A stretch of 64,000 nt of DNA from Variovorax paradoxus (lineage in GTDB: Bacteria > Pseudomonadota > Gammaproteobacteria > Burkholderiales > Burkholderiaceae_C), in the NCBI RefSeq assembly GCF_009755665.1, contig NZ_CP046622.1, positions 1 to 64,000 of the forward strand, given 5' to 3'. The position numbers and the translations under genes are program-made. Of the stretch, positions 1-64,000 are shown piece by piece (positions within the stretch are counted from its first letter, which is position 1; every line of letters begins with the position of its first letter). Below the pieces are notes generated by a model, which was not told the DNA's origin, did no database searches, and worked only from the letters and a program-made list of their open reading frames with translations.

Positions 1-1380
1 ATGTCGACTGACGGCATCGGTGAGAGCCTCTGGCAGGCCTGTGTCGACCAGCTCGCGCAGGAGCTGTCCGAGCAGCAGTTCAATACCTGGATCAAACCCC
101 TGACAGCGCAGGTCACCGACGACCTTTCGCGCATGACGGTGTTCGTTGCCAACCGCTTCAAGCTCGACTGGATCCGCGCCCAGTACGCCGGCAAGATTGC
201 CGCCATGGCCGAGAAGATGTACGGCCAGCCGGTGGCAGTTGAGTTAGCGCTTGCTCCGCGTGAAGCGCCCGTGCGCTCTGCACCCATTGCCGTCCTGGCG
301 GAAACCGACGTGCCGCGCGACATGGCCGGCCCTGGGGAGGAGCCGGCCGCGGCCGGCTTCAAGAACCGGCTGAATTCGGGCCTGACTTTCGACACCCTGG
401 TGGAGGGCACGGCCAACCGCATGGCGCGTGCCGCGGCCATGCACGTGGCCGGCATGCCGGGCCATCTGTACAACCCGCTGTTCATCTATGGCGGCGTCGG
501 CCTGGGCAAGACCCACCTGATGCACGCTGTGGGTAACCGGCTGCTCGCCGATCGGCCCGATTCCAAAGTTCTCTACATCCATGCCGAGCAGTTCGTCTCG
601 GATGTGGTCAAGGCCTATCAGCGCAAGACCTTCGACGAGTTCAAGGAACGCTATCACTCGCTCGACCTGCTCCTGATCGACGATGTGCAGTTCTTCGCCA
701 ACAAGGACCGCACGCAGGAAGAATTCTTCAATGCGTTCGAGGCCCTGCTGGCCAAGAAGTCGCACATCGTGATGACCAGCGACACCTATCCCAAGGGCCT
801 GGCCGACATTCACGAGCGGCTGGTTTCGCGCTTCGATTCGGGCCTGACGGTCGCCATCGAACCGCCCGAACTCGAAATGCGCGTGGCCATCCTGATCAAC
901 AAGGCGCGCGCCGAATCGGCCGAAATGCCGGAAGAGGTGGCCTTCTTCGTTGCCAAGAACGTGCGCTCCAACGTGCGCGAGCTCGAAGGCGCGCTGCGCA
1001 AGATCCTGGCTTACTCGCGCTTCAACCAGAAAGAAATCTCGATCGCCCTGGCGCGCGAGGCGCTGCGCGACTTGCTGTCGATCCAGAATCGGCAGATCTC
1101 GGTCGAAAATATCCAGAAGACGGTGGCCGACTACTACAAGATCAAGGTCGCCGACATGTACAGCAAGAAGCGCCCGGCCAGCATTGCGCGGCCACGGCAG
1201 ATCGCGATGTACCTGGCCAAGGAACTCACCCAGAAGAGCCTGCCGGAAATCGGCGAGCTGTTCGGCGGGCGCGATCACACAACGGTGCTGCATGCGGTGC
1301 GCAAGATCTCGGGCGAGCGCCAGCAGCTCACCGAACTGAACCAGCAACTCCACGTGCTCGAACAAACGCTCAAGGGCTGA
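1..1380 (+). CDS. dnaA: Chromosomal replication initiator protein DnaA
   Basis: ATP-dependent initiator that binds DnaA boxes and melts the origin. The 459-residue protein has the four-domain layout: an N-terminal helicase-loading domain (about 1-80), a short linker, an AAA+ ATPase and a C-terminal DNA-binding domain. Visible motifs are Walker A GGVGLGKT (164-171), Walker B with D227-D228, and the DnaA signature GGRDHTT near residues 422-428. The gene begins at the first base of the window, so its promoter and rpmH are not visible. dnaN follows after 91 bases. The linker is short compared with enteric DnaA, as is common in betaproteobacteria. Confidence 0.98.
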
Positions 1381-1471
1381 CCCCGGATGTCATCAAGAAA
1401 GCCACCCGCAACAGCGGAGAATGGCGTCTTACAAGCGGATTCAAAGAGATAAAAGAGAAGAGGAAGAAGAC

Positions 1472-2578
1472 ATGATCGTTTTGAAGGCAACCCAAGACAA
1501 AGTCCTCGCCGCGCTGCAGTCGGTGGCAGGCATCGTGGAACGGCGCCATACCCTGCCTATCCTGGCCAACGTGCTGATCCGCAAGACCGGCGGCCAGCTG
1601 CAGCTCACAACCAGCGACCTCGAGATCCAGATCCGCACCACGGCCGAGCTTGGCGGCGACGAAGGCAACTTCACCACCACCATCGGCGCGCGCAAGCTCA
1701 TCGACATCCTGCGCACCATGCCGGCCGACCAGACCGTGAGCCTCGAGTCGAGCGCGAGCAAGCTGGTGCTCAAGGGCGGCAAGAGCCGCTTCACGCTGCA
1801 GTCGCTGCCGGCAGAAGACTTTCCGCTGGTGCAGGAAGCCGCCAACTTCGGTCCCGTGTTCAGCGTGCCGCAAAAGACGCTGAAGGACCTGCTCTCGCAG
1901 GTTTCCTTTGCCATGGCCGTGCACGACATCCGCTACTACCTCAACGGCATTCTGTTCGTGGCCGAAGGCAAGCAGCTGAGCCTGGTGGCCACCGACGGCC
2001 ACCGCCTGGCGTTTTCGTCGGCCACGCTCGACGTCGAAGTGCCGCGCCAGGAAGTGATTCTTCCGCGCAAGACCGTGCTCGAAATGCAGCGCCTGCTGTC
2101 GGATGCCGAAGGCGCCATCGAGATGCAGTTTGCGAACAACCAGGCCAAGTTCAGCTTCGGCGGCATGGAGTTCGTCACCAAGCTGGTCGAGGGCAAGTTC
2201 CCCGACTACAACCGCGTGATTCCCAAGAACCACAAGAACAGCGTCACGCTCGGCCGCGCGCCCCTGCTGGCCAGCCTGCAGCGCACCGCCATCCTGACGA
2301 GCGAGAAGTTCAAGGGCGTGCGCCTGAACATCGAGCCCGGCACGCTGCGCATCGCCTCCAACAATGCCGAGCAGGAAGAAGCACAGGACGAGCTCGACAT
2401 CGACTACGGCGGCGACGCCATCGAGATCGGCTTCAACGTGACCTACCTGATCGACGCTCTCGCCAACATGGGCCAGGACATGGTCAAGCTGGACCTGGCC
2501 GACTCCAACAGCTCCGCCCTTTTGACCATCCCCGAGAACGCATCCTTCAAATATGTCGTGATGCCGATGCGGATCTAG
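1472..2578 (+). CDS. dnaN: DNA polymerase III beta subunit (sliding clamp)
   Basis: Ring-shaped processivity clamp that tethers DNA polymerase III to the template. The 368-residue product has the usual family length and the three repeated clamp domains, starting MIVLKATQDKVL. An upstream in-frame ATG at 1421 would add 17 charged residues that no clamp has. I chose 1472 because a purine-rich GAGGAAGAAG ribosome site lies directly before it and the protein then begins like other DnaN proteins. It probably shares a transcript with dnaA, although the 91-base gap could hold its own promoter. Confidence 0.97.
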   Translation: MIVLKATQDKVLAALQSVAGIVERRHTLPILANVLIRKTGGQLQLTTSDLEIQIRTTAELGGDEGNFTTTIGARKLIDILRTMPADQTVSLESSASKLVLKGGKSRFTLQSLPAEDFPLVQEAANFGPVFSVPQKTLKDLLSQVSFAMAVHDIRYYLNGILFVAEGKQLSLVATDGHRLAFSSATLDVEVPRQEVILPRKTVLEMQRLLSDAEGAIEMQFANNQAKFSFGGMEFVTKLVEGKFPDYNRVIPKNHKNSVTLGRAPLLASLQRTAILTSEKFKGVRLNIEPGTLRIASNNAEQEEAQDELDIDYGGDAIEIGFNVTYLIDALANMGQDMVKLDLADSNSSALLTIPENASFKYVVMPMRI

Positions 2579-2610
2579 AAGACAGAAAACACAGCGCCTT
2601 GCGCAGACAG

Positions 2611-2628
2611 CCCGCGGCCCTCCGCGGG
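2611..2628 (+). terminator. GC-rich hairpin between dnaN and gyrB
   Basis: A perfect 7-base stem CCCGCGG / CCGCGGG with a 4-base loop lies 32 bases after the dnaN stop codon. It is followed by TTTGCGCTTT rather than a clean U run, so it may be a weak or attenuating terminator. Confidence 0.35.
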
Positions 2629-2700
2629 TTTGCGCTTTCAAGAGGCAGGAAAAGCAGGCCGCCAAGGCCCGAAAAATCCCGTGAATGCCGTGAGAGATAG

Positions 2701-5337
<2,637 letters not shown>

Positions 5338-5505
5338 GTGTCAAGGCTTCCCTCCCGGGGAGATTTTTTGACATAGCCGCGCGACCAAGACCACAGGCCT
5401 AAAGACGCGCTGCAGGCAACCGCGGACCAGCAGCGCGTGCGATTGCAGACCGAGGCCAAGGACAGCAAGGCGGTTGGGCCTGCCTCAAGTAAAGTTCATG
5501 AGCAC

Positions 5506-6411
5506 TCAGGTCAGCGAGTCGACAGACAGCGCAAGGATACCGATCAGGCTCAGCAGGCTCGCATAAATATTGACTCTGGTGGGGCGCTCTCGGAGAACGG
5601 CCATACCGATCAAAAACGATACAACCAGGCTGAGGCGTCGAAAAAGCGAAGCGGTCGACATCTGGCTACTGTCTAACGCAAGAAACACCAGGAAAAGCGA
5701 TTCGCCGATTGTGATGAAGACGCCTGCGAGCACGAGATAGCCGATCCATCCGGCGCGCGGAGTTTCCTTTGGCTGTTGTGGCAGCAGCTTGCGCGCCATT
5801 GGCAACAGCGCAATCAGAATAATCGCCCTGAGTACATCGGACCAAACTTGCACTGACAAGACCGTTTCACTCGGCTGCGCTCGCAATAGCGTTCGGTCCA
5901 AAACGACGACGATCCCTGAAAGCACAGCAGACATGCCTGCAATCAGAAGAGCGCGTCGACTACCACTACCGTGTGCGCGGTGCGCTCCCAAGTAGACGGC
6001 GGCATACGAGAGAAGCACGCAAAGCATGCCGAACCATCCCATCGATCGGAGCTGAAGCCCTTCGACACACAGCCCAACAATCAGAGGGACGGCCGGCGCA
6101 ATCGCGCGGACCAACACAGCTTGGGACAGTGGAATGTCTCGTAGCGAAATGATCGCCAAGCCATAGGCAAGGATGAGCAATACAGAGCGAACCGCAGCGT
6201 AAACGGCGAACGCAGATTGGGCCTTCCAGAGGCTCCATATCCCGAACTGCGGCAACAGCAGGACGAAGGGAACCCATAGCAATAGCGGTATCAGGTACAC
6301 CACGGTCATAGCAGTGAGCGTTCCCCGACCCGCCGAACCGCGCTTGAGGAAGAAGTCCACGAAACCCAGCATCACACCCGCAGTACCGCCGATCAGAGGT
6401 CCAGTCGTCAT
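5506..6411 (-). CDS. EamA/DMT-superfamily permease
   Basis: Predicted inner-membrane transporter of the drug/metabolite transporter superfamily. The 301 residues are almost wholly hydrophobic, with about ten membrane segments arranged as two repeated halves, the usual length and layout of EamA exporters. The substrate cannot be told from sequence. It lies 50 bases downstream of the GHMP-family gene on the same strand, so the two probably form one transcript and the permease may carry a substrate or product of that enzyme. Base composition is visibly less GC-rich than gyrB and later genes, which suggests acquisition by transfer. It converges with gyrB. Confidence 0.8.
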   Translation of the reverse strand: MTTGPLIGGTAGVMLGFVDFFLKRGSAGRGTLTAMTVVYLIPLLLWVPFVLLLPQFGIWSLWKAQSAFAVYAAVRSVLLILAYGLAIISLRDIPLSQAVLVRAIAPAVPLIVGLCVEGLQLRSMGWFGMLCVLLSYAAVYLGAHRAHGSGSRRALLIAGMSAVLSGIVVVLDRTLLRAQPSETVLSVQVWSDVLRAIILIALLPMARKLLPQQPKETPRAGWIGYLVLAGVFITIGESLFLVFLALDSSQMSTASLFRRLSLVVSFLIGMAVLRERPTRVNIYASLLSLIGILALSVDSLT

Positions 6412-6461
6412 CGTCCGCCTTGCTTGTAGGATGGCCGGTCGGCAATGACCGTCCCTCGTTG

Positions 6462-7499
6462 TTATTCGTAGTTGACCGTATGCGTGTGGCCAGCGTCCGC
6501 CGCATAGGTGATTCCGACGGTACCGCTGTCATGCTGGTTCATCAGTTCCTGGGTCGTCTTGACAATGCGATGCGTCCACTCGTGATCGGCGAGGCGGGGA
6601 TCCAAGGCGAAGACACTCGACCCCCAACTGCTCATCCCCGTGCCGAGCAGCCCGAATTCTCTCCAAAGCTCCAGGACGTCGCGCACGACTGGCGCCTGGG
6701 ACGCAATCTCGAAAGATTTCCAGCGGCATTCGCGAATCACATTCAAACCGCGGCAGAAGGCGTCAATATCCGCTTCGATAACGCCCGGAATGAGCATCAT
6801 GAGGGCTGCGTGCGAGACCTTCTGTACATCTTGCAAGGGCACGGGGCAAACCTCCTCGAAGAAAGCTTGCTCGATCGCCCCATGGATAGCCAAGCCCTTT
6901 GGCGTGGCCAGCAAGATCGGCCAACGCGGAAGGCGTTGCTGAAACACCATCGGCGCGGGTGGCATCTCCCGGGAGTACGAGGACGCTCGAAAGCTGCCCC
7001 CCTTTGCCGCGAACGAGTGGCCGCAATCAAGCACGAATCCGCCGTTTGCAAAGGCGGCGGTGCCAATGCCTGAAGTACCACCGCGGCCAACAAGGTTGGC
7101 AAGCTCTGTGGCTGAAAAGTTCAAACCGTAGAGCAATGTGACTGCACGGGCTGCGGCCAGCAGATGCGCTGTTTTTGACCCAAGTCCGGTGTGTGGCTCC
7201 AGTGACCGTGTGACTTGAATTTCGATCAGACCTTTCAGATTCAGCCGAACCATGACCGCGGTGATCGTCTTTTCGATCGCACCTCGAAGCTCGTCTCCCT
7301 CGCCATCAGGCGGGACAAGCACAACAACTTCGATTTCGGCACTTTTCCGAGTACGTGCATTGAGTGCTGCGCGAGGAGAGTCAAGGGCAATGCCCACGCC
7401 CCCGTCTACGCGATTGCTGAACTGCCCATGCATATCGATCAACGAGATATGCAATCTGCAGGGCGCTGTGACAGTAGCGACTTTGATTTTTTCCGACAT
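6462..7499 (-). CDS. GHMP-family enzyme resembling beta-ribofuranosylaminobenzene 5'-phosphate synthase
   Basis: Predicted GHMP-superfamily protein of 345 residues. The N-terminal block CRLHISLIDMHG (14-25) followed by RVDGGVGIAL (30-39), and the glycine-rich loop PHTGLGSKTA (102-111), resemble RFAP synthases, which join PRPP to a 4-hydroxybenzoate-type acid in methanopterin synthesis. Some relatives act as small-molecule kinases, so the reaction here is unproven. The ATG at 7499 gives a natural N-terminus; a GTG at 7544 would add 15 residues but is immediately preceded by an AGGGA too close to serve as its ribosome site. A permease gene follows. No other methanopterin genes are visible in the window. 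Composition suggests horizontal transfer. Confidence 0.65.
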   Translation of the reverse strand: MSEKIKVATVTAPCRLHISLIDMHGQFSNRVDGGVGIALDSPRAALNARTRKSAEIEVVVLVPPDGEGDELRGAIEKTITAVMVRLNLKGLIEIQVTRSLEPHTGLGSKTAHLLAAARAVTLLYGLNFSATELANLVGRGGTSGIGTAAFANGGFVLDCGHSFAAKGGSFRASSYSREMPPAPMVFQQRLPRWPILLATPKGLAIHGAIEQAFFEEVCPVPLQDVQKVSHAALMMLIPGVIEADIDAFCRGLNVIRECRWKSFEIASQAPVVRDVLELWREFGLLGTGMSSWGSSVFALDPRLADHEWTHRIVKTTQELMNQHDSGTVGITYAADAGHTHTVNYE

Positions 7500-8149
7500 T
7501 TGTTTCTTGATTGGTGTTGTGTCGTTCGCGCCAAACAGGCGCACTCCCTAGGTAATGAAATTTGCAGGGACCTCCTTCGAAAATTTGGAATATTGAAGAG
7601 ATGTGGAGTTGTTCCAGTCGGTGCTCTAGCCTCAAGACCACCTTCGGAATCGACGTTGGACGGCAGAGAGAGCCGCCGGCGCCGGTGGTTTGGGACCGAC
7701 AGCGGCTTCGGCAAGTCCGCGATAGCTTTCGCCCAGATGGTCTCGTTATGGGTTTGCTCGAGACCATGCAACGCACTACTTACTCGCTGACACCCGAACT
7801 GGCGGAATCGATCGGCGGAGCTGCGGGCGCAGCAGGGGGAAGGGCTGCAATCAAAACTAAAGCGATCCCGAAAGCTAAGACAGTAATGGCGGTTTTCAAG
7901 TTTTTCTCTGTCAACGACCGTGAGGTCAAGGGCTTGGATCTTATGTATATCGGTCCCTCCTTCTTCTGTTCCTCATGTGCAAAATGCGCAGGCCGGAGGA
8001 AGATTTGGTCGCGCCGCACAGCTGTCGCCGGGAAGTGTGGAGAAATTCATCGAGTTAGTTGCAGTCAGACCACGTCGAGATCCGATCAGAGCCGGATCGA
8101 CGGCGCGTCGCTCCCTGAAGTTCGATGCGTAGCCAGGGTCAGTGAAAAA
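7500..8149. other. 650-base AT-richer stretch without a convincing gene
   Basis: I find no well-supported gene here. On the minus strand, 8019-7780 encodes a 79-residue reading frame whose second half has one hydrophobic segment (from about LKTAITVLAFGIALVLIAAL) and a Pro/Ala-rich tail, like a signal peptide or a truncated secreted protein. It has no obvious ribosome site. A strong AAGGAGGT sits on the minus strand near 7570-7577 but no start codon follows at the right distance. This looks like eroded DNA belonging to the same islet as the permease and GHMP genes. Confidence 0.4.
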
Positions 8150-8183
8150 GAAAAAGCGCCTCAGCATTGCTGGGCGCTTTTTA
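8150..8183. terminator. Bidirectional intrinsic terminator
   Basis: AAAAAGCGCC and GGGCGCTTTTT form the arms of a stem around an 11-base loop, with A and T runs on both sides, so it can work in either direction. On the minus strand it lies 69 bases beyond the OmpA-type lipoprotein stop and probably ends the autotransporter operon. It also marks the edge of the AT-richer islet. Confidence 0.8.
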
Positions 8184-8251
8184 GTTCAAGGTCCTCAGGC
8201 AGCTCAACCCGCTGCTCTGCGGGCCGGTGCTGCTCAGGCCGGCGTACTTAC

Positions 8252-8830
8252 TTATTTCCCCTGCGCCTGCCCCAAGATATCCACCACCACGCGCCGATCC
8301 GGCTGCAGGCAAGCCACCAGCCGCGCCGAGCGCTGCAGGCCCTGGCAGTCGCGCGTCACCGGCTCGCGCTCGCCCATCGAGCGCACCTCCATCGGCGCGC
8401 GCACACCCGCGGCCTTCAGGTAGTCGCGCACCGTGTTCGCGCGCTGCAGCGCCAGCCGGTCGTTATAGGCCTCGTTGCCCAGCCGGTCGGTGTGTCCCGT
8501 GATCGTCAGGCTCTGCACCTGCACCTCCGGGCTCTGCAGCGCACGCGCCAGCGCGTCCAGCTCGGCGCGGCCCTGCGGCAGCATGTCTGCCGCGGCCGAG
8601 CGGTCGAACCGGAACAGCGTGTCCGCGCTCAGGTTCACCCGCCGCGTCGTCGGCTGCGCCGGAGTTGGAACGGGCGCGGGCGCCGGCGTCACCACAGGGG
8701 TGAGCGCGCAGTTCTGCCCCTGGCACCAGTTGTAGCGCTCGTCGTGCAGGCTGGCGCAGCCGGACAGGACGAGGGTGGCGAGAGCTGCGGCGCCGAGCGC
8801 GAGCCGTGTCGGAGTGTTCTTCGTTTGCAT
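8252..8830 (-). CDS. OmpA-family outer-membrane lipoprotein
   Basis: Predicted peptidoglycan-associated lipoprotein of 192 residues. It starts with a signal peptide ending in the lipobox LSGC, has a proline-rich linker (PVVTPAPAPVPTPAQP), and a C-terminal OmpA domain containing the hallmark GHTDRLGNEAYNDRLALQRA stretch, where the Asp and Arg contact diaminopimelate in the family. It follows the autotransporter gene by 39 bases on the same strand, so they are probably co-transcribed. The pairing suggests the lipoprotein helps anchor or fold the autotransporter in the outer membrane, but this is inference. Confidence 0.88.
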   Translation of the reverse strand: MQTKNTPTRLALGAAALATLVLSGCASLHDERYNWCQGQNCALTPVVTPAPAPVPTPAQPTTRRVNLSADTLFRFDRSAAADMLPQGRAELDALARALQSPEVQVQSLTITGHTDRLGNEAYNDRLALQRANTVRDYLKAAGVRAPMEVRSMGEREPVTRDCQGLQRSARLVACLQPDRRVVVDILGQAQGK

Positions 8831-8869
8831 GTGTTCTTTCCTTGGCGTTGTCTGTTTATTGGGCGGCGC

Positions 8870-11800
8870 TCACCACGCCACCCGCACGCCCAGCTGGCCC
8901 GAGACGCCCTCGCGGCTCGTGCCGCTGAGCGAGCGCTGGTACTGCACCCCGCCGTACAGGTAGGCGGCCTTGCTCAGCGGCAGCTGCGCGCCCACGCCCA
9001 ACTCGGCCCAGGTCTGCTTGGCCCACTGCTCGTTCACCGTGGTGTTGCCGATGGTCACGCCCTTGGGGTCCTTGAACTCGTGCAGCACATTGGCCGTCAC
9101 ATAGAAGGTGTTGGTGCGCGTGAGCTTTTCGCCGCGCTCGGCCTTGTCGTTCCAGGCCAGGCGCGCGCCCAGACGCCCGCGCAGGCTGTGGCTGGTGAAG
9201 CCGTCCACCGTGGAGATGTTGTCCGCAAAGCCGCGGTAGCGCGTGAGCTGGTAGCTCAGCTGCGCCTGCGGCTCGATCAGCCACTGGCTGTCGCCGATCT
9301 GCCATGGGCGGCCCACTTCCACGCTCAGCCCGCCGCCGGTGCCCTTTTGCGTGCCCTCGCCGCCGTACTTGTCGGTGTACTTGTTCTGCACCGCATGCAG
9401 TTGACCAACCAGGTCCAGGTAGCTGCCGTTGTCCGCGTAGCGCGTGTGGTACGCGCCCAGAGTGAGCATCTGGCCCTTCATCTTGCCGGTGTCGTAGCCC
9501 ATGCCGGCTTCGCCGCGGCGGCGGTCGTTGAAGTTGGTGCTGGTACGTCCGTAGCCCGCGCTGACGCCGGTGTGGCTGCGCGACTTGTCGCCGGCGTCTC
9601 CGCTGTAGCGCACGGCCAGGTCCTTGCCCAGCTGGAAGTACTGCATTTCCTGCTCGAAGCCGAACTGGCGCTTGCCGTCCACGTCCAGTCGCTGCGCGTG
9701 CAGGCGCATCCACGCCTGGTCGGCCGGCGCCTTGTCGTCGCAGCCGCAGTGGTCCCACTTGAGGGTCTGCTGCTCGCCCACGCGCTGGTGCAGCGTGCCC
9801 AGGAGGCCCAGGCCCAGTTCCTGGGTGGCGACCTGGCCCATCACGTAGCCGGGCACGGCGGGGCGCAGCACCTCGGGGGCGGGGACAGGCGCGGGGTTCG
9901 GGACGCCGGGCACCGGCACTGCCGGCGGCGTGTTGTAGACACTGCTCAGGTAGAAGCTGTTGGCGTCGCCGTCGGTGCGCCCGCCGCGGTGCAGCCCGTA
10001 CTCGTAGGCGCCGGCCTGCACGGGGGCGGCCAGGGTGAAGTTGCCTTCTGAAGAGGTGCCGGACACCTGCACCACCTGGATGCCGTTGATGGTGGCGGCA
10101 CCGGCGCCGCCGGTGTTGGCCACCAGCACACGGGTGGTACCGCTGGTGTTGCCGTTGACCACCAGCTTGTCGGTGGCGCTGGCGTCGCTGCCCAGGGCGG
10201 TGTTGATCCTCACCAGCCCGTTGGCACCGGCGTAGTTGCCGTTGACGGTGAGCGCGTTGCCGGGCGTGCCGGCGGCGTTGCGCAGGTCCAGCAGGCCCGC
10301 GTTGTGCAGGTCGCCGGTGAGGGTGAAGGCCGGCTGGCCCATGAACACGCTGCTGGTGGGCTGGATGAACAGGCCCATCGGAGCGCCGCTGGCGTCGGTG
10401 CCGGTGCCCACGGCCAGCGGGGCGCCGGCCAAGGTCAGGCGGGTGTTGTCCAGGGTGATGGTTTCCCAGTTGCGCAGGGTGTCGCCGCCGGCAGTGGCGG
10501 TCACGCCCTGCAGGGTGAGCTTGTCGACCCAGCCGTCGGCGGCCGAGACGTCGTCGCCGCCGTCCAGCACCTGGCTGCCGTTGTAGGCGGGGGCGGCCAC
10601 CAGGGCGGTGTCGGAGCCGTTCTGGCCGTAGAAGCCGCCCGCGAGGGTGCCGCCGGTCCAGGTGACGGTGTCGTTGCCGTCGGCGGCGCTGGCTACACGG
10701 TCGTCCCCGTAGATGTTGCCGGTGAAGGTGCCGCCGGTGAGCGCCAGGCTGTCGTTGCCCAGGCCCAGGATGGCGTCGCCGGTGACGGTGCCGGCCGTGG
10801 CGACCACGGCGTTTCCGCCGAGGGTGTCGGTGCCGGTACTGGCCGCATCGCCGTCGCGAATCGCGATGCCGGAGGCGGCGCCGTTGACCGTGGCCGCCGC
10901 GCCGATGTTGACGGTTCCGCCTGCTGCTGCCAACGTGTGGATGGCCGCGCCCGCGCCGCTGCCGCTGGTCAGGCTGCCGCCCGTGACCTCGACCTGGTAG
11001 GTGCCCCCGGCCGAGGTGGCGCGCAGGCCGTCGGCATTGAGGCCTGTGGCGGCCACCGTGCCCGCGGCCATTGCGACCTGGGCCAGGCCGGTGCCGTCGG
11101 TCTGGCTGTACAGGCCGTGCGCGCCGGCGCCTGCGGTGCTGACGTTGCCGTTCAAGAGCGCGGTGGTGGCGGCGGCCGTATTGGCCGCGTTTGTGATCGC
11201 GGAATAGATCCCGTAGGTACCAGTCTGCAGCGTGGTGATCGTCGAAGCTGCGGCGTCCATGCTTGCCGTTGCCGCGCCCGTGCCCCTGTTACGGGCCAAG
11301 ATTCCGTAGCCGTCGGCGCCGTGCATCACGATGCTGCCACCCGTCATCGACGCGCTCGCGGAGCCCGGGCCGGTACCCGAGTTGCTCGCGGCCAGCCCGC
11401 CCCCGCCCGCTCCGTTGCCGATCAACGTCCCTCCCGTCTGGCTGGCAATCGCGTTGCCGGTTCCGGTGACGACAGCGACGATGCTCGCGCTGGCGGCGTT
11501 CGTTGTCGCGGTGCCGCCAGATATGGTGGCGTAAGCATTGCCTGAGCCCAGTGTCTGGGAAACAAGGGCCGTGTTATTCGCGGCCTGTGTGGTGGCGTCA
11601 CCACCGGTCATGGACGCAACAGCATCGCCATTGCCCCATGCCAAGGCGTAAGCCGCGTGCGACCCGCCCGCCGCAGTGCCGGTACTGATCGAGCCGCCGT
11701 TCACTACAACCGTCGCCTTGCCGGTGCCGTGCGTTTCTGCAAGCAGACCGACTCCTGAACCTTGCGTGCCAGTGGTGGAGATGGAGCCACTGTTGAGGAT

Positions 11801-12394
11801 CGAGGTTGCATTGCCGTTGCCGACGACGCTGGTGGCGACGCCCATAGCGTTTTCGCCGTTGCTGGTGATCTTGGCACCATTGATGACGATGCTTGCATCA
11901 CCGCCAGCGCCGGTTGTGAGTGAGTTGGCCAGCACACCCCACGCTGCACCGGACACCGGATTGCCCGCCGGGGTGGTCAGATTGATCGTGACGGGGCCGT
12001 TGACTTCGATCAGTCGATTGCCTGTGCCGTTACCGCCTGAATAGATGGCATTGGCGGTCGTCGCCGTCGTGACCGGCTCGATGGTAAAGGGCGCCGCGGT
12101 GCCATCCACGATGACGGTGATGCCGTCGGTGCCATAGGCAACGCCGGTTGTGTTTGGGTTCGCGTCCCCCACTGGCGTTCCGTCACCGTTGCAGATGACG
12201 GTTCCACCGACGGCGACAGCCCCGCACTCATCGGCCGCCCAGGCGGACGATGCGCCCCCGAAGGCCGCTGTCGCCAGGACAACCGCGCCGAGCGTGGCGC
12301 TCGACGACTTCTTGCCACGCGCGGTGCAAACCTCGCTGGCTGCCACCCAGGCGCCTAGCGCCTCATTCCAGATGCTTCGAAATGACCTGTTCAT
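8870..12394 (-). CDS. Large type V autotransporter (beta-barrel domain protein)
   Basis: Secreted surface protein of 1174 residues. The N-terminus MNRSFRSIWNEALGAWVAAS is an extended signal peptide region typical of large autotransporters and is followed by a hydrophobic segment ending SSAWA. The passenger is Gly/Ala/Thr/Ser-rich, with irregular repeats built on GxGxAxAxMTGG, as expected for a beta-helix stalk. The last 280 or so residues form the autotransporter beta-barrel and end in an aromatic residue (VRVAW), the usual signal for BAM assembly. The start at 12394 has GAGGG eight bases upstream; an ATG at 12460 is rejected because it precedes the signal region. A Cys-x-Cys pair (DHCGCDD) just before the barrel is unusual for an exported protein of this class. 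Confidence 0.92.
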   Translation of the reverse strand: MNRSFRSIWNEALGAWVAASEVCTARGKKSSSATLGAVVLATAAFGGASSAWAADECGAVAVGGTVICNGDGTPVGDANPNTTGVAYGTDGITVIVDGTAAPFTIEPVTTATTANAIYSGGNGTGNRLIEVNGPVTINLTTPAGNPVSGAAWGVLANSLTTGAGGDASIVINGAKITSNGENAMGVATSVVGNGNATSILNSGSISTTGTQGSGVGLLAETHGTGKATVVVNGGSISTGTAAGGSHAAYALAWGNGDAVASMTGGDATTQAANNTALVSQTLGSGNAYATISGGTATTNAASASIVAVVTGTGNAIASQTGGTLIGNGAGGGGLAASNSGTGPGSASASMTGGSIVMHGADGYGILARNRGTGAATASMDAAASTITTLQTGTYGIYSAITNAANTAAATTALLNGNVSTAGAGAHGLYSQTDGTGLAQVAMAAGTVAATGLNADGLRATSAGGTYQVEVTGGSLTSGSGAGAAIHTLAAAGGTVNIGAAATVNGAASGIAIRDGDAASTGTDTLGGNAVVATAGTVTGDAILGLGNDSLALTGGTFTGNIYGDDRVASAADGNDTVTWTGGTLAGGFYGQNGSDTALVAAPAYNGSQVLDGGDDVSAADGWVDKLTLQGVTATAGGDTLRNWETITLDNTRLTLAGAPLAVGTGTDASGAPMGLFIQPTSSVFMGQPAFTLTGDLHNAGLLDLRNAAGTPGNALTVNGNYAGANGLVRINTALGSDASATDKLVVNGNTSGTTRVLVANTGGAGAATINGIQVVQVSGTSSEGNFTLAAPVQAGAYEYGLHRGGRTDGDANSFYLSSVYNTPPAVPVPGVPNPAPVPAPEVLRPAVPGYVMGQVATQELGLGLLGTLHQRVGEQQTLKWDHCGCDDKAPADQAWMRLHAQRLDVDGKRQFGFEQEMQYFQLGKDLAVRYSGDAGDKSRSHTGVSAGYGRTSTNFNDRRRGEAGMGYDTGKMKGQMLTLGAYHTRYADNGSYLDLVGQLHAVQNKYTDKYGGEGTQKGTGGGLSVEVGRPWQIGDSQWLIEPQAQLSYQLTRYRGFADNISTVDGFTSHSLRGRLGARLAWNDKAERGEKLTRTNTFYVTANVLHEFKDPKGVTIGNTTVNEQWAKQTWAELGVGAQLPLSKAAYLYGGVQYQRSLSGTSREGVSGQLGVRVAW

Positions 12395-12867
12395 GTAATG
12401 ACCCTCGCTCCAAAAAAGTCCAAGCGATGCGGTCAATCGGAACCATTTCCGGCAACCCATTGCTATGGCACGCCGACTTTTGCGGCAGGCGTGGAGACTA
12501 TTAGCAATGGCCGGATAGCCTGAAGGTATTAGTTCACAAATGCCAGGCTTTAATTAACATTTCGAAGCTTCGGTTTTTCATTGGTGAATTAATTCACGAG
12601 GTGCTCACGCCCGCAGCGCTGCTGCTCGCGCAGCGCCGCAGTATAGGCAGGACCCGATCCAACATGAAGCCGCCACGAGCAAGCTTGGAATAGGCCTCCC
12701 ACATCAGTCATGATCTAGATTGACAAATAGCGCCAGAGCGATTTAGGTCGATATTATTAATAGAATTATTTTTACGTTGTTTAAATTTCTATATCAGAGG
12801 TCCAGAATTTTTACGCAGGAATGAGCAGTGCCCGAAGCTGAAACCGACGTGTGGTCTCATGCCGGTT
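12395..12867. promoter_or_regulatory. AT-rich regulatory gap upstream of the autotransporter
   Basis: This 473-base gap is much more AT-rich than its surroundings, especially 12720-12830. It contains a perfect 14-base palindrome GTGAATTAATTCAC (12584-12597), a second palindrome CGAAGCTTCG (12563-12572) and TTAATTAA-like runs. I see no gene. It probably holds the autotransporter promoter and operator. Confidence 0.5.
12584..12597. promoter_or_regulatory. Perfect 14-base palindrome, candidate operator
   Basis: GTGAATTAATTCAC is its own reverse complement and lies 190 bases upstream of the autotransporter start. A related half (AGTTCAC) occurs nearby at about 12531-12537. This fits a dimeric regulator site; the regulator is unknown. 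Confidence 0.4.
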
Positions 12868-13134
12868 TTACGGAATGCGCATTGCCTGGCGCCGGCCAAT
12901 ACCGCCCTGCAGCATTCGTGCGACCCGCGCCAAGCCGCCGGTTCCGCTGGCGGCTCGCCCAATCAATGCGCCGCCCGCCGCGCCCGCCAGCACCCGGCGC
13001 ACGAACGACCGGCTGCGTCCGGCCGTCAGCAGCAGCAGAACGCCCGCGCCAAGAACCGCGAGGTGCTCGCCCGGAAAGTCCGGTCGCTGCGCGTCCATCT
13101 TCTTGACTGCTTCGATCTTGGATCCGATGTTCAT
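12868..13134 (-). CDS. Small membrane protein, function unknown
   Basis: An 88-residue protein with a soluble N-terminus (MNIGSKIEAVKKMDAQRPDF), a hydrophobic segment around residues 25-37 (LAVLGAGVLLLLT), then a Gly/Ala/Arg-rich stretch that could form a second, weakly hydrophobic segment. The layout is like small envelope proteins with a glycine-zipper pair of helices. AGGAG before the ATG (reading the minus strand, GAAAGGAGCTTCCA) supports the start. I do not recognise the family. It stands alone between the autotransporter promoter region and two plus-strand secreted-protein genes. Confidence 0.6.
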   Translation of the reverse strand: MNIGSKIEAVKKMDAQRPDFPGEHLAVLGAGVLLLLTAGRSRSFVRRVLAGAAGGALIGRAASGTGGLARVARMLQGGIGRRQAMRIP

Positions 13135-13302
13135 TGGAAGCTCCTTTCTGTACGAACTTCTTCATATCAAGCGAGCCGATGCACCGGTGTAGGCGCCGGT
13201 CACATGCAACGTGCCGAATCGGGCGCACGGCGCCGTTTCTCAGGGTTTTCACATAGAGGAAGACCAAAAACCGTCTAGGGGCTCGTCACACAGGCGTCAC
13301 GA

Positions 13303-13319
13303 GCTATTAAAACAATAGC
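13303..13319. repeat. Short palindrome GCTATT-N5-AATAGC
   Basis: Perfect 6-base arms around AAAAC in the gap before the first paralogous secreted protein. Similar palindromes at 14652 and 53024 suggest a dispersed short repeat. Confidence 0.55.
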
Positions 13320-13430
13320 GTTCACCACTTTCGCGAGGATCGTTCCTCGTAAACGCTATATCTAGCCCGACTCTTGCTAAGCAAAATCCTCGACGGATTC
13401 ACGTCACCCATGATCGAGGACATCGAAGCA

Positions 13431-13952
13431 ATGAACCTTTTGCGTCTCCGGCAGCCGATGGCTGCGCTGGTGTTGGGCGGCACAGCAGCATTCTTCGGGG
13501 CGATGACCACATCGGCCCATGCGTTCTCGAACCCGCCCATACAAATGGCGCAAGGCGTCGAATACATGTGCGGGGGCACGAGCAAGGCCGAGGCGTCGTT
13601 CATGCAGATGGTGTCGCCGCGATGGGCGGCAACCATCGAGTTCGGCATCAACGACAGCACGCAGAAGAGCAATTTCCCGGTCCGGGCCGCGGTTCAGGTG
13701 CGCGAAAAGTACACGGGCCGCCCCGTGATGGAAGCGCAGTCGAACGGGCCTTACATGCTCGCCCGGCTCGATCCCGGCGCATACGACGTGAACGTGACGC
13801 TCGGCGGCCTGACGATCACGCAGACGCTGACCGTGATTGCCGGCGTGCCGGCCCGCGCGGTCTTCATGTGGCCTTCGAATTTCGACATGGCCTCGGTGCT
13901 GCCGCCCGCGCCGCAAACGCAGGCGCTCGCGCAGACCTCCGCCGCCCGCTAG
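13431..13952 (+). CDS. Secreted protein with carboxypeptidase-regulatory-like fold, paralog 1
   Basis: Predicted periplasmic or secreted protein of 173 residues with a signal peptide (MNLLRLRQPMAALVLGGTAA, cleaved after SAHA). The mature part begins FSNPPIQMAQGVEYMCGG and carries the block YMLARLDPGAYDVNVTLGG, typical of a small beta-sandwich regulatory domain. It is clearly homologous to the next gene (14080-14565) across its length. The upstream ATG at 13374 would place the signal sequence 19 residues inside the protein; I chose 13431, which follows GAGGA by ten bases. A cysteine in YMCGG is not shared with the paralog. Function unknown. Confidence 0.8.
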   Translation: MNLLRLRQPMAALVLGGTAAFFGAMTTSAHAFSNPPIQMAQGVEYMCGGTSKAEASFMQMVSPRWAATIEFGINDSTQKSNFPVRAAVQVREKYTGRPVMEAQSNGPYMLARLDPGAYDVNVTLGGLTITQTLTVIAGVPARAVFMWPSNFDMASVLPPAPQTQALAQTSAAR

Positions 13953-13963
13953 GCGGGTTTTTT
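13942..13963 (+). terminator. Intrinsic terminator overlapping a stop codon
   Basis: CCGCC / GGCGG arms with a 5-base loop followed by G and six T residues. The TAG stop of the preceding gene lies in the loop and second arm, so translation and termination are tightly placed. Confidence 0.65.
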
Positions 13964-14079
13964 CCCCCGCCTCGTCCGGGGAGACGCCGGTCCTTCCTGT
14001 TAAGCCTTGTCTAAGCCGTGCGCCGCACAGTGGCGCCGTGGCCTTCCGCCACGCACACAAGGAAGAAAGGATTCGGACC

Positions 14080-14565
14080 ATGACCACCCTGATTTCATCT
14101 CGCAGGCGGCCCCTTGCGGCCGCCGCGCTGTGCGGCGCCGTTCTTCTCGCGGCGCTTTCTTCGGCGCATGCGGCCGTCAACCCGCCTATCTACATGACGC
14201 ACGGCGTCGAGTACATGAGCGGGGGCATCGGCAGCGACGAAGCCAAGCTGATGGAAAACGTGGCGCCGCGCTGGCCGGCCACTTTCGAATTCGCCATCAA
14301 GGACCACAAGGGCGCGGAGTTCGCGGCGGACGTCCACGTGACGGTGCGCGACAGCAAGGGCACCGCATTGATCGACAACGTGGTGTCGGGTGGCCCGTTC
14401 ATGGTGGCCCGGCTCGACCCCGGCACTTACGAAGTGGAGGCTCGCTTGCTTGGAAACACGCTCAAGCAAACGCTGCACGTCTTGCCGGGTACGCCCACCA
14501 AGGTGGCATTTGTGTGGCCGGCGGGCACCGACATGGCATCTGCCGGCACGCGCACGGTGCAGTAG
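14080..14565 (+). CDS. Secreted protein with carboxypeptidase-regulatory-like fold, paralog 2
   Basis: A 161-residue exported protein paralogous to the gene at 13431. After the signal peptide (ending LSSAHA) it runs VNPPIYMTHGVEYMSGGIG, then a beta-rich domain with the shared block FMVARLDPGTYEVEARLLGN and the end VAFVWPAGTDMAS. GGAAGAAAGG lies 9-18 bases before the ATG. Tandem duplication followed by divergence is the simplest explanation for the pair. The terminator between them argues for separate transcripts. Its role is unknown; the fold usually binds sugars or proteins at the cell surface. Confidence 0.82.
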   Translation: MTTLISSRRRPLAAAALCGAVLLAALSSAHAAVNPPIYMTHGVEYMSGGIGSDEAKLMENVAPRWPATFEFAIKDHKGAEFAADVHVTVRDSKGTALIDNVVSGGPFMVARLDPGTYEVEARLLGNTLKQTLHVLPGTPTKVAFVWPAGTDMASAGTRTVQ

Positions 14566-14587
14566 AACGCGAGGCGGGTTCTCAGGC

Positions 14588-14617
14588 CCGGCGCCGGAGC
14601 ATGCATTCCGGCGCCGG
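14588..14617. terminator. Long GC-rich hairpin after paralog 2
   Basis: An 11-base perfect stem CCGGCGCCGGA / TCCGGCGCCGG with loop GCATGCAT, 22 bases after the stop codon. There is no U run, so it may be an RNA-stabilising structure or a Rho-assisted end. Confidence 0.45.
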
Positions 14618-14651
14618 TGTCGTCCGCGACGCCTGCTATCCGGGTGAAGCA

Positions 14652-14670
14652 CGCTATAGAAAAAATAGCG
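14652..14670. repeat. Short palindrome CGCTAT-N7-ATAGCG
   Basis: Perfect 6-base arms around AGAAAAA in the gap before the metallophosphoesterase gene. Same form as the palindromes at 13303 and 53024. Confidence 0.55.
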
Positions 14671-14755
14671 CGCCGCGGGTCAGCTGGCGTCTTGAATGCA
14701 CGGCATGCGCCTTGCAGATGTTGCCTCCCGGGCAGTGCCCGTTCCCATTGCCCCA

Positions 14756-15943
14756 ATGCCGATACGTCCCCTGAGCGTCCTGACCGCGCTCCTGCATGTC
14801 TACATCGCGCTGCGCCTGTTGCCCGCGCTGGCCATGCTCACCGCCGCCTGGCCGCTGGCGCTTGTTGCACTCGCGATTTCGGCTTTCACGATTCCGCTGC
14901 CGTTCGTCTCGCGCCGCTCGGAGCGCAACGCTTCGCTGAAGGAAGCGCTCAAATGGACCGGGCTGATCAGCATGGGCTGGTTCTCCTCGATGTTCGTGCT
15001 GACGCTGCTGCGCGACGTGGGGCTATTGCTCACCTGGCTGGCGAGCGCGCTGGCCGGCCTGCAGGTGCCCTGGAGCGCGCTGCTGCCGTGGAGCGCAATG
15101 GCGGTGCCGGTCGTGGCAACGCTGGCCTCCCTGGTGGGTTTTCTCAACGCCCGCCGCACCGCGGCCGTCAAGCGTGTCGAGGTTCCCATTCAAGGGCTGC
15201 CTTCCGCGCTCGAGGGCTTCACGATTGCGCAGCTCAGCGACATCCACGTGGGTCCGACGATCCGGAGCGACTACATCCAGCGCATCGTCGATGCGGTGAA
15301 CCGGCTCGGCGCCGACGCCATCGCGATCACCGGCGACCTGGTGGACGGCACCGTGGCCGAGCTGCGCGAGCACATCGCGCCCCTTGCAGGATTGCGCGCA
15401 CGGCACGGTACTTTCGTGGTGACGGGCAACCACGAGTACTACGCCGGCGCGCATGCATGGATCGATGAGCTGCGCCGCCTCGGGCTGAAGGTGCTGCTCA
15501 ACGAGCACGTGGTGCTGCAGACGCGCAATGTGCGCGGCGCGCAGAACGACGAAGAACTCTTCGAGAGCCAGCTGGTGCTGGCCGGCGTGACCGACTTCAC
15601 CGCCGGCCATTTCGATCCCGCGCACCAGAGCGATCCGCATCTTGCGCTGCACGACGCGCCGCCGCTGGTGCACACGCGCGTGCTGCTTGCCCACCAGCCG
15701 CGCAGCGCGCCGCTCGCGGCACGGGCCGGCTACCAGCTGCAGCTGTCGGGCCACACGCATGGCGGGCAGTTCTTTCCCTGGAACCTGTTCGTGCCGATGC
15801 AGCAGCCCTTCACCGCGGGCTTGCACCGGCTGCACGACATGTGGGTCTACGTGAGCCGGGGCACCGGCTATTGGGGGCCGCCCAAGCGCTTTGGCGCGCC
15901 TTCCGAAATCACGCTGGTCACGCTGGTGCCGGCGCGCGGCTGA
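14756..15943 (+). CDS. Membrane-anchored metallophosphoesterase
   Basis: Predicted calcineurin-like phosphoesterase of 395 residues. The first 130 residues hold about four membrane helices; the catalytic domain follows. Metal-binding motifs appear in order: D162-x-H164 in QLSDIHVG, TGDLVDG, GNHE (224-227), and the late SGHTHGGQ. This matches YaeI/YkuE-type phosphodiesterases, some of which cleave UDP-glucosamine lipids or act on phospholipids, with the active site facing the cytoplasm or periplasm depending on topology. The substrate is unknown. I start at 14756 (MPIRPLSV) rather than 14696 because the hydrophobic region follows directly. Confidence 0.87.
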   Translation: MPIRPLSVLTALLHVYIALRLLPALAMLTAAWPLALVALAISAFTIPLPFVSRRSERNASLKEALKWTGLISMGWFSSMFVLTLLRDVGLLLTWLASALAGLQVPWSALLPWSAMAVPVVATLASLVGFLNARRTAAVKRVEVPIQGLPSALEGFTIAQLSDIHVGPTIRSDYIQRIVDAVNRLGADAIAITGDLVDGTVAELREHIAPLAGLRARHGTFVVTGNHEYYAGAHAWIDELRRLGLKVLLNEHVVLQTRNVRGAQNDEELFESQLVLAGVTDFTAGHFDPAHQSDPHLALHDAPPLVHTRVLLAHQPRSAPLAARAGYQLQLSGHTHGGQFFPWNLFVPMQQPFTAGLHRLHDMWVYVSRGTGYWGPPKRFGAPSEITLVTLVPARG

Positions 15944-15955
15944 CGCTTTTGCCGG

Positions 15956-16453
15956 TCAGGCGCGCAGCTCGGCCAGGCGCCGGGCGTTGGAGGTGGCCGC
16001 TGCGTGAATCGGCTTGAGTCCCTCGCGGGCAATGCGGACCGCCGTGCCGGAGAGTTGCCCGGTGGTGCTGACTGCCCGCGTGGTGGCCTTGACGAATGCG
16101 TCGCCCCGCACCGCCGCCTGAGCCGGCGTGATGCTGCCGGCCATCGAAAGAAAAGCGCCTGCGCTCAGAAGCCATTGCTGCAGCACGCGGCTCGTGAGCG
16201 ACACATGGCTGCTGTGCCATTGGCGGGCCATGGCAGCGCCCGCCTCACCCGCAGCGGCGAGTTTTTCATCGCCCATGAGCTGGAACTCCGCAAGATCGGC
16301 CGGGCTAGGCGTGAGCCCCGCCTTGACCATGCGCTCAGTGCGCATGTGAATCACCGAGCCGGAAGACAGCAGCATTTCCTGGGTCTTCAGGGCCACGTCG
16401 GCCCACAGCATCAGCGGGCTGGCCAAACGGGCAGCAGAGGTAAGGGACGACAT
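15956..16453 (-). CDS. Polyhydroxyalkanoate granule-associated phasin
   Basis: Predicted phasin of 165 residues that would coat polyhydroxyalkanoate storage granules in the cytoplasm. The block SPLMLWADVALKTQEMLLSS near the N-terminus followed by mostly helical sequence is the pattern of the short PHA-granule proteins found across Burkholderiales. The longer reading frame from 16639 has a basic, low-quality N-terminus; the ATG at 16453 gives the expected MSSLTSAARLA start. It is divergent from pagL, with about 200 bases of AT-richer sequence between them. PHA synthase genes are not in this window. Confidence 0.72.
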   Translation of the reverse strand: MSSLTSAARLASPLMLWADVALKTQEMLLSSGSVIHMRTERMVKAGLTPSPADLAEFQLMGDEKLAAAGEAGAAMARQWHSSHVSLTSRVLQQWLLSAGAFLSMAGSITPAQAAVRGDAFVKATTRAVSTTGQLSGTAVRIAREGLKPIHAAATSNARRLAELRA

Positions 16454-16659
16454 GGGGCGGGGGCCGATCGATGAGGATGAATGGACATCACTATAGGCCT
16501 CCGGACGCCTGAATTGCTGCACTGCAACAAAAACAACTCTGCAGGAATGTTGAACAAGTCCTACCTTTTGACATGGCAATAGCCTCGGGCGACGGCGCGG
16601 AACGGGACGGAAAGTAATTATTTCCTTCCTTTCCATCATTTGCTTTCAAAACCCACATC

Positions 16660-17235
16660 ATGAAAGTACAACCGTCCGCGTCCCTCGGGGCTGCCGTGTT
16701 CGCAGGCATTCTTTGCCTGCTGGGCACCGAGGCTCATGCGTTCGAAGACAGCGCACGCGGCATCTATTTCGAGGGCGGCCGTGCTCCGCATGGCGACAAG
16801 GGGGCCACCAATTCAGCCACCGTGGGCGTCACGCTGCCCTGGTCATTGCGCCAGCCGGTGCACGAAGGCGCGCTGACCTCCTATTGGGACCTGTTCATCA
16901 GCCAGTGGCATGCGCCGGCGTTTGGCGACGGCTCGCGCAACTACGCGCAGATTGGCGCCATCTACACCTGGCGCTACCGCTTCGGCGCCGGCAGCTCCCC
17001 CTGGTTTGCCGAGGGCGGCGTGGGCGCCACGGTGATGGACCACCTCTACAAGACGCCGGACCGCACCTTCAGCACCGCGTTCCAGTTCACCGAGGTGCTC
17101 GGCGTGGGACGCAGCTTTGGCGAGAACGGCCGGCATGAACTCACGCTGCGCCTGCAGCACTTTTCGAACGCCGGCATCAAGAAGCCGAACCCCGGCGAAA
17201 ACTTTGTCCGGCTCCGCTACACCTATCGCTTCTAG
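16660..17235 (+). CDS. pagL: Lipid A 3-O-deacylase PagL (acyloxyacyl hydrolase)
   Basis: Outer-membrane beta-barrel enzyme that removes the 3-position acyl chain from lipid A. The 191-residue protein has a signal peptide ending EAHA and a barrel-like alternating pattern ending YTYRF with a terminal aromatic. The catalytic residues are visible as H167-x-S169 in LQHFSNAG and E180 in NPGEN, matching the His-Ser-Glu triad of PagL. Length agrees with the family. It stands alone, converging with ybhN 17 bases later. It is likely to tune the membrane and immune properties of the lipopolysaccharide. Confidence 0.9.
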   Translation: MKVQPSASLGAAVFAGILCLLGTEAHAFEDSARGIYFEGGRAPHGDKGATNSATVGVTLPWSLRQPVHEGALTSYWDLFISQWHAPAFGDGSRNYAQIGAIYTWRYRFGAGSSPWFAEGGVGATVMDHLYKTPDRTFSTAFQFTEVLGVGRSFGENGRHELTLRLQHFSNAGIKKPNPGENFVRLRYTYRF

Positions 17236-17252
17236 AAGAAAAACAAGAACGC

Positions 17253-18209
17253 TCAGCGCGCGGTCGTGCGCAGGCGCCGAGTGCGCAGTTCGGTCACAAA
17301 GTAGGCCACCGTGGCCACCGCCAGCGGCAAGAGGTAATAAAGCCCCCGATAAACGAGCAGCACACCCAGCAGCTTGCCTTGCGGCACCTGGTGCGAGAGC
17401 AGGGCGATGAACACCGCTTCCAGCACGCCAAGGCCCGCCGGCACGTGCGTAACCACGCCCGCCACCGCAGCCACCAGCAGCACCGCAAGCACCTGGTGGT
17501 AAGCCACTTGGCCCTGCAGCAGGACCCAGATCACGCCGCCGATGAGCGACCAGTTCAGGCACGACATGGCCAGTTGCAGCAGCGCCATGCGCAGCTTCGG
17601 CACCTTGAACAGATAGCGGTGTATGCGAAAGACGCGCCCGCTGGCCACCGCGCACAGCACCAGATAGGCCGCCGCCAGCAACAACAGCACCGCGCCAAGA
17701 ATGCGCAGGCCGCCGTTGTCGATCTTCCATTCGTCCGGCAACACCATCGGCCAGAAGCAGAAGGCCGCGCCCGCCACCACCAGGTAGCCCAACCAGTTGG
17801 TCAGCATGCTGAAGCCGAGCACGCGCGTGATGGTGTCGTTGGAAAGACCAAGGCGTGAATAAAGCCGGTAGCGAAACGCCACGCCGCCCACCAGCGAACC
17901 CAGGTTCAGGTTGAAGGCATAGCTGATGAAGGTCACCCCCATCACGCTCGCTGCGCGCAGCCGGTGGCGGGTGAGATACCGCCCCAGCAGGTCGTACGTG
18001 CTGTAGATGGCAAAACTGCCGGCGGCCAGCGCGCCCGCCAGCAGCAGCGTTGAAGCAGGCAACGCACGCATGGCGTCTAACACTTCTTGCCAATCGATCG
18101 CGCGCGCCTGGTTGATCAGCAGCCATGCAATGAGGCCGAAGAAGCCCCACACGGCGATGCGGCGCACCCAGGGCCACCAGGGGCGGTGCGCGAGGCTCAT
18201 GGTGCTCAT
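17253..18209 (-). CDS. ybhN: YbhN/UPF0104 family membrane protein (lysylphosphatidylglycerol synthase TM-like)
   Basis: Predicted inner-membrane protein of 318 residues with about eight membrane helices of the LPG synthase/flippase-like family, without the cytosolic aminoacyl-transferase domain. The conserved GSLVGGVAFRYRLYSRLGLS and VTHVPAGLGVLEAVF blocks are present. It is the last gene of a ybhP-clsB-ybhN order, the same grouping as in E. coli, which suggests a role in handling phospholipids made by ClsB. The start at 18209 (MSTMSLAHRPW) lies 55 bases after clsB; an in-frame ATG at 18335 overlaps clsB and adds an unlikely basic leader. Confidence 0.85.
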   Translation of the reverse strand: MSTMSLAHRPWWPWVRRIAVWGFFGLIAWLLINQARAIDWQEVLDAMRALPASTLLLAGALAAGSFAIYSTYDLLGRYLTRHRLRAASVMGVTFISYAFNLNLGSLVGGVAFRYRLYSRLGLSNDTITRVLGFSMLTNWLGYLVVAGAAFCFWPMVLPDEWKIDNGGLRILGAVLLLLAAAYLVLCAVASGRVFRIHRYLFKVPKLRMALLQLAMSCLNWSLIGGVIWVLLQGQVAYHQVLAVLLVAAVAGVVTHVPAGLGVLEAVFIALLSHQVPQGKLLGVLLVYRGLYYLLPLAVATVAYFVTELRTRRLRTTAR

Positions 18210-18264
18210 TGAAAAACCGCCGCGCAGTCGGCAGCCTTGTTCGCCCGATGAACAGCCCGCCGGG

Positions 18265-19548
18265 TCATGCCGCTTCCGTCGTCTGGGTGGCACCGTTATC
18301 GCCGGTCTTCTCGCGCTGGTCGCGCTTTTCGGCAAGATCGGTGGCTTGGGCCAGCGTGAGGCGCGGCACCTGGCGCGGCAACCTGCCCAGCCACGAGGGA
18401 TACCAGCGCAAGAAGTGGAAGATGAAGAAGCTGCGCACCAGCCGCCAGCCGCTCCACTCGCTCGCCAGATCGTCCTCGCGAATCAGCTTGCAACTCTCGC
18501 GCATGAGCGTGTCCATGCGTTGCCACAGCAATTCGTTGAACGCCTTGTCGCGCGCAATCACGTTGGCTTCCAGGTTGAGCGAGAGGCTCAGCGGATCGAG
18601 GTTGCTCGAACCCACGGTGCTCCAGTCGTCGTCGATCAGCGCGATCTTCGCGTGCAGCGGCCGGTCGCAATATTCGAAGATGCGCACGCCCGCATGCAGC
18701 AGGTGGTGATAGAGCATGCTCGCGGCAGTCTTGACGATCGGCATGTCGGGCTCGCCCTGGAGGATGAGCCGCACATCCACACCACGGCGCGCGGCGCGGC
18801 GCAACTCCTTGATAAGCCGGTAGCCCGGAAAGAAATACGCATTGGCAATCACGATGCGCCGGCGCGCGGCCCGAATGGCAGCCAGGTACTGGCGCTCGAT
18901 GTCGTTGGTGTGGCGGCGGTTGTCGCGCGTAACGAACATCGCCTTCACTTCGCCCACGTGCTCCCGCGCCACCGGCGGTGCCTGCTTGAGGCGGCGGCGA
19001 AACCAGCGCGGCCCCTTGTCGCCGAGCGCAATGGCACGCAGCACGAATTGATGGATCTGCGCCACGATCGGCCCGCGGAGCTCGACCGAGTAGTCCTGCT
19101 TGGCCTTGGGGCCGAAGTCGAGCAGATGGTCGGCCGAATAGTTGATGCCGCCGACAAACGCCAGCTCACCGTCGACCACCACGATCTTGCGATGCATGCG
19201 GCGAAACACGTTGAGCCGCTGGCCCAGGATGCGCTTGCCCGGATCGAACACCCGCATCTTCACGCCGACCGAGCTCAGCCCCTCGATGAACTCGCGCGAA
19301 AGATCCGGCGAGCCGAAGCCGTCGACCAGCACGTCGACCTTCACGCCGCGCTGGGCCGCCGCGCGCATGGCGGCATGCAGCGCCATGCCGACCTTGTCCT
19401 CGAAGAGGATGAAGGTTTCGATGATCACCTCGCGCTTGGCCTGGCGAATGGCGTCGAACACGCGCGGAAAGAACTCCTCGCCATTCTCCAGCAATGAAAT
19501 GCTGTTGCCACCGACCCAGCGGGCTCTCTGGTCCATGTCGGCCACCAT
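18265..19548 (-). CDS. clsB: Cardiolipin synthase B
   Basis: Phospholipase D-superfamily enzyme that makes cardiolipin at the inner membrane. The 427-residue protein carries two HKD motifs: H119-x-K121-(x4)-D126 in HRKIVVVDGELAFVGG and H299-x-K301-(x4)-D306 in HAKIALIDDDWSTVGSSN. There are no N-terminal membrane helices, as in ClsB rather than ClsA. The start MVADMDQRARWVGG lies two bases after the ybhP stop; an in-frame upstream ATG at 19944 is only a shadow inside ybhP. Tight spacing indicates translational coupling with ybhP. Confidence 0.93.
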   Translation of the reverse strand: MVADMDQRARWVGGNSISLLENGEEFFPRVFDAIRQAKREVIIETFILFEDKVGMALHAAMRAAAQRGVKVDVLVDGFGSPDLSREFIEGLSSVGVKMRVFDPGKRILGQRLNVFRRMHRKIVVVDGELAFVGGINYSADHLLDFGPKAKQDYSVELRGPIVAQIHQFVLRAIALGDKGPRWFRRRLKQAPPVAREHVGEVKAMFVTRDNRRHTNDIERQYLAAIRAARRRIVIANAYFFPGYRLIKELRRAARRGVDVRLILQGEPDMPIVKTAASMLYHHLLHAGVRIFEYCDRPLHAKIALIDDDWSTVGSSNLDPLSLSLNLEANVIARDKAFNELLWQRMDTLMRESCKLIREDDLASEWSGWRLVRSFFIFHFLRWYPSWLGRLPRQVPRLTLAQATDLAEKRDQREKTGDNGATQTTEAA

Positions 19549-19550
19549 CT

Positions 19551-20333
19551 TCAAAGGTCGATGTTCGCCACCAGCGGCGCATGGTCCGATAGGTGCGACC
19601 AGGGCTTGCGCGGCAGCACCACCGGCGCATGAACGCCCGCGTTGCGAACATAGATGCGGTCGAGCGACAGCAGCGGAAAGCGCGATGGAAAAGTCTTGGC
19701 AGCCGAGCCGTTCGCATGAACGAACACCTCGCGCAGGTCGGCGCCTTCTTCCAGCACACGATGCGCACGGCCGCGCCAGTCGTTGAAGTCGCCCGCCACG
19801 ATCAGCGGCGCATCGGCGGGCACTTCGTCGCGCACGATATGGCACAGCAGCTCCAGCTGCTGCTGCCGGTGCGCCTCCGCCAAGCCCAGGTGGGCGCAGA
19901 TCGCATGCACGTCGATGGGCCGGCCGGGCAGCCGCAGAACGCAATGCAGCAGGCCGCGCTTTTCAGGGCCCGCCACCGATACGTCGTGGTTGCGGTAATG
20001 CACGATCGGAAACTTGGACAGCACCGCGTTGCCGTGGTGCCCGCGCGGGTACACGGCATTGCGCCCGTAGGCGAACTGCGGCCACATGGTGTCGGCCAGG
20101 AATTCGTAGTGCGGCGCCTCGGGCCAGTTGTTCACCTTGCGCGAGTGGCGCGAATGGGTGCCGAGCACTTCCTGCAGAAACACCACGTCGGCACCCACCG
20201 TGCGCACCGCATCCCGCAGTTCCGGAAGGATGAACTTGCGGTTGAGTGCGGTGAAGCCCTTGTGGGTGTTCACGGTCATCACCTTGAGCGAGGTCGGCGC
20301 GGCGGCAGCGAGTGGAATCGGGGAGGAAGACAT
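19551..20333 (-). CDS. ybhP: Endonuclease/exonuclease/phosphatase family protein YbhP
   Basis: A 260-residue predicted phosphodiesterase or phosphatase of the EEP fold. Motifs: [11 protein letters not shown] at the first strand, FLQEVLG with the metal-binding Glu, GDFNDW, and the C-terminal [11 protein letters not shown] with catalytic Asp-His. The family member YbhP sits directly before cardiolipin synthase B in E. coli as it does here, suggesting it acts on a lipid or nucleotide intermediate in that pathway. The biochemical substrate is unknown. It is the first gene of the three-gene minus-strand operon. Confidence 0.88.
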
Positions 20334-20367
20334 CGGTTCTGCGGTTGTACGTTGCCGCGCCGGTCAC

Positions 20368-20441
20368 GCCTGTAGGAACGCGCCACCTTCTTGCCGCCTT
20401 TGCTTCCGGCCTTCGCGACAGGGGGGCCGGCTCCTACAGGC
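20368..20441. repeat. REP-like inverted repeat
   Basis: GCCTGTAGGA at 20368-20377 and its reverse complement TCCTACAGGC at 20432-20441 flank a GC-rich 54-base core. A partial third copy (CCTCCTACGG) follows at about 20479-20488. The TGTAGGA(G)C word resembles the conserved head of REP elements in other proteobacteria. It fills the divergent gap between ybhP and the next gene. Confidence 0.5.
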
Positions 20442-20559
20442 AGGCCTGCCGCACCCCGACACAGACGCCATGGCGGGCCTCCTACGGTGAATTCGGGGCC
20501 GGAAGCCGGTCCGTCTTTCCACTTCGTTCATCCGTCGAGACAAGCAAAGGAACAACATC

Positions 20560-20988
20560 ATGAAGCACGCAGTCTTTCACGCCACGGTGCTGGCCGGCCT
20601 GATGGCCGCCGCCGGCGCCGCCATGGCGCAAGCCACATCGATACCCGCACAGCCCGACCCGGCCGTGGGTGGCCAGGCCAGCACGCAAACGCCCTCCGGC
20701 GTGCCCAACCCGCCGCAGCGGCCCGATGCGAGCATGCCCAATTCGCGCGAAGCGGTGAAGGCCGAGGCCCGAGCCCACAACCGCAACAACATCAACAACC
20801 CGGTGCCCAAGGGCGAAGCCAGCACCACGGTGAATGCGCAGCCCAACGCCATGCCGCAACCCACGGGCGCGATGTCGCGCGCCGAGGTCAGCCAGCAGGC
20901 CCGCAAAACCAAGCCGCAGTTCGGCCAGAAGGGTGAAAGGCCCGATGTGCCGACCAACCCGACCGGGAAGACCGGCACGCCGCAATAA
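20560..20988 (+). CDS. Small exported Pro/Ala/Asn-rich protein, function unknown
   Basis: A 142-residue protein with a signal peptide (MKHAVFHATVLAGLMAAAGA, cleaved after AMA). The mature part is low in hydrophobic residues and rich in Pro, Ala, Asn and Gln, with no cysteine, and is probably disordered in the periplasm. The centre AEARAHNRNNINNPVPKGEA is its most distinctive segment. AAGGAACAACATC precedes the ATG. It is followed by a strong bidirectional terminator. No family is recognised; the composition is reminiscent of the small exported protein at 62669, but the two do not align. Confidence 0.7.
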   Translation: MKHAVFHATVLAGLMAAAGAAMAQATSIPAQPDPAVGGQASTQTPSGVPNPPQRPDASMPNSREAVKAEARAHNRNNINNPVPKGEASTTVNAQPNAMPQPTGAMSRAEVSQQARKTKPQFGQKGERPDVPTNPTGKTGTPQ

Positions 20989-21001
20989 GCGCCCGTGTAC
21001 G

Positions 21002-21041
21002 AAAAAAGGCCCGCCATGCACTGCTGCATGGCGGGCTTTTT
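21002..21041. terminator. Strong bidirectional intrinsic terminator
   Basis: A 12-base perfect stem GCCCGCCATGCA / TGCATGGCGGGC with loop CTGC, preceded by six A and followed by five T. It ends both the plus-strand small exported protein gene and the minus-strand Spy-like gene. Confidence 0.9.
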
Positions 21042-21081
21042 CATGCGTGCGCCTTGTCAGGCGCCTTCAGGCACGCGGGGC

Positions 21082-21660
21082 TCAGCTCTTGGCGGGTGCC
21101 GCGGTGTGGCCGGCGTCGCCATGGCCGTGATGACCGCGGTGGCCGCGATGTCCGTGCATGCCGGCATGCACCGTTTCCGCGTCGAAGGTCTTCTGCTGCT
21201 CGGGCGTCAGCGCGGCATAGAAGGTCTTCGTGGCTTCAGCGCGCTTGGCGAACCTTGCGCTGCGCTCGGCCTGGCGGGCCTGCATGCGCTCCAGCCGCTC
21301 GGGCGTGGTCAGCTTGGCAAATTCCGCGCGGTCCATGCGCTGCGGGCGGGCACCGGCCGGCGGCTGGGTGGCCGTCGTGAAGCTGGCCCATGCGCTTTCC
21401 TGCGCGGAGGTCAGCTTGAGCTTTTCCTTCAGCGCGGCCAGGCGTTTGGCGCGGTGCGCTTGCATGCGCTCCATGCGCTGCGCCGGGTCCATGCGCTTGT
21501 GCTGCACCTTGGGTGCCGCGCCGTCGGCCTGCGCAACGGCGGCGGACGGGGCGGCGGAGGTCGCGGGCGCAGCCGGGGCCTGTGCAAAGGCGCCCGAAGA
21601 GGCGAGGGCGGCCGAGCCGAGAAGGCTGGCCCAGACGATGCGTTGGCGAAGAGAGATCAT
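21082..21660 (-). CDS. Spy/CpxP-family LTxxQ periplasmic protein
   Basis: Predicted periplasmic chaperone-like protein of 192 residues with a signal peptide ending GAFAQ. Two family motifs are visible, LTSAQESAW and LTPEQQKTFD, separated by an arginine/methionine-rich helical region. The C-terminus is very histidine-rich (MHGHRGHRGHHGHGDAGH), suggesting metal binding. Spy and CpxP relatives respond to envelope stress and misfolded proteins or metals. I start at 21660 because the signal peptide begins there; the ATG at 21783 adds a 41-residue leader not seen in the family. Confidence 0.83.
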   Translation of the reverse strand: MISLRQRIVWASLLGSAALASSGAFAQAPAAPATSAAPSAAVAQADGAAPKVQHKRMDPAQRMERMQAHRAKRLAALKEKLKLTSAQESAWASFTTATQPPAGARPQRMDRAEFAKLTTPERLERMQARQAERSARFAKRAEATKTFYAALTPEQQKTFDAETVHAGMHGHRGHRGHHGHGDAGHTAAPAKS

Positions 21661-21807
21661 GAGAAGTGCTTCCTTTCGAAGAAGCCCGCCGCCAATGGGC
21701 AGCAGGTGAAGCGAAGTGTGGAAGACCTCTGTATCTCCCAGGTGAGCCGAAAGTGAGCGTGCGTAAAGAATCATGAACCGCACGGACCCCGCAGCTCCAG
21801 GCGTGAT

Positions 21808-22917
21808 TTATTTGGGCCTTGGGGGCTTCAATCCACGGTCGGGCGACTGCAGCTTGCCGGTGCGCATCTCGCCCACCGCCAGCGCCACCGCGCGCGCCAC
21901 GTTGCGCACCTCTTCCTGCACGTCTTCGTCGGCGTCCAGGGCGTCGTGGCTGGTGGCATAGGGCTCGTAGTAGCCGATGTAGCGGTCGAAGCGGGCCTGC
22001 GAGCCGGCATCGATGAGCCCCATCCAGTCGAGCCAGTCCGACAGGTTGCGGCGCACGCTCTCCACGCCGGCCACGTCGCCGTGCACCACCACGCCGTAGA
22101 CGCGGCCTTCGAGGTGCTTGGGATAGCCCCAGCCCTCGAGTTCGAGCGCCTTGGCTTCTTCGGGCTTCTTGCCGTGGGTGCTGGTGGGATCGGGATTGCC
22201 GCCGTCGGCGCACACCAGGCGATCGATCATGAGCTTCAGCGGGCTGGCCGACTGGTACCAGTGCGTGGGCGTGAACACGATCACGCCGTGCGCGGCCACC
22301 CAACGCTCGTAGATCTCGTTCATCCAGTCGCCGGTCTGGCGCATCGAGTGGTTGGGATAGCAGCTGCACGGCCAGTGGCACAGCGGCATGGCGGTGGAGA
22401 CACAGCCCTTGCACGGATGAATGTGGCGCCCGTAGTCGGAGGTGAGCAGGCTCAGGTCGAGCACATCGGCCTCGATGCCGCAGCCCTCGAGCACCTCGCG
22501 CGCGAGCTGCACCAGCCGCCAGGTCTTCGAAACTTCACCGGGGCAGGTGCCGTCGTTGCGCGGCGAGCCGTTGACCAGCAGCACGCGCGACCGCGTCTGC
22601 GGGCTGCGCCAAGCCGTCTGGGCCGCATCGATGCGCGCCTTGGCTTCTAGCCAGTCGACGGACAGGTCGTAGTCCGGGTCGGCATAGCCGGGGCCGGCCT
22701 TGCGGGTGAGGGGCGCCTTGCGGCCCTCCTGGTAGGCCTCCCACGCAACCAGTTCGATGCGCTGCAGTGCTTCCTTTTCGGCTTCGAAGGCCGGGTCGCG
22801 AAACGGCTGCATGAAGCGCTCGTGGAACTGCTCGCGCTTCAGTGTCTCGGGTGCCTGGCCCTTGCGGACTTGGGGAGTTTTGGTCGCGGTTGTCGGAGGG
22901 GGCGTGCTGGAGGGCAT
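21808..22917 (-). CDS. Flavodoxin-fold NAD(P)H:FMN oxidoreductase-like protein
   Basis: A 369-residue predicted flavoprotein. After a charged N-terminal extension of about 110 residues it has the NADPH-dependent FMN reductase fold: VLLVNGSPRNDGTC binding phosphate and VIVFTPTHWYQSASPLKLMIDR at the flavin edge. A cysteine cluster, HPCKGCVSTAMPLCHWPCSC, sits in the loop where iron-sulfur flavoproteins bind a cluster, so it may carry Fe-S. The likely role is reduction of quinones, azo compounds or other electrophiles in the cytoplasm. It lies 77 bases downstream of the pirin gene on the same strand. Confidence 0.8.
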   Translation of the reverse strand: MPSSTPPPTTATKTPQVRKGQAPETLKREQFHERFMQPFRDPAFEAEKEALQRIELVAWEAYQEGRKAPLTRKAGPGYADPDYDLSVDWLEAKARIDAAQTAWRSPQTRSRVLLVNGSPRNDGTCPGEVSKTWRLVQLAREVLEGCGIEADVLDLSLLTSDYGRHIHPCKGCVSTAMPLCHWPCSCYPNHSMRQTGDWMNEIYERWVAAHGVIVFTPTHWYQSASPLKLMIDRLVCADGGNPDPTSTHGKKPEEAKALELEGWGYPKHLEGRVYGVVVHGDVAGVESVRRNLSDWLDWMGLIDAGSQARFDRYIGYYEPYATSHDALDADEDVQEEVRNVARAVALAVGEMRTGKLQSPDRGLKPPRPK

Positions 22918-22994
22918 GACTCCAATCTATGCCGAGCCCCCGTGCCTGTGACCTGCGGACGGTGCCGATTTTCGGTAGGCCTGCGACTACACCG

Positions 22995-23879
22995 TTATCC
23001 GAATTTGCCGTTCTGAAAATCGTGCACGGCCTCTTTCACCTGCTCCTGCGTGTTCATCACGAAGGGGCCGTATTGCGCAATGGGCTCGTTCAGCGGCTTG
23101 CCGGCAATCAGCAGCACGCGCGCGGGGCTGTGGTTGGTGGCGCCCGCGCGCAGCACCACGCCGTCGCTGCCCGGGTCGTTCGCCAGAATGGCCATGCGGC
23201 GCGTCGGCACCTCGCTGCCGGCAATCCACACCGACTCGCGGTACACGTACACCAGCGCGTTGTGGTCGTCAGGCAGAGGCTGGGCAAACTCCGCGCCCGG
23301 CGGCAGGCTGAGGTCGAGGTACAGCGGCTCGGTGTGCTCGCGCCGCACCGCGCCTTCGATGCCGTGGCTTTCGCCCGCGATCACGCGCACGTGCACGCCC
23401 GCGGCGGTGGTGTATTCAGGAATTTCCTCGCTCTGGATGTCGCGATACCAGGGCTCGCGCATCTTGTCCCTGGCCGGCAGGTTGAGCCAGAGCTGAAAGC
23501 CCTCCATCAGGCCTTCTTCCTGCTCGGGCAGCTCGCTGTGCACCAACCCGCGGCCGGCCGTCATCCACTGTACGCCGCCGTTTTGCAGCAGCCCCTCGTG
23601 GCCCGCGCTGTCGCGGTGGCGCATGCGGCCCGCGATCATGTAGGTCACGGTTTCGAAGCCCCGGTGCGGATGGCTGGGAAAGCCGCCGATGTAGTCGCCC
23701 GGGTTGTCGCTGCCGAAGGCGTCGAGCATCAGGTAGGGGTCGAGCCGCTTCTGCAGCGGCTGCTGCAGCACGCGAGTGAGTTTGACGCCGTCGCCATCGC
23801 TGGTGGAAACACCGGCCACGATGTGGTCGATGCCGCGCGGCGTGGCCACGGGATCGGTGGGGTGGTTTGCGTTCTTCAT
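22995..23879 (-). CDS. Pirin family protein
   Basis: Predicted bicupin of 294 residues. The N-terminal cupin holds the metal-ligand pattern of pirins: FPSHPHRGFETVTYMIAG, then QWMTAGRGLVHSE. The C-terminal half has the weaker second cupin (LVYVYRESVWIAG) and the FVMNTQEQVKEAVHDFQNGK ending seen in the family. Bacterial pirins include quercetin dioxygenases and regulators of central metabolism; the activity here is unproven. The gene starts 66 bases after the GNAT gene and 77 bases before the flavoprotein, all minus strand. Confidence 0.92.
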   Translation of the reverse strand: MKNANHPTDPVATPRGIDHIVAGVSTSDGDGVKLTRVLQQPLQKRLDPYLMLDAFGSDNPGDYIGGFPSHPHRGFETVTYMIAGRMRHRDSAGHEGLLQNGGVQWMTAGRGLVHSELPEQEEGLMEGFQLWLNLPARDKMREPWYRDIQSEEIPEYTTAAGVHVRVIAGESHGIEGAVRREHTEPLYLDLSLPPGAEFAQPLPDDHNALVYVYRESVWIAGSEVPTRRMAILANDPGSDGVVLRAGATNHSPARVLLIAGKPLNEPIAQYGPFVMNTQEQVKEAVHDFQNGKFG

Positions 23880-23945
23880 GCGGCCATGGTGGCACTAACG
23901 ACCCGACCGCGCCACCCGTGGGGGTGCCGGTTTCAGGCTACGAAA

Positions 23946-24725
23946 TCAGCGCGGCCACTGCTGCCGCTGCCAGTAGCGGTACTGCCAGTGCGTGGAAAAA
24001 CCGGCGCGCCGGTAGAGCGCATGGGCCGGCATGTTGTGCGCATCGACCTGCAGGAACACGCGTTCGAAGCCGCGTTCGAGCGCGGCCTGCGCCAGCCCGG
24101 CCAGCACGCGCCCGGCCAGGCCCCGGCCGCGCTGCGACTGCTCAGTGCGCATGCCATGGACGCTGGCCCATCCGTGGCCAAAGGCCATGGCGCCGGCCGC
24201 GACGGTGCGGCGCCCTTCGCGCACGCTGGCATAGAGCGAACCCTTGGCGCGGGACAGCGCCCGCACGCGGTGCGCGCCGTCCACGGGATCGAAGCCTTCG
24301 CCCAGGAACAGCGTGGCCCAGGCGTCGTCGGGTGCGGCATCGACGTCGGCCAACCCCGCGTCGGCGGCGGCCACTTGCCGCATGCGCCTTGCGGAGCCGA
24401 TCTGCACGCAGGTGGGCGAATCGCCCACGTAATGCCGCTGCTCCAGTTCGGCCCGCAGCGGGTCGAAGCAGGCCGTGTCGGCCAGGCGGAACGCGGGCAC
24501 GAACTGGTGGCTGTCGTAGCGGGCCTCGATACGGTCGAGCGTGCTGTCGCTCACGGCGCCGCGGTGCAGCGGAACCGCCGATCTCGCGCGCTTGACGGTG
24601 CCGTCGTCGAAGGGCAAGAGCCAGCCGTCGAGCTCTTCGACCGCAAGGGGCGACACGGCGGCGACGGTGGCGCGCTCGATGGCTTCGATGTCGGCAATTT
24701 CCACAAATCCGTCCGTCTCGCTCAT
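23946..24725 (-). CDS. GNAT-family N-acetyltransferase
   Basis: A 259-residue acetyltransferase with the GNAT fold in its C-terminal half. The acetyl-CoA loop appears as RTEQSQRGRGLAGRVLAGLA and the closing motif as NMPAHALYRRAGF. The N-terminal half is divergent and may be a second, degenerate GNAT domain, as in two-domain family members. Its ATG overlaps the stop of the GT51 transglycosylase gene in an ATGA junction, so it is translated with the exosortase cluster. The substrate is unknown. A longer in-frame ORF from 24824 is rejected because it runs inside the upstream gene. Confidence 0.83.
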   Translation of the reverse strand: MSETDGFVEIADIEAIERATVAAVSPLAVEELDGWLLPFDDGTVKRARSAVPLHRGAVSDSTLDRIEARYDSHQFVPAFRLADTACFDPLRAELEQRHYVGDSPTCVQIGSARRMRQVAAADAGLADVDAAPDDAWATLFLGEGFDPVDGAHRVRALSRAKGSLYASVREGRRTVAAGAMAFGHGWASVHGMRTEQSQRGRGLAGRVLAGLAQAALERGFERVFLQVDAHNMPAHALYRRAGFSTHWQYRYWQRQQWPR

Positions 24726-25990
24726 GGGGCCGCCTCCGGCGCGGCGAACTTGGCGGCCGCAACGCTCTTGAGCAGCGATTCGCGCTGGATGCGGCTGATG
24801 CCGCGCACGCCTTCGGCCACCCATTTGGTTCGGTCAGGATCGATGCGGCCGTCGCGCCGCCATTGTTCGAGCACCGCGTTCGGCTTGTGCAGCATGGCCG
24901 CGAGCCAGACGGCCTGCGCGGGCTCCAGGTTGCGTGCCGGGCGCTTGAAGTAGCGCCGCGCGGCAGCTTCGGCGCCGCACAGGTTGCCGCCCCAAGGGGC
25001 GTTGTCGAGGTACAGCTGCAGGATGCGCGCCTTGCCCAGGGTCTGTTCCATTTCGACCGCATAGAGCAGTTCGCGCAGCTTGCGTTCTGCCGTCCGGTCG
25101 CTGCCGGTGACCAACAGCTTGGCCAGCTGCTGCGTGAGCGTGCTGCCGCCACGCTTGGTCTGGCCGTCCTTCTGGTTGTTGTCGAGCGAGGCGACGATTT
25201 CCGCCAGGTCGTAGCCGGCATGGGTGAAAAAGCGCTGGTCTTCGGCCGCAATGACGGAGCGCGCCAGCCAGCTGTCGTTGGCCAGCTTCGACGGCGCGCC
25301 GCAGCCGGTGCGTGCGCCGAGCATGGCTTCGGTGCCCAGCCCTTCGACGGTGAACTGGCTGACTACGGGAACGACTGCGAACGTGCCCTCAGGCAATGCG
25401 ACCTGCCCGCGAAGCGCCAGCGTGCCGCCGATGCGCGCGCGCTGCAGTTCGGGCAGGTTGGGTGCAAGCACCGCGTACCAGCGGGAAATGGGCGCATCCT
25501 TGATGTCGGCGCTGAGCAGCAGGTTCTTGGGCGTGAGGCGGCCTTCCCAGTGGCCGTGGATCACGGCCGACGCGTCGGCGCTACCGGGTGTGGCCTCGAG
25601 GATGCCCGTCAGGGTGTTGCCGTCGCGCTTGACAGTGGCAAGCAGGCCTTCGACCCGGATCGGCTGCGTGCCGAGCGCCGGAACCTCGACCGTGCAGGGA
25701 GCGCAGCGCAGTTCGAGCGCGCCGGCCGCATTCTTCCAGGCGAAGTGCACAGTGCCGAAGCGGGTGTCGAGCGCGTGGCCGTCGAGGTGCGGCGCTAGCC
25801 ACGGAGAAGTGGCCAGGCGCACCGCCGTGGGCACGCCGACTTCGAAACTCAGCGGGCCGGCCATGACCGTGCTGCGCCATTCGCCCGGTGCGGGCGCGAG
25901 GGCGAACTTCACTATCAGGAAGATAGCTATCGCTGCAGTGACTACAAGGGCCAACAGCCCGTAAATCGCAGATCTCAGGGTCTTGTTCAC
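24722..25990 (-). CDS. Monofunctional GT51 peptidoglycan transglycosylase with N-terminal extension
   Basis: Predicted glycosyltransferase that polymerises lipid II. The 422 residues contain one N-terminal membrane helix (about 10-30), a 190-residue beta-rich domain, and the GT51 domain from about residue 240. Catalytic-domain motifs are AAEDQRFFTHAGYD, RGGSTLTQQLAKLL and LQLYLDNAPWGGN, with the usual ED, GGSTLTQQ and YLDN cores. Monofunctional MtgA is only about 230-250 residues, so the added domain is unusual. I start at the GTG 25990, eight bases after the previous stop, because it is followed directly by the membrane helix. It is co-transcribed with the exosortase genes. Confidence 0.83.
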   Translation of the reverse strand: MNKTLRSAIYGLLALVVTAAIAIFLIVKFALAPAPGEWRSTVMAGPLSFEVGVPTAVRLATSPWLAPHLDGHALDTRFGTVHFAWKNAAGALELRCAPCTVEVPALGTQPIRVEGLLATVKRDGNTLTGILEATPGSADASAVIHGHWEGRLTPKNLLLSADIKDAPISRWYAVLAPNLPELQRARIGGTLALRGQVALPEGTFAVVPVVSQFTVEGLGTEAMLGARTGCGAPSKLANDSWLARSVIAAEDQRFFTHAGYDLAEIVASLDNNQKDGQTKRGGSTLTQQLAKLLVTGSDRTAERKLRELLYAVEMEQTLGKARILQLYLDNAPWGGNLCGAEAAARRYFKRPARNLEPAQAVWLAAMLHKPNAVLEQWRRDGRIDPDRTKWVAEGVRGISRIQRESLLKSVAAAKFAAPEAAP

Positions 25991-25997
25991 ACAACTC

Positions 25998-26567
25998 TCA
26001 CAAGGGTCTCGCCACCGTGACGGCTTGCCACGGACCGGTCGACTGCCCGCTGGCCGCCGCCCAGTACCAAGCTGAAGTGTCGGTGAAAGCAGTGCCTTCG
26101 GCATCGACGATGCGCTCACAAACGCGGAACTTTTGCAAGCCGTGCATTTGCGCAACAAAACAGCGCCACAAGCGCTCCTGCGCATCGCGTTCCAGCCGCG
26201 CCTGCTCGATGCGATAGCCGAGTGCGCGGTAGCAGTCGGCAGCGGGATGAAGCATGCGCGTTGGCGTGTTCACCGCGCGCATCACGATCATCTGCGTGCC
26301 ATCGGTCATGCGGCCGATGGCGCCCGGAAAGCGGTCGGCAAAGCGCTGCTCGACGTCGCCCAGCGCCATCGGCCGCAGCGGAACGCCGTCCCATTCGCGC
26401 GGCCACTCATGCGATGCCGCGGCCGCCAGGTGTTCTTGCGGCGCGCGCAGCGCGGCGGCTGTAGACCACAGCAGGCACAGCAGCATCGCGAGCGCAAAGC
26501 CCGTCTTGTGGCCGATGCGGTTGATGAAGTGATTGGCGAAAAAGCTTTCAAAGAACCGTGTCGACAT
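25998..26567 (-). CDS. EpsI-like exosortase-associated protein
   Basis: A 189-residue protein with one N-terminal membrane helix (GFALAMLLCLLWSTAAALRA) and a periplasmic domain with the pattern of the EpsI/DUF3485 family: VMRAVNTPTRMLHPAADCYRALG, then FVAQMHGLQKFRVCERIVD. In related systems EpsI is fused to or encoded directly after exosortase. Its ATG lies 20 bases inside the end of the exosortase gene, so translation is coupled. The role is uncertain; it probably supports sorting or processing of the target protein. The stop TGA is followed after seven bases by the GT51 GTG. Confidence 0.72.
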   Translation of the reverse strand: MSTRFFESFFANHFINRIGHKTGFALAMLLCLLWSTAAALRAPQEHLAAAASHEWPREWDGVPLRPMALGDVEQRFADRFPGAIGRMTDGTQMIVMRAVNTPTRMLHPAADCYRALGYRIEQARLERDAQERLWRCFVAQMHGLQKFRVCERIVDAEGTAFTDTSAWYWAAASGQSTGPWQAVTVARPL

Positions 26568-27477
26568 GGCGGCCTCCCTGCGTGGTGATCATTCCGGGAA
26601 TCGGCTGGTCGGCAAGTCCGGCAGAAGTGCGTTCCGGCACCATGAGGCGGGCGACGCCGCCGCACACAGCGGCCAAAACCACCAGGCCGAGCATGTTGTG
26701 CGCCCAGGGCGCCAGCGGCTGCCCCGCGCCTTCGAAGGCAATCAGCACGCTGTTGCGCACGATGTTGCCGCCCAGCACCAGCAGGCCGACCACCGGCAGC
26801 CGGCGCAAAAAGCCGCGGTCGCTCTGCCGCGCCCAGAGCGCCACCGCGCAGGCCGTGAAGTAGCCGAGCCACACCATCTGCACGCCGGAGCACGGTGCAT
26901 CCACGATGACCAGCCGCCCGTCGACCACGAGGCTGCTGCCCTCGCGCGCCACGCTGAAGCCCGGGGCCAGCAGCCAGCGGCTCGCCTCGGCCGTGACCAC
27001 GCGCAGCGGATAGCCGGCATAGAACTGCAGCGACGACAAAAGGGGCAAGGCCAGCACCGCCAGCCCCGCGACCGGCAGCGCGGCCACGCGGCGCGGAAGA
27101 AAGGCCAGCAACCCGCACGCCAGCGCCAGCACCGCCATCAGGCTTGCCGCGAGCGGCGGCAAGGCGGGCAGGGCGCCGGCGCCGGTGCGCAGCAGCGTGG
27201 CCACCAAGGTGCCGGCGGCTGCCAGGGCCAGCCAGCCCAGCCGCGGCGCGGCGCGCAGCTCGCGCCGCCATTGCCATGCCAGCGCCGCCAGGGCGGCCAA
27301 TGCCAGCAGGCCCAGCGGATCGTCGGAGCCGTCGCGCATGCGCCGGACCATCCAGGCCCAGGTCGGCGCGAGCGCCGCGAATTGCAGCGCCAGCCAGAAG
27401 GCGGCCGGGGCGCGATCGATTTGAATGCCCCAATCCACGACGCGCGGGTGGCGGTGGGCAAGTGCGGCCAATGACAT
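26548..27477 (-). CDS. Exosortase (single-target type, possibly XrtQ)
   Basis: Integral-membrane cysteine protease/transpeptidase of 309 residues with eight or so helices. The conserved catalytic triad is in place: C196 in VDAPCSGVQM, R241 in GNIVRNSVL and H260 in APWAHNMLGLV. Exosortases cleave or transfer proteins bearing a C-terminal PEP-CTERM tail. Here only one tailed protein lies next to it, the upstream VIT/vWA protein (27502-29583), so this is likely a dedicated pair. I think it belongs to the XrtQ subfamily but cannot confirm that. Start MSLAALAHRH follows a GAAAAAGAAATG region 24 bases after the target gene. Confidence 0.85.
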   Translation of the reverse strand: MSLAALAHRHPRVVDWGIQIDRAPAAFWLALQFAALAPTWAWMVRRMRDGSDDPLGLLALAALAALAWQWRRELRAAPRLGWLALAAAGTLVATLLRTGAGALPALPPLAASLMAVLALACGLLAFLPRRVAALPVAGLAVLALPLLSSLQFYAGYPLRVVTAEASRWLLAPGFSVAREGSSLVVDGRLVIVDAPCSGVQMVWLGYFTACAVALWARQSDRGFLRRLPVVGLLVLGGNIVRNSVLIAFEGAGQPLAPWAHNMLGLVVLAAVCGGVARLMVPERTSAGLADQPIPGMITTQGGRHVDTVL

Positions 27478-27501
27478 TTCTTTTTCCCCTTTCTGCCGCG
27501 C

Positions 27502-29583
27502 TCAGGCCGTGAAGCGGCGCGGATCGTTGCGGCGCGCACGGCGGCGCAGCATGGCAAGCATCGACAGCACGACGGCAATGGCGCCCAGGGTTTCGGGTTC
27601 GGGTGTGCTCGGCACTTCGGCGCCGAGTGCGAGTTCGCTCACGCCTTGGGGCAGGGGGAGCGGCTGGTTCACGTCCACGCTGTTCTGCGGCGCAACGTTG
27701 CGCACCACCTTGTCGACCGCGATGAAGCTGGTGTACTGTGTCAGCAGGCTGTACTTCAGTCCAAGCTCGGTGATGCGCTCCTTGAAGGCGGCACCGCCCT
27801 CGAGTGTTTCCTGGTCGCTCAGGCTCTGGATGCGGTGCCGCGCCCACAGCGTGCGCAGCGCGGCCGTGTCCTGGCGCAGCTGCGGGTCGATGCGCAGTTC
27901 CTGGCGGTAAGGGCCGCTGGCGCCCTGGCCTTCAACAATCACGCGGCCACGGGCCTTGCCTTCGGCATCGGCGCGCCACTTGCCGAACACGGTCACCGGG
28001 CGTTCGCCCAGCACGTCGGGCAGCGCTTGCGGCTCCACGTCGTACACGTCGAGGCCGCCGAAAGTCACCTTCACATTGGTGAGCACCGGCGACTCCACCA
28101 TGCGGCGGAAGCGCGCGGCCTGCTCCGGCGCCTGGATCGGATCGGTGATGATGAAGGGCTCGCCCATGCCGGCGCGTGCAATGCCTTCCATCAGGCTGCG
28201 GTTCACCGACGAGCCGATGCCGAAGGCGAACACGTTGGCCTTCGAAAGGTTCTTGCGCACCAGCTCGAAGGCCTCGCGCTCCACGGTCACGTAGCCGTCC
28301 GTCACCAGCACCACGGTGCGCGACACGTTCTCTTCCTTCGGTTCGGCGTAGACACGCTTGAGCGCCGGAATCAGCTCGGTGCTGCCGCTGCCGCTGTAGT
28401 TCTGGATGGTGGCCAGCGCCTGCTCGATGTTGGCGCGCGTGGCCGGCACCGACTTGGGCGAGAGCATCTTGTTGCTGCCCGAGAACAGCAGCACGTTGAA
28501 GGTATCGCTCGGGCGCAGCCCGCCGATCAGCCGCTCGAGCACCGTCTTGGCGGTGTCCAGCGGAAAGCCGTGCATCGAACCCGAGATGTCGACCACGAAG
28601 ATGTAGTCGCGCGGCGAAATGGCGCTGGCGGCTACAGCCTTGGGCGGCTCGACCATCGCGAGGAAGAAGTTTTCTGCGCTTCCGTCGGCGTTCTGCCCCT
28701 GGCCCTTGTAGAGCATCAGCCCCGATTCGATCTTTTCGCCCGCAAGGCGATAGTCGAGCACGAAGTCGCGGTTGTCCGCGGGCCGGCCATCGGCTGCGAG
28801 TGCCACGTCGGCGTGCCGGTCTTCATCGCTCTTCTTCACCTCGATGGTGTGCGACGACGAGCGCACTTCTTTCAGGCCCATCGGCGTGTCGATGCTGGCC
28901 TTGAGCGTGAAGCGGGTGGTGGGCGCCACGCCCGCGCGCAACGTGGGCTGCGCCACCCATTGGGCCTGCGCATTCTCCGACTGCGGGCTGTTGTAGCGCG
29001 GGCCCACCACGGTGGGAAACACGAAGGCATAGTTGCCCGACTGCGGCATCAGCAGTTCGGTGTAGCGCAGTTCCACCTTCACGTCGTCGCCGGGCAGGAT
29101 GTTGGCGACGTTCATCTGGAACACATTGGGCAGGTGCTGCTCGAGCAGCGCGGCGGTCTTGCCTTCCTTCTTGGCGGTGTCGTATTCGATCTGCGCCTGC
29201 TGCTTCTCGCGGATCTGCGCGGTGATCAGCCGGTCGGCCAGGCGCACGTTCAGGCCGCTCACCGCGGCCTTGGTCGATCCCGGAAAAACATACTTGGCTT
29301 CGATCGCGCGCTGGCCCTCGTTGCGGTAGGTCTGCGTCACGGTCACGTCGGCGATGACGCCCGAGATCTTCACCGACACCTCTGTGCCCTTGAGCGGCAG
29401 GCGGTCGACGGAGGGGTCGTCGCTCTTCACGAAGAAATACGGGCTCTCGGTCTTCAGCCGCGGGCCGGGTGCTTCCTGGGCATGCACCGGGTGCACGCTG
29501 AGCGCGACGAAGCCAGCGGCGGCCAGGCTCACGGTGGCGAGCCAGAGCCAGCGGCCGGGGCGGGTGGAGATTTGGGCGTCCAT
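27502..29583 (-). CDS. VIT and vWA domain protein with PEP-CTERM-like sorting tail
   Basis: Exported surface protein of 693 residues, the probable exosortase substrate. It has a signal peptide (hydrophobic LWLATVSLAAAGFVALSV, ending VHAQ), a VIT domain (about 45-190, with EGKTAALLEQHLPNVFQMNV), and a von Willebrand A domain with the metal site D332-I-S-G-S. The last 37 residues form a sorting signal: PEPE (661-664), a hydrophobic stretch and the basic cluster RRRARR. Proteins with this architecture resemble inter-alpha-trypsin inhibitor heavy chains and may bind matrix or partner proteins. The start ATG at 29583 lacks a clear ribosome site. Confidence 0.88.
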   Translation of the reverse strand: MDAQISTRPGRWLWLATVSLAAAGFVALSVHPVHAQEAPGPRLKTESPYFFVKSDDPSVDRLPLKGTEVSVKISGVIADVTVTQTYRNEGQRAIEAKYVFPGSTKAAVSGLNVRLADRLITAQIREKQQAQIEYDTAKKEGKTAALLEQHLPNVFQMNVANILPGDDVKVELRYTELLMPQSGNYAFVFPTVVGPRYNSPQSENAQAQWVAQPTLRAGVAPTTRFTLKASIDTPMGLKEVRSSSHTIEVKKSDEDRHADVALAADGRPADNRDFVLDYRLAGEKIESGLMLYKGQGQNADGSAENFFLAMVEPPKAVAASAISPRDYIFVVDISGSMHGFPLDTAKTVLERLIGGLRPSDTFNVLLFSGSNKMLSPKSVPATRANIEQALATIQNYSGSGSTELIPALKRVYAEPKEENVSRTVVLVTDGYVTVEREAFELVRKNLSKANVFAFGIGSSVNRSLMEGIARAGMGEPFIITDPIQAPEQAARFRRMVESPVLTNVKVTFGGLDVYDVEPQALPDVLGERPVTVFGKWRADAEGKARGRVIVEGQGASGPYRQELRIDPQLRQDTAALRTLWARHRIQSLSDQETLEGGAAFKERITELGLKYSLLTQYTSFIAVDKVVRNVAPQNSVDVNQPLPLPQGVSELALGAEVPSTPEPETLGAIAVVLSMLAMLRRRARRNDPRRFTA

Positions 29584-29692
29584 GGCGGTGTGGAGTGGTG
29601 TCCGTGCGAACTTGCACAGCCGCAACTTTCGACGCCGCGCGAGAAGGAAATTGGAAGGCTGCTTGAAGTGCGGCAACCGGTTGCCGCCTTGT

Positions 29693-29708
29693 GTGAAGCC
29701 TGTGTGAA
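29693..29708 (-). promoter_or_regulatory. Cre-tag type CreB box (TTCAC-N6-TTCAC)
   Basis: On the minus strand the sequence reads TTCAC ACAGGC TTCAC, an exact match to the direct-repeat cre-tag recognised by CreB in enterobacteria and Aeromonas. It lies between the divergent exosortase-target gene and creD, 83 bases upstream of the creD start. Confidence 0.75.
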
Positions 29709-29726
29709 GTCGGCTGGCGGGCGCGC

Positions 29727-29742
29727 TTCACACAGCCTTCGG
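29727..29742 (+). promoter_or_regulatory. Second, imperfect Cre box in opposite orientation
   Basis: TTCAC ACAGCC TTCGG on the plus strand, 18 bases from the first box and sharing its ACAGSC spacer. One box faces each gene of the divergent pair. The second half differs at two positions. Confidence 0.5.
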
Positions 29743-29790
29743 GTCACGCGGCGAGCATCGCCACTTCGTTATCGAAGAGGAGAAAAAAAC

Positions 29791-31275
29791 ATGTTCCAGT
29801 TGTTCAAGGCCTTGCAGAGTTCCATGCTGGTCAAGGTGGCCGGCCTGCTCTTGCTCACGCTCTTGCTGTGCATTCCGCTCGCTGAAATCAATTCGATCAA
29901 CCGCGAACGCGGCCGCAGCCAGCGCGAGGCGGCCGAGGAGCTCGCCGCCACCTATGCGAGCGCCCAGACCATGGTGGGTCCGGTACTGCTGGTGCCCTAT
30001 GTGGAGCGCTGGATGGAGCCGCTGCGCGATGCGAAAGGCAAGGTGATCGGCCAGGAGGCGCGCAGCAAGGAAATGGCCCACGCGGTGTTTCCCGACAAGC
30101 TGCATATCGAAGGTTCGATGACGCCGCAAGAGCGCTATCGCGGGATTTTCAAGATTCCGTTCTATACGCTCAATGCCACGCTGGGCGGCGGCTTCGCGGC
30201 CTTCGACCCCAAATCGGTGGCGCACAGCGAAGCCGATTCGCGCATCGAGTTCAAGGCCCCTTTCGTCGTCTTCTACGTGAGCGACCTGCGCGGGCTCGAC
30301 GGGTCGCCTTCCATCGCAATGAACAGCGAAGGCCTGCGCTTCAGGCAGCGCGTGCCCGGCCTGGCCGACAACAGCTGGCTGGCCGATGGAGTCCACGCGC
30401 CGCTCACCGGCGCCGCGCTTGCCGCATGGGAATCGAAGGCGCCGATGCCTTTCGAAATGAAGGTCGGCCTTGTCGGCCAAGACACGCTCTCGATGGTGCC
30501 AATTGCCGAAGAGACCACCGCCCACCTGAGCTCGCCATGGGCGCACCCGAGTTTCGGCGGCCGCTTTCTCGCCGCGAAACGCGACGTGACTCCGCAGGGC
30601 TTCGATGCGCACTGGCGCGTGTCGTCGCTGGTGACCTCGGCGCGCGAGCAGGTGCGTGCCGGACTGTCTGACCGCGAGGATCGCAGCGCTGCTGCCACTG
30701 CCGCGTCCGCCGCGGCAGTAGTCGCCCATACACCGCGCAACCTCGGCCCGCTGCAAACCTTCGACGTGTCGCTCGCCCAACCCATCAACGTGTACTCGAT
30801 GAGCACGCGCGCCGGCAAGTACGGTGCGCTCTTCATCGGCCTGGTGGTCATGGCCGCCTTCATGTTCGAGCTGTTCCGCAGGCAGCGCATGCACCCGGTG
30901 CAATACGGGCTGGTGGGCCTCTCGATTGCGCTGTTCTTCCTGCTGCTGCTGGCGCTGTCCGAGAAACTGGCGTTCTGGCTGGCCTATGCCAGCGCGGCCG
31001 GCGCCAGCGTGCTGCTGCTCGGCATTTATTTCAGCGCGGTTTTGCAAAGCTGGAAACGCGGCGCGGGCTTCGGGGCCTATGTCGCGGTACTCTATGGCGC
31101 GCTCTACGGCCTGCTGGCATCGGAAAGCAATGCTCTTCTGCTCGGCGCCCTGCTGACATTCGGCATGCTGACTGTGCTGATGCTCGCCACGCGCAAGGTC
31201 GACTGGTATGCGTTGTCCGTCGGGAACCCCCGACCCCCCGAGCCAGTCGTACCTGAAGTGGCTCCGTCCGTGTAA
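29791..31275 (+). CDS. creD: Cell-envelope integrity protein CreD
   Basis: Inner-membrane protein of 494 residues. It begins with a helix (VKVAGLLLLTLLLCIPLAEI) followed by a large periplasmic domain and five C-terminal helices, the standard CreD topology. Known CreD proteins are induced by the CreBC two-component system and affect envelope stress and beta-lactam response. GAGGAGAAAAAAAC gives an excellent ribosome site at the 29791 ATG. Two Cre boxes lie upstream. The regulator genes creB and creC are 3 kb away, separated by mrcA and a hypothetical gene. Confidence 0.92.
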   Translation: MFQLFKALQSSMLVKVAGLLLLTLLLCIPLAEINSINRERGRSQREAAEELAATYASAQTMVGPVLLVPYVERWMEPLRDAKGKVIGQEARSKEMAHAVFPDKLHIEGSMTPQERYRGIFKIPFYTLNATLGGGFAAFDPKSVAHSEADSRIEFKAPFVVFYVSDLRGLDGSPSIAMNSEGLRFRQRVPGLADNSWLADGVHAPLTGAALAAWESKAPMPFEMKVGLVGQDTLSMVPIAEETTAHLSSPWAHPSFGGRFLAAKRDVTPQGFDAHWRVSSLVTSAREQVRAGLSDREDRSAAATAASAAAVVAHTPRNLGPLQTFDVSLAQPINVYSMSTRAGKYGALFIGLVVMAAFMFELFRRQRMHPVQYGLVGLSIALFFLLLLALSEKLAFWLAYASAAGASVLLLGIYFSAVLQSWKRGAGFGAYVAVLYGALYGLLASESNALLLGALLTFGMLTVLMLATRKVDWYALSVGNPRPPEPVVPEVAPSV

Positions 31276-31314
31276 CTGACGCTACCGACTGTTTTTTCTT
31301 AACTACTGATTTCC

Positions 31315-33705
31315 ATGGACGATTCCTCTCCTTCCACCGAACCGGCGCGCTCCGAGCGCTCGATGCGGCTGCGGCGCATTGCGCGGTGGAGCGCCATCGT
31401 GGGCGGTTCGGCCGCGCTGGTTCTGGTGGTGGCCGCCGGCGTGGCGGTGGCCGTCATATCGCCCCGGCTGCCCGACATCTCGGAGCTTGCCGACTACCGG
31501 CCCAAGCTGCCTTTGCGCGTGTATTCGGTCGAAGGCACGCTCATCGGCGAATTCGGCGAGGAGCGCCGCACCCTTACGCCCTTTGCCAACATTCCCAAGG
31601 TAATGAAAGACGCCGTGCTGGCCGTGGAAGACGCGCGCTTCTACGATCATGGCGGTGTCGACTACAAGGGCTTTGCACGCGCGGCCGTTGCCAGCCTGAA
31701 GGGTGGCCGCAAGCAGGGAGCCTCGACCATCACGATGCAGGTGGCGCGCAATGTGTACCTCAGCTCCGAGCGCACGCTGAGCCGCAAGACCTACGAGATC
31801 TTGCTGGCCCTGCGGCTCGAGCAGCAGCTCACCAAGGACCAGATTCTGGAGATCTACCTGAACCAGATCTACCTGGGCAACCGCGCCTACGGTTTTGCTG
31901 CAGCGTCCGAGGCATATTTCGGCAAGCCGCTGCAGAACATCACCACGGCCGAAGCCGCCATGCTGGCCGGCCTGCCGAAGGCGCCCGGCGCCAACAACCC
32001 GGTGGCCAACCCGCGGCGCGCCCGCGCGAGGCAGCTCTATGTGATCGACCGCATGCAGGAGACCGGCTTCATCACCGCCGAGCAGGCGGCCGAAGCCAAG
32101 AAGGAAGAACTGCACCTGCGCGATGCCGCCGATCCGAACCGGCTGCATGCCGAATACGTGGCCGAGACAGTGCGCCAGATGATGTACGCGCAGTATGGCG
32201 ACAGCATCTACACCAGCGGCATGAAGGTGTACACGTCGCTGGTCGCTGCCGACCAGGCAGCGGCCTACAAGTCGCTTCGCAAGGGCATCATGGATTACGA
32301 GCGGCGCCAGCCCTACCGCGGACCCGAGCGCTTCATCGACCTGCCGGACGACGCCAAGGAGGCCGACGAGGCGGTGGACGACGCACTGGCCGAACACCCG
32401 GACAACGGCGACGTGATGGCGGCGGTGGTACTGGAGGCCGGCCCCAAGGAAATCAAGGCCGTGCGCGCCAATGGCGAAACCCTGCAGATCACCGGCGAAG
32501 GCCTGCGGCCCGCGCAATCGGGCCTTGCGGCCAAGGCGCCACCCAACATCAAGATCCGCCGCGGCGCGGTGATCCGCGTGGCGAAGACGCCCAAGAACAC
32601 CTGGGAGATCACGCAGTTGCCCGAGGTCGAGGGTGCGTTCATTGCCATGGACCCGCGCACCGGCGCCATCAAGTCGCTGGTGGGCGGCTTCGACTTCGGC
32701 AAGAACAAGTTCAACCACGTCACGCAGGCCTGGCGCCAGCCGGGTTCGAGCTTCAAGCCGTTCATCTACTCGGCCGCGCTCGAGAAGGGCTTCACTCCGG
32801 CCACCATCGTGAACGACGCTCCGCTGTACTTCGAGCCGAGCACCCCCGGAGGCCAGCCCTGGGAACCGAAGAATTTCGACGGCGGCTTCGAAGGGCCGAT
32901 GCCGCTGCGCACCGCGCTCATGAAGTCGAAGAACCTGGTGACGATCCGCCTGCTGCAGTCCATTGGCGCGCCATACGCGCAAGACTGGATCACGAAGTTC
33001 GGCTTCGACAAGGACAAGCACCCGGCCTACCTGCCGATGGCGCTCGGTGCCGGATCGGTCACGCCCATGCAGATGGCCACGGCCTACTCGGTGTTTGCCA
33101 ACGGCGGCTATCGCGTCAATCCGTATCTGGTCACGCGCGTGACCGATCTGCGCGACAAGGTGCTGCTCGAAACCGAACCGCCGGTGCTCGACGAATCGCG
33201 CCGCGCCATTCCCGAGCGCAATGCCTTCATCATGGATTCCCTGCTGCAAAGCGTGGTGAAGGGCGGCACCGCCGCGCGTGCCTACCAGGCGCTCAAGCGC
33301 GACGACCTGTTCGGCAAGACCGGCACCACCAACGACTCGTTCGACACCTGGTTTGCAGGCTTCCAGCCCACCACCGTGGGCATTGCATGGATCGGCTACG
33401 ACACGCCGCGCCAGCTGGGCGTGCGCGGCGAAACCGGCGGCAGCCTGAGCCTGCCGATCTGGATCGGCTACATGCAGACGGCGCTGAAGGGCGTGCCTGT
33501 GAGCAAGATTGCCGAGCCCGCGGGCGTCGTCAACATCGATGGCGAGTGGTACTTCGACGACTTCACGCCTGGCCACGGCGTGGCGAGCCTCGGCGTCGAA
33601 AACACCGAGGCACCGGCGCCGCCGGCCGAAGAACTCTCGGGCGTGCCGCTGGGCCCACCGCCACCGCCCGAAGAACGCAACCGCATTCTCGAATTCTTCC
33701 GGTAA
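31315..33705 (+). CDS. mrcA: Penicillin-binding protein 1A
   Basis: Bifunctional peptidoglycan synthase of 796 residues, class A PBP. It has an N-terminal membrane anchor (about 25-47), a GT51 domain with VEDARFYDHGGVDYKG and GASTITMQVARNVYLSS, and a transpeptidase domain with S478-x-x-K481 in GSSFKPF and K668-T-G-T. It carries the OB-fold-like insertion between the domains that is typical of PBP1a. The gene starts 39 bases after creD, so they probably share a transcript, linking cell-wall synthesis with the CreBC stress response. It is distinct from the monofunctional GT51 protein at 24722. Confidence 0.95.
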   Translation: MDDSSPSTEPARSERSMRLRRIARWSAIVGGSAALVLVVAAGVAVAVISPRLPDISELADYRPKLPLRVYSVEGTLIGEFGEERRTLTPFANIPKVMKDAVLAVEDARFYDHGGVDYKGFARAAVASLKGGRKQGASTITMQVARNVYLSSERTLSRKTYEILLALRLEQQLTKDQILEIYLNQIYLGNRAYGFAAASEAYFGKPLQNITTAEAAMLAGLPKAPGANNPVANPRRARARQLYVIDRMQETGFITAEQAAEAKKEELHLRDAADPNRLHAEYVAETVRQMMYAQYGDSIYTSGMKVYTSLVAADQAAAYKSLRKGIMDYERRQPYRGPERFIDLPDDAKEADEAVDDALAEHPDNGDVMAAVVLEAGPKEIKAVRANGETLQITGEGLRPAQSGLAAKAPPNIKIRRGAVIRVAKTPKNTWEITQLPEVEGAFIAMDPRTGAIKSLVGGFDFGKNKFNHVTQAWRQPGSSFKPFIYSAALEKGFTPATIVNDAPLYFEPSTPGGQPWEPKNFDGGFEGPMPLRTALMKSKNLVTIRLLQSIGAPYAQDWITKFGFDKDKHPAYLPMALGAGSVTPMQMATAYSVFANGGYRVNPYLVTRVTDLRDKVLLETEPPVLDESRRAIPERNAFIMDSLLQSVVKGGTAARAYQALKRDDLFGKTGTTNDSFDTWFAGFQPTTVGIAWIGYDTPRQLGVRGETGGSLSLPIWIGYMQTALKGVPVSKIAEPAGVVNIDGEWYFDDFTPGHGVASLGVENTEAPAPPAEELSGVPLGPPPPPEERNRILEFFR

Positions 33706-33795
33706 GCACAAGCGCGGGACGGGCGGGCAAAGGAGAGGGTGGTTCCGGGTCTCTACACTCGGTGCTGCCTTCCGCTCCAACTTGCCCACGCTCTC

Positions 33796-34401
33796 ATGGA
33801 AATTCTTACCCTGGTGACGTTGTTCGTCATCGGCGCCTACATCCTCAGGTCCCGCGAACAGCGCCAGCGCATCGCGCTGCTCGGAAGCCATCTGGGCAGA
33901 TACCAGATCGAGAGGCTCATGGAAACCCTCACCGAGGGTTACCTGCGCTGCCTGGGCGAGGACGACGCCGAACGGCGCCAGCAGATCTGGAGCCTGCTCG
34001 ATTCCACCGAGGAAAAACTCTCGGGCCAGTTCGACAGCTTTGCCGCAGCGTTCGCACGGGTCGATGCGGCGGATGCACGCGTGAGCAAGCTGCCGTTGGC
34101 GGTTCCCTTCGCGCACAAGCTGTTTCCCGCCGCCACCTTCGACCTGCGCGAAGCGCTCGTCATCCATGCGCGCGGCATTGCGGAGGTGATGCGCAACGAA
34201 GCAAGCCGCACGCCGAAGTCCAAGGCCTTCACCATGTCGGCCGAACTGTTCCTGATGCAGCACACCTGCCATTGGTTCTGCAAGTCGAAAACCGTGGCAT
34301 CCGCGCGCATGCTGGCGCGGCACAAGACCTCGTACGAGCAACTGCTGGAAGCGGTGAGCCCGGCCACGCGCCGGGCCTACGGCACGCTCATCGGCCGGTG
34401 A
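33796..34401 (+). CDS. Conserved hypothetical protein with N-terminal membrane anchor
   Basis: A 201-residue protein starting MEILTLVTLFVIGAYILRSR, a single membrane helix with a short outside part, then a helical cytoplasmic domain rich in Arg and Glu. I do not recognise the family. Distinctive segments are GRYQIERLMETLTEGYLRCL and LFLMQHTCHWFCKSKTVAS, with two cysteines. The longer frame from 33739 lacks the anchor at its N-terminus, so I start at 33796. It lies 90 bases after mrcA and converges on creC. Context suggests the cell envelope or the Cre response, but nothing proves this. Confidence 0.65.
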   Translation: MEILTLVTLFVIGAYILRSREQRQRIALLGSHLGRYQIERLMETLTEGYLRCLGEDDAERRQQIWSLLDSTEEKLSGQFDSFAAAFARVDAADARVSKLPLAVPFAHKLFPAATFDLREALVIHARGIAEVMRNEASRTPKSKAFTMSAELFLMQHTCHWFCKSKTVASARMLARHKTSYEQLLEAVSPATRRAYGTLIGR

Positions 34402-34417
34402 ACCGCGCCTCGGTCCT

Positions 34418-35863
34418 TCAGTGATGCGATGAAGGCAAAAGCGGCAAGGTGAGCGTGGCCACTGCGCCGCCGCGTGCCGCATTGCCGAGCTCGATGCGCC
34501 CGCGGTGCAGCGCGGCAATCTCTTTCACGAAGGCCAGGCCCAGGCCCGTGCTTTTCTTCTGGCTGTGCGGCCGCGCCAGCGAATAGAACTTCTGAAAAAC
34601 CTTTTCCTGTGCGTAGTCCGGAATGCCCGGTCCGCGGTCGCGCACGGTCACGCGTGCGAGCTTCGAAGTGGTCTCGAGCGTGAGCAGCACCTCGCTGCCC
34701 TGCGGTGAAAAATCGATGGCGTTGTCCAGCAGGTTGCTGACGGCGCGGCGCAGCAGAAACGGATCGCCTTCGGTATTGGCATCGGTGCGAATGTTCACGC
34801 GCACGCCGATGTTGCGCTTGGCCGCGGCAGGCTGCGCGCTGAGGGCGACGTCCTCGATCAGCGAAGCCAGCGCCACCGGCTCGGTGCGATCGAGGCCGCG
34901 CCGTGTTTCGAGTGCGGTGAGCTCCATCATGCGGTCGACGATTTCCTGGATGCGCTGCGTTTCGCGTTCGATGTTCTTCAGGAAGCGCTCGCGCTCCGCA
35001 TGCGGCATCGACGGTTCCTGCAGCAGCTCGGCCGCACCGCGAATCGCCGATAGCGGGCTCTTCACTTCATGCGTGAAGGTCTGCACGTAGTCGGCCACGT
35101 AGTTGCGGCCTGTGAGCGCATCGCGCATTTCACTGAAGCCGGTGCGCACCGCATCGACCGCGCGCCGTGCCATGCGCGAGAGGCTCAATTTTTTCTGGGC
35201 GCGTACCCAGGTCCAGTAGTCCGAGATCAGGCCGAACGGCCTCACCAGCCAGACCGAGACGATGATCGCCAGCAGCAACAGCGCCAGGCCTGAGCCCACA
35301 CCCACCCACAGCGTGCGGGCGCGCGCGTCTTCGACGAACTGGCCGAAGCTCTGCACCGGCTTGCCGACGCTGACCATGCCGACAATCTCGTTGTTCCAGC
35401 GGATCGGCGCGCCCACGTACATGACCGAAGTGCGCGGGTCGCCGTCGACGTCGCGCGAGGTGCGCGCGCCGTACAGCCCCGCGAGCGTGCGGTTCACGTC
35501 GCTCCACTGCGAGTAGTCGGCGCCCAGGTGCCTGCCGAGCGAATCGAACATCACCCGGCCGCTGCGGTCGGTCACGTACACGCGCAGCTCGACGCGGTTC
35601 TTGTGCAGGTTGTAGATCTGGGCCGAGAACTCGCGCGCATACACCGTGCGGAACAGCGGCTCGAGCCGCGCGGTGTTGATGGCCCCCGCGATCACGTCCT
35701 GCTCGACCAGGCTGGCAATCAGCTGCGAGGTTTCGACCAGCGACTCCTCGGCCGATTCGCGGTAGCGCGGGTCGATGTCGGACACCACGCGGTAGAGCAG
35801 GAATGCGATGCCCGCCGTGTAGATCAGCAGGATGCCGATGAAGATTCGCGTGCGCCGGCTCAC
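34418..35863 (-). CDS. creC: Two-component sensor histidine kinase CreC
   Basis: Membrane sensor kinase of 481 residues that phosphorylates CreB. Two N-terminal helices (about 5-25 and 188-208) enclose a periplasmic sensor domain. The dimerisation helix has H265 in QTFTHEVKSPLSAIRG, and the ATPase part has the N box DNAIDFS, the G1 box DRGPGIP and the G2 box KSTGLGLAF. Order and layout match CreC. Its ATG overlaps the stop of creB in an ATGA junction, so the two are translationally coupled. It responds in other species to carbon source and to blocked peptidoglycan synthesis. Confidence 0.93.
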   Translation of the reverse strand: MSRRTRIFIGILLIYTAGIAFLLYRVVSDIDPRYRESAEESLVETSQLIASLVEQDVIAGAINTARLEPLFRTVYAREFSAQIYNLHKNRVELRVYVTDRSGRVMFDSLGRHLGADYSQWSDVNRTLAGLYGARTSRDVDGDPRTSVMYVGAPIRWNNEIVGMVSVGKPVQSFGQFVEDARARTLWVGVGSGLALLLLAIIVSVWLVRPFGLISDYWTWVRAQKKLSLSRMARRAVDAVRTGFSEMRDALTGRNYVADYVQTFTHEVKSPLSAIRGAAELLQEPSMPHAERERFLKNIERETQRIQEIVDRMMELTALETRRGLDRTEPVALASLIEDVALSAQPAAAKRNIGVRVNIRTDANTEGDPFLLRRAVSNLLDNAIDFSPQGSEVLLTLETTSKLARVTVRDRGPGIPDYAQEKVFQKFYSLARPHSQKKSTGLGLAFVKEIAALHRGRIELGNAARGGAVATLTLPLLPSSHH

Positions 35864-36642
35864 GGCGTCTGGGGCAATTCTTCGTTCAACGCGTAGCCAG
35901 TGCCGCGCAGCGTGCGGATCGGCTCCACATCGGGCGCCACGGCCTTGAGCTTGGCGCGCAACGTTTTCACGTGCGCGTCGACCGTGCGGTCGAAGCTGTC
36001 GCTCGCATCGTCCCAGACCAGCTGCAGCAACTCGTCGCGCGTGAAAACACGGCCCGGCCGCTGCACCAGGAGCCGCAGCAGGCCGTATTCGTAGCGCGAA
36101 AGCTCGAGCAGCCGCCCGTAGTAGCGGATTTGCATGCGCTCGTTGTCCAGCGCAAACGGCGTTGCGGAGGGCTGGGAGCCCGCAGGAGCCACCGAACCCG
36201 GATTTTGAGGGGGACCCCCGTTGTTTGTTGCCGCGGGGCCTCCAGGGGCCGCTCGTGCGCTGCGCCGCAGGATGGTGCGCACCCGTGCGACGAGTTCACG
36301 TGGAGAAAACGGCTTGGCAATGTAGTCGTCGGCACCGAGCTCCAGCCCGACCACGCGGTCGATTTCGTCGCTTCTCGCGGTGAGAAACAGCATCGGCACC
36401 TCGGCGCCGCCCTGTGACTGGTTCAGCGCGCGCAAGCGCTTGAAGAGCTCGAATCCATTGAGGTCGGGCAGGCCAACGTCCAGTATGGCCAGTGCCGGCG
36501 GCTCCTGTGCGAACTGCGCGATGGCTTCCTCGGCCGTTGCGCACCAGACCGGCGTGAAGCCATCGCTCTTCAGGACGTATTGCAGCGTGTCGGCAATGCC
36601 CGATTCGTCTTCGGCAATCAGGATCCGGGGTTTGAAACTCAT
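35860..36642 (-). CDS. creB: Two-component response regulator CreB
   Basis: OmpR-family regulator of 260 residues. The receiver has the acidic pocket EDE (11-13), phospho-acceptor D55 and K in AKPFSPREL. After a 35-residue Pro/Gly/Ala-rich linker, longer than usual, the winged-helix domain ends LRGTGYALNEE. It should bind TTCAC-N6-TTCAC boxes like those at 29693. The start at 36642 follows the family N-terminus (MSFKPRILIAEDES); a longer frame from 36708 is rejected. It is the first gene of the creBC operon, next to the origin candidate. Confidence 0.92.
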   Translation of the reverse strand: MSFKPRILIAEDESGIADTLQYVLKSDGFTPVWCATAEEAIAQFAQEPPALAILDVGLPDLNGFELFKRLRALNQSQGGAEVPMLFLTARSDEIDRVVGLELGADDYIAKPFSPRELVARVRTILRRSARAAPGGPAATNNGGPPQNPGSVAPAGSQPSATPFALDNERMQIRYYGRLLELSRYEYGLLRLLVQRPGRVFTRDELLQLVWDDASDSFDRTVDAHVKTLRAKLKAVAPDVEPIRTLRGTGYALNEELPQTP

Positions 36643-36783
36643 CCCCTGGATGTTAGCGAGGGGGCGCAGTCCGGCGAGGCTGGTTTTGTTGCGTGGCGCC
36701 GAGGACACGGCGCGGCCTTTCGCGGTCTTTTTTTCCGGCGCGGCGTGGGCTCTGTATCTTCTTCTTATCTCTCTTATTCAAAT

Positions 36784-36795
36784 TAGTAGTAGTAG
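36784..36795 (+). other. DnaA-trio (four TAG triplets)
   Basis: TAGTAGTAGTAG lies between AT-rich DNA and a GC-rich spacer followed by a DnaA-box-like site. The trio is the single-strand binding element for DnaA; direction and spacing fit. Confidence 0.6.
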
Positions 36796-36801
36796 ATAAG
36801 G

Positions 36802-36833
36802 GCGGCACCTGTCTGTGGACATGCCGCTTTTTT
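36802..36833 (+). terminator. Intrinsic-terminator-like hairpin inside the origin candidate
   Basis: Stem GCGGCA and TGTC pair with GACA and TGCCGC around loop TGTG, with a 2-base bulge, followed by six T. This is a convincing plus-strand terminator shape, but no plus-strand gene lies to its left. It overlaps the DnaA-box-like site. It may end a short untranslated RNA or be part of the origin architecture. Confidence 0.5.
36814..36822 (-). other. DnaA-box-like site
   Basis: TGTGGACAT, the reverse complement of ATGTCCACA, has two mismatches to TTATCCACA but keeps the TCCACA core. It lies 18 bases after the TAG triplets. Confidence 0.4.
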
Positions 36834-36932
36834 CCTTGTGTGACAGTCACTTGTCATACCTCTGTCACTGTGCGCAGCCGCGCTTCCGTGCTGTCGCGCC
36901 AAAAGGAACAACATTGCCGGGCGCGTCCGGCC

Positions 36933-36941
36933 TGTGGATAA
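36933..36941 (-). other. Perfect DnaA box
   Basis: TGTGGATAA, the reverse complement of TTATCCACA, in the creB upstream gap. By base composition such a 9-mer should be rare here. Confidence 0.7.
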
Positions 36942-37109
36942 CCGCCCGCTTGTGCCAGAACTCTCCCCAGAGTTGTCCTTTGACAGGGTTCCGGAATTCT
37001 GCGAAAGACAGTTTCCGGCGCAAGAAATTCATTGCCGCTTATTTAGGCAGACTGTAGATTTGCGTTGCAGATCAAGGACTTAGCTTTCTCCTACAAAGAA
37101 GTGCGAGTG

Positions 37110-37118
37110 TTATCCACA
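37110..37118 (+). other. Perfect DnaA box
   Basis: TTATCCACA in the same gap as the box at 36933 and in the opposite orientation, 92 bases before the next gene start. Confidence 0.7.
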
Positions 37119-37209
37119 GAGTTGCCCAAGCTTTGTGGGGAGAACCGCAGCGGAACCTTCGCGCGCGGCGCCGAACGAACTTTGTCCTTCAACCAGCGGA
37201 ATTTCCAAC

Positions 37210-38172
37210 GTGACACCTACCGAAACCAGGGCCATCGTGACCCTCAGCCTCCTGGCTGCCTTTGTCGACGGCGAAAAGCACGAGCGCGAACGTGCGGAAA
37301 TCAAGCGCATTGCCGAAGGCCTTTCGCAAGCGGACGGCGTGAACCTGCCCACGCTCTACCAGGACGTGCTGATGAAGCGGGTGTCGCTGGCCTCTGTGGC
37401 GGGCGAACTGCAAAGCACGGAATCGAAGCAGCTGGCCTATGAAATGGCGGTGTGCGTGTGCGATGCGGACGGCACGCAATCGGAGGCGGAGCGCATGTTC
37501 CTGGCCGAGGTGCGCACCTCGCTCGGACTCGATGCCTCGGCCGCCCAGTTCTCGCGCCAGGCGGAGGAAATTGCCGCGGTTCCGGTGGCCGCCACCAGTG
37601 CCGCAGCGGCAGCGGCGCCACTGCCCACGTCCGCCGCGGTCGCCGCGTCATCACCCGACAGCGCCGAGCTCGACAAATCCATCCTCAATGCGTCCATCCT
37701 GAACGGCGCGCTCGAGCTGCTGCCGGAAACGCTCTCGACCATGGCGATCATTCCGCTGCAGATGAAGCTGGTCTACCGCATCGGCAAGGCCCATGGCTAT
37801 GAGCTCGACAGCGGCCACATCAAGGATTTTCTGGCGACGGTCGGCGTGGGCCTGACGTCGCAGTACCTCGAGCAGGCCGGGCGCAAGCTGCTTGGCGGCC
37901 TGCTCGGCAAGATGGGTGGCGGCATGCTGCGCGGCCTCGGCAACCAGGCGGTGAGCTCGGGCATGAGCTTTGCCTCGACCTATGCGCTGGGGCACGTGGC
38001 CAAGCGCTACTACGCCGGTGGCCGCACGCTCTCCACGCAGATGCTGAAGGACACCTTCGCGGGCGTGATGCAGGAAGGCAAGGGCCTGCAGACCCAGTAC
38101 CTGCCCGCCATCCAGGAAAAAGCCCGCACGCTCGACGCCGGCAAGGTGCTGTCGCTCGTCAGAGGAGCCTGA
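37210..38172 (+). CDS. TerB-like / DUF697 domain protein
   Basis: A 320-residue protein of unknown function. The N-terminal 110 residues resemble the TerB tellurite-resistance domain (all-helical, with LSLLAAFVDGEKHERERAEI and CVCDADGTQSEAE), and after an Ala/Pro-rich linker the C-terminal part resembles DUF697, with LPETLSTMAIIPLQMKLVYR, glycine-rich near-membrane helices and GLGNQAVSSG. The start is a GTG at 37210; the longer frame from 37135 has a compositionally odd leader. It lies just downstream of the origin candidate and may be driven by a promoter within it. Tellurite resistance itself is not implied. Confidence 0.72.
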   Translation: MTPTETRAIVTLSLLAAFVDGEKHERERAEIKRIAEGLSQADGVNLPTLYQDVLMKRVSLASVAGELQSTESKQLAYEMAVCVCDADGTQSEAERMFLAEVRTSLGLDASAAQFSRQAEEIAAVPVAATSAAAAAAPLPTSAAVAASSPDSAELDKSILNASILNGALELLPETLSTMAIIPLQMKLVYRIGKAHGYELDSGHIKDFLATVGVGLTSQYLEQAGRKLLGGLLGKMGGGMLRGLGNQAVSSGMSFASTYALGHVAKRYYAGGRTLSTQMLKDTFAGVMQEGKGLQTQYLPAIQEKARTLDAGKVLSLVRGA

Positions 38173-38192
38173 GCCTTTCTCCTGGGGAGAGC

Positions 38193-38600
38193 CTATCCAG
38201 CCAGGTCGTCGAGGATGGGGCAGTCGGGGCGCGCGTCCCCGTGGCAGCAATGCACCAGGTGCGCGAGGGTGCTGCGCATCGACTGCATGTCGGCAATGCG
38301 CTGCTCCAGTTCGTCCAGGTGCTTTTGTGCCACCCGCTTCACGCTCGAGCTGGTACGCCGGCGGTTGTGCCACAGCCCGACGAGCTCGGCAATTTCTTCC
38401 ATCGAAAAACCAAGGTCGCGCGAACGCTTGATGAAGCGCAGCGTGTGGATGTCGGCATCGCCGTACTGCCGGTAGCCGCTTTCGGTGCGCGGCACCGCTG
38501 GCAGGAGGCCCAGGCCTTCGTAGTGCCGGACCATGCGCGCGGAAACGCCTGAAAGCCTTGCGGCCTCGCCGATGGAGACGGTTCCGAAGCTGTTGCTCAT
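38193..38600 (-). CDS. cueR: Cu(I)-responsive MerR-family regulator CueR
   Basis: Copper sensor of 135 residues. It has the MerR helix-turn-helix (SIGEAARLSGVSARMVRHYE), a long dimer helix, and the metal loop C119-(x7)-C127 in HCCHGDARPDCPIL, the CueR spacing. It twists promoters with 19-base spacers to switch on copper export genes. Its ATG overlaps the copZ stop in an ATGA junction, so copZ and cueR form a two-gene operon divergent from copA. Confidence 0.92.
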   Translation of the reverse strand: MSNSFGTVSIGEAARLSGVSARMVRHYEGLGLLPAVPRTESGYRQYGDADIHTLRFIKRSRDLGFSMEEIAELVGLWHNRRRTSSSVKRVAQKHLDELEQRIADMQSMRSTLAHLVHCCHGDARPDCPILDDLAG

Positions 38601-38791
38601 TGCACCTTGTATCCGGCGTTCTCGATCGCGGCGACGATGTCCTGCCGCGGCTGCGTGCTCAGCACGTCGACATGGCCTGTTTCAAGATCCACCGTGACCT
38701 GCGCCTTGGGGTCGATGGTTTGCACCGCGTTCTGTACCGCGCTCACGCAATGGCCGCAGCTCATGCCCGAGACCTGGAATTTCTGGCTCAT
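38597..38791 (-). CDS. copZ: Copper chaperone CopZ (heavy-metal-associated domain)
   Basis: A 64-residue cytoplasmic HMA protein with the metal-binding M10-x-C12-x-x-C15 motif (MSCGHC). It passes Cu(I) to the ATPase CopA or to CueR. Length is standard for the family. It is the first gene of the minus-strand copZ-cueR operon, opposite copA. Confidence 0.92.
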   Translation of the reverse strand: MSQKFQVSGMSCGHCVSAVQNAVQTIDPKAQVTVDLETGHVDVLSTQPRQDIVAAIENAGYKVQ

Positions 38792-38887
38792 CTTTCTTGC
38801 TCCTGTTGAGAAGTTGAATCAAGGAAGCCGCCAGTTTGAACCCTCTCACGATGTCAATGTCCAGCGCAGGGGCACTGTGCTTTGGGC

Positions 38888-38918
38888 TTGACCTTGCCAT
38901 GATGTGAGACTTTACCTT
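38888..38918 (+). promoter_or_regulatory. Candidate CueR-controlled copA promoter
   Basis: TTGACC (38888-38893) and TACCTT (38913-38918) are separated by 19 bases, the over-long spacer typical of MerR-family promoters. The spacer begins TTGCCATGATG. An ATG at 38925 falls about where transcription would start, which is why I place the copA start at 38958. A second similar signal (TTGACATCGTGAGAGGG, minus strand, 38841-38857) may serve copZ. Confidence 0.55.
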
Positions 38919-38957
38919 CGGTGCATGGACAATCTGCAGCACTACCCCTCGAACCCC

Positions 38958-41165
38958 ATGAGCACCCTGGATCTTTCTGTTGGCGGCATGACCTGCGCAT
39001 CGTGCGTGATGCGCGTGGAACGCGCGCTCAAGAGCGTTCCCGGCGTGCAGGACGTGAGCGTGAACCTGGCCACCGAGTCGGCCCGCGTGGTGGCGGCCGA
39101 TGGCGAAGACATGGATGCGCGCCTGCGCCGCGCGGTGCGCGCCGCGGGCTACGAGCCGCGCGCGGCCGGCAATGCGGCCGACGAAGCCGCGGCGGTATCG
39201 CCCTGGCACGGCTTCGGCCCCGTGGGCATCGGTCTCTTGCTCTCGATTCCGTTGCTGGCACCCATGCTGGGACAACCCTTCGGCCAGGACTGGATGCTTG
39301 CGCCGTGGGCGCAGTTGCTGCTGGCCGCGCCGGTGCAGTTCTGGCTTGGCGCGCGTTTCTACCGTGCGGGCTGGCATGCCGCAAAGGCCCGCACCGGCAA
39401 CATGGATCTGCTGGTGGCGCTCGGTACCAGCGCGGCCTTCGGGTTGTCGCTCTGGCTCTGGTGGCGCGCGGCCACGGGCGACCATGCGGGGCATGGCGCT
39501 GTGCCGCACCTGTACTTCGAGGCCTCGGCCGTGGTGATCACGCTGGTGCTGCTCGGAAAGTGGCTGGAGGCGCGCGCCAAGCGGCAGGCCACTTCCGCCA
39601 TTCGCGCGCTGCAGCAACTGCGGCCCGAAACTGCGCACCTCGTCGGCCAGCGCGGTGAAACCGATGTGCCACTGGCGGAAGTGATGGTGGGCGACCGGCT
39701 TGCAGTGCGGCCGGGCGAACGTGTGCCGGCCGATGCGCACGTGATCGAAGGGCGTTCCGAAGTCGATGAGTCGATGCTCACCGGCGAGCCGCTGCCGGTG
39801 GCCAAGGGCCCCGGCGATTCGTTGACGGGCGGCGCCGTCAACGGCGATGGCCGCATGGTCGTCGAAGTGAGTGCCGTGGGTGCCGAAAGCGTGCTGGCCC
39901 GCATCATCCGCCTGGTCGAAGACGCGCAGGCCGCGAAGGCGCCAATCCAGCGGCTGGTGGACCAGGTTGCGGCGGTGTTCGTGCCCGTGGTGCTGTTGAT
40001 CGCACTGGCCACGCTGGCGGGCTGGCTGCTCGCGGGCACCGGCATCGAGATTGCAATGATCCACGCGGTGGCCGTGCTGGTCATCGCGTGTCCTTGTGCG
40101 CTGGGCCTCGCGACGCCCGTCGCGGTGATGGCCGGAACTGGTGTTGCGGCGCGCCGCGGCATTCTCATCAAGGATGCGCGCGCGCTGGAACTTGCGCACA
40201 AGGTCGACATGGTGGCTTTCGACAAGACCGGCACGCTGACCCTGGGCCGACCGGTGCTGACCGCGCTGATTCCGGCGGGAGACCCTGGCGATGAAGCCGG
40301 ACTGCTGGCAACGGCTGCCAGCTTGCAAGGCGGCAGCGAACATCCGCTCGCGCGTGCCGTGTCGGCGGCTGCGGCGCAGCGCGGCTTGCAGGTGCCGTCC
40401 TTGGCCGCCATGCAGGCGATGCCGGGCCGCGGTGTGCGCGGTGAAGTGAATGGCGAGAGTTGGGCCATTGCAAGCCTGCGCTGGTGCGCCGAACTGGGCG
40501 TTGTTCCCGACGCTGCAGCGGTCGAGCGCCTGCATGCGCAAGGTGCCACCGTGTCGGCGCTGCTGCGCTTCGATGCGGCGGGCGTTGCGCAGGTACAGGC
40601 GCTGCTGGCCTTTGCCGACGAGCCGAAGCCCGAGGCTGCGCAAGCGGTTCGCACCTTGCGCGAAAGGGGCCTGCGCGTGGTGATGATCTCGGGCGACAAC
40701 GAGCGTGCCGCACAAGCCATGGCGGCGCGGCTTGGCATTGCCGCCCCGGATGTGCGTGCCGACGTTCTGCCGGCCGACAAGGCGGCACAGGTCGGTGCAC
40801 TGCGCCACGACGGCCATGTGGTCGCAATGGTCGGCGATGGTGCGAACGACGCACCCGCATTGGCGGCCGCCGATGTGGGCATTGCAATGGCACCTTCGGG
40901 CGGTGGTACCGACGTGGCCATGGAGGCCGCGGGTATCACGCTGATGCGCGGCGACCTGGCGCTGGTGGCCCAGGCGCTCGACCTTTCGGCACGCACGGTG
41001 GCAAAGATCAGGCAGAACCTCTTCTGGGCCTTTGCCTACAACGTGGCCGGCATTCCGCTCGCGGCCTTCGGGCTGCTGAGCCCCGTGGTGGCGGGTGCGG
41101 CCATGGCGCTGTCGAGCGTCAGCGTGATGGCCAATGCGCTGCTGTTGCGGCGCTGGAGGCCTTGA
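38958..41165 (+). CDS. copA: Copper-exporting P-type ATPase CopA
   Basis: P1B-type ATPase of 735 residues that exports Cu(I) across the inner membrane. It has one N-terminal HMA domain (GGMTCASC, C13 and C16), eight predicted helices, the membrane metal site C378-P-C380 in IACPCALG, phosphorylated D422 in [19 protein letters not shown] and [17 protein letters not shown] in the nucleotide domain. The C-terminal [16 protein letters not shown] is the copper-type motif. An ATG at 38925 would be almost leaderless, so I choose 38958. It is divergent from copZ-cueR. Confidence 0.95.
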
Positions 41166-41177
41166 GGCTTTGCCGCT

Positions 41178-41660
41178 TCAGTCGATCAGCAGCGCGAGCA
41201 GTTGGTCGTCGATGTAGTCCGCTTCGCCGGCACGTTTGTAGAACTTGCGCAGCGTGCCTTCGCATTCGAAGCCCAGCTTCTTGTAGAAGCGCAGCCCCGG
41301 CGCGTTGTCGCTTTCGACATAAAGCTCGATGCGCTTCACGCCGTCGGCCTTGAGGTGCTCGATGGCATCGCTCACCATCGCATGGGCGATGCCCTTGCCG
41401 TGCAGCGCCGGATCGACCGCCAGCGTACCGAAGCAGGCCACGTGCCGCACGCGCCCGGGGTAGCGCGTCGCACGGTAGAAGCCAGCCACGCGGCCGTCGT
41501 CTTCATAAATGTAGAAGCTTCGGCTGTCGACCAGCTCTTTGTAGATGGCGCGAAATTCATCCAGCGGCATCGGGTCGTAGCCGAGGAAAGGCACGACACG
41601 CTCATGCATGTAGATGGTGAAGACCGCTTCGAGATCGAGAGGTGTTGCGAGCCTGCGCAT
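41178..41660 (-). CDS. GNAT-family N-acetyltransferase
   Basis: A 160-residue acetyltransferase. The acetyl-CoA loop is visible as DPALHGKGIAHAMVSDAIEH and the closing strand as NAPGLRFYKKLGFE, both standard for GNAT enzymes. An in-frame ATG at 41702 would add 14 residues; neither start has a strong ribosome site. The substrate is unknown. It converges with copA and is 90 bases from the ketoacyl synthase gene, with no sign of shared regulation. Confidence 0.85.
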   Translation of the reverse strand: MRRLATPLDLEAVFTIYMHERVVPFLGYDPMPLDEFRAIYKELVDSRSFYIYEDDGRVAGFYRATRYPGRVRHVACFGTLAVDPALHGKGIAHAMVSDAIEHLKADGVKRIELYVESDNAPGLRFYKKLGFECEGTLRKFYKRAGEADYIDDQLLALLID

Positions 41661-41750
41661 GGTGACCGGGTTGCCTGCGGATGCAGATGAGTCCGCCAGC
41701 ATACCGAGTCTTGTCCTGGCCCCGCATGTCGCGCTGAATCGCCTCTGGCT

Positions 41751-43019
41751 TCAGGGGTGCGCGCTGCGGGAAGCAATCAGTACGGCGTTGGTGCCGCCGA
41801 ACGCGAACGAGTTGGAAAGCACATGCCTCAGGTGTCCGGCTTCGCGCGCATCGCCTCGCACCAGGTCGAGATCGAAGGCCGCATCGGGCGCACGCAGGTT
41901 GGCAGTGGGTGGAAGCATGCCCCGGGCCAACGCGCGCAATGCGGCCACGAGTTCGATCGCACCGCCGCCGCCGAGCACGTGTCCGTGGATGGCCTTGGTG
42001 GCGCTCACCGGCGTGGCGTTGCCGAACACTTCGCGGATGGAAGCGGCTTCCGCGGCGTCGCCTGCCCGGGTGGCGGTGCCGTGCGCATTGATGTAGCCGA
42101 CCTGCGAAGGGTCGATGCCGGCGTCGTGCAATGCCGCCCGCATGGCGCGCACCTGGCCAGCGGCGCTGGGGTTGGTGATGTGCGTGGCGTCGCAGTTGGT
42201 GGCATAGCCGCTCAGCGCGAGCGCGGTGTCGTCGGCAATGCCGCGTGCCGATGCGTGCGCCTGCGATTCGAGCACCAGCGCGGCGGCTCCCTCGCCCAGT
42301 GCAAAGCCCGCGCGGTCACCCGCAAACGGCCTGCAAGCGCTTTCGGGTGCACCGGGCGGCAAGGGTGCGGTCACGCGCATCGCATGCCAGCTGGCCATCA
42401 CGCCCGGCGTGAGCATCGCGTCGTGTCCGCCTGCAATGGCCACGTCGATCCAGCCGCCGCGGATGGCGCGCATCGCTTCACCGATGGCCACCGCCGAAGA
42501 GGCGCAGGCGCAGGCGTATGCAATGGCGGCGCCTTGCGCCCCGTACTGCAATGCGAGTTCCGCCACTGCCGCATTGGGCATGACGGTGAGCACCGTCGTC
42601 GGCCGCATGCGATGCTGCTCGGCGTAGAGCGCGTGCGTGGTCTCGTCGAAGGTGCCTGCGCCGGCCAGGCCGCTGCCCCAGAAGATGCCGAGGCGCGTGG
42701 GATCGACGCAGCCAGGATAGAGCCCTGCCTCTGCGGCGGCGTCGTGTGCGGCCGCGAGCGCCATGGCAGTGCCGCGGTCGAGTGGCAGGCGCGAGTTGCT
42801 GCGCACCTCTTCCGCGTTGAACTCGCAGCCGGCGACGGCAAGTTCGATCGGGTCGAGACCTTCGATGCAAAGCGTTTGCGCGCGCACCGCGGAACGTGCA
42901 TTGAAGAGCGCATCGTCGAAGCTGTCGACAGTGCGCCCTAGCGGCGTGACAAAGCCCAGACCCGTCACGAACACCGGCGCACCGGCCGGCTGGATCGAAC
43001 GGGGTTTTTCGTTGCTCAC
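41751..43019 (-). CDS. Beta-ketoacyl-ACP synthase
   Basis: Condensing enzyme of 422 residues with the thiolase fold. Active-site residues are C172 in YACACASSAV, His in NAHGTATRAGDAAE and His in KAIHGHVLGGGGAIE. The GTG start overlaps the stop of the ACP gene in a GTGA junction, so synthase and carrier are made together. With the dedicated ACP and a hydrolase this looks like a small biosynthetic or lipid-modifying cassette rather than the housekeeping FabF, which normally sits in the fab cluster. The chain length and product are not known. A longer in-frame ORF to 43589 is a shadow. Confidence 0.9.
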   Translation of the reverse strand: MSNEKPRSIQPAGAPVFVTGLGFVTPLGRTVDSFDDALFNARSAVRAQTLCIEGLDPIELAVAGCEFNAEEVRSNSRLPLDRGTAMALAAAHDAAAEAGLYPGCVDPTRLGIFWGSGLAGAGTFDETTHALYAEQHRMRPTTVLTVMPNAAVAELALQYGAQGAAIAYACACASSAVAIGEAMRAIRGGWIDVAIAGGHDAMLTPGVMASWHAMRVTAPLPPGAPESACRPFAGDRAGFALGEGAAALVLESQAHASARGIADDTALALSGYATNCDATHITNPSAAGQVRAMRAALHDAGIDPSQVGYINAHGTATRAGDAAEAASIREVFGNATPVSATKAIHGHVLGGGGAIELVAALRALARGMLPPTANLRAPDAAFDLDLVRGDAREAGHLRHVLSNSFAFGGTNAVLIASRSAHP

Positions 43020-43306
43020 GCGTGCACGGCCGCCGGCGACTCGGCGTCGCACCTGATCTGCTCTTCGATCGCCTCGCCCAGGCTCTGGAGGGTGATGCCC
43101 GCTTCGCGCGGATCGAGCCGGTCTTCGGGAAGGCGCAGATGAAACGCGTCTTCCACTGCGAAGACGAATTCCATCAACCCGAGCGAGTCGAGACCGAGCT
43201 CTGACAAGGCTGTGCCGGGCGCGATGGCCGTTCGCTCGACTTCGAACTTGCTCACCAGAATGGCCGTGATGTTGTTGAAGATCAGTGAAGACAAAGAGGA
43301 GGACAT
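43016..43306 (-). CDS. Dedicated acyl carrier protein
   Basis: Carrier protein of 96 residues, longer than housekeeping AcpP (77). The phosphopantetheine site is S41 in ELGLDSLGLMEF. It has acidic helices of the ACP fold and a 20-residue C-terminal tail. It is encoded between a hydrolase and a ketoacyl synthase and is translationally coupled with the latter, so it probably serves that enzyme. ATGTCC follows a GAGGAGG ribosome site on the minus strand. Confidence 0.9.
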   Translation of the reverse strand: MSSSLSSLIFNNITAILVSKFEVERTAIAPGTALSELGLDSLGLMEFVFAVEDAFHLRLPEDRLDPREAGITLQSLGEAIEEQIRCDAESPAAVHA

Positions 43307-43318
43307 GAAACGTTTCTT

Positions 43319-44194
43319 TCAGGCGAGAAAGCTGCTGCGGATGGACAAAGCGGCGGAAGCAACCGGCATGCCCGACGTGTCCGGCGTGCAGTGCGCCACG
43401 GCATCGGCGAAGGCGACTGTTTCGCGCGCCACCTGGTGGCGGTCGTTGTCGATCGTGATCATGTGATAGCTGTCGGGCAGCACCACGCTGCGAAATGCCT
43501 TGCAGCGCAGGCCTCGCGCAAGGATGTCGAGGTTGGCTACGCTGGCCACTTCGTCCTGCTGCGCATGGAGCGCGAGCACGCTCGCGCACTGCACGCGGCG
43601 AAGGTTGCGCCTCACATGGCGGATCAGCCGGTCATGCTCGCGCAGGTGGCCGACGCCGATCAGCGCGCTGCCGGCGCTCGATACCTTGCGCTGGCGCAGT
43701 TCGCGCTCGATCCATGCGCGCACGCGTTCGTTCTTGACACCGTAGGGTGGGCGCTCCCGGTACTGCCAGAGCCGGCCGAGGGGGGTGTACAGCGCCAGCG
43801 GCAGCAGCATGTGCGTGCGCGGAATGGCCCAGCCGTCGAAGCGCAGCGTGGTCGACATCAGCACCAGCGCGTCGACATCGCTGCCGCAGCGGATGGCCGC
43901 GCCGAGCGCAAGCGAAGAACCGGCCGAGATGCCGACCAGCAGCACACGGTCATGCTGCGCGCGCAGCATCTTGACCTGCGCTTCGACGGCGTCGAGCCAA
44001 TGCTCGTAGGGTGCGGCATGCTGCACCGGCGCGGCGGCATCGAAGGAGTAGCCGTCGACGCGCATCGGATGCACCGGATACCCGCTGCCGCGCAGGGCCG
44101 ATTGCACGGTCAGGAGCTCGTCAGGTGTGCTGCATAAACCATGCAGCAGCACGATGGCCGTGCGGCGCGCTGCGGGTTGCTGTCGTATGCTCAT
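43319..44194 (-). CDS. Alpha/beta-hydrolase (esterase or thioesterase)
   Basis: A 291-residue hydrolase of the serine type. The nucleophile elbow is G88-I-S90-A-G92, the oxyanion motif HGL follows the first strand (IVLLHGLCST), and the late His is in DSYHMITIDNDRH. The family resembles short carboxylesterases and monoglyceride lipases. It precedes the ACP gene by 12 bases on the same strand, so a role as a thioesterase or transfer enzyme for ACP-bound chains is plausible but unproven. The start at 44194 follows the natural fold start; 44218 is an alternative. Confidence 0.83.
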   Translation of the reverse strand: MSIRQQPAARRTAIVLLHGLCSTPDELLTVQSALRGSGYPVHPMRVDGYSFDAAAPVQHAAPYEHWLDAVEAQVKMLRAQHDRVLLVGISAGSSLALGAAIRCGSDVDALVLMSTTLRFDGWAIPRTHMLLPLALYTPLGRLWQYRERPPYGVKNERVRAWIERELRQRKVSSAGSALIGVGHLREHDRLIRHVRRNLRRVQCASVLALHAQQDEVASVANLDILARGLRCKAFRSVVLPDSYHMITIDNDRHQVARETVAFADAVAHCTPDTSGMPVASAALSIRSSFLA

Positions 44195-44277
44195 GGCGCG
44201 TTTATCGCCGGTAGGCACTGACGGGCCGCTGACCCTCCTTCGCGCAAGAATAGGCTTCTCAACCCACTACACACACC

Positions 44278-44967
44278 ATGCGAATCCTGCTTGTCGAAGA
44301 CGATGCCGTACTGCGCGACGTGATGCTGCGCAGCCTTGCGGATGCCGGCCATCGGGTCGACGTGTCGGCCAATGTCGAGGACGCCGACCATCTCTGGCGC
44401 GTACAGCCTTTCGACGCGGTGCTGCTCGACCTGAACCTGCCGGCCACTGCAAGCCCCACGAGCGGCCTGGCAAGCGGCCTGACCGCCCTGCGCCAGGCGC
44501 GCGCGCGAGGCGACCGCACGCCGGTGCTGGTGCTCACGGCGCGCGGCCGCACCGAAGAACGCATTGCGGGTCTCGACGCCGGCGCCGACGACTACCTGGG
44601 CAAGCCCTTCGATCTTGCGGAGGTCGAGGCCCGCCTGCGCGCGCTGGTGCGCCGTGCCAAGGGCACCGAAGACATCGTGCTGCTCGGGCACCTCAAGCTC
44701 GACCGCAAGGCGCGCCGCTTTTCGACAGCGAACGGGCCGCTCGACCTGCCGGCGCGCGAGTTCGAAGTACTGTGGGAACTGATGAGCCCGCCGGGCCGCA
44801 CGGTGAGCAAGCGGGCACTCTCCGACAAGCTGTCGAGCTTCGACGAATCGTTGGGCGACAACGCGCTGGAGGCCTTCATCTCGCGGCTGCGCAAGAAGCT
44901 GGTCGGCTCGGGCGCGGGCATTCGCACGCTGCGCGGTATCGGCTACCTGCTCGAAGCCGAAGTGTGA
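44278..44967 (+). CDS. OmpR-family response regulator (TctD/QseB-like)
   Basis: DNA-binding regulator of 229 residues with receiver acidic pair E7-D8-D9, phospho-acceptor D51, and a C-terminal winged helix ending LRGIGYLLEAE. A short Ala/Ser/Thr/Gly insert (PATASPTSGLASG) after the active-site loop is unusual. It is followed by a kinase gene whose GTG start overlaps its stop, so they are one regulatory pair. Signal and targets are unknown. It is divergent from the alpha/beta-hydrolase with 83 bases between, and may control that cassette. Confidence 0.9.
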   Translation: MRILLVEDDAVLRDVMLRSLADAGHRVDVSANVEDADHLWRVQPFDAVLLDLNLPATASPTSGLASGLTALRQARARGDRTPVLVLTARGRTEERIAGLDAGADDYLGKPFDLAEVEARLRALVRRAKGTEDIVLLGHLKLDRKARRFSTANGPLDLPAREFEVLWELMSPPGRTVSKRALSDKLSSFDESLGDNALEAFISRLRKKLVGSGAGIRTLRGIGYLLEAEV

Positions 44968-46421
44968 GCCGCACCGCACCCGCCGCGCCGCGCCGGCAGA
45001 AGGCCGCGCCTTCGCTGACGCGCCGCGTGCTGCGCAACGTGCTGGTGCCGTTGGCGCTTACCTGGATGCTCGGCGCGGTGATTGCGCTGGTCATCGCCAA
45101 CTACTTTGCCGAGCAGGCCTTCGACCGCAGCATGCTGGACGACGCCTATGCGCTCTCGGCCAACGTGCAGGCGGGCGAGCGCGGCATCGAGCTGCTGCTG
45201 TCGCCGCGGGAAGTGGCCACGGTGCTGTTCGACCAGGTGGACCAGGTGTATTTCGCGGTGCAGCGGCTCGATGGCACGCTGATCTCGGGCCAGGCGGGCT
45301 TGAACGCGCCGCTGCCGGCGGAGGGCGCGCGCCATCGTTTCTCGGACGTGAACTACGACGGCAAGGTCTTGCGTGCCGTGGTGCTCGATCACGCTGCCGA
45401 TCCCGGCCTGCTCATGCCCTACCGCGTGATCATTGCGCAGACCACGCTGAGCCGCGCAGCGCTGGTGCGGCAGCTGCTCGGTTTTGCGCTCACGCCGCAG
45501 GCACTGCTGCTGGTGCTGCTTGCCGTGTGGCTCTGGCGTGGCATCCGGCGCGACCTGCGTCCGCTCGGCGCACTCCAGCAGGCGCTCGACCGTCGCGACG
45601 TGTACGACCTTTCGCCGGTGGCGGTGGTCGAAACCTCGCGCGAAGTGCAGCGCCTGGGCAATGCGGTCAATGCACTGTTCGAGCGGTTGAACCACAGCGT
45701 GCGCGCGCAGCGCGAGTTCGTGGGCAACGTGGCGCACGAATTGCGCACGCCGCTTGCCGGCATTCGCGCGCTGGCCGAATACGGCCTTGCGCAGCCCGAC
45801 TCCAAAGTGTGGCGCGAGCAGCTTGCGCGCGTGGCCGAACGGCAGGCCCGCGCGAGCCATCTCATCGACCAGCTGCTGGCACTGGCCCTGGCCGACGAGG
45901 CGCGCACCGGCCTTGCGCGAGAACCGGTGCGGCTCGACGTGCTCGCCGAACAGACCGTGCTGCGGCACCTGGCCCGCGCCGACACGCGCGGTGTCGACCT
46001 GGGTGCGCGCGGCCTCGACGAGCGCGTGACTGTGCTGGCGAACGAAGCCCTGGTCGAAGGCATTCTCGACAACCTGATCGACAACGCGCTGCGCTACGGC
46101 GGGCGCACCATCACTGTCGAGCTGGCCGGCCGCACCTTGAGCGTGATCGACGACGGCCCGGGCATTCCGCTCGAGGCGCAGCGCGACCTGATGCAGCGCT
46201 GGGCGCAAGGCCCGGCCGGCCAGAAGCTGGGGCAGGGCTCGGGGCTGGGCCTGTCGATCGTGGCGCGCTACGCGGAGCTGCTCGGCGCCGAGCTGCGGCT
46301 CGATGCGGCCGAGCCATCGGGATTGCGGGTGAGCGTGACTTTCGCTGAGATTCATCACCGTCCGCTGCAGGACGACTACGACGGCAGTGCGCCGGGCGGG
46401 GTGTCCGGCCCGGCCTCGTAG
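44964..46421 (+). CDS. Sensor histidine kinase (TctE-type)
   Basis: Membrane kinase of 485 residues. Helices at about 28-48 and 172-192 enclose a periplasmic sensor of the two-component kinase N-terminal type found in TctE and QseC. The phospho-acceptor is H258 in NVAHELRTPLAGI; the ATPase domain has DNALRYG, DDGPGIP and GSGLGLSI. The GTG start overlaps the response regulator stop (GTGTGA). TctE members sense carboxylates in some species, but the ligand here is unknown. Confidence 0.9.
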   Translation: MSRTAPAAPRRQKAAPSLTRRVLRNVLVPLALTWMLGAVIALVIANYFAEQAFDRSMLDDAYALSANVQAGERGIELLLSPREVATVLFDQVDQVYFAVQRLDGTLISGQAGLNAPLPAEGARHRFSDVNYDGKVLRAVVLDHAADPGLLMPYRVIIAQTTLSRAALVRQLLGFALTPQALLLVLLAVWLWRGIRRDLRPLGALQQALDRRDVYDLSPVAVVETSREVQRLGNAVNALFERLNHSVRAQREFVGNVAHELRTPLAGIRALAEYGLAQPDSKVWREQLARVAERQARASHLIDQLLALALADEARTGLAREPVRLDVLAEQTVLRHLARADTRGVDLGARGLDERVTVLANEALVEGILDNLIDNALRYGGRTITVELAGRTLSVIDDGPGIPLEAQRDLMQRWAQGPAGQKLGQGSGLGLSIVARYAELLGAELRLDAAEPSGLRVSVTFAEIHHRPLQDDYDGSAPGGVSGPAS

Positions 46422-46431
46422 CGCTCCGGCG

Positions 46432-46917
46432 TCAAGCCTCGAATTCCACTTCGCCTTCGATCTCGACCGGGATGTTGAACGGAAGCTCCGCCATGCCCAC
46501 GGCGCTGCGCGCATGCGCACCGACATTGGGACCGAAGAGTTCGAGCACGAGGTCCGAGAAGCCGTTGATGACGGCCGGCTGCTTGTCGAAGCCCGGTGCC
46601 GAGGCCACCATGCCGAACACGCGCGTCCACGCGGTGATGCGGTCCAGGTCGCCGAGCGCGCGCTGCAGGCTGCCCAGCATCGCCAGCGCCGTCAGCCGTG
46701 CCGATGCGTAGCCTTGCTCGACAGTGAGTTCGCGGCCCAGCTTGCCGAGCGGCGCGGCAATGGTGCCGTCGGCATTCAGCGGTCCGTGCCCGGAGATGAT
46801 CGCGCGGCGGCCGACGATGCGCACGAAGCTGAAAGGCAGCACCACGCCGGGCGGCGGCGAGACCGGCCGCGGCAGCACGAGGCCGAGGGTTGCGAGTCGC
46901 TGTTCGATGCGGGCCAT
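46432..46917 (-). CDS. RidA/YjgF family protein
   Basis: Small enamine/imine deaminase-like protein of 161 residues, the longer subgroup of the YjgF family. The pattern VSGHGPLNADG, AARLTALAMLGSLQRALGDL and FGPNVGAHARSAVGMAELPF follows the family fold and its arginine-containing active site. RidA removes reactive imines made by PLP enzymes. It is alone on the minus strand, convergent with the sensor kinase and 68 bases after the old-yellow-enzyme gene. An upstream in-frame ATG at 46956 is rejected because 46917 gives the family start. Confidence 0.87.
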   Translation of the reverse strand: MARIEQRLATLGLVLPRPVSPPPGVVLPFSFVRIVGRRAIISGHGPLNADGTIAAPLGKLGRELTVEQGYASARLTALAMLGSLQRALGDLDRITAWTRVFGMVASAPGFDKQPAVINGFSDLVLELFGPNVGAHARSAVGMAELPFNIPVEIEGEVEFEA

Positions 46918-46985
46918 GGCGTTTGTCTCCTGCGGCGGGTCAATGTGCCGCCGCATCTTGCCATGGCCTCGCGCCGCCTTGCGAA

Positions 46986-48089
46986 TCAGGCCAGCGTCGG
47001 ATAGTCCGTGTAGCCCTTGGCGCCGCCGCCGTACATCGTGGCCTTGTCCACTTCATTGAGCGGTGCGTTCTCGCGCAGGCGTCGCACCAGGTCGGGGTTG
47101 GCGATGAAGGGCTTGCCGAAAGCCACGAGGTCGTCGCCCTCCTTGACGGCTTCATCGGCCAGCGGCTTGTCGTAGCCGTTGTTGACCATCCATGCGCCCT
47201 TGCCGCCGGCCTGGCGGTAGGCGGCCTTGAGTGCCTCGTAGTCGAACGGACGGTCTTCGATTTCACGCGGGCCGCCGGTGGCGCCTTCGATGATGTGGAC
47301 GTACGCCAAGCCGAGCGGCGCGAGCTGCTTCACCACGTAGGTGAAGAGCGGCTGCGGATCGGAGTCGTGCACGTCGTTGGCGGGCGTGACGGGCGACAGG
47401 CGGATGCCGGTTTTGCCGCCGCCGACCGCATCGACCACGGCGCGCGTGGCTTCGAGCAGCAGGCGGGCGCGGTTCTCGATGCTGCCGCCGTAGTCGTCGG
47501 TGCGCTTGTTGCTGCCGTCCTTCAGGAACTGGTCGAGCAGGTAGCCGTTGGCGCCATGCAGTTCCACGCCGTCGAAACCGGCGGTTTCCACGGCATTGCG
47601 TGCGGCGGCGGCGTAGGCGTGGACGATGCCGGGCAGCTCTTCGGCGTCCAACGCGCGGGGCTCGGAGGTTTCGACGAAGGTCGGCACGCCGTTCTTGATG
47701 AGCACGGTCTTCGTCTTGGCGGTGATGGCCGAAGGCGCGACGGGCTTGCCGCCTTCAGGTTGAAGTTCGGTGTGCGACACGCGGCCCACATGCCAGAGCT
47801 GGACCACGATCTTTCCTCCCTTGGCGTGCACCGCGTCGGTCACGCGCTTCCATCCGTCGAGCTGTTCGGTGCCGTAGAGGCCCGGCACGTCGGCATAGCC
47901 CTGGCCCTGGTGGCTGATGGCGGTGGCTTCGGTGATGAGCAAGCCGGCCGAAGCGCGCTGCGCGTAGTAGGTGGCGGCCATCTCGGTCGGGATGGCATTC
48001 GGCGAGCGGTTGCGCGTGAGCGGTGCCATCACGATGCGGTTGGCGAGTTGCAGGTCGCCAGCTTGTACGGGGTCGAAAAGAGAAGGCAT
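46986..48089 (-). CDS. NADH:flavin oxidoreductase, old yellow enzyme family
   Basis: FMN-dependent alkene reductase of 367 residues (NemA/xenobiotic-reductase type). The TIM barrel starts LFDPVQAGDLQLANRIVMAP, contains the FMN and substrate motifs QLWHVGRVSH and FDGVELHGANGYLLDQF, and closes with YDKPLADEAVKEGDDLVAFG. These enzymes reduce electrophilic alkenes, nitro compounds and maleimides. Natural substrate unknown. A longer in-frame ORF to 48422 is a shadow within the AtuA gene. Confidence 0.92.
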   Translation of the reverse strand: MPSLFDPVQAGDLQLANRIVMAPLTRNRSPNAIPTEMAATYYAQRASAGLLITEATAISHQGQGYADVPGLYGTEQLDGWKRVTDAVHAKGGKIVVQLWHVGRVSHTELQPEGGKPVAPSAITAKTKTVLIKNGVPTFVETSEPRALDAEELPGIVHAYAAAARNAVETAGFDGVELHGANGYLLDQFLKDGSNKRTDDYGGSIENRARLLLEATRAVVDAVGGGKTGIRLSPVTPANDVHDSDPQPLFTYVVKQLAPLGLAYVHIIEGATGGPREIEDRPFDYEALKAAYRQAGGKGAWMVNNGYDKPLADEAVKEGDDLVAFGKPFIANPDLVRRLRENAPLNEVDKATMYGGGAKGYTDYPTLA

Positions 48090-48184
48090 TGCGTGAACCG
48101 GAGATTGCCGGAAAGAGTGGGACAGAGGCCGCGAGGCTAAGCCCGCGCGGCCAACCCTGCTGCGGCACGGTTGCCCGTTTGCTG

Positions 48185-50035
48185 CTAGGCGCCTGCCGCG
48201 GCGTGGTCTGCCGGTGCGCCTGCCTCCAGTAGCGCGAGCCATTCGGCGCCCACGCGCACCGGCATTGCGAGCAGGATCTGCCCCATGCCCTTGCCGAGCG
48301 CATCGTTGCGCAGCGACGCCATGCCCCCGCCGCCCAGCGCCTGTTCGCAGACGAAGTTGAAGGCACCAATGCCTGGCACTTCGTAGCGTGTGACCGGGCC
48401 CTTGACCAGATGCGCGAGCCATTCGGCCACGCGGGTTTCGGTCAGTTGCTCGCGCAACAGCGGCAGCAGGGCAGGGTGGCGCGTGATGACGCCAATGTTC
48501 GAGGTGTCCCCCTTGTCGCCGCTGCGCGCCCAGGCGAGGCGGATGAGCGGGACCGCGACGATGTCGGCATCGGCGTCGAAGGATGCAGCCTGCGGTTCGT
48601 CAATGCTCGTCGGCGACTTTGGCGAGAACGTCTCTTCGCCGGCAACCGGCCCTGCATCGCACGGCACTTCGATGCGCTGTCCGTCGATCTCCACGCGCGC
48701 TTCCACCTTCGACTTGTCGAGCAGGAATGCGTACTGGCGAATCGACGGCGACACCGCAGAGCGCCCACTGGCGGCCCCGGTGGTGCCCGGCGCCCACGAG
48801 GTGCCGGCCGGTGCCACCTCGCGCGCGAAGAGCTCGAGCGCTTCCTTGCGCGGATGCGTGACCGCGATCCGGAGCACCGCCTCGCGCGTTTGCGTCGCGC
48901 GTGCGTGCGGGCCGTAGCAAGACTCCGCGCCAAGCACCTCGAGTTGCGTGCCGCTGTACGGGCCGTAGTCGTGCTGCGCAAACAGTGTGCTCGTGCGCGT
49001 GAGGATCGCCTCGCCGGTGCGTTGCGCCTTGGCCACCGCATCGAAGCCGACGATGGTGAGCTGCGATGCGGCCTTGAACCCATCCACATAGGTGGCGCAG
49101 ACCTTGTAGCTTGCAGTGGGTGCGCGGCCGCGCGCGCCGTGCACGCGCACGCGGTGGTTGCCGGCCTGTTCGATGCGAACCTGCGTGAAGTCCGCCACCA
49201 CGTCGGGCAGCAGGTAGGCCGAGGGGTCGCCGATTTCATACAGCATCTGCTCGCCGACCACTGCTGGCGTCACCTTGCCGCCCGTGCCCGAGGGCTTGGT
49301 GACGACAAAGCGGCCGTCGGCATGGCACTCCACGATCGGGTAGCCGATGTTCGGCCAGTCGGGCACGGTGTCCCAGTCTGTGTGCAGGCCGCCCGTGGCC
49401 TGGCAGCCGCATTCGATGATGTGGCCGGCAAGGCTGCCGGCCGCGAGCAGGTCGTGGTCGCCGGGCTGCCAGCCGAACTCGTGCATCAGCACGCCGAGGA
49501 TCACGGCTGAGTCGACGCACCGGCCGGTGATGACCACCTGTGCGCCTGCGTCGAGCGCGGCCTGGATGGGCGTTGCGCCCAGATAGGCATTGGCCGTGAG
49601 CACGCGCTCCGGCAGCGGTGCGCCGCTTTGCAGTTCGCGCACCGCGGGCTGCTGCTGCCGAAGTTGCGGCAGCAGCGGCGAGACATCGTCGCCGCTCACC
49701 ACCGCGATCTTCAATGCAATGCCGTGCTCGGCCGCGAGCGCGGCCAGCGCATCGGCGCAGCCCTGCGGATTGACGCCGCCTGCGTTGCTCACCACGCGGA
49801 TGCCTTGCTGCACAACGTCCTGCAGTACTGCCTTCATCGCAACGGAAACGAAGTCGGTGGCGTAGCCGAGCTCCGGCTTCTTGAGCCGCGCACCCGCGAG
49901 GATCGACATGGTGAGTTCGGCCAGGTAGTCGAACACCAGGTAGTCGATCTGCCGGCTGGCCACGAGCTGCGGCGCGCCCACGCTGCTGTCGCCCCAGAAG
50001 CCCGATGCGCCGCCGATGCGCACGGTGCGGTTCAT
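48185..50035 (-). CDS. AtuA/DUF1446 family protein (acyclic-terpene or acyl-CoA catabolism)
   Basis: A 616-residue protein with a DUF1446 (AtuA) domain in about residues 1-430 (blocks VRIGGASGFWGD, NAGGVNPQGCADAL, VVITGRCVDSAV, GGLHTDWD) and a second domain ending in the AtuA C-terminal pattern (RSGDKGDTSNIGVI). AtuA is needed for citronellol-type acyclic terpene breakdown in Pseudomonas and related families occur with leucine/isovalerate genes. It overlaps the enoyl-CoA hydratase stop (ATGA), so the two act together. The precise reaction is unknown. Confidence 0.85.
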   Translation of the reverse strand: MNRTVRIGGASGFWGDSSVGAPQLVASRQIDYLVFDYLAELTMSILAGARLKKPELGYATDFVSVAMKAVLQDVVQQGIRVVSNAGGVNPQGCADALAALAAEHGIALKIAVVSGDDVSPLLPQLRQQQPAVRELQSGAPLPERVLTANAYLGATPIQAALDAGAQVVITGRCVDSAVILGVLMHEFGWQPGDHDLLAAGSLAGHIIECGCQATGGLHTDWDTVPDWPNIGYPIVECHADGRFVVTKPSGTGGKVTPAVVGEQMLYEIGDPSAYLLPDVVADFTQVRIEQAGNHRVRVHGARGRAPTASYKVCATYVDGFKAASQLTIVGFDAVAKAQRTGEAILTRTSTLFAQHDYGPYSGTQLEVLGAESCYGPHARATQTREAVLRIAVTHPRKEALELFAREVAPAGTSWAPGTTGAASGRSAVSPSIRQYAFLLDKSKVEARVEIDGQRIEVPCDAGPVAGEETFSPKSPTSIDEPQAASFDADADIVAVPLIRLAWARSGDKGDTSNIGVITRHPALLPLLREQLTETRVAEWLAHLVKGPVTRYEVPGIGAFNFVCEQALGGGGMASLRNDALGKGMGQILLAMPVRVGAEWLALLEAGAPADHAAAGA

Positions 50036-50814
50036 CGCCCGCTCCATTGCGGCTTGCGCTTTTCGCGAAAGGCGAGCTGGCCTTCCGCCGCGTCTTCCGT
50101 CAGAGCGAAGAGGCCGATCTGGCTTTCGGTGAACGCCATCGACTCCTCGAAGGCCATGGCCTCGATCTTCTTCATGGTGTACAGGCCGCGCCTTATCGCA
50201 GCGGGCGATTTGTCGAGCAGGCGCCCGAGCAGCCAGTCGACGCTCGCATCGAGGTCGTCGCTCACATGGTTGACGAGCCGGTACTCCAGCGCCTGTGCAG
50301 CGGTGATCGGTTCGCCGGTGATGCACATCTCGGCCAGTACGCGCCGCGGCAGCAGGTTGCCGAGCACGCTGAGCACCTGCGCGGGGAAGAGGCCGACCTT
50401 GACCTCGGGCAGGCCGAACACGGCCTGGCTGCTGGCCACGGCCATGTCGCACATGCCCATGATCCCCATGCCCCCCGCCATGCAGGCGCCGTTGACGCGC
50501 GCGATCAGCGGCACGGTCGAGTGGCGTGCCTGGCGAAAGAGGTTGGCAAAGCCCTGGTGAGGCTCCGCATAGTCGAACTTGAAGGAGGTGCCGCTCTGCA
50601 GATCGGCACCCGCGCAGAATGCACGCGTGCCGCTGCCGGTAATGACGACGGCGCGCACCGCGCGATCCTGGTTGGCGCGCGCCAGTGCATTCGACATTGC
50701 CGAGAGCACGCCCGCGCTGATGGCGTTGCGGCGCTCCTCGCGGTCGATGGTGAGCCACATCACGGGCCCGCGCATCTCCTCGCGCAGTTCTGGTGGGGAA
50801 GGGGCTTCGGCCAT
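50032..50814 (-). CDS. Enoyl-CoA hydratase/isomerase family protein
   Basis: A 260-residue crotonase-fold protein. The oxyanion motif lies near TGSGTRAFCAGADLQ and ARVNGACMAGGMGIMGMCDM, and the second near LPEVKVGLFPAQVL. The C-terminal basic tail is normal. The pair with the AtuA protein suggests hydration of an acyl-CoA from a branched or terpene-derived chain. It is the first gene of the two-gene operon; the next gene upstream on this strand, GST, is 145 bases away and separated by a terminator. Confidence 0.9.
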   Translation of the reverse strand: MAEAPSPPELREEMRGPVMWLTIDREERRNAISAGVLSAMSNALARANQDRAVRAVVITGSGTRAFCAGADLQSGTSFKFDYAEPHQGFANLFRQARHSTVPLIARVNGACMAGGMGIMGMCDMAVASSQAVFGLPEVKVGLFPAQVLSVLGNLLPRRVLAEMCITGEPITAAQALEYRLVNHVSDDLDASVDWLLGRLLDKSPAAIRRGLYTMKKIEAMAFEESMAFTESQIGLFALTEDAAEGQLAFREKRKPQWSGR

Positions 50815-50864
50815 CGTTCGGTTCCTTCACTGCAAGGTCTGCATTCGACCCCTAGCGTGGTCCG

Positions 50865-50889
50865 AAAAAAAAGCCGCAACATGCGGCTT
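50865..50889 (-). terminator. Intrinsic terminator after the GST gene
   Basis: Stem AAGCCGCA / TGCGGCTT with loop ACA, and six A on the plus strand that become U residues on the minus-strand transcript. It lies 70 bases downstream of the GST stop. Confidence 0.8.
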
Positions 50890-50958
50890 GTGGCTGAAGC
50901 GGCCCGGGTTTTCCCTAGAGGGCCGGTCCGCTTTCAGGTGCGTTCTGAGGGCTTCTTC

Positions 50959-51567
50959 TTACTTCAGCAGGCCTTCGGCCTTCATTGCCTCCTGAACGGC
51001 GGGGCGGGCGGCCACGCGCGCGTGCCATGCCTGCACATTGGCGAAGTCCGAAATGTCGACGCCGGTGGGCTTGGCCCAGTTGGTCACGGTGAACAGGTAT
51101 CCGTCGGCCACGCTGAAGTGGTCGCCCATCAGGTACTGCTTGTCGGCGAGCTGGCCGTCGAGCCACTGGTAGCGCGACCTGAGCTTGTCCTTGAAGATGG
51201 TCTTGGCTTCTTCGGGCATGGCCGAGTTGAACAGTGGGCTGTAGCCCTTGTGCATTTCGGTGCCGATGAAGGTGAGCCACTCTTGCAGGCGATAGCGCTG
51301 CAGCGTGCCGGCGGCCGGCGCGAGGTTCTTGGTGGGCGCGAGATCGGCAATGTACTGAACGATGGCCGGGCCTTCGCGCAGGCGTGTGCCGTCGTCGAGC
51401 TCGAGCAGCGGCACATAGCCCAGCGGGTTGATGCCGTAGTAGTCGGTGCCGTCCTGCAGCTTGTGGCTCTTGGTGCTGGCCAGCACGGGTTCGAAGGCGA
51501 GTCCGGCTTCGTGCAGTGCGATGTGGGGCGAGAGCGAGCAGGCGCCGGGTGAGTAATACAGCTTCAT
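50959..51567 (-). CDS. gstA: Glutathione S-transferase (beta class, GstA type)
   Basis: Cytoplasmic detoxification enzyme of 202 residues. The N-terminal thioredoxin fold begins MKLYYSPGACSLSPHIALHE with C10, the beta-class active-site cysteine; the rest is the helical C-terminal domain (EMHKGYSPLFNSAMPEEA). Length is typical of GstA. It conjugates or binds glutathione to electrophiles. Single gene with its own terminator; start fixed by the family N-terminus. Confidence 0.92.
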   Translation of the reverse strand: MKLYYSPGACSLSPHIALHEAGLAFEPVLASTKSHKLQDGTDYYGINPLGYVPLLELDDGTRLREGPAIVQYIADLAPTKNLAPAAGTLQRYRLQEWLTFIGTEMHKGYSPLFNSAMPEEAKTIFKDKLRSRYQWLDGQLADKQYLMGDHFSVADGYLFTVTNWAKPTGVDISDFANVQAWHARVAARPAVQEAMKAEGLLK

Positions 51568-51745
51568 GCGAGAAATCTCCGAAGGATGTGGATAGCGAAA
51601 AAATCTTTGGACCGCCTGCATGCTAGCGGGTTTCACGATGCGCGTTTTGTCCTACGGCCGCTCGCGCGCGCCGACTATCGGTGCGGCGGCGGGCCCTTTC
51701 TAAGCTCGCCGCAACGGTGGGGTGGCCCATCACAAGGAGTTTCAG

Positions 51746-51931
51746 ATGTTGAAGTACGCGATCATTTTTGCGGTCATTTCGCTGGTGGCCGGTGTCCTGG
51801 GCTTCGGCGGCGTTGCTGCCGGCGCGGCCGGTATTGCCAAGCTGCTGTTCGGCCTGTTCCTGGTGCTGGCGGTGATCTTCGTGGTTCTCGCGGCGCTGGG
51901 AATCGGGGCAGTCAAAAAGGCAATCGATTGA
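51746..51931 (+). CDS. DUF1328 (UPF0391) small membrane protein
   Basis: A 61-residue protein with two membrane helices, starting [20 protein letters not shown] and containing the family [14 protein letters not shown] block. AAGGAGTTTCAG before the ATG is a good ribosome site; 51722 would add 8 residues. DUF1328 proteins occur across proteobacteria near stress genes but have no known function. Single gene. Confidence 0.9.
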
Positions 51932-52113
51932 TGCACAGCCTTGTTCCGCGGTGGCCGCGCGCGCGTCCGCTGGGCGTACTGCTGCAGAGCCCGGCCCACC
52001 GCGTGATGCGGGTGCTGCTGGTGACGCAAACGCACTGGCAGCTTCCCGAGCACCGCTCGCGCCGCCGACGCGCCTGAACCCCGATCGACAACAACAAACC
52101 ACCCAAGGCGCGC

Positions 52114-53001
52114 ATGCACATCTCCCACATCGAGGCGGAACTCGGCTACGAAGTCAGCGCGCCCGCGCACATGCAACTCAACATCGAGGCTGCACAGGCC
52201 GGCTCGCAAGCCGTGATCAGCGAAGCGCTGACCATCGAGCCGCCGACCGAGGTGCAGGTGTACTGCGACGAGTCGAGCGGCAATCGCTTCGTGCGCTTCG
52301 ATGCGCAGCCTGGCCCGCTGAAGATCCGCTACAAGGCGACCGTGCAACGCAGGCAGGTCGACGTGCCGCTCGATCTGCAGGAGGTGCCGGTCAACCAGGT
52401 GCCGAACGAAATCCTCCACTACATGATGCCGTCGCGCTACTGCGAGTCGGACCTGATGTCGCGTTGCGCGCAGCAGCTCTTTGGCGATCTTGCGCCGGGC
52501 ATCGGCCGGGTGCAGGCCATCGTGGACTGGATCTACGACAGCATCACTTATGAGCCAGGCAGCAGCGACTCGACGACGACCGCACGCGAAGTGTTTGTGG
52601 AGCGCGCGGGCGTGTGCCGCGACTTTGCGCACCTGGGCATTACCTTCTGCCGCGCGCTGAACATTCCGGCGCGGCTGGTGGTGGGCTACGTGTGGTTCGA
52701 CGAACCGCCGCAGGATTTCCATGCTGTCTTCGAAGCCTGGCTTGGCGATCGATGGGTGCTGTTCGACCCCACGCGCATGGCGCCGGTCGACCGGCTGGTA
52801 CGCGTGGGCACCGGGCGCGACGCCAAGGACGTGGCCTTCTGCACCATATTCGGCGCCGTGGCCATGACAGGCAAGACGCTCGTGATTCGCGAGCTGCAGG
52901 ACGAGAGCGTGGCGCCGCCGGCCGAGCCCGAGCCCACGGGGGCGCTGGTGGGCATCGAAAAGCCGGTGCCGGTGGTGGAGCTGGCCGCCGCTGCCGATTA
53001 G
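52114..53001 (+). CDS. Transglutaminase-like cysteine protease family protein
   Basis: A 295-residue protein with an N-terminal beta domain and a transglutaminase core. The catalytic triad reads C168 in AGVCRDFAHLG, H203 in FHAVFEAWLG and D218 in LFDPTRM. Bacterial members are often amidases or proteases acting on peptides in the cytoplasm. No signal peptide is seen. Single gene with weak ribosome signal; the next gene on this strand is mnmG after 180 bases. Confidence 0.87.
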   Translation: MHISHIEAELGYEVSAPAHMQLNIEAAQAGSQAVISEALTIEPPTEVQVYCDESSGNRFVRFDAQPGPLKIRYKATVQRRQVDVPLDLQEVPVNQVPNEILHYMMPSRYCESDLMSRCAQQLFGDLAPGIGRVQAIVDWIYDSITYEPGSSDSTTTAREVFVERAGVCRDFAHLGITFCRALNIPARLVVGYVWFDEPPQDFHAVFEAWLGDRWVLFDPTRMAPVDRLVRVGTGRDAKDVAFCTIFGAVAMTGKTLVIRELQDESVAPPAEPEPTGALVGIEKPVPVVELAAAAD

Positions 53002-53004
53002 GCC

Positions 53005-53013
53005 TTATCCACA
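53005..53013 (+). other. Perfect DnaA box upstream of mnmG
   Basis: TTATCCACA lies in the AT-rich gap between the transglutaminase and mnmG genes. It is the third perfect box in the window, all in intergenic DNA. DnaA may regulate mnmG or be titrated here. Confidence 0.6.
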
Positions 53014-53023
53014 CTTAGTTGTT

Positions 53024-53042
53024 TGCTATCAAATATATAGCA
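53024..53042. repeat. Short palindrome TGCTAT-N7-ATAGCA
   Basis: Perfect 6-base arms around CAAATAT, 11 bases after the DnaA box. Same form as the palindromes at 13303 and 14652. Confidence 0.55.
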
Positions 53043-53181
53043 GACACGAGGCGGTGAGCGCGGGTCCGAGGCGTTTCAAAGCGATTAACCACGTTGCCCC
53101 CATTCCAGGCGCAAAGCAGCACCCCCGATTAAAATTGGTGCCCCCTTTGCGCAGCGCACGCGTCAGTGCGCCCCCTCTCTC

Positions 53182-55140
53182 ATGCTGTATCCCGAAGAAT
53201 TCGATGTCATCGTCGTTGGCGGTGGCCATGCCGGCACCGAAGCCGCGCTTGCTGCTGCCCGCATGGGCGCCAAGACGCTGCTGCTCTCCCACAACATCGA
53301 GACGTTGGGGCAGATGAGCTGCAATCCATCGATCGGCGGTATTGGCAAGGGCCACCTGGTGAAAGAGGTCGATGCGCTTGGCGGCGCCATGGCCATCGCG
53401 ACGGATGAGGCGGGCATTCAGTTTCGCATTCTCAATTCGAGCAAGGGCCCGGCCGTTCGCGCGACCCGCGCCCAGGCCGACCGCGTCTTGTACAAGGCCG
53501 CGATCCGCCGCCGCCTGGAGAACCAGCCGAACCTGAGCCTGTTCCAGCAGGCGGTCGACGACCTGATGGTGGAGGGCGATCGGGTGGTGGGTGCCGTTAC
53601 GCAGGTGGGCATTGCCTTTCGCGCGCGCACCGTGGTGCTTACTGCCGGGACTTTTCTCGATGGCCGCATCCACGTCGGCCTCGACAATTACCAGGCCGGG
53701 CGCGCGGGCGACCCGCCGGCCATCAGCCTTTCGGCGCGGCTCAAGGAGCTGAAGCTGCCTCAGGGTCGCCTCAAGACCGGTACACCGCCGCGACTCGACG
53801 GCCGCACCATCGACTTTTCGAAGTGCACCGAACAACCGGGCGACGGCATGCCGGGTGGGGCAGGGCCGATGCCCGTGTTCAGCTTCATGGGCCGGGTCGA
53901 CATGCACCCGCAGCAAATGGCCTGCTGGATCACCCATACCAACGAGCGCACGCATGACATCATTCGCTCCGGCTTCGACCGCAGCCCGATGTTCACCGGC
54001 AAGATCGACGGCGTCGGTCCGCGCTACTGCCCGAGCGTGGAAGACAAGATCAACCGCTTTGCCGACAAGGAAAGCCATCAGATCTTTCTCGAGCCCGAAG
54101 GCCTGACGACCAACGAGTACTACCCGAACGGGATTTCGACCAGCCTGCCGTTTGACATCCAGTACCAACTCGTTCGCTCGATGCCCGGGCTGGAGAACGC
54201 CCACATCCTGCGGCCAGGCTATGCCATCGAGTACGACTACTTCGATCCGCGCGAGCTCAAGAGCAGCTTCGAGACCCGTGCAATCAAGGGCCTGTTCTTT
54301 GCCGGCCAGATCAACGGCACCACCGGCTACGAAGAGGCCGCCGCCCAGGGTTTGTTTGCCGGCATCAATGCCGCGCTTCAATGCCGGGGCGACGATGCCT
54401 GGCTGCCGCGCCGCGATGAAGCGTACTTGGGCGTACTGGTCGACGACCTCATTACAAAGGGCGTGACCGAGCCGTACCGCATGTTCACCAGCCGCGCGGA
54501 GTTTCGGCTGCAGCTGCGCGAGGACAACGCCGACATGCGCCTGACCGAAGCAGGGCGCAAGCTCGGCCTGGTCGGCGACGAGCAATGGGACGCTTTCAGC
54601 CGCAAGCGCGATGCTGTTTCACGTGAAACACAACGCCTCAAGTCGATCTGGGTGAATCCGCGCAACCTTCCGGCGGCAGAGTCGGAGCGCGTGCTCGGCA
54701 AGGCCATCGAGCATGAATACAACCTAGCCGACCTGCTGCGCCGGCCTGATGTGAGCTACCAAACATTGATGTCGCTGGACGGGGGAAAGTACAGCGCGGC
54801 CTCGGCACTCAGCGAAACGGAAATCGAGCAGATCGAAATCTCAGCGAAGTATTCCGGCTACATCGAGCGCCAGCACGACGAAGTAGAGCGCGCCGCGCAC
54901 TTCGAGAACCTGCGGCTGCCGGCGGATTTCGACTACAGCCAAGTCAAGGCACTGAGCTTCGAGGTTCGCCAGAAGCTCGACAAGCACCGGCCCGAAACGC
55001 TGGGCTTGGCTTCGCGTATCTCGGGCGTAACGCCAGCTGCAATTTCGCTGTTGATGATCCATCTGCGAAAGGGCGGCCACAAAGCGTTCAACCGCGACGC
55101 CGCCCCGGAAGCGACCGCAGAATCGCAGTCCGCCCAATGA
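53182..55140 (+). CDS. mnmG: tRNA uridine 5-carboxymethylaminomethyl modification enzyme MnmG
   Basis: FAD-dependent enzyme of 652 residues that with MnmE modifies the wobble uridine of several tRNAs. Motifs: FAD-binding [10 protein letters not shown] (13-22), [30 protein letters not shown] and the C-terminal all-helical domain. Its start codon follows a CT-rich stretch with no strong ribosome site. A perfect parS site lies within its coding sequence at 54615. It overlaps rsmG by four bases (ATGA) and is the first gene of the mnmG-rsmG-lysE-parA region. Confidence 0.97.
54615..54630. other. parS site inside mnmG (perfect consensus)
   Basis: TGTTTCACGTGAAACA is exactly the 16-base ParB-binding consensus and lies inside mnmG, where it encodes VSRET within [11 protein letters not shown]. 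ParB spreading from here would organise the origin region for segregation. It is 3.4 kb upstream of parB. Confidence 0.93.
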
Positions 55141-55778
55141 GCGCGCCCATCGAAACGCTGCGCCAAGGCGCGGCAGCCTCGGGCAGCGCTTTGTCCGACA
55201 AGCAGGCGGAACAGCTGTTGGCTTACGGCACGCTCATGCTCAAGTGGAACAAGGTCTACAACCTAACGGCCTTGCGCGACCCTGCCAGCGTGTTGACACA
55301 CCATCTGCTCGACAGCCTGGCGGCGGTAATGCCGCTGCAGCGCGAGTGGGCAGGGAAGGGGAAACTACTCGACGTCGGATCCGGCGGCGGGTTGCCGGGC
55401 GTGGTGATCGCCATCATGCGGCCGGATCTCGATGTGAGCTGCCTCGACGCGGTTGCCAAGAAGGCGGCCTTCGTTCAACAGGTGGCTGCCGAGCTTGAGC
55501 TGCCCAATCTGCGCGGCCTTCATGCGCGGGTCGAGTCGCTCACCGGCAGCTACGAGGTCATCAGCTCCCGGGCCTTTGCCTCGCTTCCGGATTTCTTCAA
55601 CGGATCGAAACACCTCCTGGCTTCCGGCGGTATCTGGCTGGCCATGAAAGGCAAGGTGCCGAGCGATGAGCTTGCCGTGCTGCCGGAAGGCGTTGCAGTG
55701 TTTCACGTGGAACAACTGGCGGTTCCGGGTCTGGATGCCGAGCGCTGCATCGTCTGGGCGCGCAAAGAAACGGCCTGA
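55137..55778 (+). CDS. rsmG: 16S rRNA (guanine527-N7)-methyltransferase RsmG
   Basis: A SAM-dependent methyltransferase of 213 residues that methylates G527 of 16S rRNA; loss gives low-level streptomycin resistance in other species. Motifs: [20 protein letters not shown] for SAM and the family lysine-rich core. It starts with ATGAGC overlapping the mnmG stop (ATGA). It carries a near-perfect parS site near its 3' end. Confidence 0.95.
55699..55714. other. Second parS site inside rsmG
   Basis: TGTTTCACGTGGAACA differs from the consensus at one position (G for A). It encodes part of VAVFHVEQL. Together with the site at 54615 it makes a pair 1.1 kb apart, both within coding sequence. Confidence 0.85.
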
Positions 55779-55893
55779 TCCGGCAAAAAAGAAGCGGCGA
55801 CGCCGGTGAAAGCCGGCGCCGAACGCTCCTTGCGGCACCTGCCTCGCTTAGACTCGACGCCTCCCCCTGGCTCTCTTTTCCGAGGCAAATCCC

Positions 55894-56508
55894 ATGTTCG
55901 GCATTGCTGACTACGGCGCATTCGTTGTTGCCATCGTCCTCTTTCTCCTGATTCCCGGTCCGGGCAACCTGGCGCTGATCACCTCGACCAGCAAGGGCGG
56001 AATCCGCGGCGGACTGGCTGCCACTTTCGGCGTGATCATTGGCGACCAGTGCCTGATGTGGGCGGCGGTGGCGGGCGTGTCGGCCGTGCTGGCCGCTTAC
56101 CCGACCGCCTTTGCCGCAGTCCAGTGGCTGGGCGCAGCCTACCTTGCCTGGCTCGGCTTCAAGATGCTGCTCGCCAAGCCCGGCGCAGCGCCGATCCTCA
56201 ACATTCGCCCAAGCCACTTCTTGCGGCAGGCGCTGATGATCACCTTGCTCAATCCCAAGGCAATCGTGTTCTACATGGCTTTCTTTCCGCTGTTCGTCGA
56301 TCCGGCGCGCCACCAGGGCGTGGTCACTTTCGGCGCCATGGCGATAACGATTGCAGTGCTCACCTTTATGTACGGCCTCACGTCCACACTGCTCACGCAC
56401 TATCTGGCCGAACGCATCCGAGCCAATCCGCGTATTTCAGGCGCCCTTGAAAAGCTCGCGGGTGTCTTTCTGATTGCCTTCGGCGTCAAGCTCGCCATTT
56501 CCCGCTGA
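55894..56508 (+). CDS. LysE-family amino-acid exporter (RhtB type)
   Basis: Inner-membrane exporter of 204 residues with six predicted helices. Family motifs include LLIPGPGNLALITSTSKGG near the N-terminus, QWLGAAYLAWLGFKML and LLNPKAIVFYMAFFPLFV. LysE/RhtB members export basic, homoserine or threonine-type amino acids; the substrate is unknown. It sits between rsmG and parA, with a seven-base gap before parA, so it may be co-transcribed with the segregation genes. Confidence 0.9.
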   Translation: MFGIADYGAFVVAIVLFLLIPGPGNLALITSTSKGGIRGGLAATFGVIIGDQCLMWAAVAGVSAVLAAYPTAFAAVQWLGAAYLAWLGFKMLLAKPGAAPILNIRPSHFLRQALMITLLNPKAIVFYMAFFPLFVDPARHQGVVTFGAMAITIAVLTFMYGLTSTLLTHYLAERIRANPRISGALEKLAGVFLIAFGVKLAISR

Positions 56509-56515
56509 TCTCCAC

Positions 56516-57427
56516 ATGGCCAAGATTTTCTGTATTGCCAACCAAAAGGGCGGCGTCGGCAAGACCACCACCACCGTCAATCTTGCCGCCGGCTTGGCCA
56601 AGGTCGGCCAGCGGGTGCTGATGATCGACCTCGACCCCCAAGGCAATGCAACCATGGGCTCGGGCATCGACAAGCGCCAGCTGGAGCTGACGGTGTACGA
56701 CGTGCTGCTCGAATCGGCCTCCGTGGCCGAGGCGCGCGTCAAGGCGGACAAGCTGGTGGAGGGCGGCTGCGGCTACGACGTGCTGGGCGCCAACCGCGAA
56801 CTGGCGGGCGCCGAGGTGGAAATGGTGGCACTCGACCGCCGCGAGAAGCGCCTGCGCACCGCGCTGGCCGCCGTCGGCGCCGAGTACGACTTCGTGCTGA
56901 TCGACTGCCCGCCTAGCCTGAGCCTGCTCACGCTCAACGGGCTGTGCGCGGCCCATGGCGTGATCGTGCCGATGCAGTGCGAGTACTTTGCGCTCGAAGG
57001 GCTGACCGATCTGGTCAACACCATCAAGCAGGTGCACGCCAACCTCAACAAGAACCTGCAGATCATCGGCCTGCTGCGCGTGATGTTCGATCCGCGCATC
57101 ACGCTGCAGCAGCAGGTAAGCGAGCAACTCAAGTCTCACTTCGGCGACAAGGTGTTCGACACGGTCATTCCGCGCAATGTGCGGCTTGCCGAGGCGCCAA
57201 GCTACGGACTGCCCGGCGTGGTGTTCGATCCGGCCGCCCGGGGCAGCCAAGCCTTCATCGCCTTTGCCAAGGAATTGGTCGAGAAGATGCCGCCGGCCAG
57301 CGCATTCGCCTCCGGCGCGGTGGCGCCGCCCATCGCGGAGGTTGCGCCGGCCGCTCCGAGCCTGGCGATTCCCGAGGACGTGCTGGCACCTGCCGCCGCA
57401 CCCGATACCAGCGAAAAAAGCATCTGA
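56516..57427 (+). CDS. parA: Chromosome-partitioning ATPase ParA (Soj)
   Basis: Walker-type ATPase of 303 residues that moves ParB-parS complexes. The deviant Walker A KGGVGKTTT (11-19, with K11 and K16) and the switch DLDPQGN and VLIDCPPSL are clear. The chromosomal Soj type has no HTH domain at the N-terminus, as here. A low-complexity Ala/Pro tail of about 35 residues is longer than usual. The start at 56516 (MAKIFCIANQ) is the family start; the earlier in-frame ATG at 56474 lies in lysE. Confidence 0.96.
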   Translation: MAKIFCIANQKGGVGKTTTTVNLAAGLAKVGQRVLMIDLDPQGNATMGSGIDKRQLELTVYDVLLESASVAEARVKADKLVEGGCGYDVLGANRELAGAEVEMVALDRREKRLRTALAAVGAEYDFVLIDCPPSLSLLTLNGLCAAHGVIVPMQCEYFALEGLTDLVNTIKQVHANLNKNLQIIGLLRVMFDPRITLQQQVSEQLKSHFGDKVFDTVIPRNVRLAEAPSYGLPGVVFDPAARGSQAFIAFAKELVEKMPPASAFASGAVAPPIAEVAPAAPSLAIPEDVLAPAAAPDTSEKSI

Positions 57428-57470
57428 CGCCGTCCACCCTGGACGCGCGCCTCAAGTTCTTAGCAAGCAA

Positions 57471-58016
57471 ATGACAATCTCACGCATCCTGCTGCTGCCG
57501 GGCTGGCAGAACAGCGGCCCTGGCCACTGGCAAACCCGTTGGGAGTCGCTGTATGGCGATCACCGCGTCGAGCAGCATGACTGGATGCACCCGTTGCGCG
57601 GCGACTGGTCCGCGCGGCTCGAGGAAGAAGTGCTGGCCGCCTCTGGCCCCGTCGTCTTTGCGGCGCACAGCCTCGGTTGCATCCTGGTGGCCGCCTGGGC
57701 TGCGCATTCGCGCAACACGCACAAGGTGCGCGGCGCACTGCTGGTCGCACCCGGCGACCTGGAACGCGACGACCTGCGCCAGCTGATTCCGGGTTGGGCG
57801 CCCATCGTGCGCAAGCCGCTGCCATTTCCGGCGGTGCTGACCGCCGCCAACGACGATCCGTACTGCGACGCCAAGCGCTCCCGCCAGATGGCGGCCGACT
57901 GGGGCGCGCGCTTTGTCGATGCCGGCGCGGGCGGCCATTTGAACGCCGAGTCCGGCCTGGGCGACTGGCCCGAAGGCCGGCAACTATTGAACGAAATCTC
58001 GAAAGACAAGCACTGA
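57471..58016 (+). CDS. RBBP9/YdeN-type alpha/beta-hydrolase
   Basis: A 181-residue serine hydrolase of the RBBP9/YdeN family. The first strand MTISRILLLPGWQNSGPGHW and the nucleophile motif AAHSLGCILVA (Ser in HSLG) match the family, with late His in GGHLNAESG. Substrate unknown. It lies between parA and parB and its stop codon overlaps the parB start (TGATG), so it is translated with the segregation genes. The position is an odd insertion in the par operon. Confidence 0.88.
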   Translation: MTISRILLLPGWQNSGPGHWQTRWESLYGDHRVEQHDWMHPLRGDWSARLEEEVLAASGPVVFAAHSLGCILVAAWAAHSRNTHKVRGALLVAPGDLERDDLRQLIPGWAPIVRKPLPFPAVLTAANDDPYCDAKRSRQMAADWGARFVDAGAGGHLNAESGLGDWPEGRQLLNEISKDKH

Positions 58017-58966
58017 TGGCGACCAAGAAACCCAAGGGTCTGGGGCGCGGCCTCGAAGCGCTGCTCGGCCCCACGGCCGCACCCGCCGCCGACAACAACA
58101 ACGCAGCGGAAGAGGGCGCCTCGGCGCAGAACCCGAACACGCTGATGCTCGACCAGATGGTGGCCGGCGTTTACCAGCCGCGTACTCGCATGGACGAAGG
58201 CGCGCTGTACGAGCTGGCCGAGAGCATCAAGGTGCAGGGCATCATGCAGCCGATCCTGGTGCGCCGGCTGGACGAGGCATCGGCTGCCGCCAAGAACGCC
58301 GAGTACGAAATCATCGCCGGTGAGCGCCGTTTCCGGGCCGCCAAGCTGGCGGGCCTCGACCGGGTGCCGGTGCTGGTGCGCGACGTGCCCAACGAAGCCG
58401 CGGCCGCCATGTCGCTGATCGAGAACATCCAGCGCGAAGACCTCAACCCGCTTGAAGAAGCCCAAGGCCTGCAACGCTTGGTCTCAGAGTTTGGGCTCAC
58501 TCACGAAGCTGCCGCGCAGGCGGTGGGCCGCTCGCGCAGCGCCGCCAGCAATCTGCTGCGCCTGTTGAACCTGGCCGAGCCGGCGCAGCAGATGCTGATG
58601 GCCGGCGACATCGACATGGGCCACGCCCGCGCCCTGCTGTCGCTGGACCGCGGCACGCAGATCACCGCCGCCAACCAGATCGCCGCCAAGAAAATGTCGG
58701 TGCGCGAGGCCGAGTCGCTGGTGAAGCGCCTTGCCGCCGAATTCACGCTGACCCCGTCGCGCCGTGGCAACGACGGCGAAAAGTCGCGCGACTTGCAGCG
58801 CGTGGAAGAAGAACTGGCCGACCTGCTCACTGCCGAGGTCGAGGTCCGCATCAAGAAGCGCAGCAAGCGCGGCGGCAAGGTCGAGGAGAGCGGGGAGCTC
58901 GCCATTCACTTCGGCTCCATCGAAGCCCTCAACGGCCTGATCGAACGCATCCGCCGAACGGCCTAG
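58016..58966 (+). CDS. parB: Chromosome-partitioning protein ParB (Spo0J)
   Basis: DNA-binding CTPase-clamp protein of 316 residues. After a basic N-terminus (MATKKPKGLGRGLEALLG) it has the ParB/Srx domain with GERRFRAAKLAGL, the arginine patch region IENIQREDLNPLEEAQG, the helix-turn-helix LTHEAAAQAVGRSRSAASNL, and a lysine-rich dimerisation tail. It binds the parS sites at 54615 and 55699. Fourth in the lysE-parA-hydrolase-parB order. Confidence 0.97.
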   Translation: MATKKPKGLGRGLEALLGPTAAPAADNNNAAEEGASAQNPNTLMLDQMVAGVYQPRTRMDEGALYELAESIKVQGIMQPILVRRLDEASAAAKNAEYEIIAGERRFRAAKLAGLDRVPVLVRDVPNEAAAAMSLIENIQREDLNPLEEAQGLQRLVSEFGLTHEAAAQAVGRSRSAASNLLRLLNLAEPAQQMLMAGDIDMGHARALLSLDRGTQITAANQIAAKKMSVREAESLVKRLAAEFTLTPSRRGNDGEKSRDLQRVEEELADLLTAEVEVRIKKRSKRGGKVEESGELAIHFGSIEALNGLIERIRRTA

Positions 58967-59073
58967 CCAGCGGGCTGCGGCTCGGACTTTTGCGCAATTG
59001 CTTCTTGCAATCTTTTACGCGTATCCTCTCCGCTGATTTTCAAATCGCAAATCTCGAGGAGAGGGAGTCCTTC

Positions 59074-59970
59074 ATGAAATTCAACAAGTTTCCCGTCGCG
59101 GCCGTGGCCGTGGGCGCGCTGCTGCTGACTGGCTGCGTGACAACGGACATGCAGATGGGCAGCCAGGCTGCCAAGACCACCGCCACCGGCAGCGCCGCCG
59201 GTTCGGCAACCGCCGGCGAAAGCAGCCAGCTCGAGCGCTGCGAATCTCCGCTCGGCACCGTCTCGCTGATCGAGAACGTGAACTCGGGCTGGTACACCAT
59301 CCTTACCGGCGAATACCGCCTGCCGCCCACGGCCAACCTGCTGCGCCTCTTGGTGCAGCAATCGAACTGCTTCGTGGTGGTCGAGCGCGGCGCGGCCGGC
59401 ATGAACGCCATGAACCGTGAACGCGCGCTCATGCAGTCGGGCGAAATGCGCGGCGGCAGCAATTTCGGCCGCGGCCAGATGGTGGCTTCCGACTACGGGC
59501 TTTCGCCCGAGATCGTCTTCAGCAACAGCGACGCGGGCGGCATCGGCGGCGCCTTGGGCGGCCTGGTGGGCGGCAACCGTGGGCGCGCCCTGGCTGCGGT
59601 CGGCGGCAGCATGCAGACCAAGGAAGCCAATGCGCTCCTGACGCTCATCGACAACCGCTCGGGCGTGCAGGTCGCGGCCTCGGAAGGCAGCGCCTCCAAG
59701 ACCGATTTCGGCGCCTTCGGCTCGGTCTTCGGCGGCCGCGCCGGCGGGGGCCTCGGCGGCTACACGAACACTGCCCAAGGCAAGGTGATCGCCGCGGCCT
59801 TCATGGACGCGTTCAACCAGATGGTTCGCTCGCTGCGCAACTACAAGGCGCAGACGGTGCGCGGCCAGGGCCTGGGCGGCGGTGGCCGCCTGGGCGTGGA
59901 CGGCGGCGCTGCGCCGTCGCAGACGTCGGCACCTGCGGAGCAAGCCGCACCGGCCCGCCGCCGCAGATAA
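59074..59970 (+). CDS. CsgG/HfaB-family lipoprotein
   Basis: Outer-membrane-type lipoprotein of 298 residues with lipobox LLTGC and, downstream, a CsgG-like region with LRLLVQQSNCFVVVERG and glycine-rich turns (GGALGGLVGGNRGRA, GGRAGGGLGGY). CsgG forms the curli secretion pore and HfaB anchors holdfast; no curli or holdfast genes lie nearby, so the partner is unknown. GAGGAGAGGGAG precedes the ATG at 59074. It is followed by a bidirectional terminator. Confidence 0.8.
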   Translation: MKFNKFPVAAVAVGALLLTGCVTTDMQMGSQAAKTTATGSAAGSATAGESSQLERCESPLGTVSLIENVNSGWYTILTGEYRLPPTANLLRLLVQQSNCFVVVERGAAGMNAMNRERALMQSGEMRGGSNFGRGQMVASDYGLSPEIVFSNSDAGGIGGALGGLVGGNRGRALAAVGGSMQTKEANALLTLIDNRSGVQVAASEGSASKTDFGAFGSVFGGRAGGGLGGYTNTAQGKVIAAAFMDAFNQMVRSLRNYKAQTVRGQGLGGGGRLGVDGGAAPSQTSAPAEQAAPARRRR

Positions 59971-59991
59971 AACACGCGGCCATCGCTCAAC

Positions 59992-60029
59992 AAAAAGCCC
60001 GGCGCTCTTGCGAGCCGCCGGGCTTTTTT
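59992..60029. terminator. Bidirectional intrinsic terminator
   Basis: GCCCGGCG / CGCCGGGC arms with flanking A and T runs. It ends both the CsgG-like gene on the plus strand and the FAD oxidase gene on the minus strand. Confidence 0.9.
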
Positions 60030-60045
60030 CTTGTCCTCGAACGGA

Positions 60046-61470
60046 TCAGAGCGCGAAGATCTTTCCGGGATTCATGATGTTCTTGGGATCGAGCGCGCGC
60101 TTGATCGTGCGCATCATGTCGATGGCGCCCACGCCGGCTTCCGTCACCAGGAAGTCCATCTTGTGCAGCCCCACGCCGTGCTCGCCGGTGCAGGTGCCTT
60201 CGAGCGCCAGCGCGCGGCTCACCAGGTCGTGGTTGAGCTTTTCGGCCTTCACGCGCTCTTCGGGAATGTTCGGGTCGAGCAGGTAGCCGAAGTGGAAGTT
60301 GCCGTCGCCCACGTGGCCGACCAGGAAGTAGGGGATGCCGCTGGCGTCGGCCTCGGCCACCGAGTCGAGCAGGCAATCGGCCAGGCGCGAGATCGGCACG
60401 CAGGTGTCGGTGGAGATCACGCGGCAGCCGGGGCGCGACTGCACGGCCGCAAAGTAGCTGTTGTGCCGCGCGGTCCACAGGCGGGTGCGTTCTTCCGGCG
60501 TGCTGGCCCATTCGAAGGCATTGCCGCCGTGGCCGCTCGCGAGCTCCTGCACGGTCTCGGCCTGTTCCTTCACGCCGGCCGGCGAGCCGTGGAATTCCAT
60601 CAGCAGCATCGGCTCTTCGCGCAGGTTGAGCTTGGCGTAGGCGTTCACCATGCGCACCGTGTTCACATCGATGAGTTCCACGCGCGCAATCGGCACGCCG
60701 AGCTGAATGGTTTCGATGGTGGTGCGCACCGCGGCTTCGATGCTCGGGAACGAGCAGATCGCGGCCGACACGGCCTCGGGCAGCGGATAGATGCGCAGCG
60801 TGACCTCGGTGACCACGCCCAGCGTGCCTTCGCTGCCCACCATGAGGCGCGTGAGGTCGTAGCCGGCGGAAGATTTCTTTGCGCGCGTGCCGGTGCGGAT
60901 GACGTCGCCGCTGGCCGTGACCACTTCGAGCGCCAGCACGTTCTCGCGCATCGTGCCGTAGCGCACCGCATTCGTGCCGCTCGCGCGCGTGGCGGTCATG
61001 CCGCCGATGGAGGCGTCGGCACCCGGATCGATGGGGAAGAACAAGCCCGTGCTCTTGATCTCTTCATTGACCTGCTTGCGTGTGACGCCGGGCTGCACCG
61101 TCACCGTGAGGTCGTCGGCATTGACCGACAGCACCTTGTTCATGCGCGACACGTCGATGCTGATGCCGCCTTGCACCGCCAGCAGATGGCCTTCGAGCGA
61201 TGAGCCCACGCCGAACGGAATGACCGGCACGCTGTGCTCGCTCGCGAGCTTCACGGCATCGGCCACGTCCTGCGTGCTTTCGGCAAACACCACGGCCGAA
61301 GGGGGCGGGGCGTCGAACGACGACTCGTCGCGGCCATGCTGCGTGCGCACCGCCATGGCCGTGGAACAGTTGGCGCCGAAGCGAGCCTTCAGCCCGTCGA
61401 TGAGGGCGGCGGGCACGTCGCGCAGATGAAGCTCCGGCAGCAGGTGCGAGGTTTGGGTCGGGGCGTTCAT
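60046..61470 (-). CDS. FAD-linked oxidase, D-lactate dehydrogenase/GlcD type
   Basis: Flavoenzyme of 474 residues with an N-terminal PCMH FAD domain (IPFGVGSSLEGHLLAV, GADASIGGMTATRASGTNAV) and the C-terminal FAD oxidase domain ending in GEHGVGLHKMDFLVTEAG and DPKNIMNPGKIFAL. It probably oxidises D-lactate, glycolate or a 2-hydroxy acid. The start at 61470 has an AGGAGA ribosome site six bases away; an earlier ATG at 61515 is rejected. Single gene converging on the CsgG-like gene. Confidence 0.92.
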   Translation of the reverse strand: MNAPTQTSHLLPELHLRDVPAALIDGLKARFGANCSTAMAVRTQHGRDESSFDAPPPSAVVFAESTQDVADAVKLASEHSVPVIPFGVGSSLEGHLLAVQGGISIDVSRMNKVLSVNADDLTVTVQPGVTRKQVNEEIKSTGLFFPIDPGADASIGGMTATRASGTNAVRYGTMRENVLALEVVTASGDVIRTGTRAKKSSAGYDLTRLMVGSEGTLGVVTEVTLRIYPLPEAVSAAICSFPSIEAAVRTTIETIQLGVPIARVELIDVNTVRMVNAYAKLNLREEPMLLMEFHGSPAGVKEQAETVQELASGHGGNAFEWASTPEERTRLWTARHNSYFAAVQSRPGCRVISTDTCVPISRLADCLLDSVAEADASGIPYFLVGHVGDGNFHFGYLLDPNIPEERVKAEKLNHDLVSRALALEGTCTGEHGVGLHKMDFLVTEAGVGAIDMMRTIKRALDPKNIMNPGKIFAL

Positions 61471-61554
61471 CGGGTGTCTCCTGAATGATGTGGATGCGGG
61501 GCTCTGTTCGGTCATTTTACGGAGCGAGCACCATAATGCGCTTCGGAAAAAGCC

Positions 61555-62055
61555 ATGAACCCTACGACGCTCGCTGCCCTTGCGGCATTTCCCTCACTGC
61601 TCGAAGCGCATTACGCGATCATCCCTGAGGCGCACCGCCACTGGGCCCCGCGGTCATGGGTCGGCGTGCCCAGCGAGGCCTTCACGGCCATCGAGCAGCT
61701 GTGCCATGTGCGGGACATCGAAATCGAGGGCTACCACGAGCGCTTTCGCCGCACGCTGCAAGAAGACACCCCCACGCTGGCGTCGATCGACAGCGAACCG
61801 CTTGCCATCGAACGCGGCTACGGCAAGGCCGACGCGGCGCAAGTGCTGGCCGAATTCCGCATTGCGCGCGCGCAGACGATGGAAATCATCTCGCAGCTGA
61901 GCGACGCGCAACTCGCACGCCCGGCCGTGTTCGAGGGCTACGGACCGCTCACCATGCGCAGCCTCATTCATTACCTTTGCAGCCACGACCAGCAGCATCT
62001 TGCAGGCCTGCAGTGGCTGCTCGGCAAGATCGATGCATCCAAGGTCGGGCAGTAG
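61555..62055 (+). CDS. DinB-family protein
   Basis: A 166-residue four-helix-bundle protein of the DinB superfamily, often metal-binding with three conserved His. The His in EQLCHVRDIEIEG and the HYLCSHDQQHLAGLQWLLG block supply the likely ligands. Family members act in mycothiol or bacillithiol chemistry and damage responses in other bacteria; the role here is unknown. Single gene, 23 bases before the cobalamin adenosyltransferase gene on the same strand. Confidence 0.87.
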   Translation: MNPTTLAALAAFPSLLEAHYAIIPEAHRHWAPRSWVGVPSEAFTAIEQLCHVRDIEIEGYHERFRRTLQEDTPTLASIDSEPLAIERGYGKADAAQVLAEFRIARAQTMEIISQLSDAQLARPAVFEGYGPLTMRSLIHYLCSHDQQHLAGLQWLLGKIDASKVGQ

Positions 62056-62078
62056 AAAACACAAGAACAGGAGCGCCC

Positions 62079-62672
62079 ATGAGCAACCGACTTTCGCAAA
62101 TCGCCACCCGCACCGGCGACGACGGCACCACCGGCCTCGGCGACAACACCCGCGTGCCCAAGGACCACTTGCGCGTGCATGCCATGGGCGACGTGGATGA
62201 GCTCAATTCGCAGATTGGCCTGTTGCTGTGCGAGCCCATGCCAGAGCCCGTGCGCGAGCTGCTGGTCGACGTGCAGCACCAGCTCTTCAACCTGGGCGGT
62301 GAGCTGTCGATGCCGGGCTACACACTGCTGAAGGCCGATGCGCTGCTGCAGCTCGACAACGCCCTTGCCGAACACAACGCCGCCTTGCCGCGCCTTGCTG
62401 AATTCATCCTGCCCGCGGGCACGCGCGCGGCCTCGCTCGCGCACGTGTGCCGCACGGTGGCACGGCGTGCCGAGCGTGCGGTGGTGGCACTCGGCGCCAC
62501 GGCCGAACTCAACGACGCATTGCGCCAGTATCTCAACCGGCTCAGCGACCTGCTCTTCGTGCTCGCACGTGTGCTCAACCGCATGAACGGCGGCGACGAC
62601 GTGTACTGGAAGAGCGAGCGCATGGCGCGCGCAGCGGCCGCCGATGCCAAAGACGAAGGAAGCCCATCATGA
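62079..62672 (+). CDS. Cob(I)alamin adenosyltransferase (PduO type)
   Basis: ATP:corrinoid adenosyltransferase of 197 residues, making adenosylcobalamin. The ATP-binding N-terminus TRTGDDGTTGLGD (11-23) and the conserved C-R-x3-A-R-R-A-E-R block (CRTVARRAERAVV) are clear, with the late NRLSDLLFVLARVLNRMNGG motif. Length and start (MSNRLSQIATRTG) match the family. It overlaps the next gene by four bases (ATGA). Confidence 0.93.
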   Translation: MSNRLSQIATRTGDDGTTGLGDNTRVPKDHLRVHAMGDVDELNSQIGLLLCEPMPEPVRELLVDVQHQLFNLGGELSMPGYTLLKADALLQLDNALAEHNAALPRLAEFILPAGTRAASLAHVCRTVARRAERAVVALGATAELNDALRQYLNRLSDLLFVLARVLNRMNGGDDVYWKSERMARAAAADAKDEGSPS

Positions 62673-63031
62673 AGAAGATGTCCGTCCATGCCCACGCCCT
62701 GGCCGTTGCGGCTGCAGCGGCCCTGCTGCTGTCCGTGCCCACCGTGCATGCGCAGAGCGCCGACAACCCGCCCAAGGCGGAGCGCGCCCACACGCTCAAC
62801 CCGCCGCCGCGCGGCAGCACGGTCGTCAACAGCGTGCAGCGCGGCACCAACGCTGCGGGCCGCGGCATCGACCGCGCGGAAGACGCAACGCGGCGTGGTG
62901 TCAACAACGTGTCGGAAAAAGCCAGCCGGCCGGTGCGCCGAGTGGGCGAGTCTTTTGGGCGCAAGCTGGCACCGGGGTCCAGTGGCCGCGCTGCGCCGCC
63001 GCCTGTGGGGCCGCAAGGGAACGCGCCCTGA
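62669..63031 (+). CDS. Small exported Arg/Ala-rich protein, function unknown
   Basis: A 120-residue protein with a signal peptide (MKKMSVHAHALAVAAAAALL, cleaved after HAQ) and a mature part rich in Arg, Ala, Gly and Pro, probably disordered, with helix-prone segments RGTNAAGRGIDRAEDATRRG. It starts four bases inside the adenosyltransferase gene (ATGA) so it is translated with it, but no functional link is apparent. No family recognised. Confidence 0.65.
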   Translation: MKKMSVHAHALAVAAAAALLLSVPTVHAQSADNPPKAERAHTLNPPPRGSTVVNSVQRGTNAAGRGIDRAEDATRRGVNNVSEKASRPVRRVGESFGRKLAPGSSGRAAPPPVGPQGNAP

Positions 63032-63190
63032 TTGACGTGCTTTGTTCGGGGCGGCGGTTGATCAGCGTTGCACCAGCAGCGTGACCCGGTGCACAGGGCA
63101 TCGGGTGCTCCGCGCAGCGAAATAAAGGAGGAGGGGCGCAGCCCCGGGGGACATTCGCGGAGGGGAGTACCCGGTGGCCTGTGCACGAGC

Positions 63191-63239
63191 CCTGAACAAG
63201 AGCGCCTGAACAAGAGCCAAGAGCGCCTCGACAAAAGCC
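63191..63239 (+). repeat. Imperfect 14-base tandem repeat
   Basis: CCTGAACAAGAGCG and CCTGAACAAGAGCC lie end to end (63191-63218), and a degenerate third copy CCTCGACAAAAGCC follows after seven bases (63226-63239). It sits in the 240-base leader before the CYTH gene. Reading in frame it would encode repeats of E/Q-ERL-N/D-KS, but I see no start for such a peptide. Confidence 0.6.
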
Positions 63240-63271
63240 CCCGAACACGGCAGACAGCGAACAACCAACAA

Positions 63272-63793
63272 ATGGCAAGAAACATTGAGATCAAGGCCCG
63301 CATCGACAGCGTGGAACGCGTGGCGCTCATTGCAGCGAAGTTCGCTGATTCAGGTCCCATCGAAATCGCACAGGACGACACCTTCTTCCGCTGCGAGAAC
63401 AGCGCAGACCGCCTCAAGCTGCGCACCTTCGCGCCCGACCGCGCCGAGCTGATCTTCTATCGCCGCGCGAACAGCAGCGGCCCCAAGGAATCGTTCTACC
63501 TGATCTCGCCCACTACAACGCCGGACACGCTGCGCGAATCGCTCACGCTCGCATGGGGCCAAGCGGGCCGCGTGCGCAAGCAGCGTCGGCTCTTCATTGT
63601 GGGCCGCACGCGGGTGCACCTCGACCGTGTCGAAGGGCTCGGTGAATTTCTCGAGCTTGAAGTGGTTCTGAAAGAAGGCGAATCCGCCGAGGCTGGCGTG
63701 GCCGAGGCCCATGCGCTCATGGCGCAACTCGGCATTGCATCCGACCAGCTGGTGCAGGGCGCCTACGTCGATCTGCTGCAGCAGGCCGCATGA
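63272..63793 (+). CDS. CYTH-fold protein (class IV adenylate cyclase-like)
   Basis: A 173-residue protein of the CYTH superfamily that binds polyphosphates or nucleotides in its tunnel. The N-terminus MARNIEIKAR matches class-IV cyclase-like CYTH proteins, although the first Glu of the ExExK motif is replaced by Asn (N4-x-E6-x-K8). Further blocks are RLKLRTFAPDRAELIFY, RVHLDRVEGLGEFLELEV and a final acidic strand. Whether it makes cyclic AMP is unknown. The start at 63272 has no strong ribosome site. Confidence 0.85.
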   Translation: MARNIEIKARIDSVERVALIAAKFADSGPIEIAQDDTFFRCENSADRLKLRTFAPDRAELIFYRRANSSGPKESFYLISPTTTPDTLRESLTLAWGQAGRVRKQRRLFIVGRTRVHLDRVEGLGEFLELEVVLKEGESAEAGVAEAHALMAQLGIASDQLVQGAYVDLLQQAA

Positions 63794-63802
63794 GCGCTGT
63801 TG

Positions 63803-64000
63803 TCAGCGCCAGCCCGCGGCCTTGAGCTGGTCCGCGAGCTGTTCCGCGACTTTGGCATAGCCCTGAGCGTTGGCGTGGATGCGATCGGAGCGCAGCGACG
63901 TGTCCGACAACACGCTCGAATACACATTGGCAACCAGCAGCGCCTGCCCGGACTTCGCGACTTCCTCGTAGAACGGTGCGTCGCTCAGCGAGCCCACGGC
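63803..64000 (-). CDS. SGNH/GDSL hydrolase, C-terminal part (cut by the window end)
   Basis: The last 65 or so residues of a hydrolase reading leftward from beyond the window. The catalytic D-x-x-H is seen in SDRIHANAQGYAKVAEQLAD, typical of TesA/arylesterase-type SGNH enzymes. The N-terminus, nucleophile serine and any signal peptide are outside the window, so substrate and location cannot be judged. It converges with the CYTH gene, nine bases away. Confidence 0.75.
   Translation of the reverse strand, partial: AVGSLSDAPFYEEVAKSGQALLVANVYSSVLSDTSLRSDRIHANAQGYAKVAEQLADQLKAAGWR

Follow-up and report, generated by a model that had tools for sequence, protein, structure and literature searches.

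An origin-type element in the creB-terB gap of Variovorax, homologous to the dnaA-dnaN intergenic region of its relatives, is the probable chromosomal oriC

The intergenic element located at 36.8 kb is very probably the chromosomal oriC of Variovorax, moved there from the dnaA-dnaN gap, where its homologue sits in many relatives. This is supported by the presence and conservation of the element, its homology, its single copy, its absence from the genome's own dnaA-dnaN gap, the stages found in congeners and a skew switch in one relative. A sequence-only reading of the same DNA had placed a candidate oriC here, away from dnaA. That reading is very likely right about the site, and the support for it comes mainly from homology to the relatives' dnaA-dnaN gap element. 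What has been newly recognised, judging by sequence comparison, is that the site appears to carry, at a new location, the origin element that belongs to the family's dnaA-dnaN gap.

The window comprises the first 64 kb of a genome that consists of one contig (5,574,400 bp) and has Variovorax as its nearest named relatives. Genus and family are GTDB ranks, named here Variovorax and Comamonadaceae (wide sense), and G handles denote genomes. The core of the element was described by a sequence profile, R1, built from 30 sequences, the window among them.

Composition and conservation of the element

The candidate origin lies between a response regulator gene and a gene for a TerB-domain protein (Table 1). 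The name creB of the former was taken from the sequence-only reading and is assumed here, the predicted start of this gene being provisional. The latter had been read as TerB/DUF697, of which Pfam retained TerB and not DUF697 (DUF533 scored below its cut-off).

Table 1. Features of the candidate origin and of its surroundings in the 64-kb window
Feature	Position	Strand	Remarks
dnaA	1-1380	+	Pfam DnaA domains; gene starts at base 1
dnaA-dnaN gap	1381-1420		40 bp, without the element
Response regulator gene, creB-like	35860-36708	-	Pfam Response_reg and Trans_reg_C; left of the candidate origin
Putative oriC core element	36757-36986	+	R1 match 36759-36986; homology to relatives' dnaA-dnaN gap
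Putative unwinding tract, low-GC, pyrimidine-rich	36757-36796	+	GC 0.28; similar tract in the 30-sequence alignment
Four TAG triplets, DnaA-trio-like	36784-36795	+	32/32 Variovorax; exactly TAGx4 in 21/30 family sequences
Spacer, triplets to proximal box	36796-36813		18 nt
DnaA-box-like site ATGTCCACA	36814-36822	-	2 mismatches; TGTGGA core in 24/30 family sequences
Degenerate IHF-like site TGACAGTCACTTG	36841-36853	+	Commonest form in relatives TATCAAGCACTTG, 6/30
Perfect DnaA box TTATCCACA	36933-36941	-	30/32 Variovorax; 23/30 family sequences
Degenerate box, other orientation, CTCTCCCCAG	36961-36970	+	Commonest in relatives CTATCCCCAG, 8/30
Second IHF-like site GATCAAGGACTTA	37070-37082	+	1 mismatch to WATCAANNNNTTR; ATCAAnnACTT conserved in Variovorax alignment
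Perfect DnaA box TTATCCACA	37110-37118	+	30/32 Variovorax; outside the family core
TerB-domain protein gene	37210-38172	+	Pfam PF05099; right of the candidate origin

Most of the motifs described in the sequence-only reading were found again. The pyrimidine- and AT-rich stretch spans 36753-36800 with a GC of 0.27, and a GC as low as that of 36757-36796 was reached by 56 of the 63,960 overlapping 40-mers of the window, that one counted. The four TAG triplets were confirmed at 36784-36795; a scan of 1.66 Mb of the genome for TAGTAGTAG on both strands returned seven separate places, with a run of four at 36784-36795 only. The box-like site (36814, two mismatches) and the two perfect boxes (36933 and 37110) were also verified. 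The “GC-rich spacer” (36797-36813) did not stand, its 65% GC being about the window average. The intergenic region thus described holds a conserved cluster of two perfect and one two-mismatch DnaA boxes, adjoined by an AT-rich stretch (GC 0.27-0.28 over 40-48 bp), the putative unwinding element. Perfect boxes number 13 chromosome-wide and 10 in a reversed-letter control, so that boxes alone are not enriched and prove nothing; the unusual feature is the presence of two perfect boxes within 177 bp beside the TAG run.

The R1 match in the window scored 158 bits (E 3e-46), the window itself being one of the 30 sequences that built the profile, and the match at 37101-37127 was at chance level (2.4 bits, E 3.9). 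An exact IHF consensus, WATCAANNNNTTR, lies between the boxes in 12 of the 30 family sequences; it is absent from between the boxes of the window, where the IHF-like site is degenerate. The further site at 37070-37082 may, to judge by its sequence, function as an IHF-type site.

The conservation of these motifs was followed in a base set of 80 loci, 51 of which bear Variovorax names. A profile match near terB was obtained in 37 of the 80 loci and in 33 of the 51 Variovorax-named ones (31 at the window's place and 2 as arrays). The window and the 31 loci, chosen because the profile matched just upstream of terB, formed the Variovorax alignment of 32 sequences. The sequence-only reading had made its candidate depend on the triplets and boxes being kept in close relatives, and no such loss was seen where the element is present at this site (TAGx4 identical in 32/32, the boxes at 36933 and 37110 each in 30/32). 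This held for the loci with the element; near terB, the element is missing from the other 18 of the 51 Variovorax-named loci. The conservation across the alignment argues against a chance origin of the motif set.

The two arrays (L124 7093-9750, Variovorax sp. UMC13; L127 7015-9748, V. boronicumulans Xaverov 112) comprise five element matches each, about 490-730 bp apart, and some of these copies, including in both cases the one nearest terB, are without the low-GC tract and the triplets. In Xenophilus and other relatives (L146, L153, L160 and L164), the element or elements lie on the far side of terB, and hence the terB neighbourhood has held the element on either side.

By analogy with origins studied elsewhere (excerpts of PMC8287927 and PMC6669920; IHF consensus from an excerpt of PMC5742627), DnaA would bind the boxes at 36933 and 36814 (and 37110), with a protein of the IHF/HU type perhaps bending the DNA. 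Starting at the proximal box, DnaA would spread over the TAG triplets, and the low-GC tract would open, with the helicase being loaded there. We infer from this scheme that DnaA and IHF binding, unwinding and firing would take place at the element.

Homology to the dnaA-dnaN gap and stages of relocation

A DNA search with the gap as query gave matches in 51 of 150 family genomes, the source genome included. Flanking genes were inspected for 30 loci among the matches listed: dnaA and dnaN border 20 of them, terB/creB or a different gene of the window borders 4, and beside the remaining 6 none of the 13 window proteins used was seen. The core of about 230 bp shows homology with copies from the dnaA-dnaN gap of other genera (E down to 1e-27), and its identity to the gap copies of congeners is 73-79%. 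The 30-sequence alignment has in common the low-GC tract, the TAG triplets, the TGTGGA proximal box (24 sequences) and the IHF-like site (12 exact), together with a TGTGGATAA box (23/30) and a CTATCCCCAG-like site. In the relatives' dnaA-dnaN gap, the low-GC end points toward dnaN and the boxes toward dnaA.

R1 matched 388 of 397 family genomes (completeness of at least 90%, a count made under stricter filters); all nine that lacked a match are draft assemblies of 80-680 contigs. Within the genus it matched 39 of 41 genomes. At the level of the order, 34 of 120 genomes matched, 4 of them from the family and the remainder weakly. The 5.57-Mb source chromosome gave a single R1 match at E <= 0.001. 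These sequence comparisons support that the gap holds what appears to be the family's origin-type element, a homologue of the relatives' dnaA-dnaN intergenic region.

The element of the source genome lies about 35 kb from dnaA and is absent from the genome's own dnaA-dnaN gap. Its position was surveyed in 40 genomes (39 one-contig genomes and G378, with two contigs; eight further one-contig genomes were left out). A copy directly after dnaA was found in 13 of them (in G247 across the record ends), and in 26 no copy adjoins dnaA, the distance to the nearest one ranging from 16 kb in G128 to 300 kb in G225. Closed genomes in which the distance exceeds 100 kb also include G290, G015, G079 and G250. 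Two or three copies are present in 21 of the 40. In G121, one of the two elements sits directly upstream of dnaA across the record ends (G121:C1:4936247-4936462, 219 bp before the record end), which adds a third type of location to the dnaA-dnaN gap and the distant sites; the other G121 copy lies 13 kb on. A dnaA-dnaN gap carrying the element measures 166-760 bp (48 relative loci, with some genomes counted twice), and those without it, measured in four genomes, 40 (source), 44 (G072), 88 (G225) and 31 bp (G351). The 40-bp gap of the source genome is presumably the emptied ancestral site.

Intermediate arrangements were found within the genus. One match, in the dnaA-dnaN gap, was obtained for G532 and G535. 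G546 and G548 combine a dnaA-dnaN gap copy with a second one about 30 kb downstream in opposite orientation, and G550 has a gap copy and a second one on the opposite side of dnaA, at 34 kb. The second sites of G546 and G548 adjoin a relative of the ORF at 38682-40817 of the window and a response regulator of 29% identity; of the two genomes, G548 alone carries part of the creB-like gene (81% identity), at 1.2 kb from the second copy. Beside the second copy of G550, a search with 20 window proteins found none of them. Duplication followed by loss of the dnaA-side copy would be the simplest history. Inverted element pairs about 2-29 kb apart occur in G351, G299, G265, G132, G237 and G324, which could make inversions at the origin more likely.

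A wider proposal, which we regard as possible rather than probable, is that the family oriC behaves as a copyable module. It would duplicate in tandem or to places tens to hundreds of kb away, often inverted, two or three full copies would be common and more than one may fire, and loss on the dnaA side would fix the new location, a course that would be visible within Variovorax.

Strand asymmetry and alternative explanations

Several strand-asymmetry measures were applied to the source genome. Interpolated GC skew had minima near +300 and -160 kb, and the 7-mer skew near 92-116 kb (66 of 100 held-out 10-kb blocks right). The GGGNAGGG octamers switch between 2.8 and 2.9 Mb, at neither candidate origin. 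The 80 kb to the left of dnaA (G000:C1:5494401-5574400) contain forward octamers only (8:0), and the 20 kb preceding them 0:4; the forward stretch lies where the left replichore is expected and fits neither dnaA nor the creB-terB gap. The four-fold-site statistic was -13.0 for 0-36.75 kb and +7.5 for 36.75-64 kb, which immediately around 36.8 kb agrees in sign with an origin there. It was set aside because its signs were wrong farther away: -200 to -100 kb (+12.1), -100 to 0 kb (+4.0), 64-164 kb (-1.1) and 164-264 kb (-24.2). Localisation of the origin within its own genome by these four measures was rejected as too weak or contradictory near the origin.

GC skew was also analysed in three relatives. 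The best GC-skew change point of G072, in a sample of 400 kb from its first 570 kb, fell at 397.5 kb, with elements at 394.6 and 398.8 kb and dnaA 260 kb away at 134 kb. The log-likelihood was 8.6 better at the element than at dnaA, and the bootstrap interval is wide (257-463 kb) and excludes dnaA. In G225, the best change point (822.5 kb) fell at neither candidate and the next at 677.5 kb, with the element at 672.7 kb and dnaA at 972 kb; the element was ahead of dnaA by an lnL of 2.2, which is weak support (interval 528-1068 kb). G351 was sampled sparsely, in 16 stretches of 10 kb; its skew turns in the vicinity of dnaA (4.45 Mb) and, to a lesser extent, at the element located at 4.615 Mb. 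This either counts against an origin at the element or reflects a recent move or inversion.

The G351 skew is one of the observations that would suit an active origin still beside dnaA, in the rpmH-dnaA gap, with the creB-terB element being only a DnaA-binding regulator. We consider this unlikely. The 700 bp before dnaA do contain three box-like sites, at -109 (perfect), -59 (one mismatch) and -293 (two mismatches), and since one of the two G121 copies sits directly before dnaA, this side can hold an origin. However, boxes before dnaA also fit dnaA autoregulation, and the G072 skew follows the element and not dnaA. The sequence-only reading had pointed to a comparison with this region, where boxes occur but the 700 bp hold no TAG run and the 20 kb upstream of dnaA in the source genome gave no R1 match. 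An origin upstream of mnmG (gidA), as in E. coli, deserves hardly any credence. A perfect box (53005-53013) does lie just upstream of mnmG (53182), with parS nearby, but 52701-53200 holds one perfect and one two-mismatch box and no TAG run, and R1 has no match upstream of mnmG. The sites that we take to be parS, from its consensus, are at 54615 and 55699, about 18-19 kb from the element: a perfect palindrome (54615-54630) inside mnmG and a one-mismatch copy (55699-55714) inside a gidB-type gene. They fit an origin in the neighbourhood without choosing between sites. A dif consensus gave no match.

It is also conceivable, at a very low probability, that the element resembles datA or DARS and titrates or resets DnaA rather than firing. 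datA too combines DnaA boxes and an IHF site in an intergenic region (PMC5742627, in excerpt), and some array copies have neither tract nor triplets. Against this, one would hardly expect titration of DnaA to depend on a low-GC tract and on triplets that do not vary, the home site of the element is the dnaA-dnaN gap, which is the unwinding region in B. subtilis (excerpt of PMC6669920), and the element is kept in 388 of 397 genomes. An oriC relocated from the dnaA-dnaN gap to the creB-terB gap is the reading that we prefer.

Relation to known origins and implications

The excerpted text of PMC6669920 places the unwinding region of B. subtilis oriC in the dnaA-dnaN gap and describes E. coli oriC as not proximal to dnaA. 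The element has the order and polarity of the B. subtilis incC/basal unwinding system, namely boxes, spacer, TAG triplets and low-GC tract, and, as in B. subtilis, the relatives' homologue lies in the dnaA-dnaN gap with the tract nearest dnaN. It differs in the 18-nt spacer and the one weak proximal box of the window in place of the pair #6/#7, in the IHF-like site of part of the family and in its place away from dnaA in the source genome. The published search rule for the basal unwinding system asks for a DnaA box with up to 2 mismatches within 16 bp of the triplets (PMC8287927, in excerpt). The rule also asks for at least three NAN triplets, which TAGx4 supplies; the box at 36814-36822 is 18 bp away, and since the spacer exceeds 16 nt the element was not filed as a member. 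By analogy, it may nevertheless work like a basal unwinding system.

With E. coli oriC, the element shares the location away from dnaA and, in part of the family, the order of tract, box, IHF-like site and further boxes; unlike it, the site is creB-terB and not next to mnmG, and TAG triplets are present. Both comparisons, with B. subtilis and with E. coli, are of layout. The putative double origins of DoriC (Gao 2015, PMC4403523, in excerpt) also involve more than one origin-like element per chromosome, as found here in many relatives. They differ in that the present copies match one profile and recur across the family, and the source genome has one. Among the titles and abstract openings listed, none concerned a relocated or duplicated origin in Variovorax or Comamonadaceae, which does not prove its absence from print.

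For 26 of the 40 genomes placed, a record that starts at dnaA would begin at a distance of 16 to 300 kb from the likely origin. According to the excerpted text of a 2015 paper, there was no evidence of a bacterial chromosome ever using two functional origins (PMC4403523). Firing of both copies in the two-copy chromosomes, should it occur, would bear on that statement. Origin relocation is, in our judgement, hard to study because intermediates are rarely seen. As members of a single genus have the element at the old site, at two sites or at a distant site only, origin relocation becomes directly testable.
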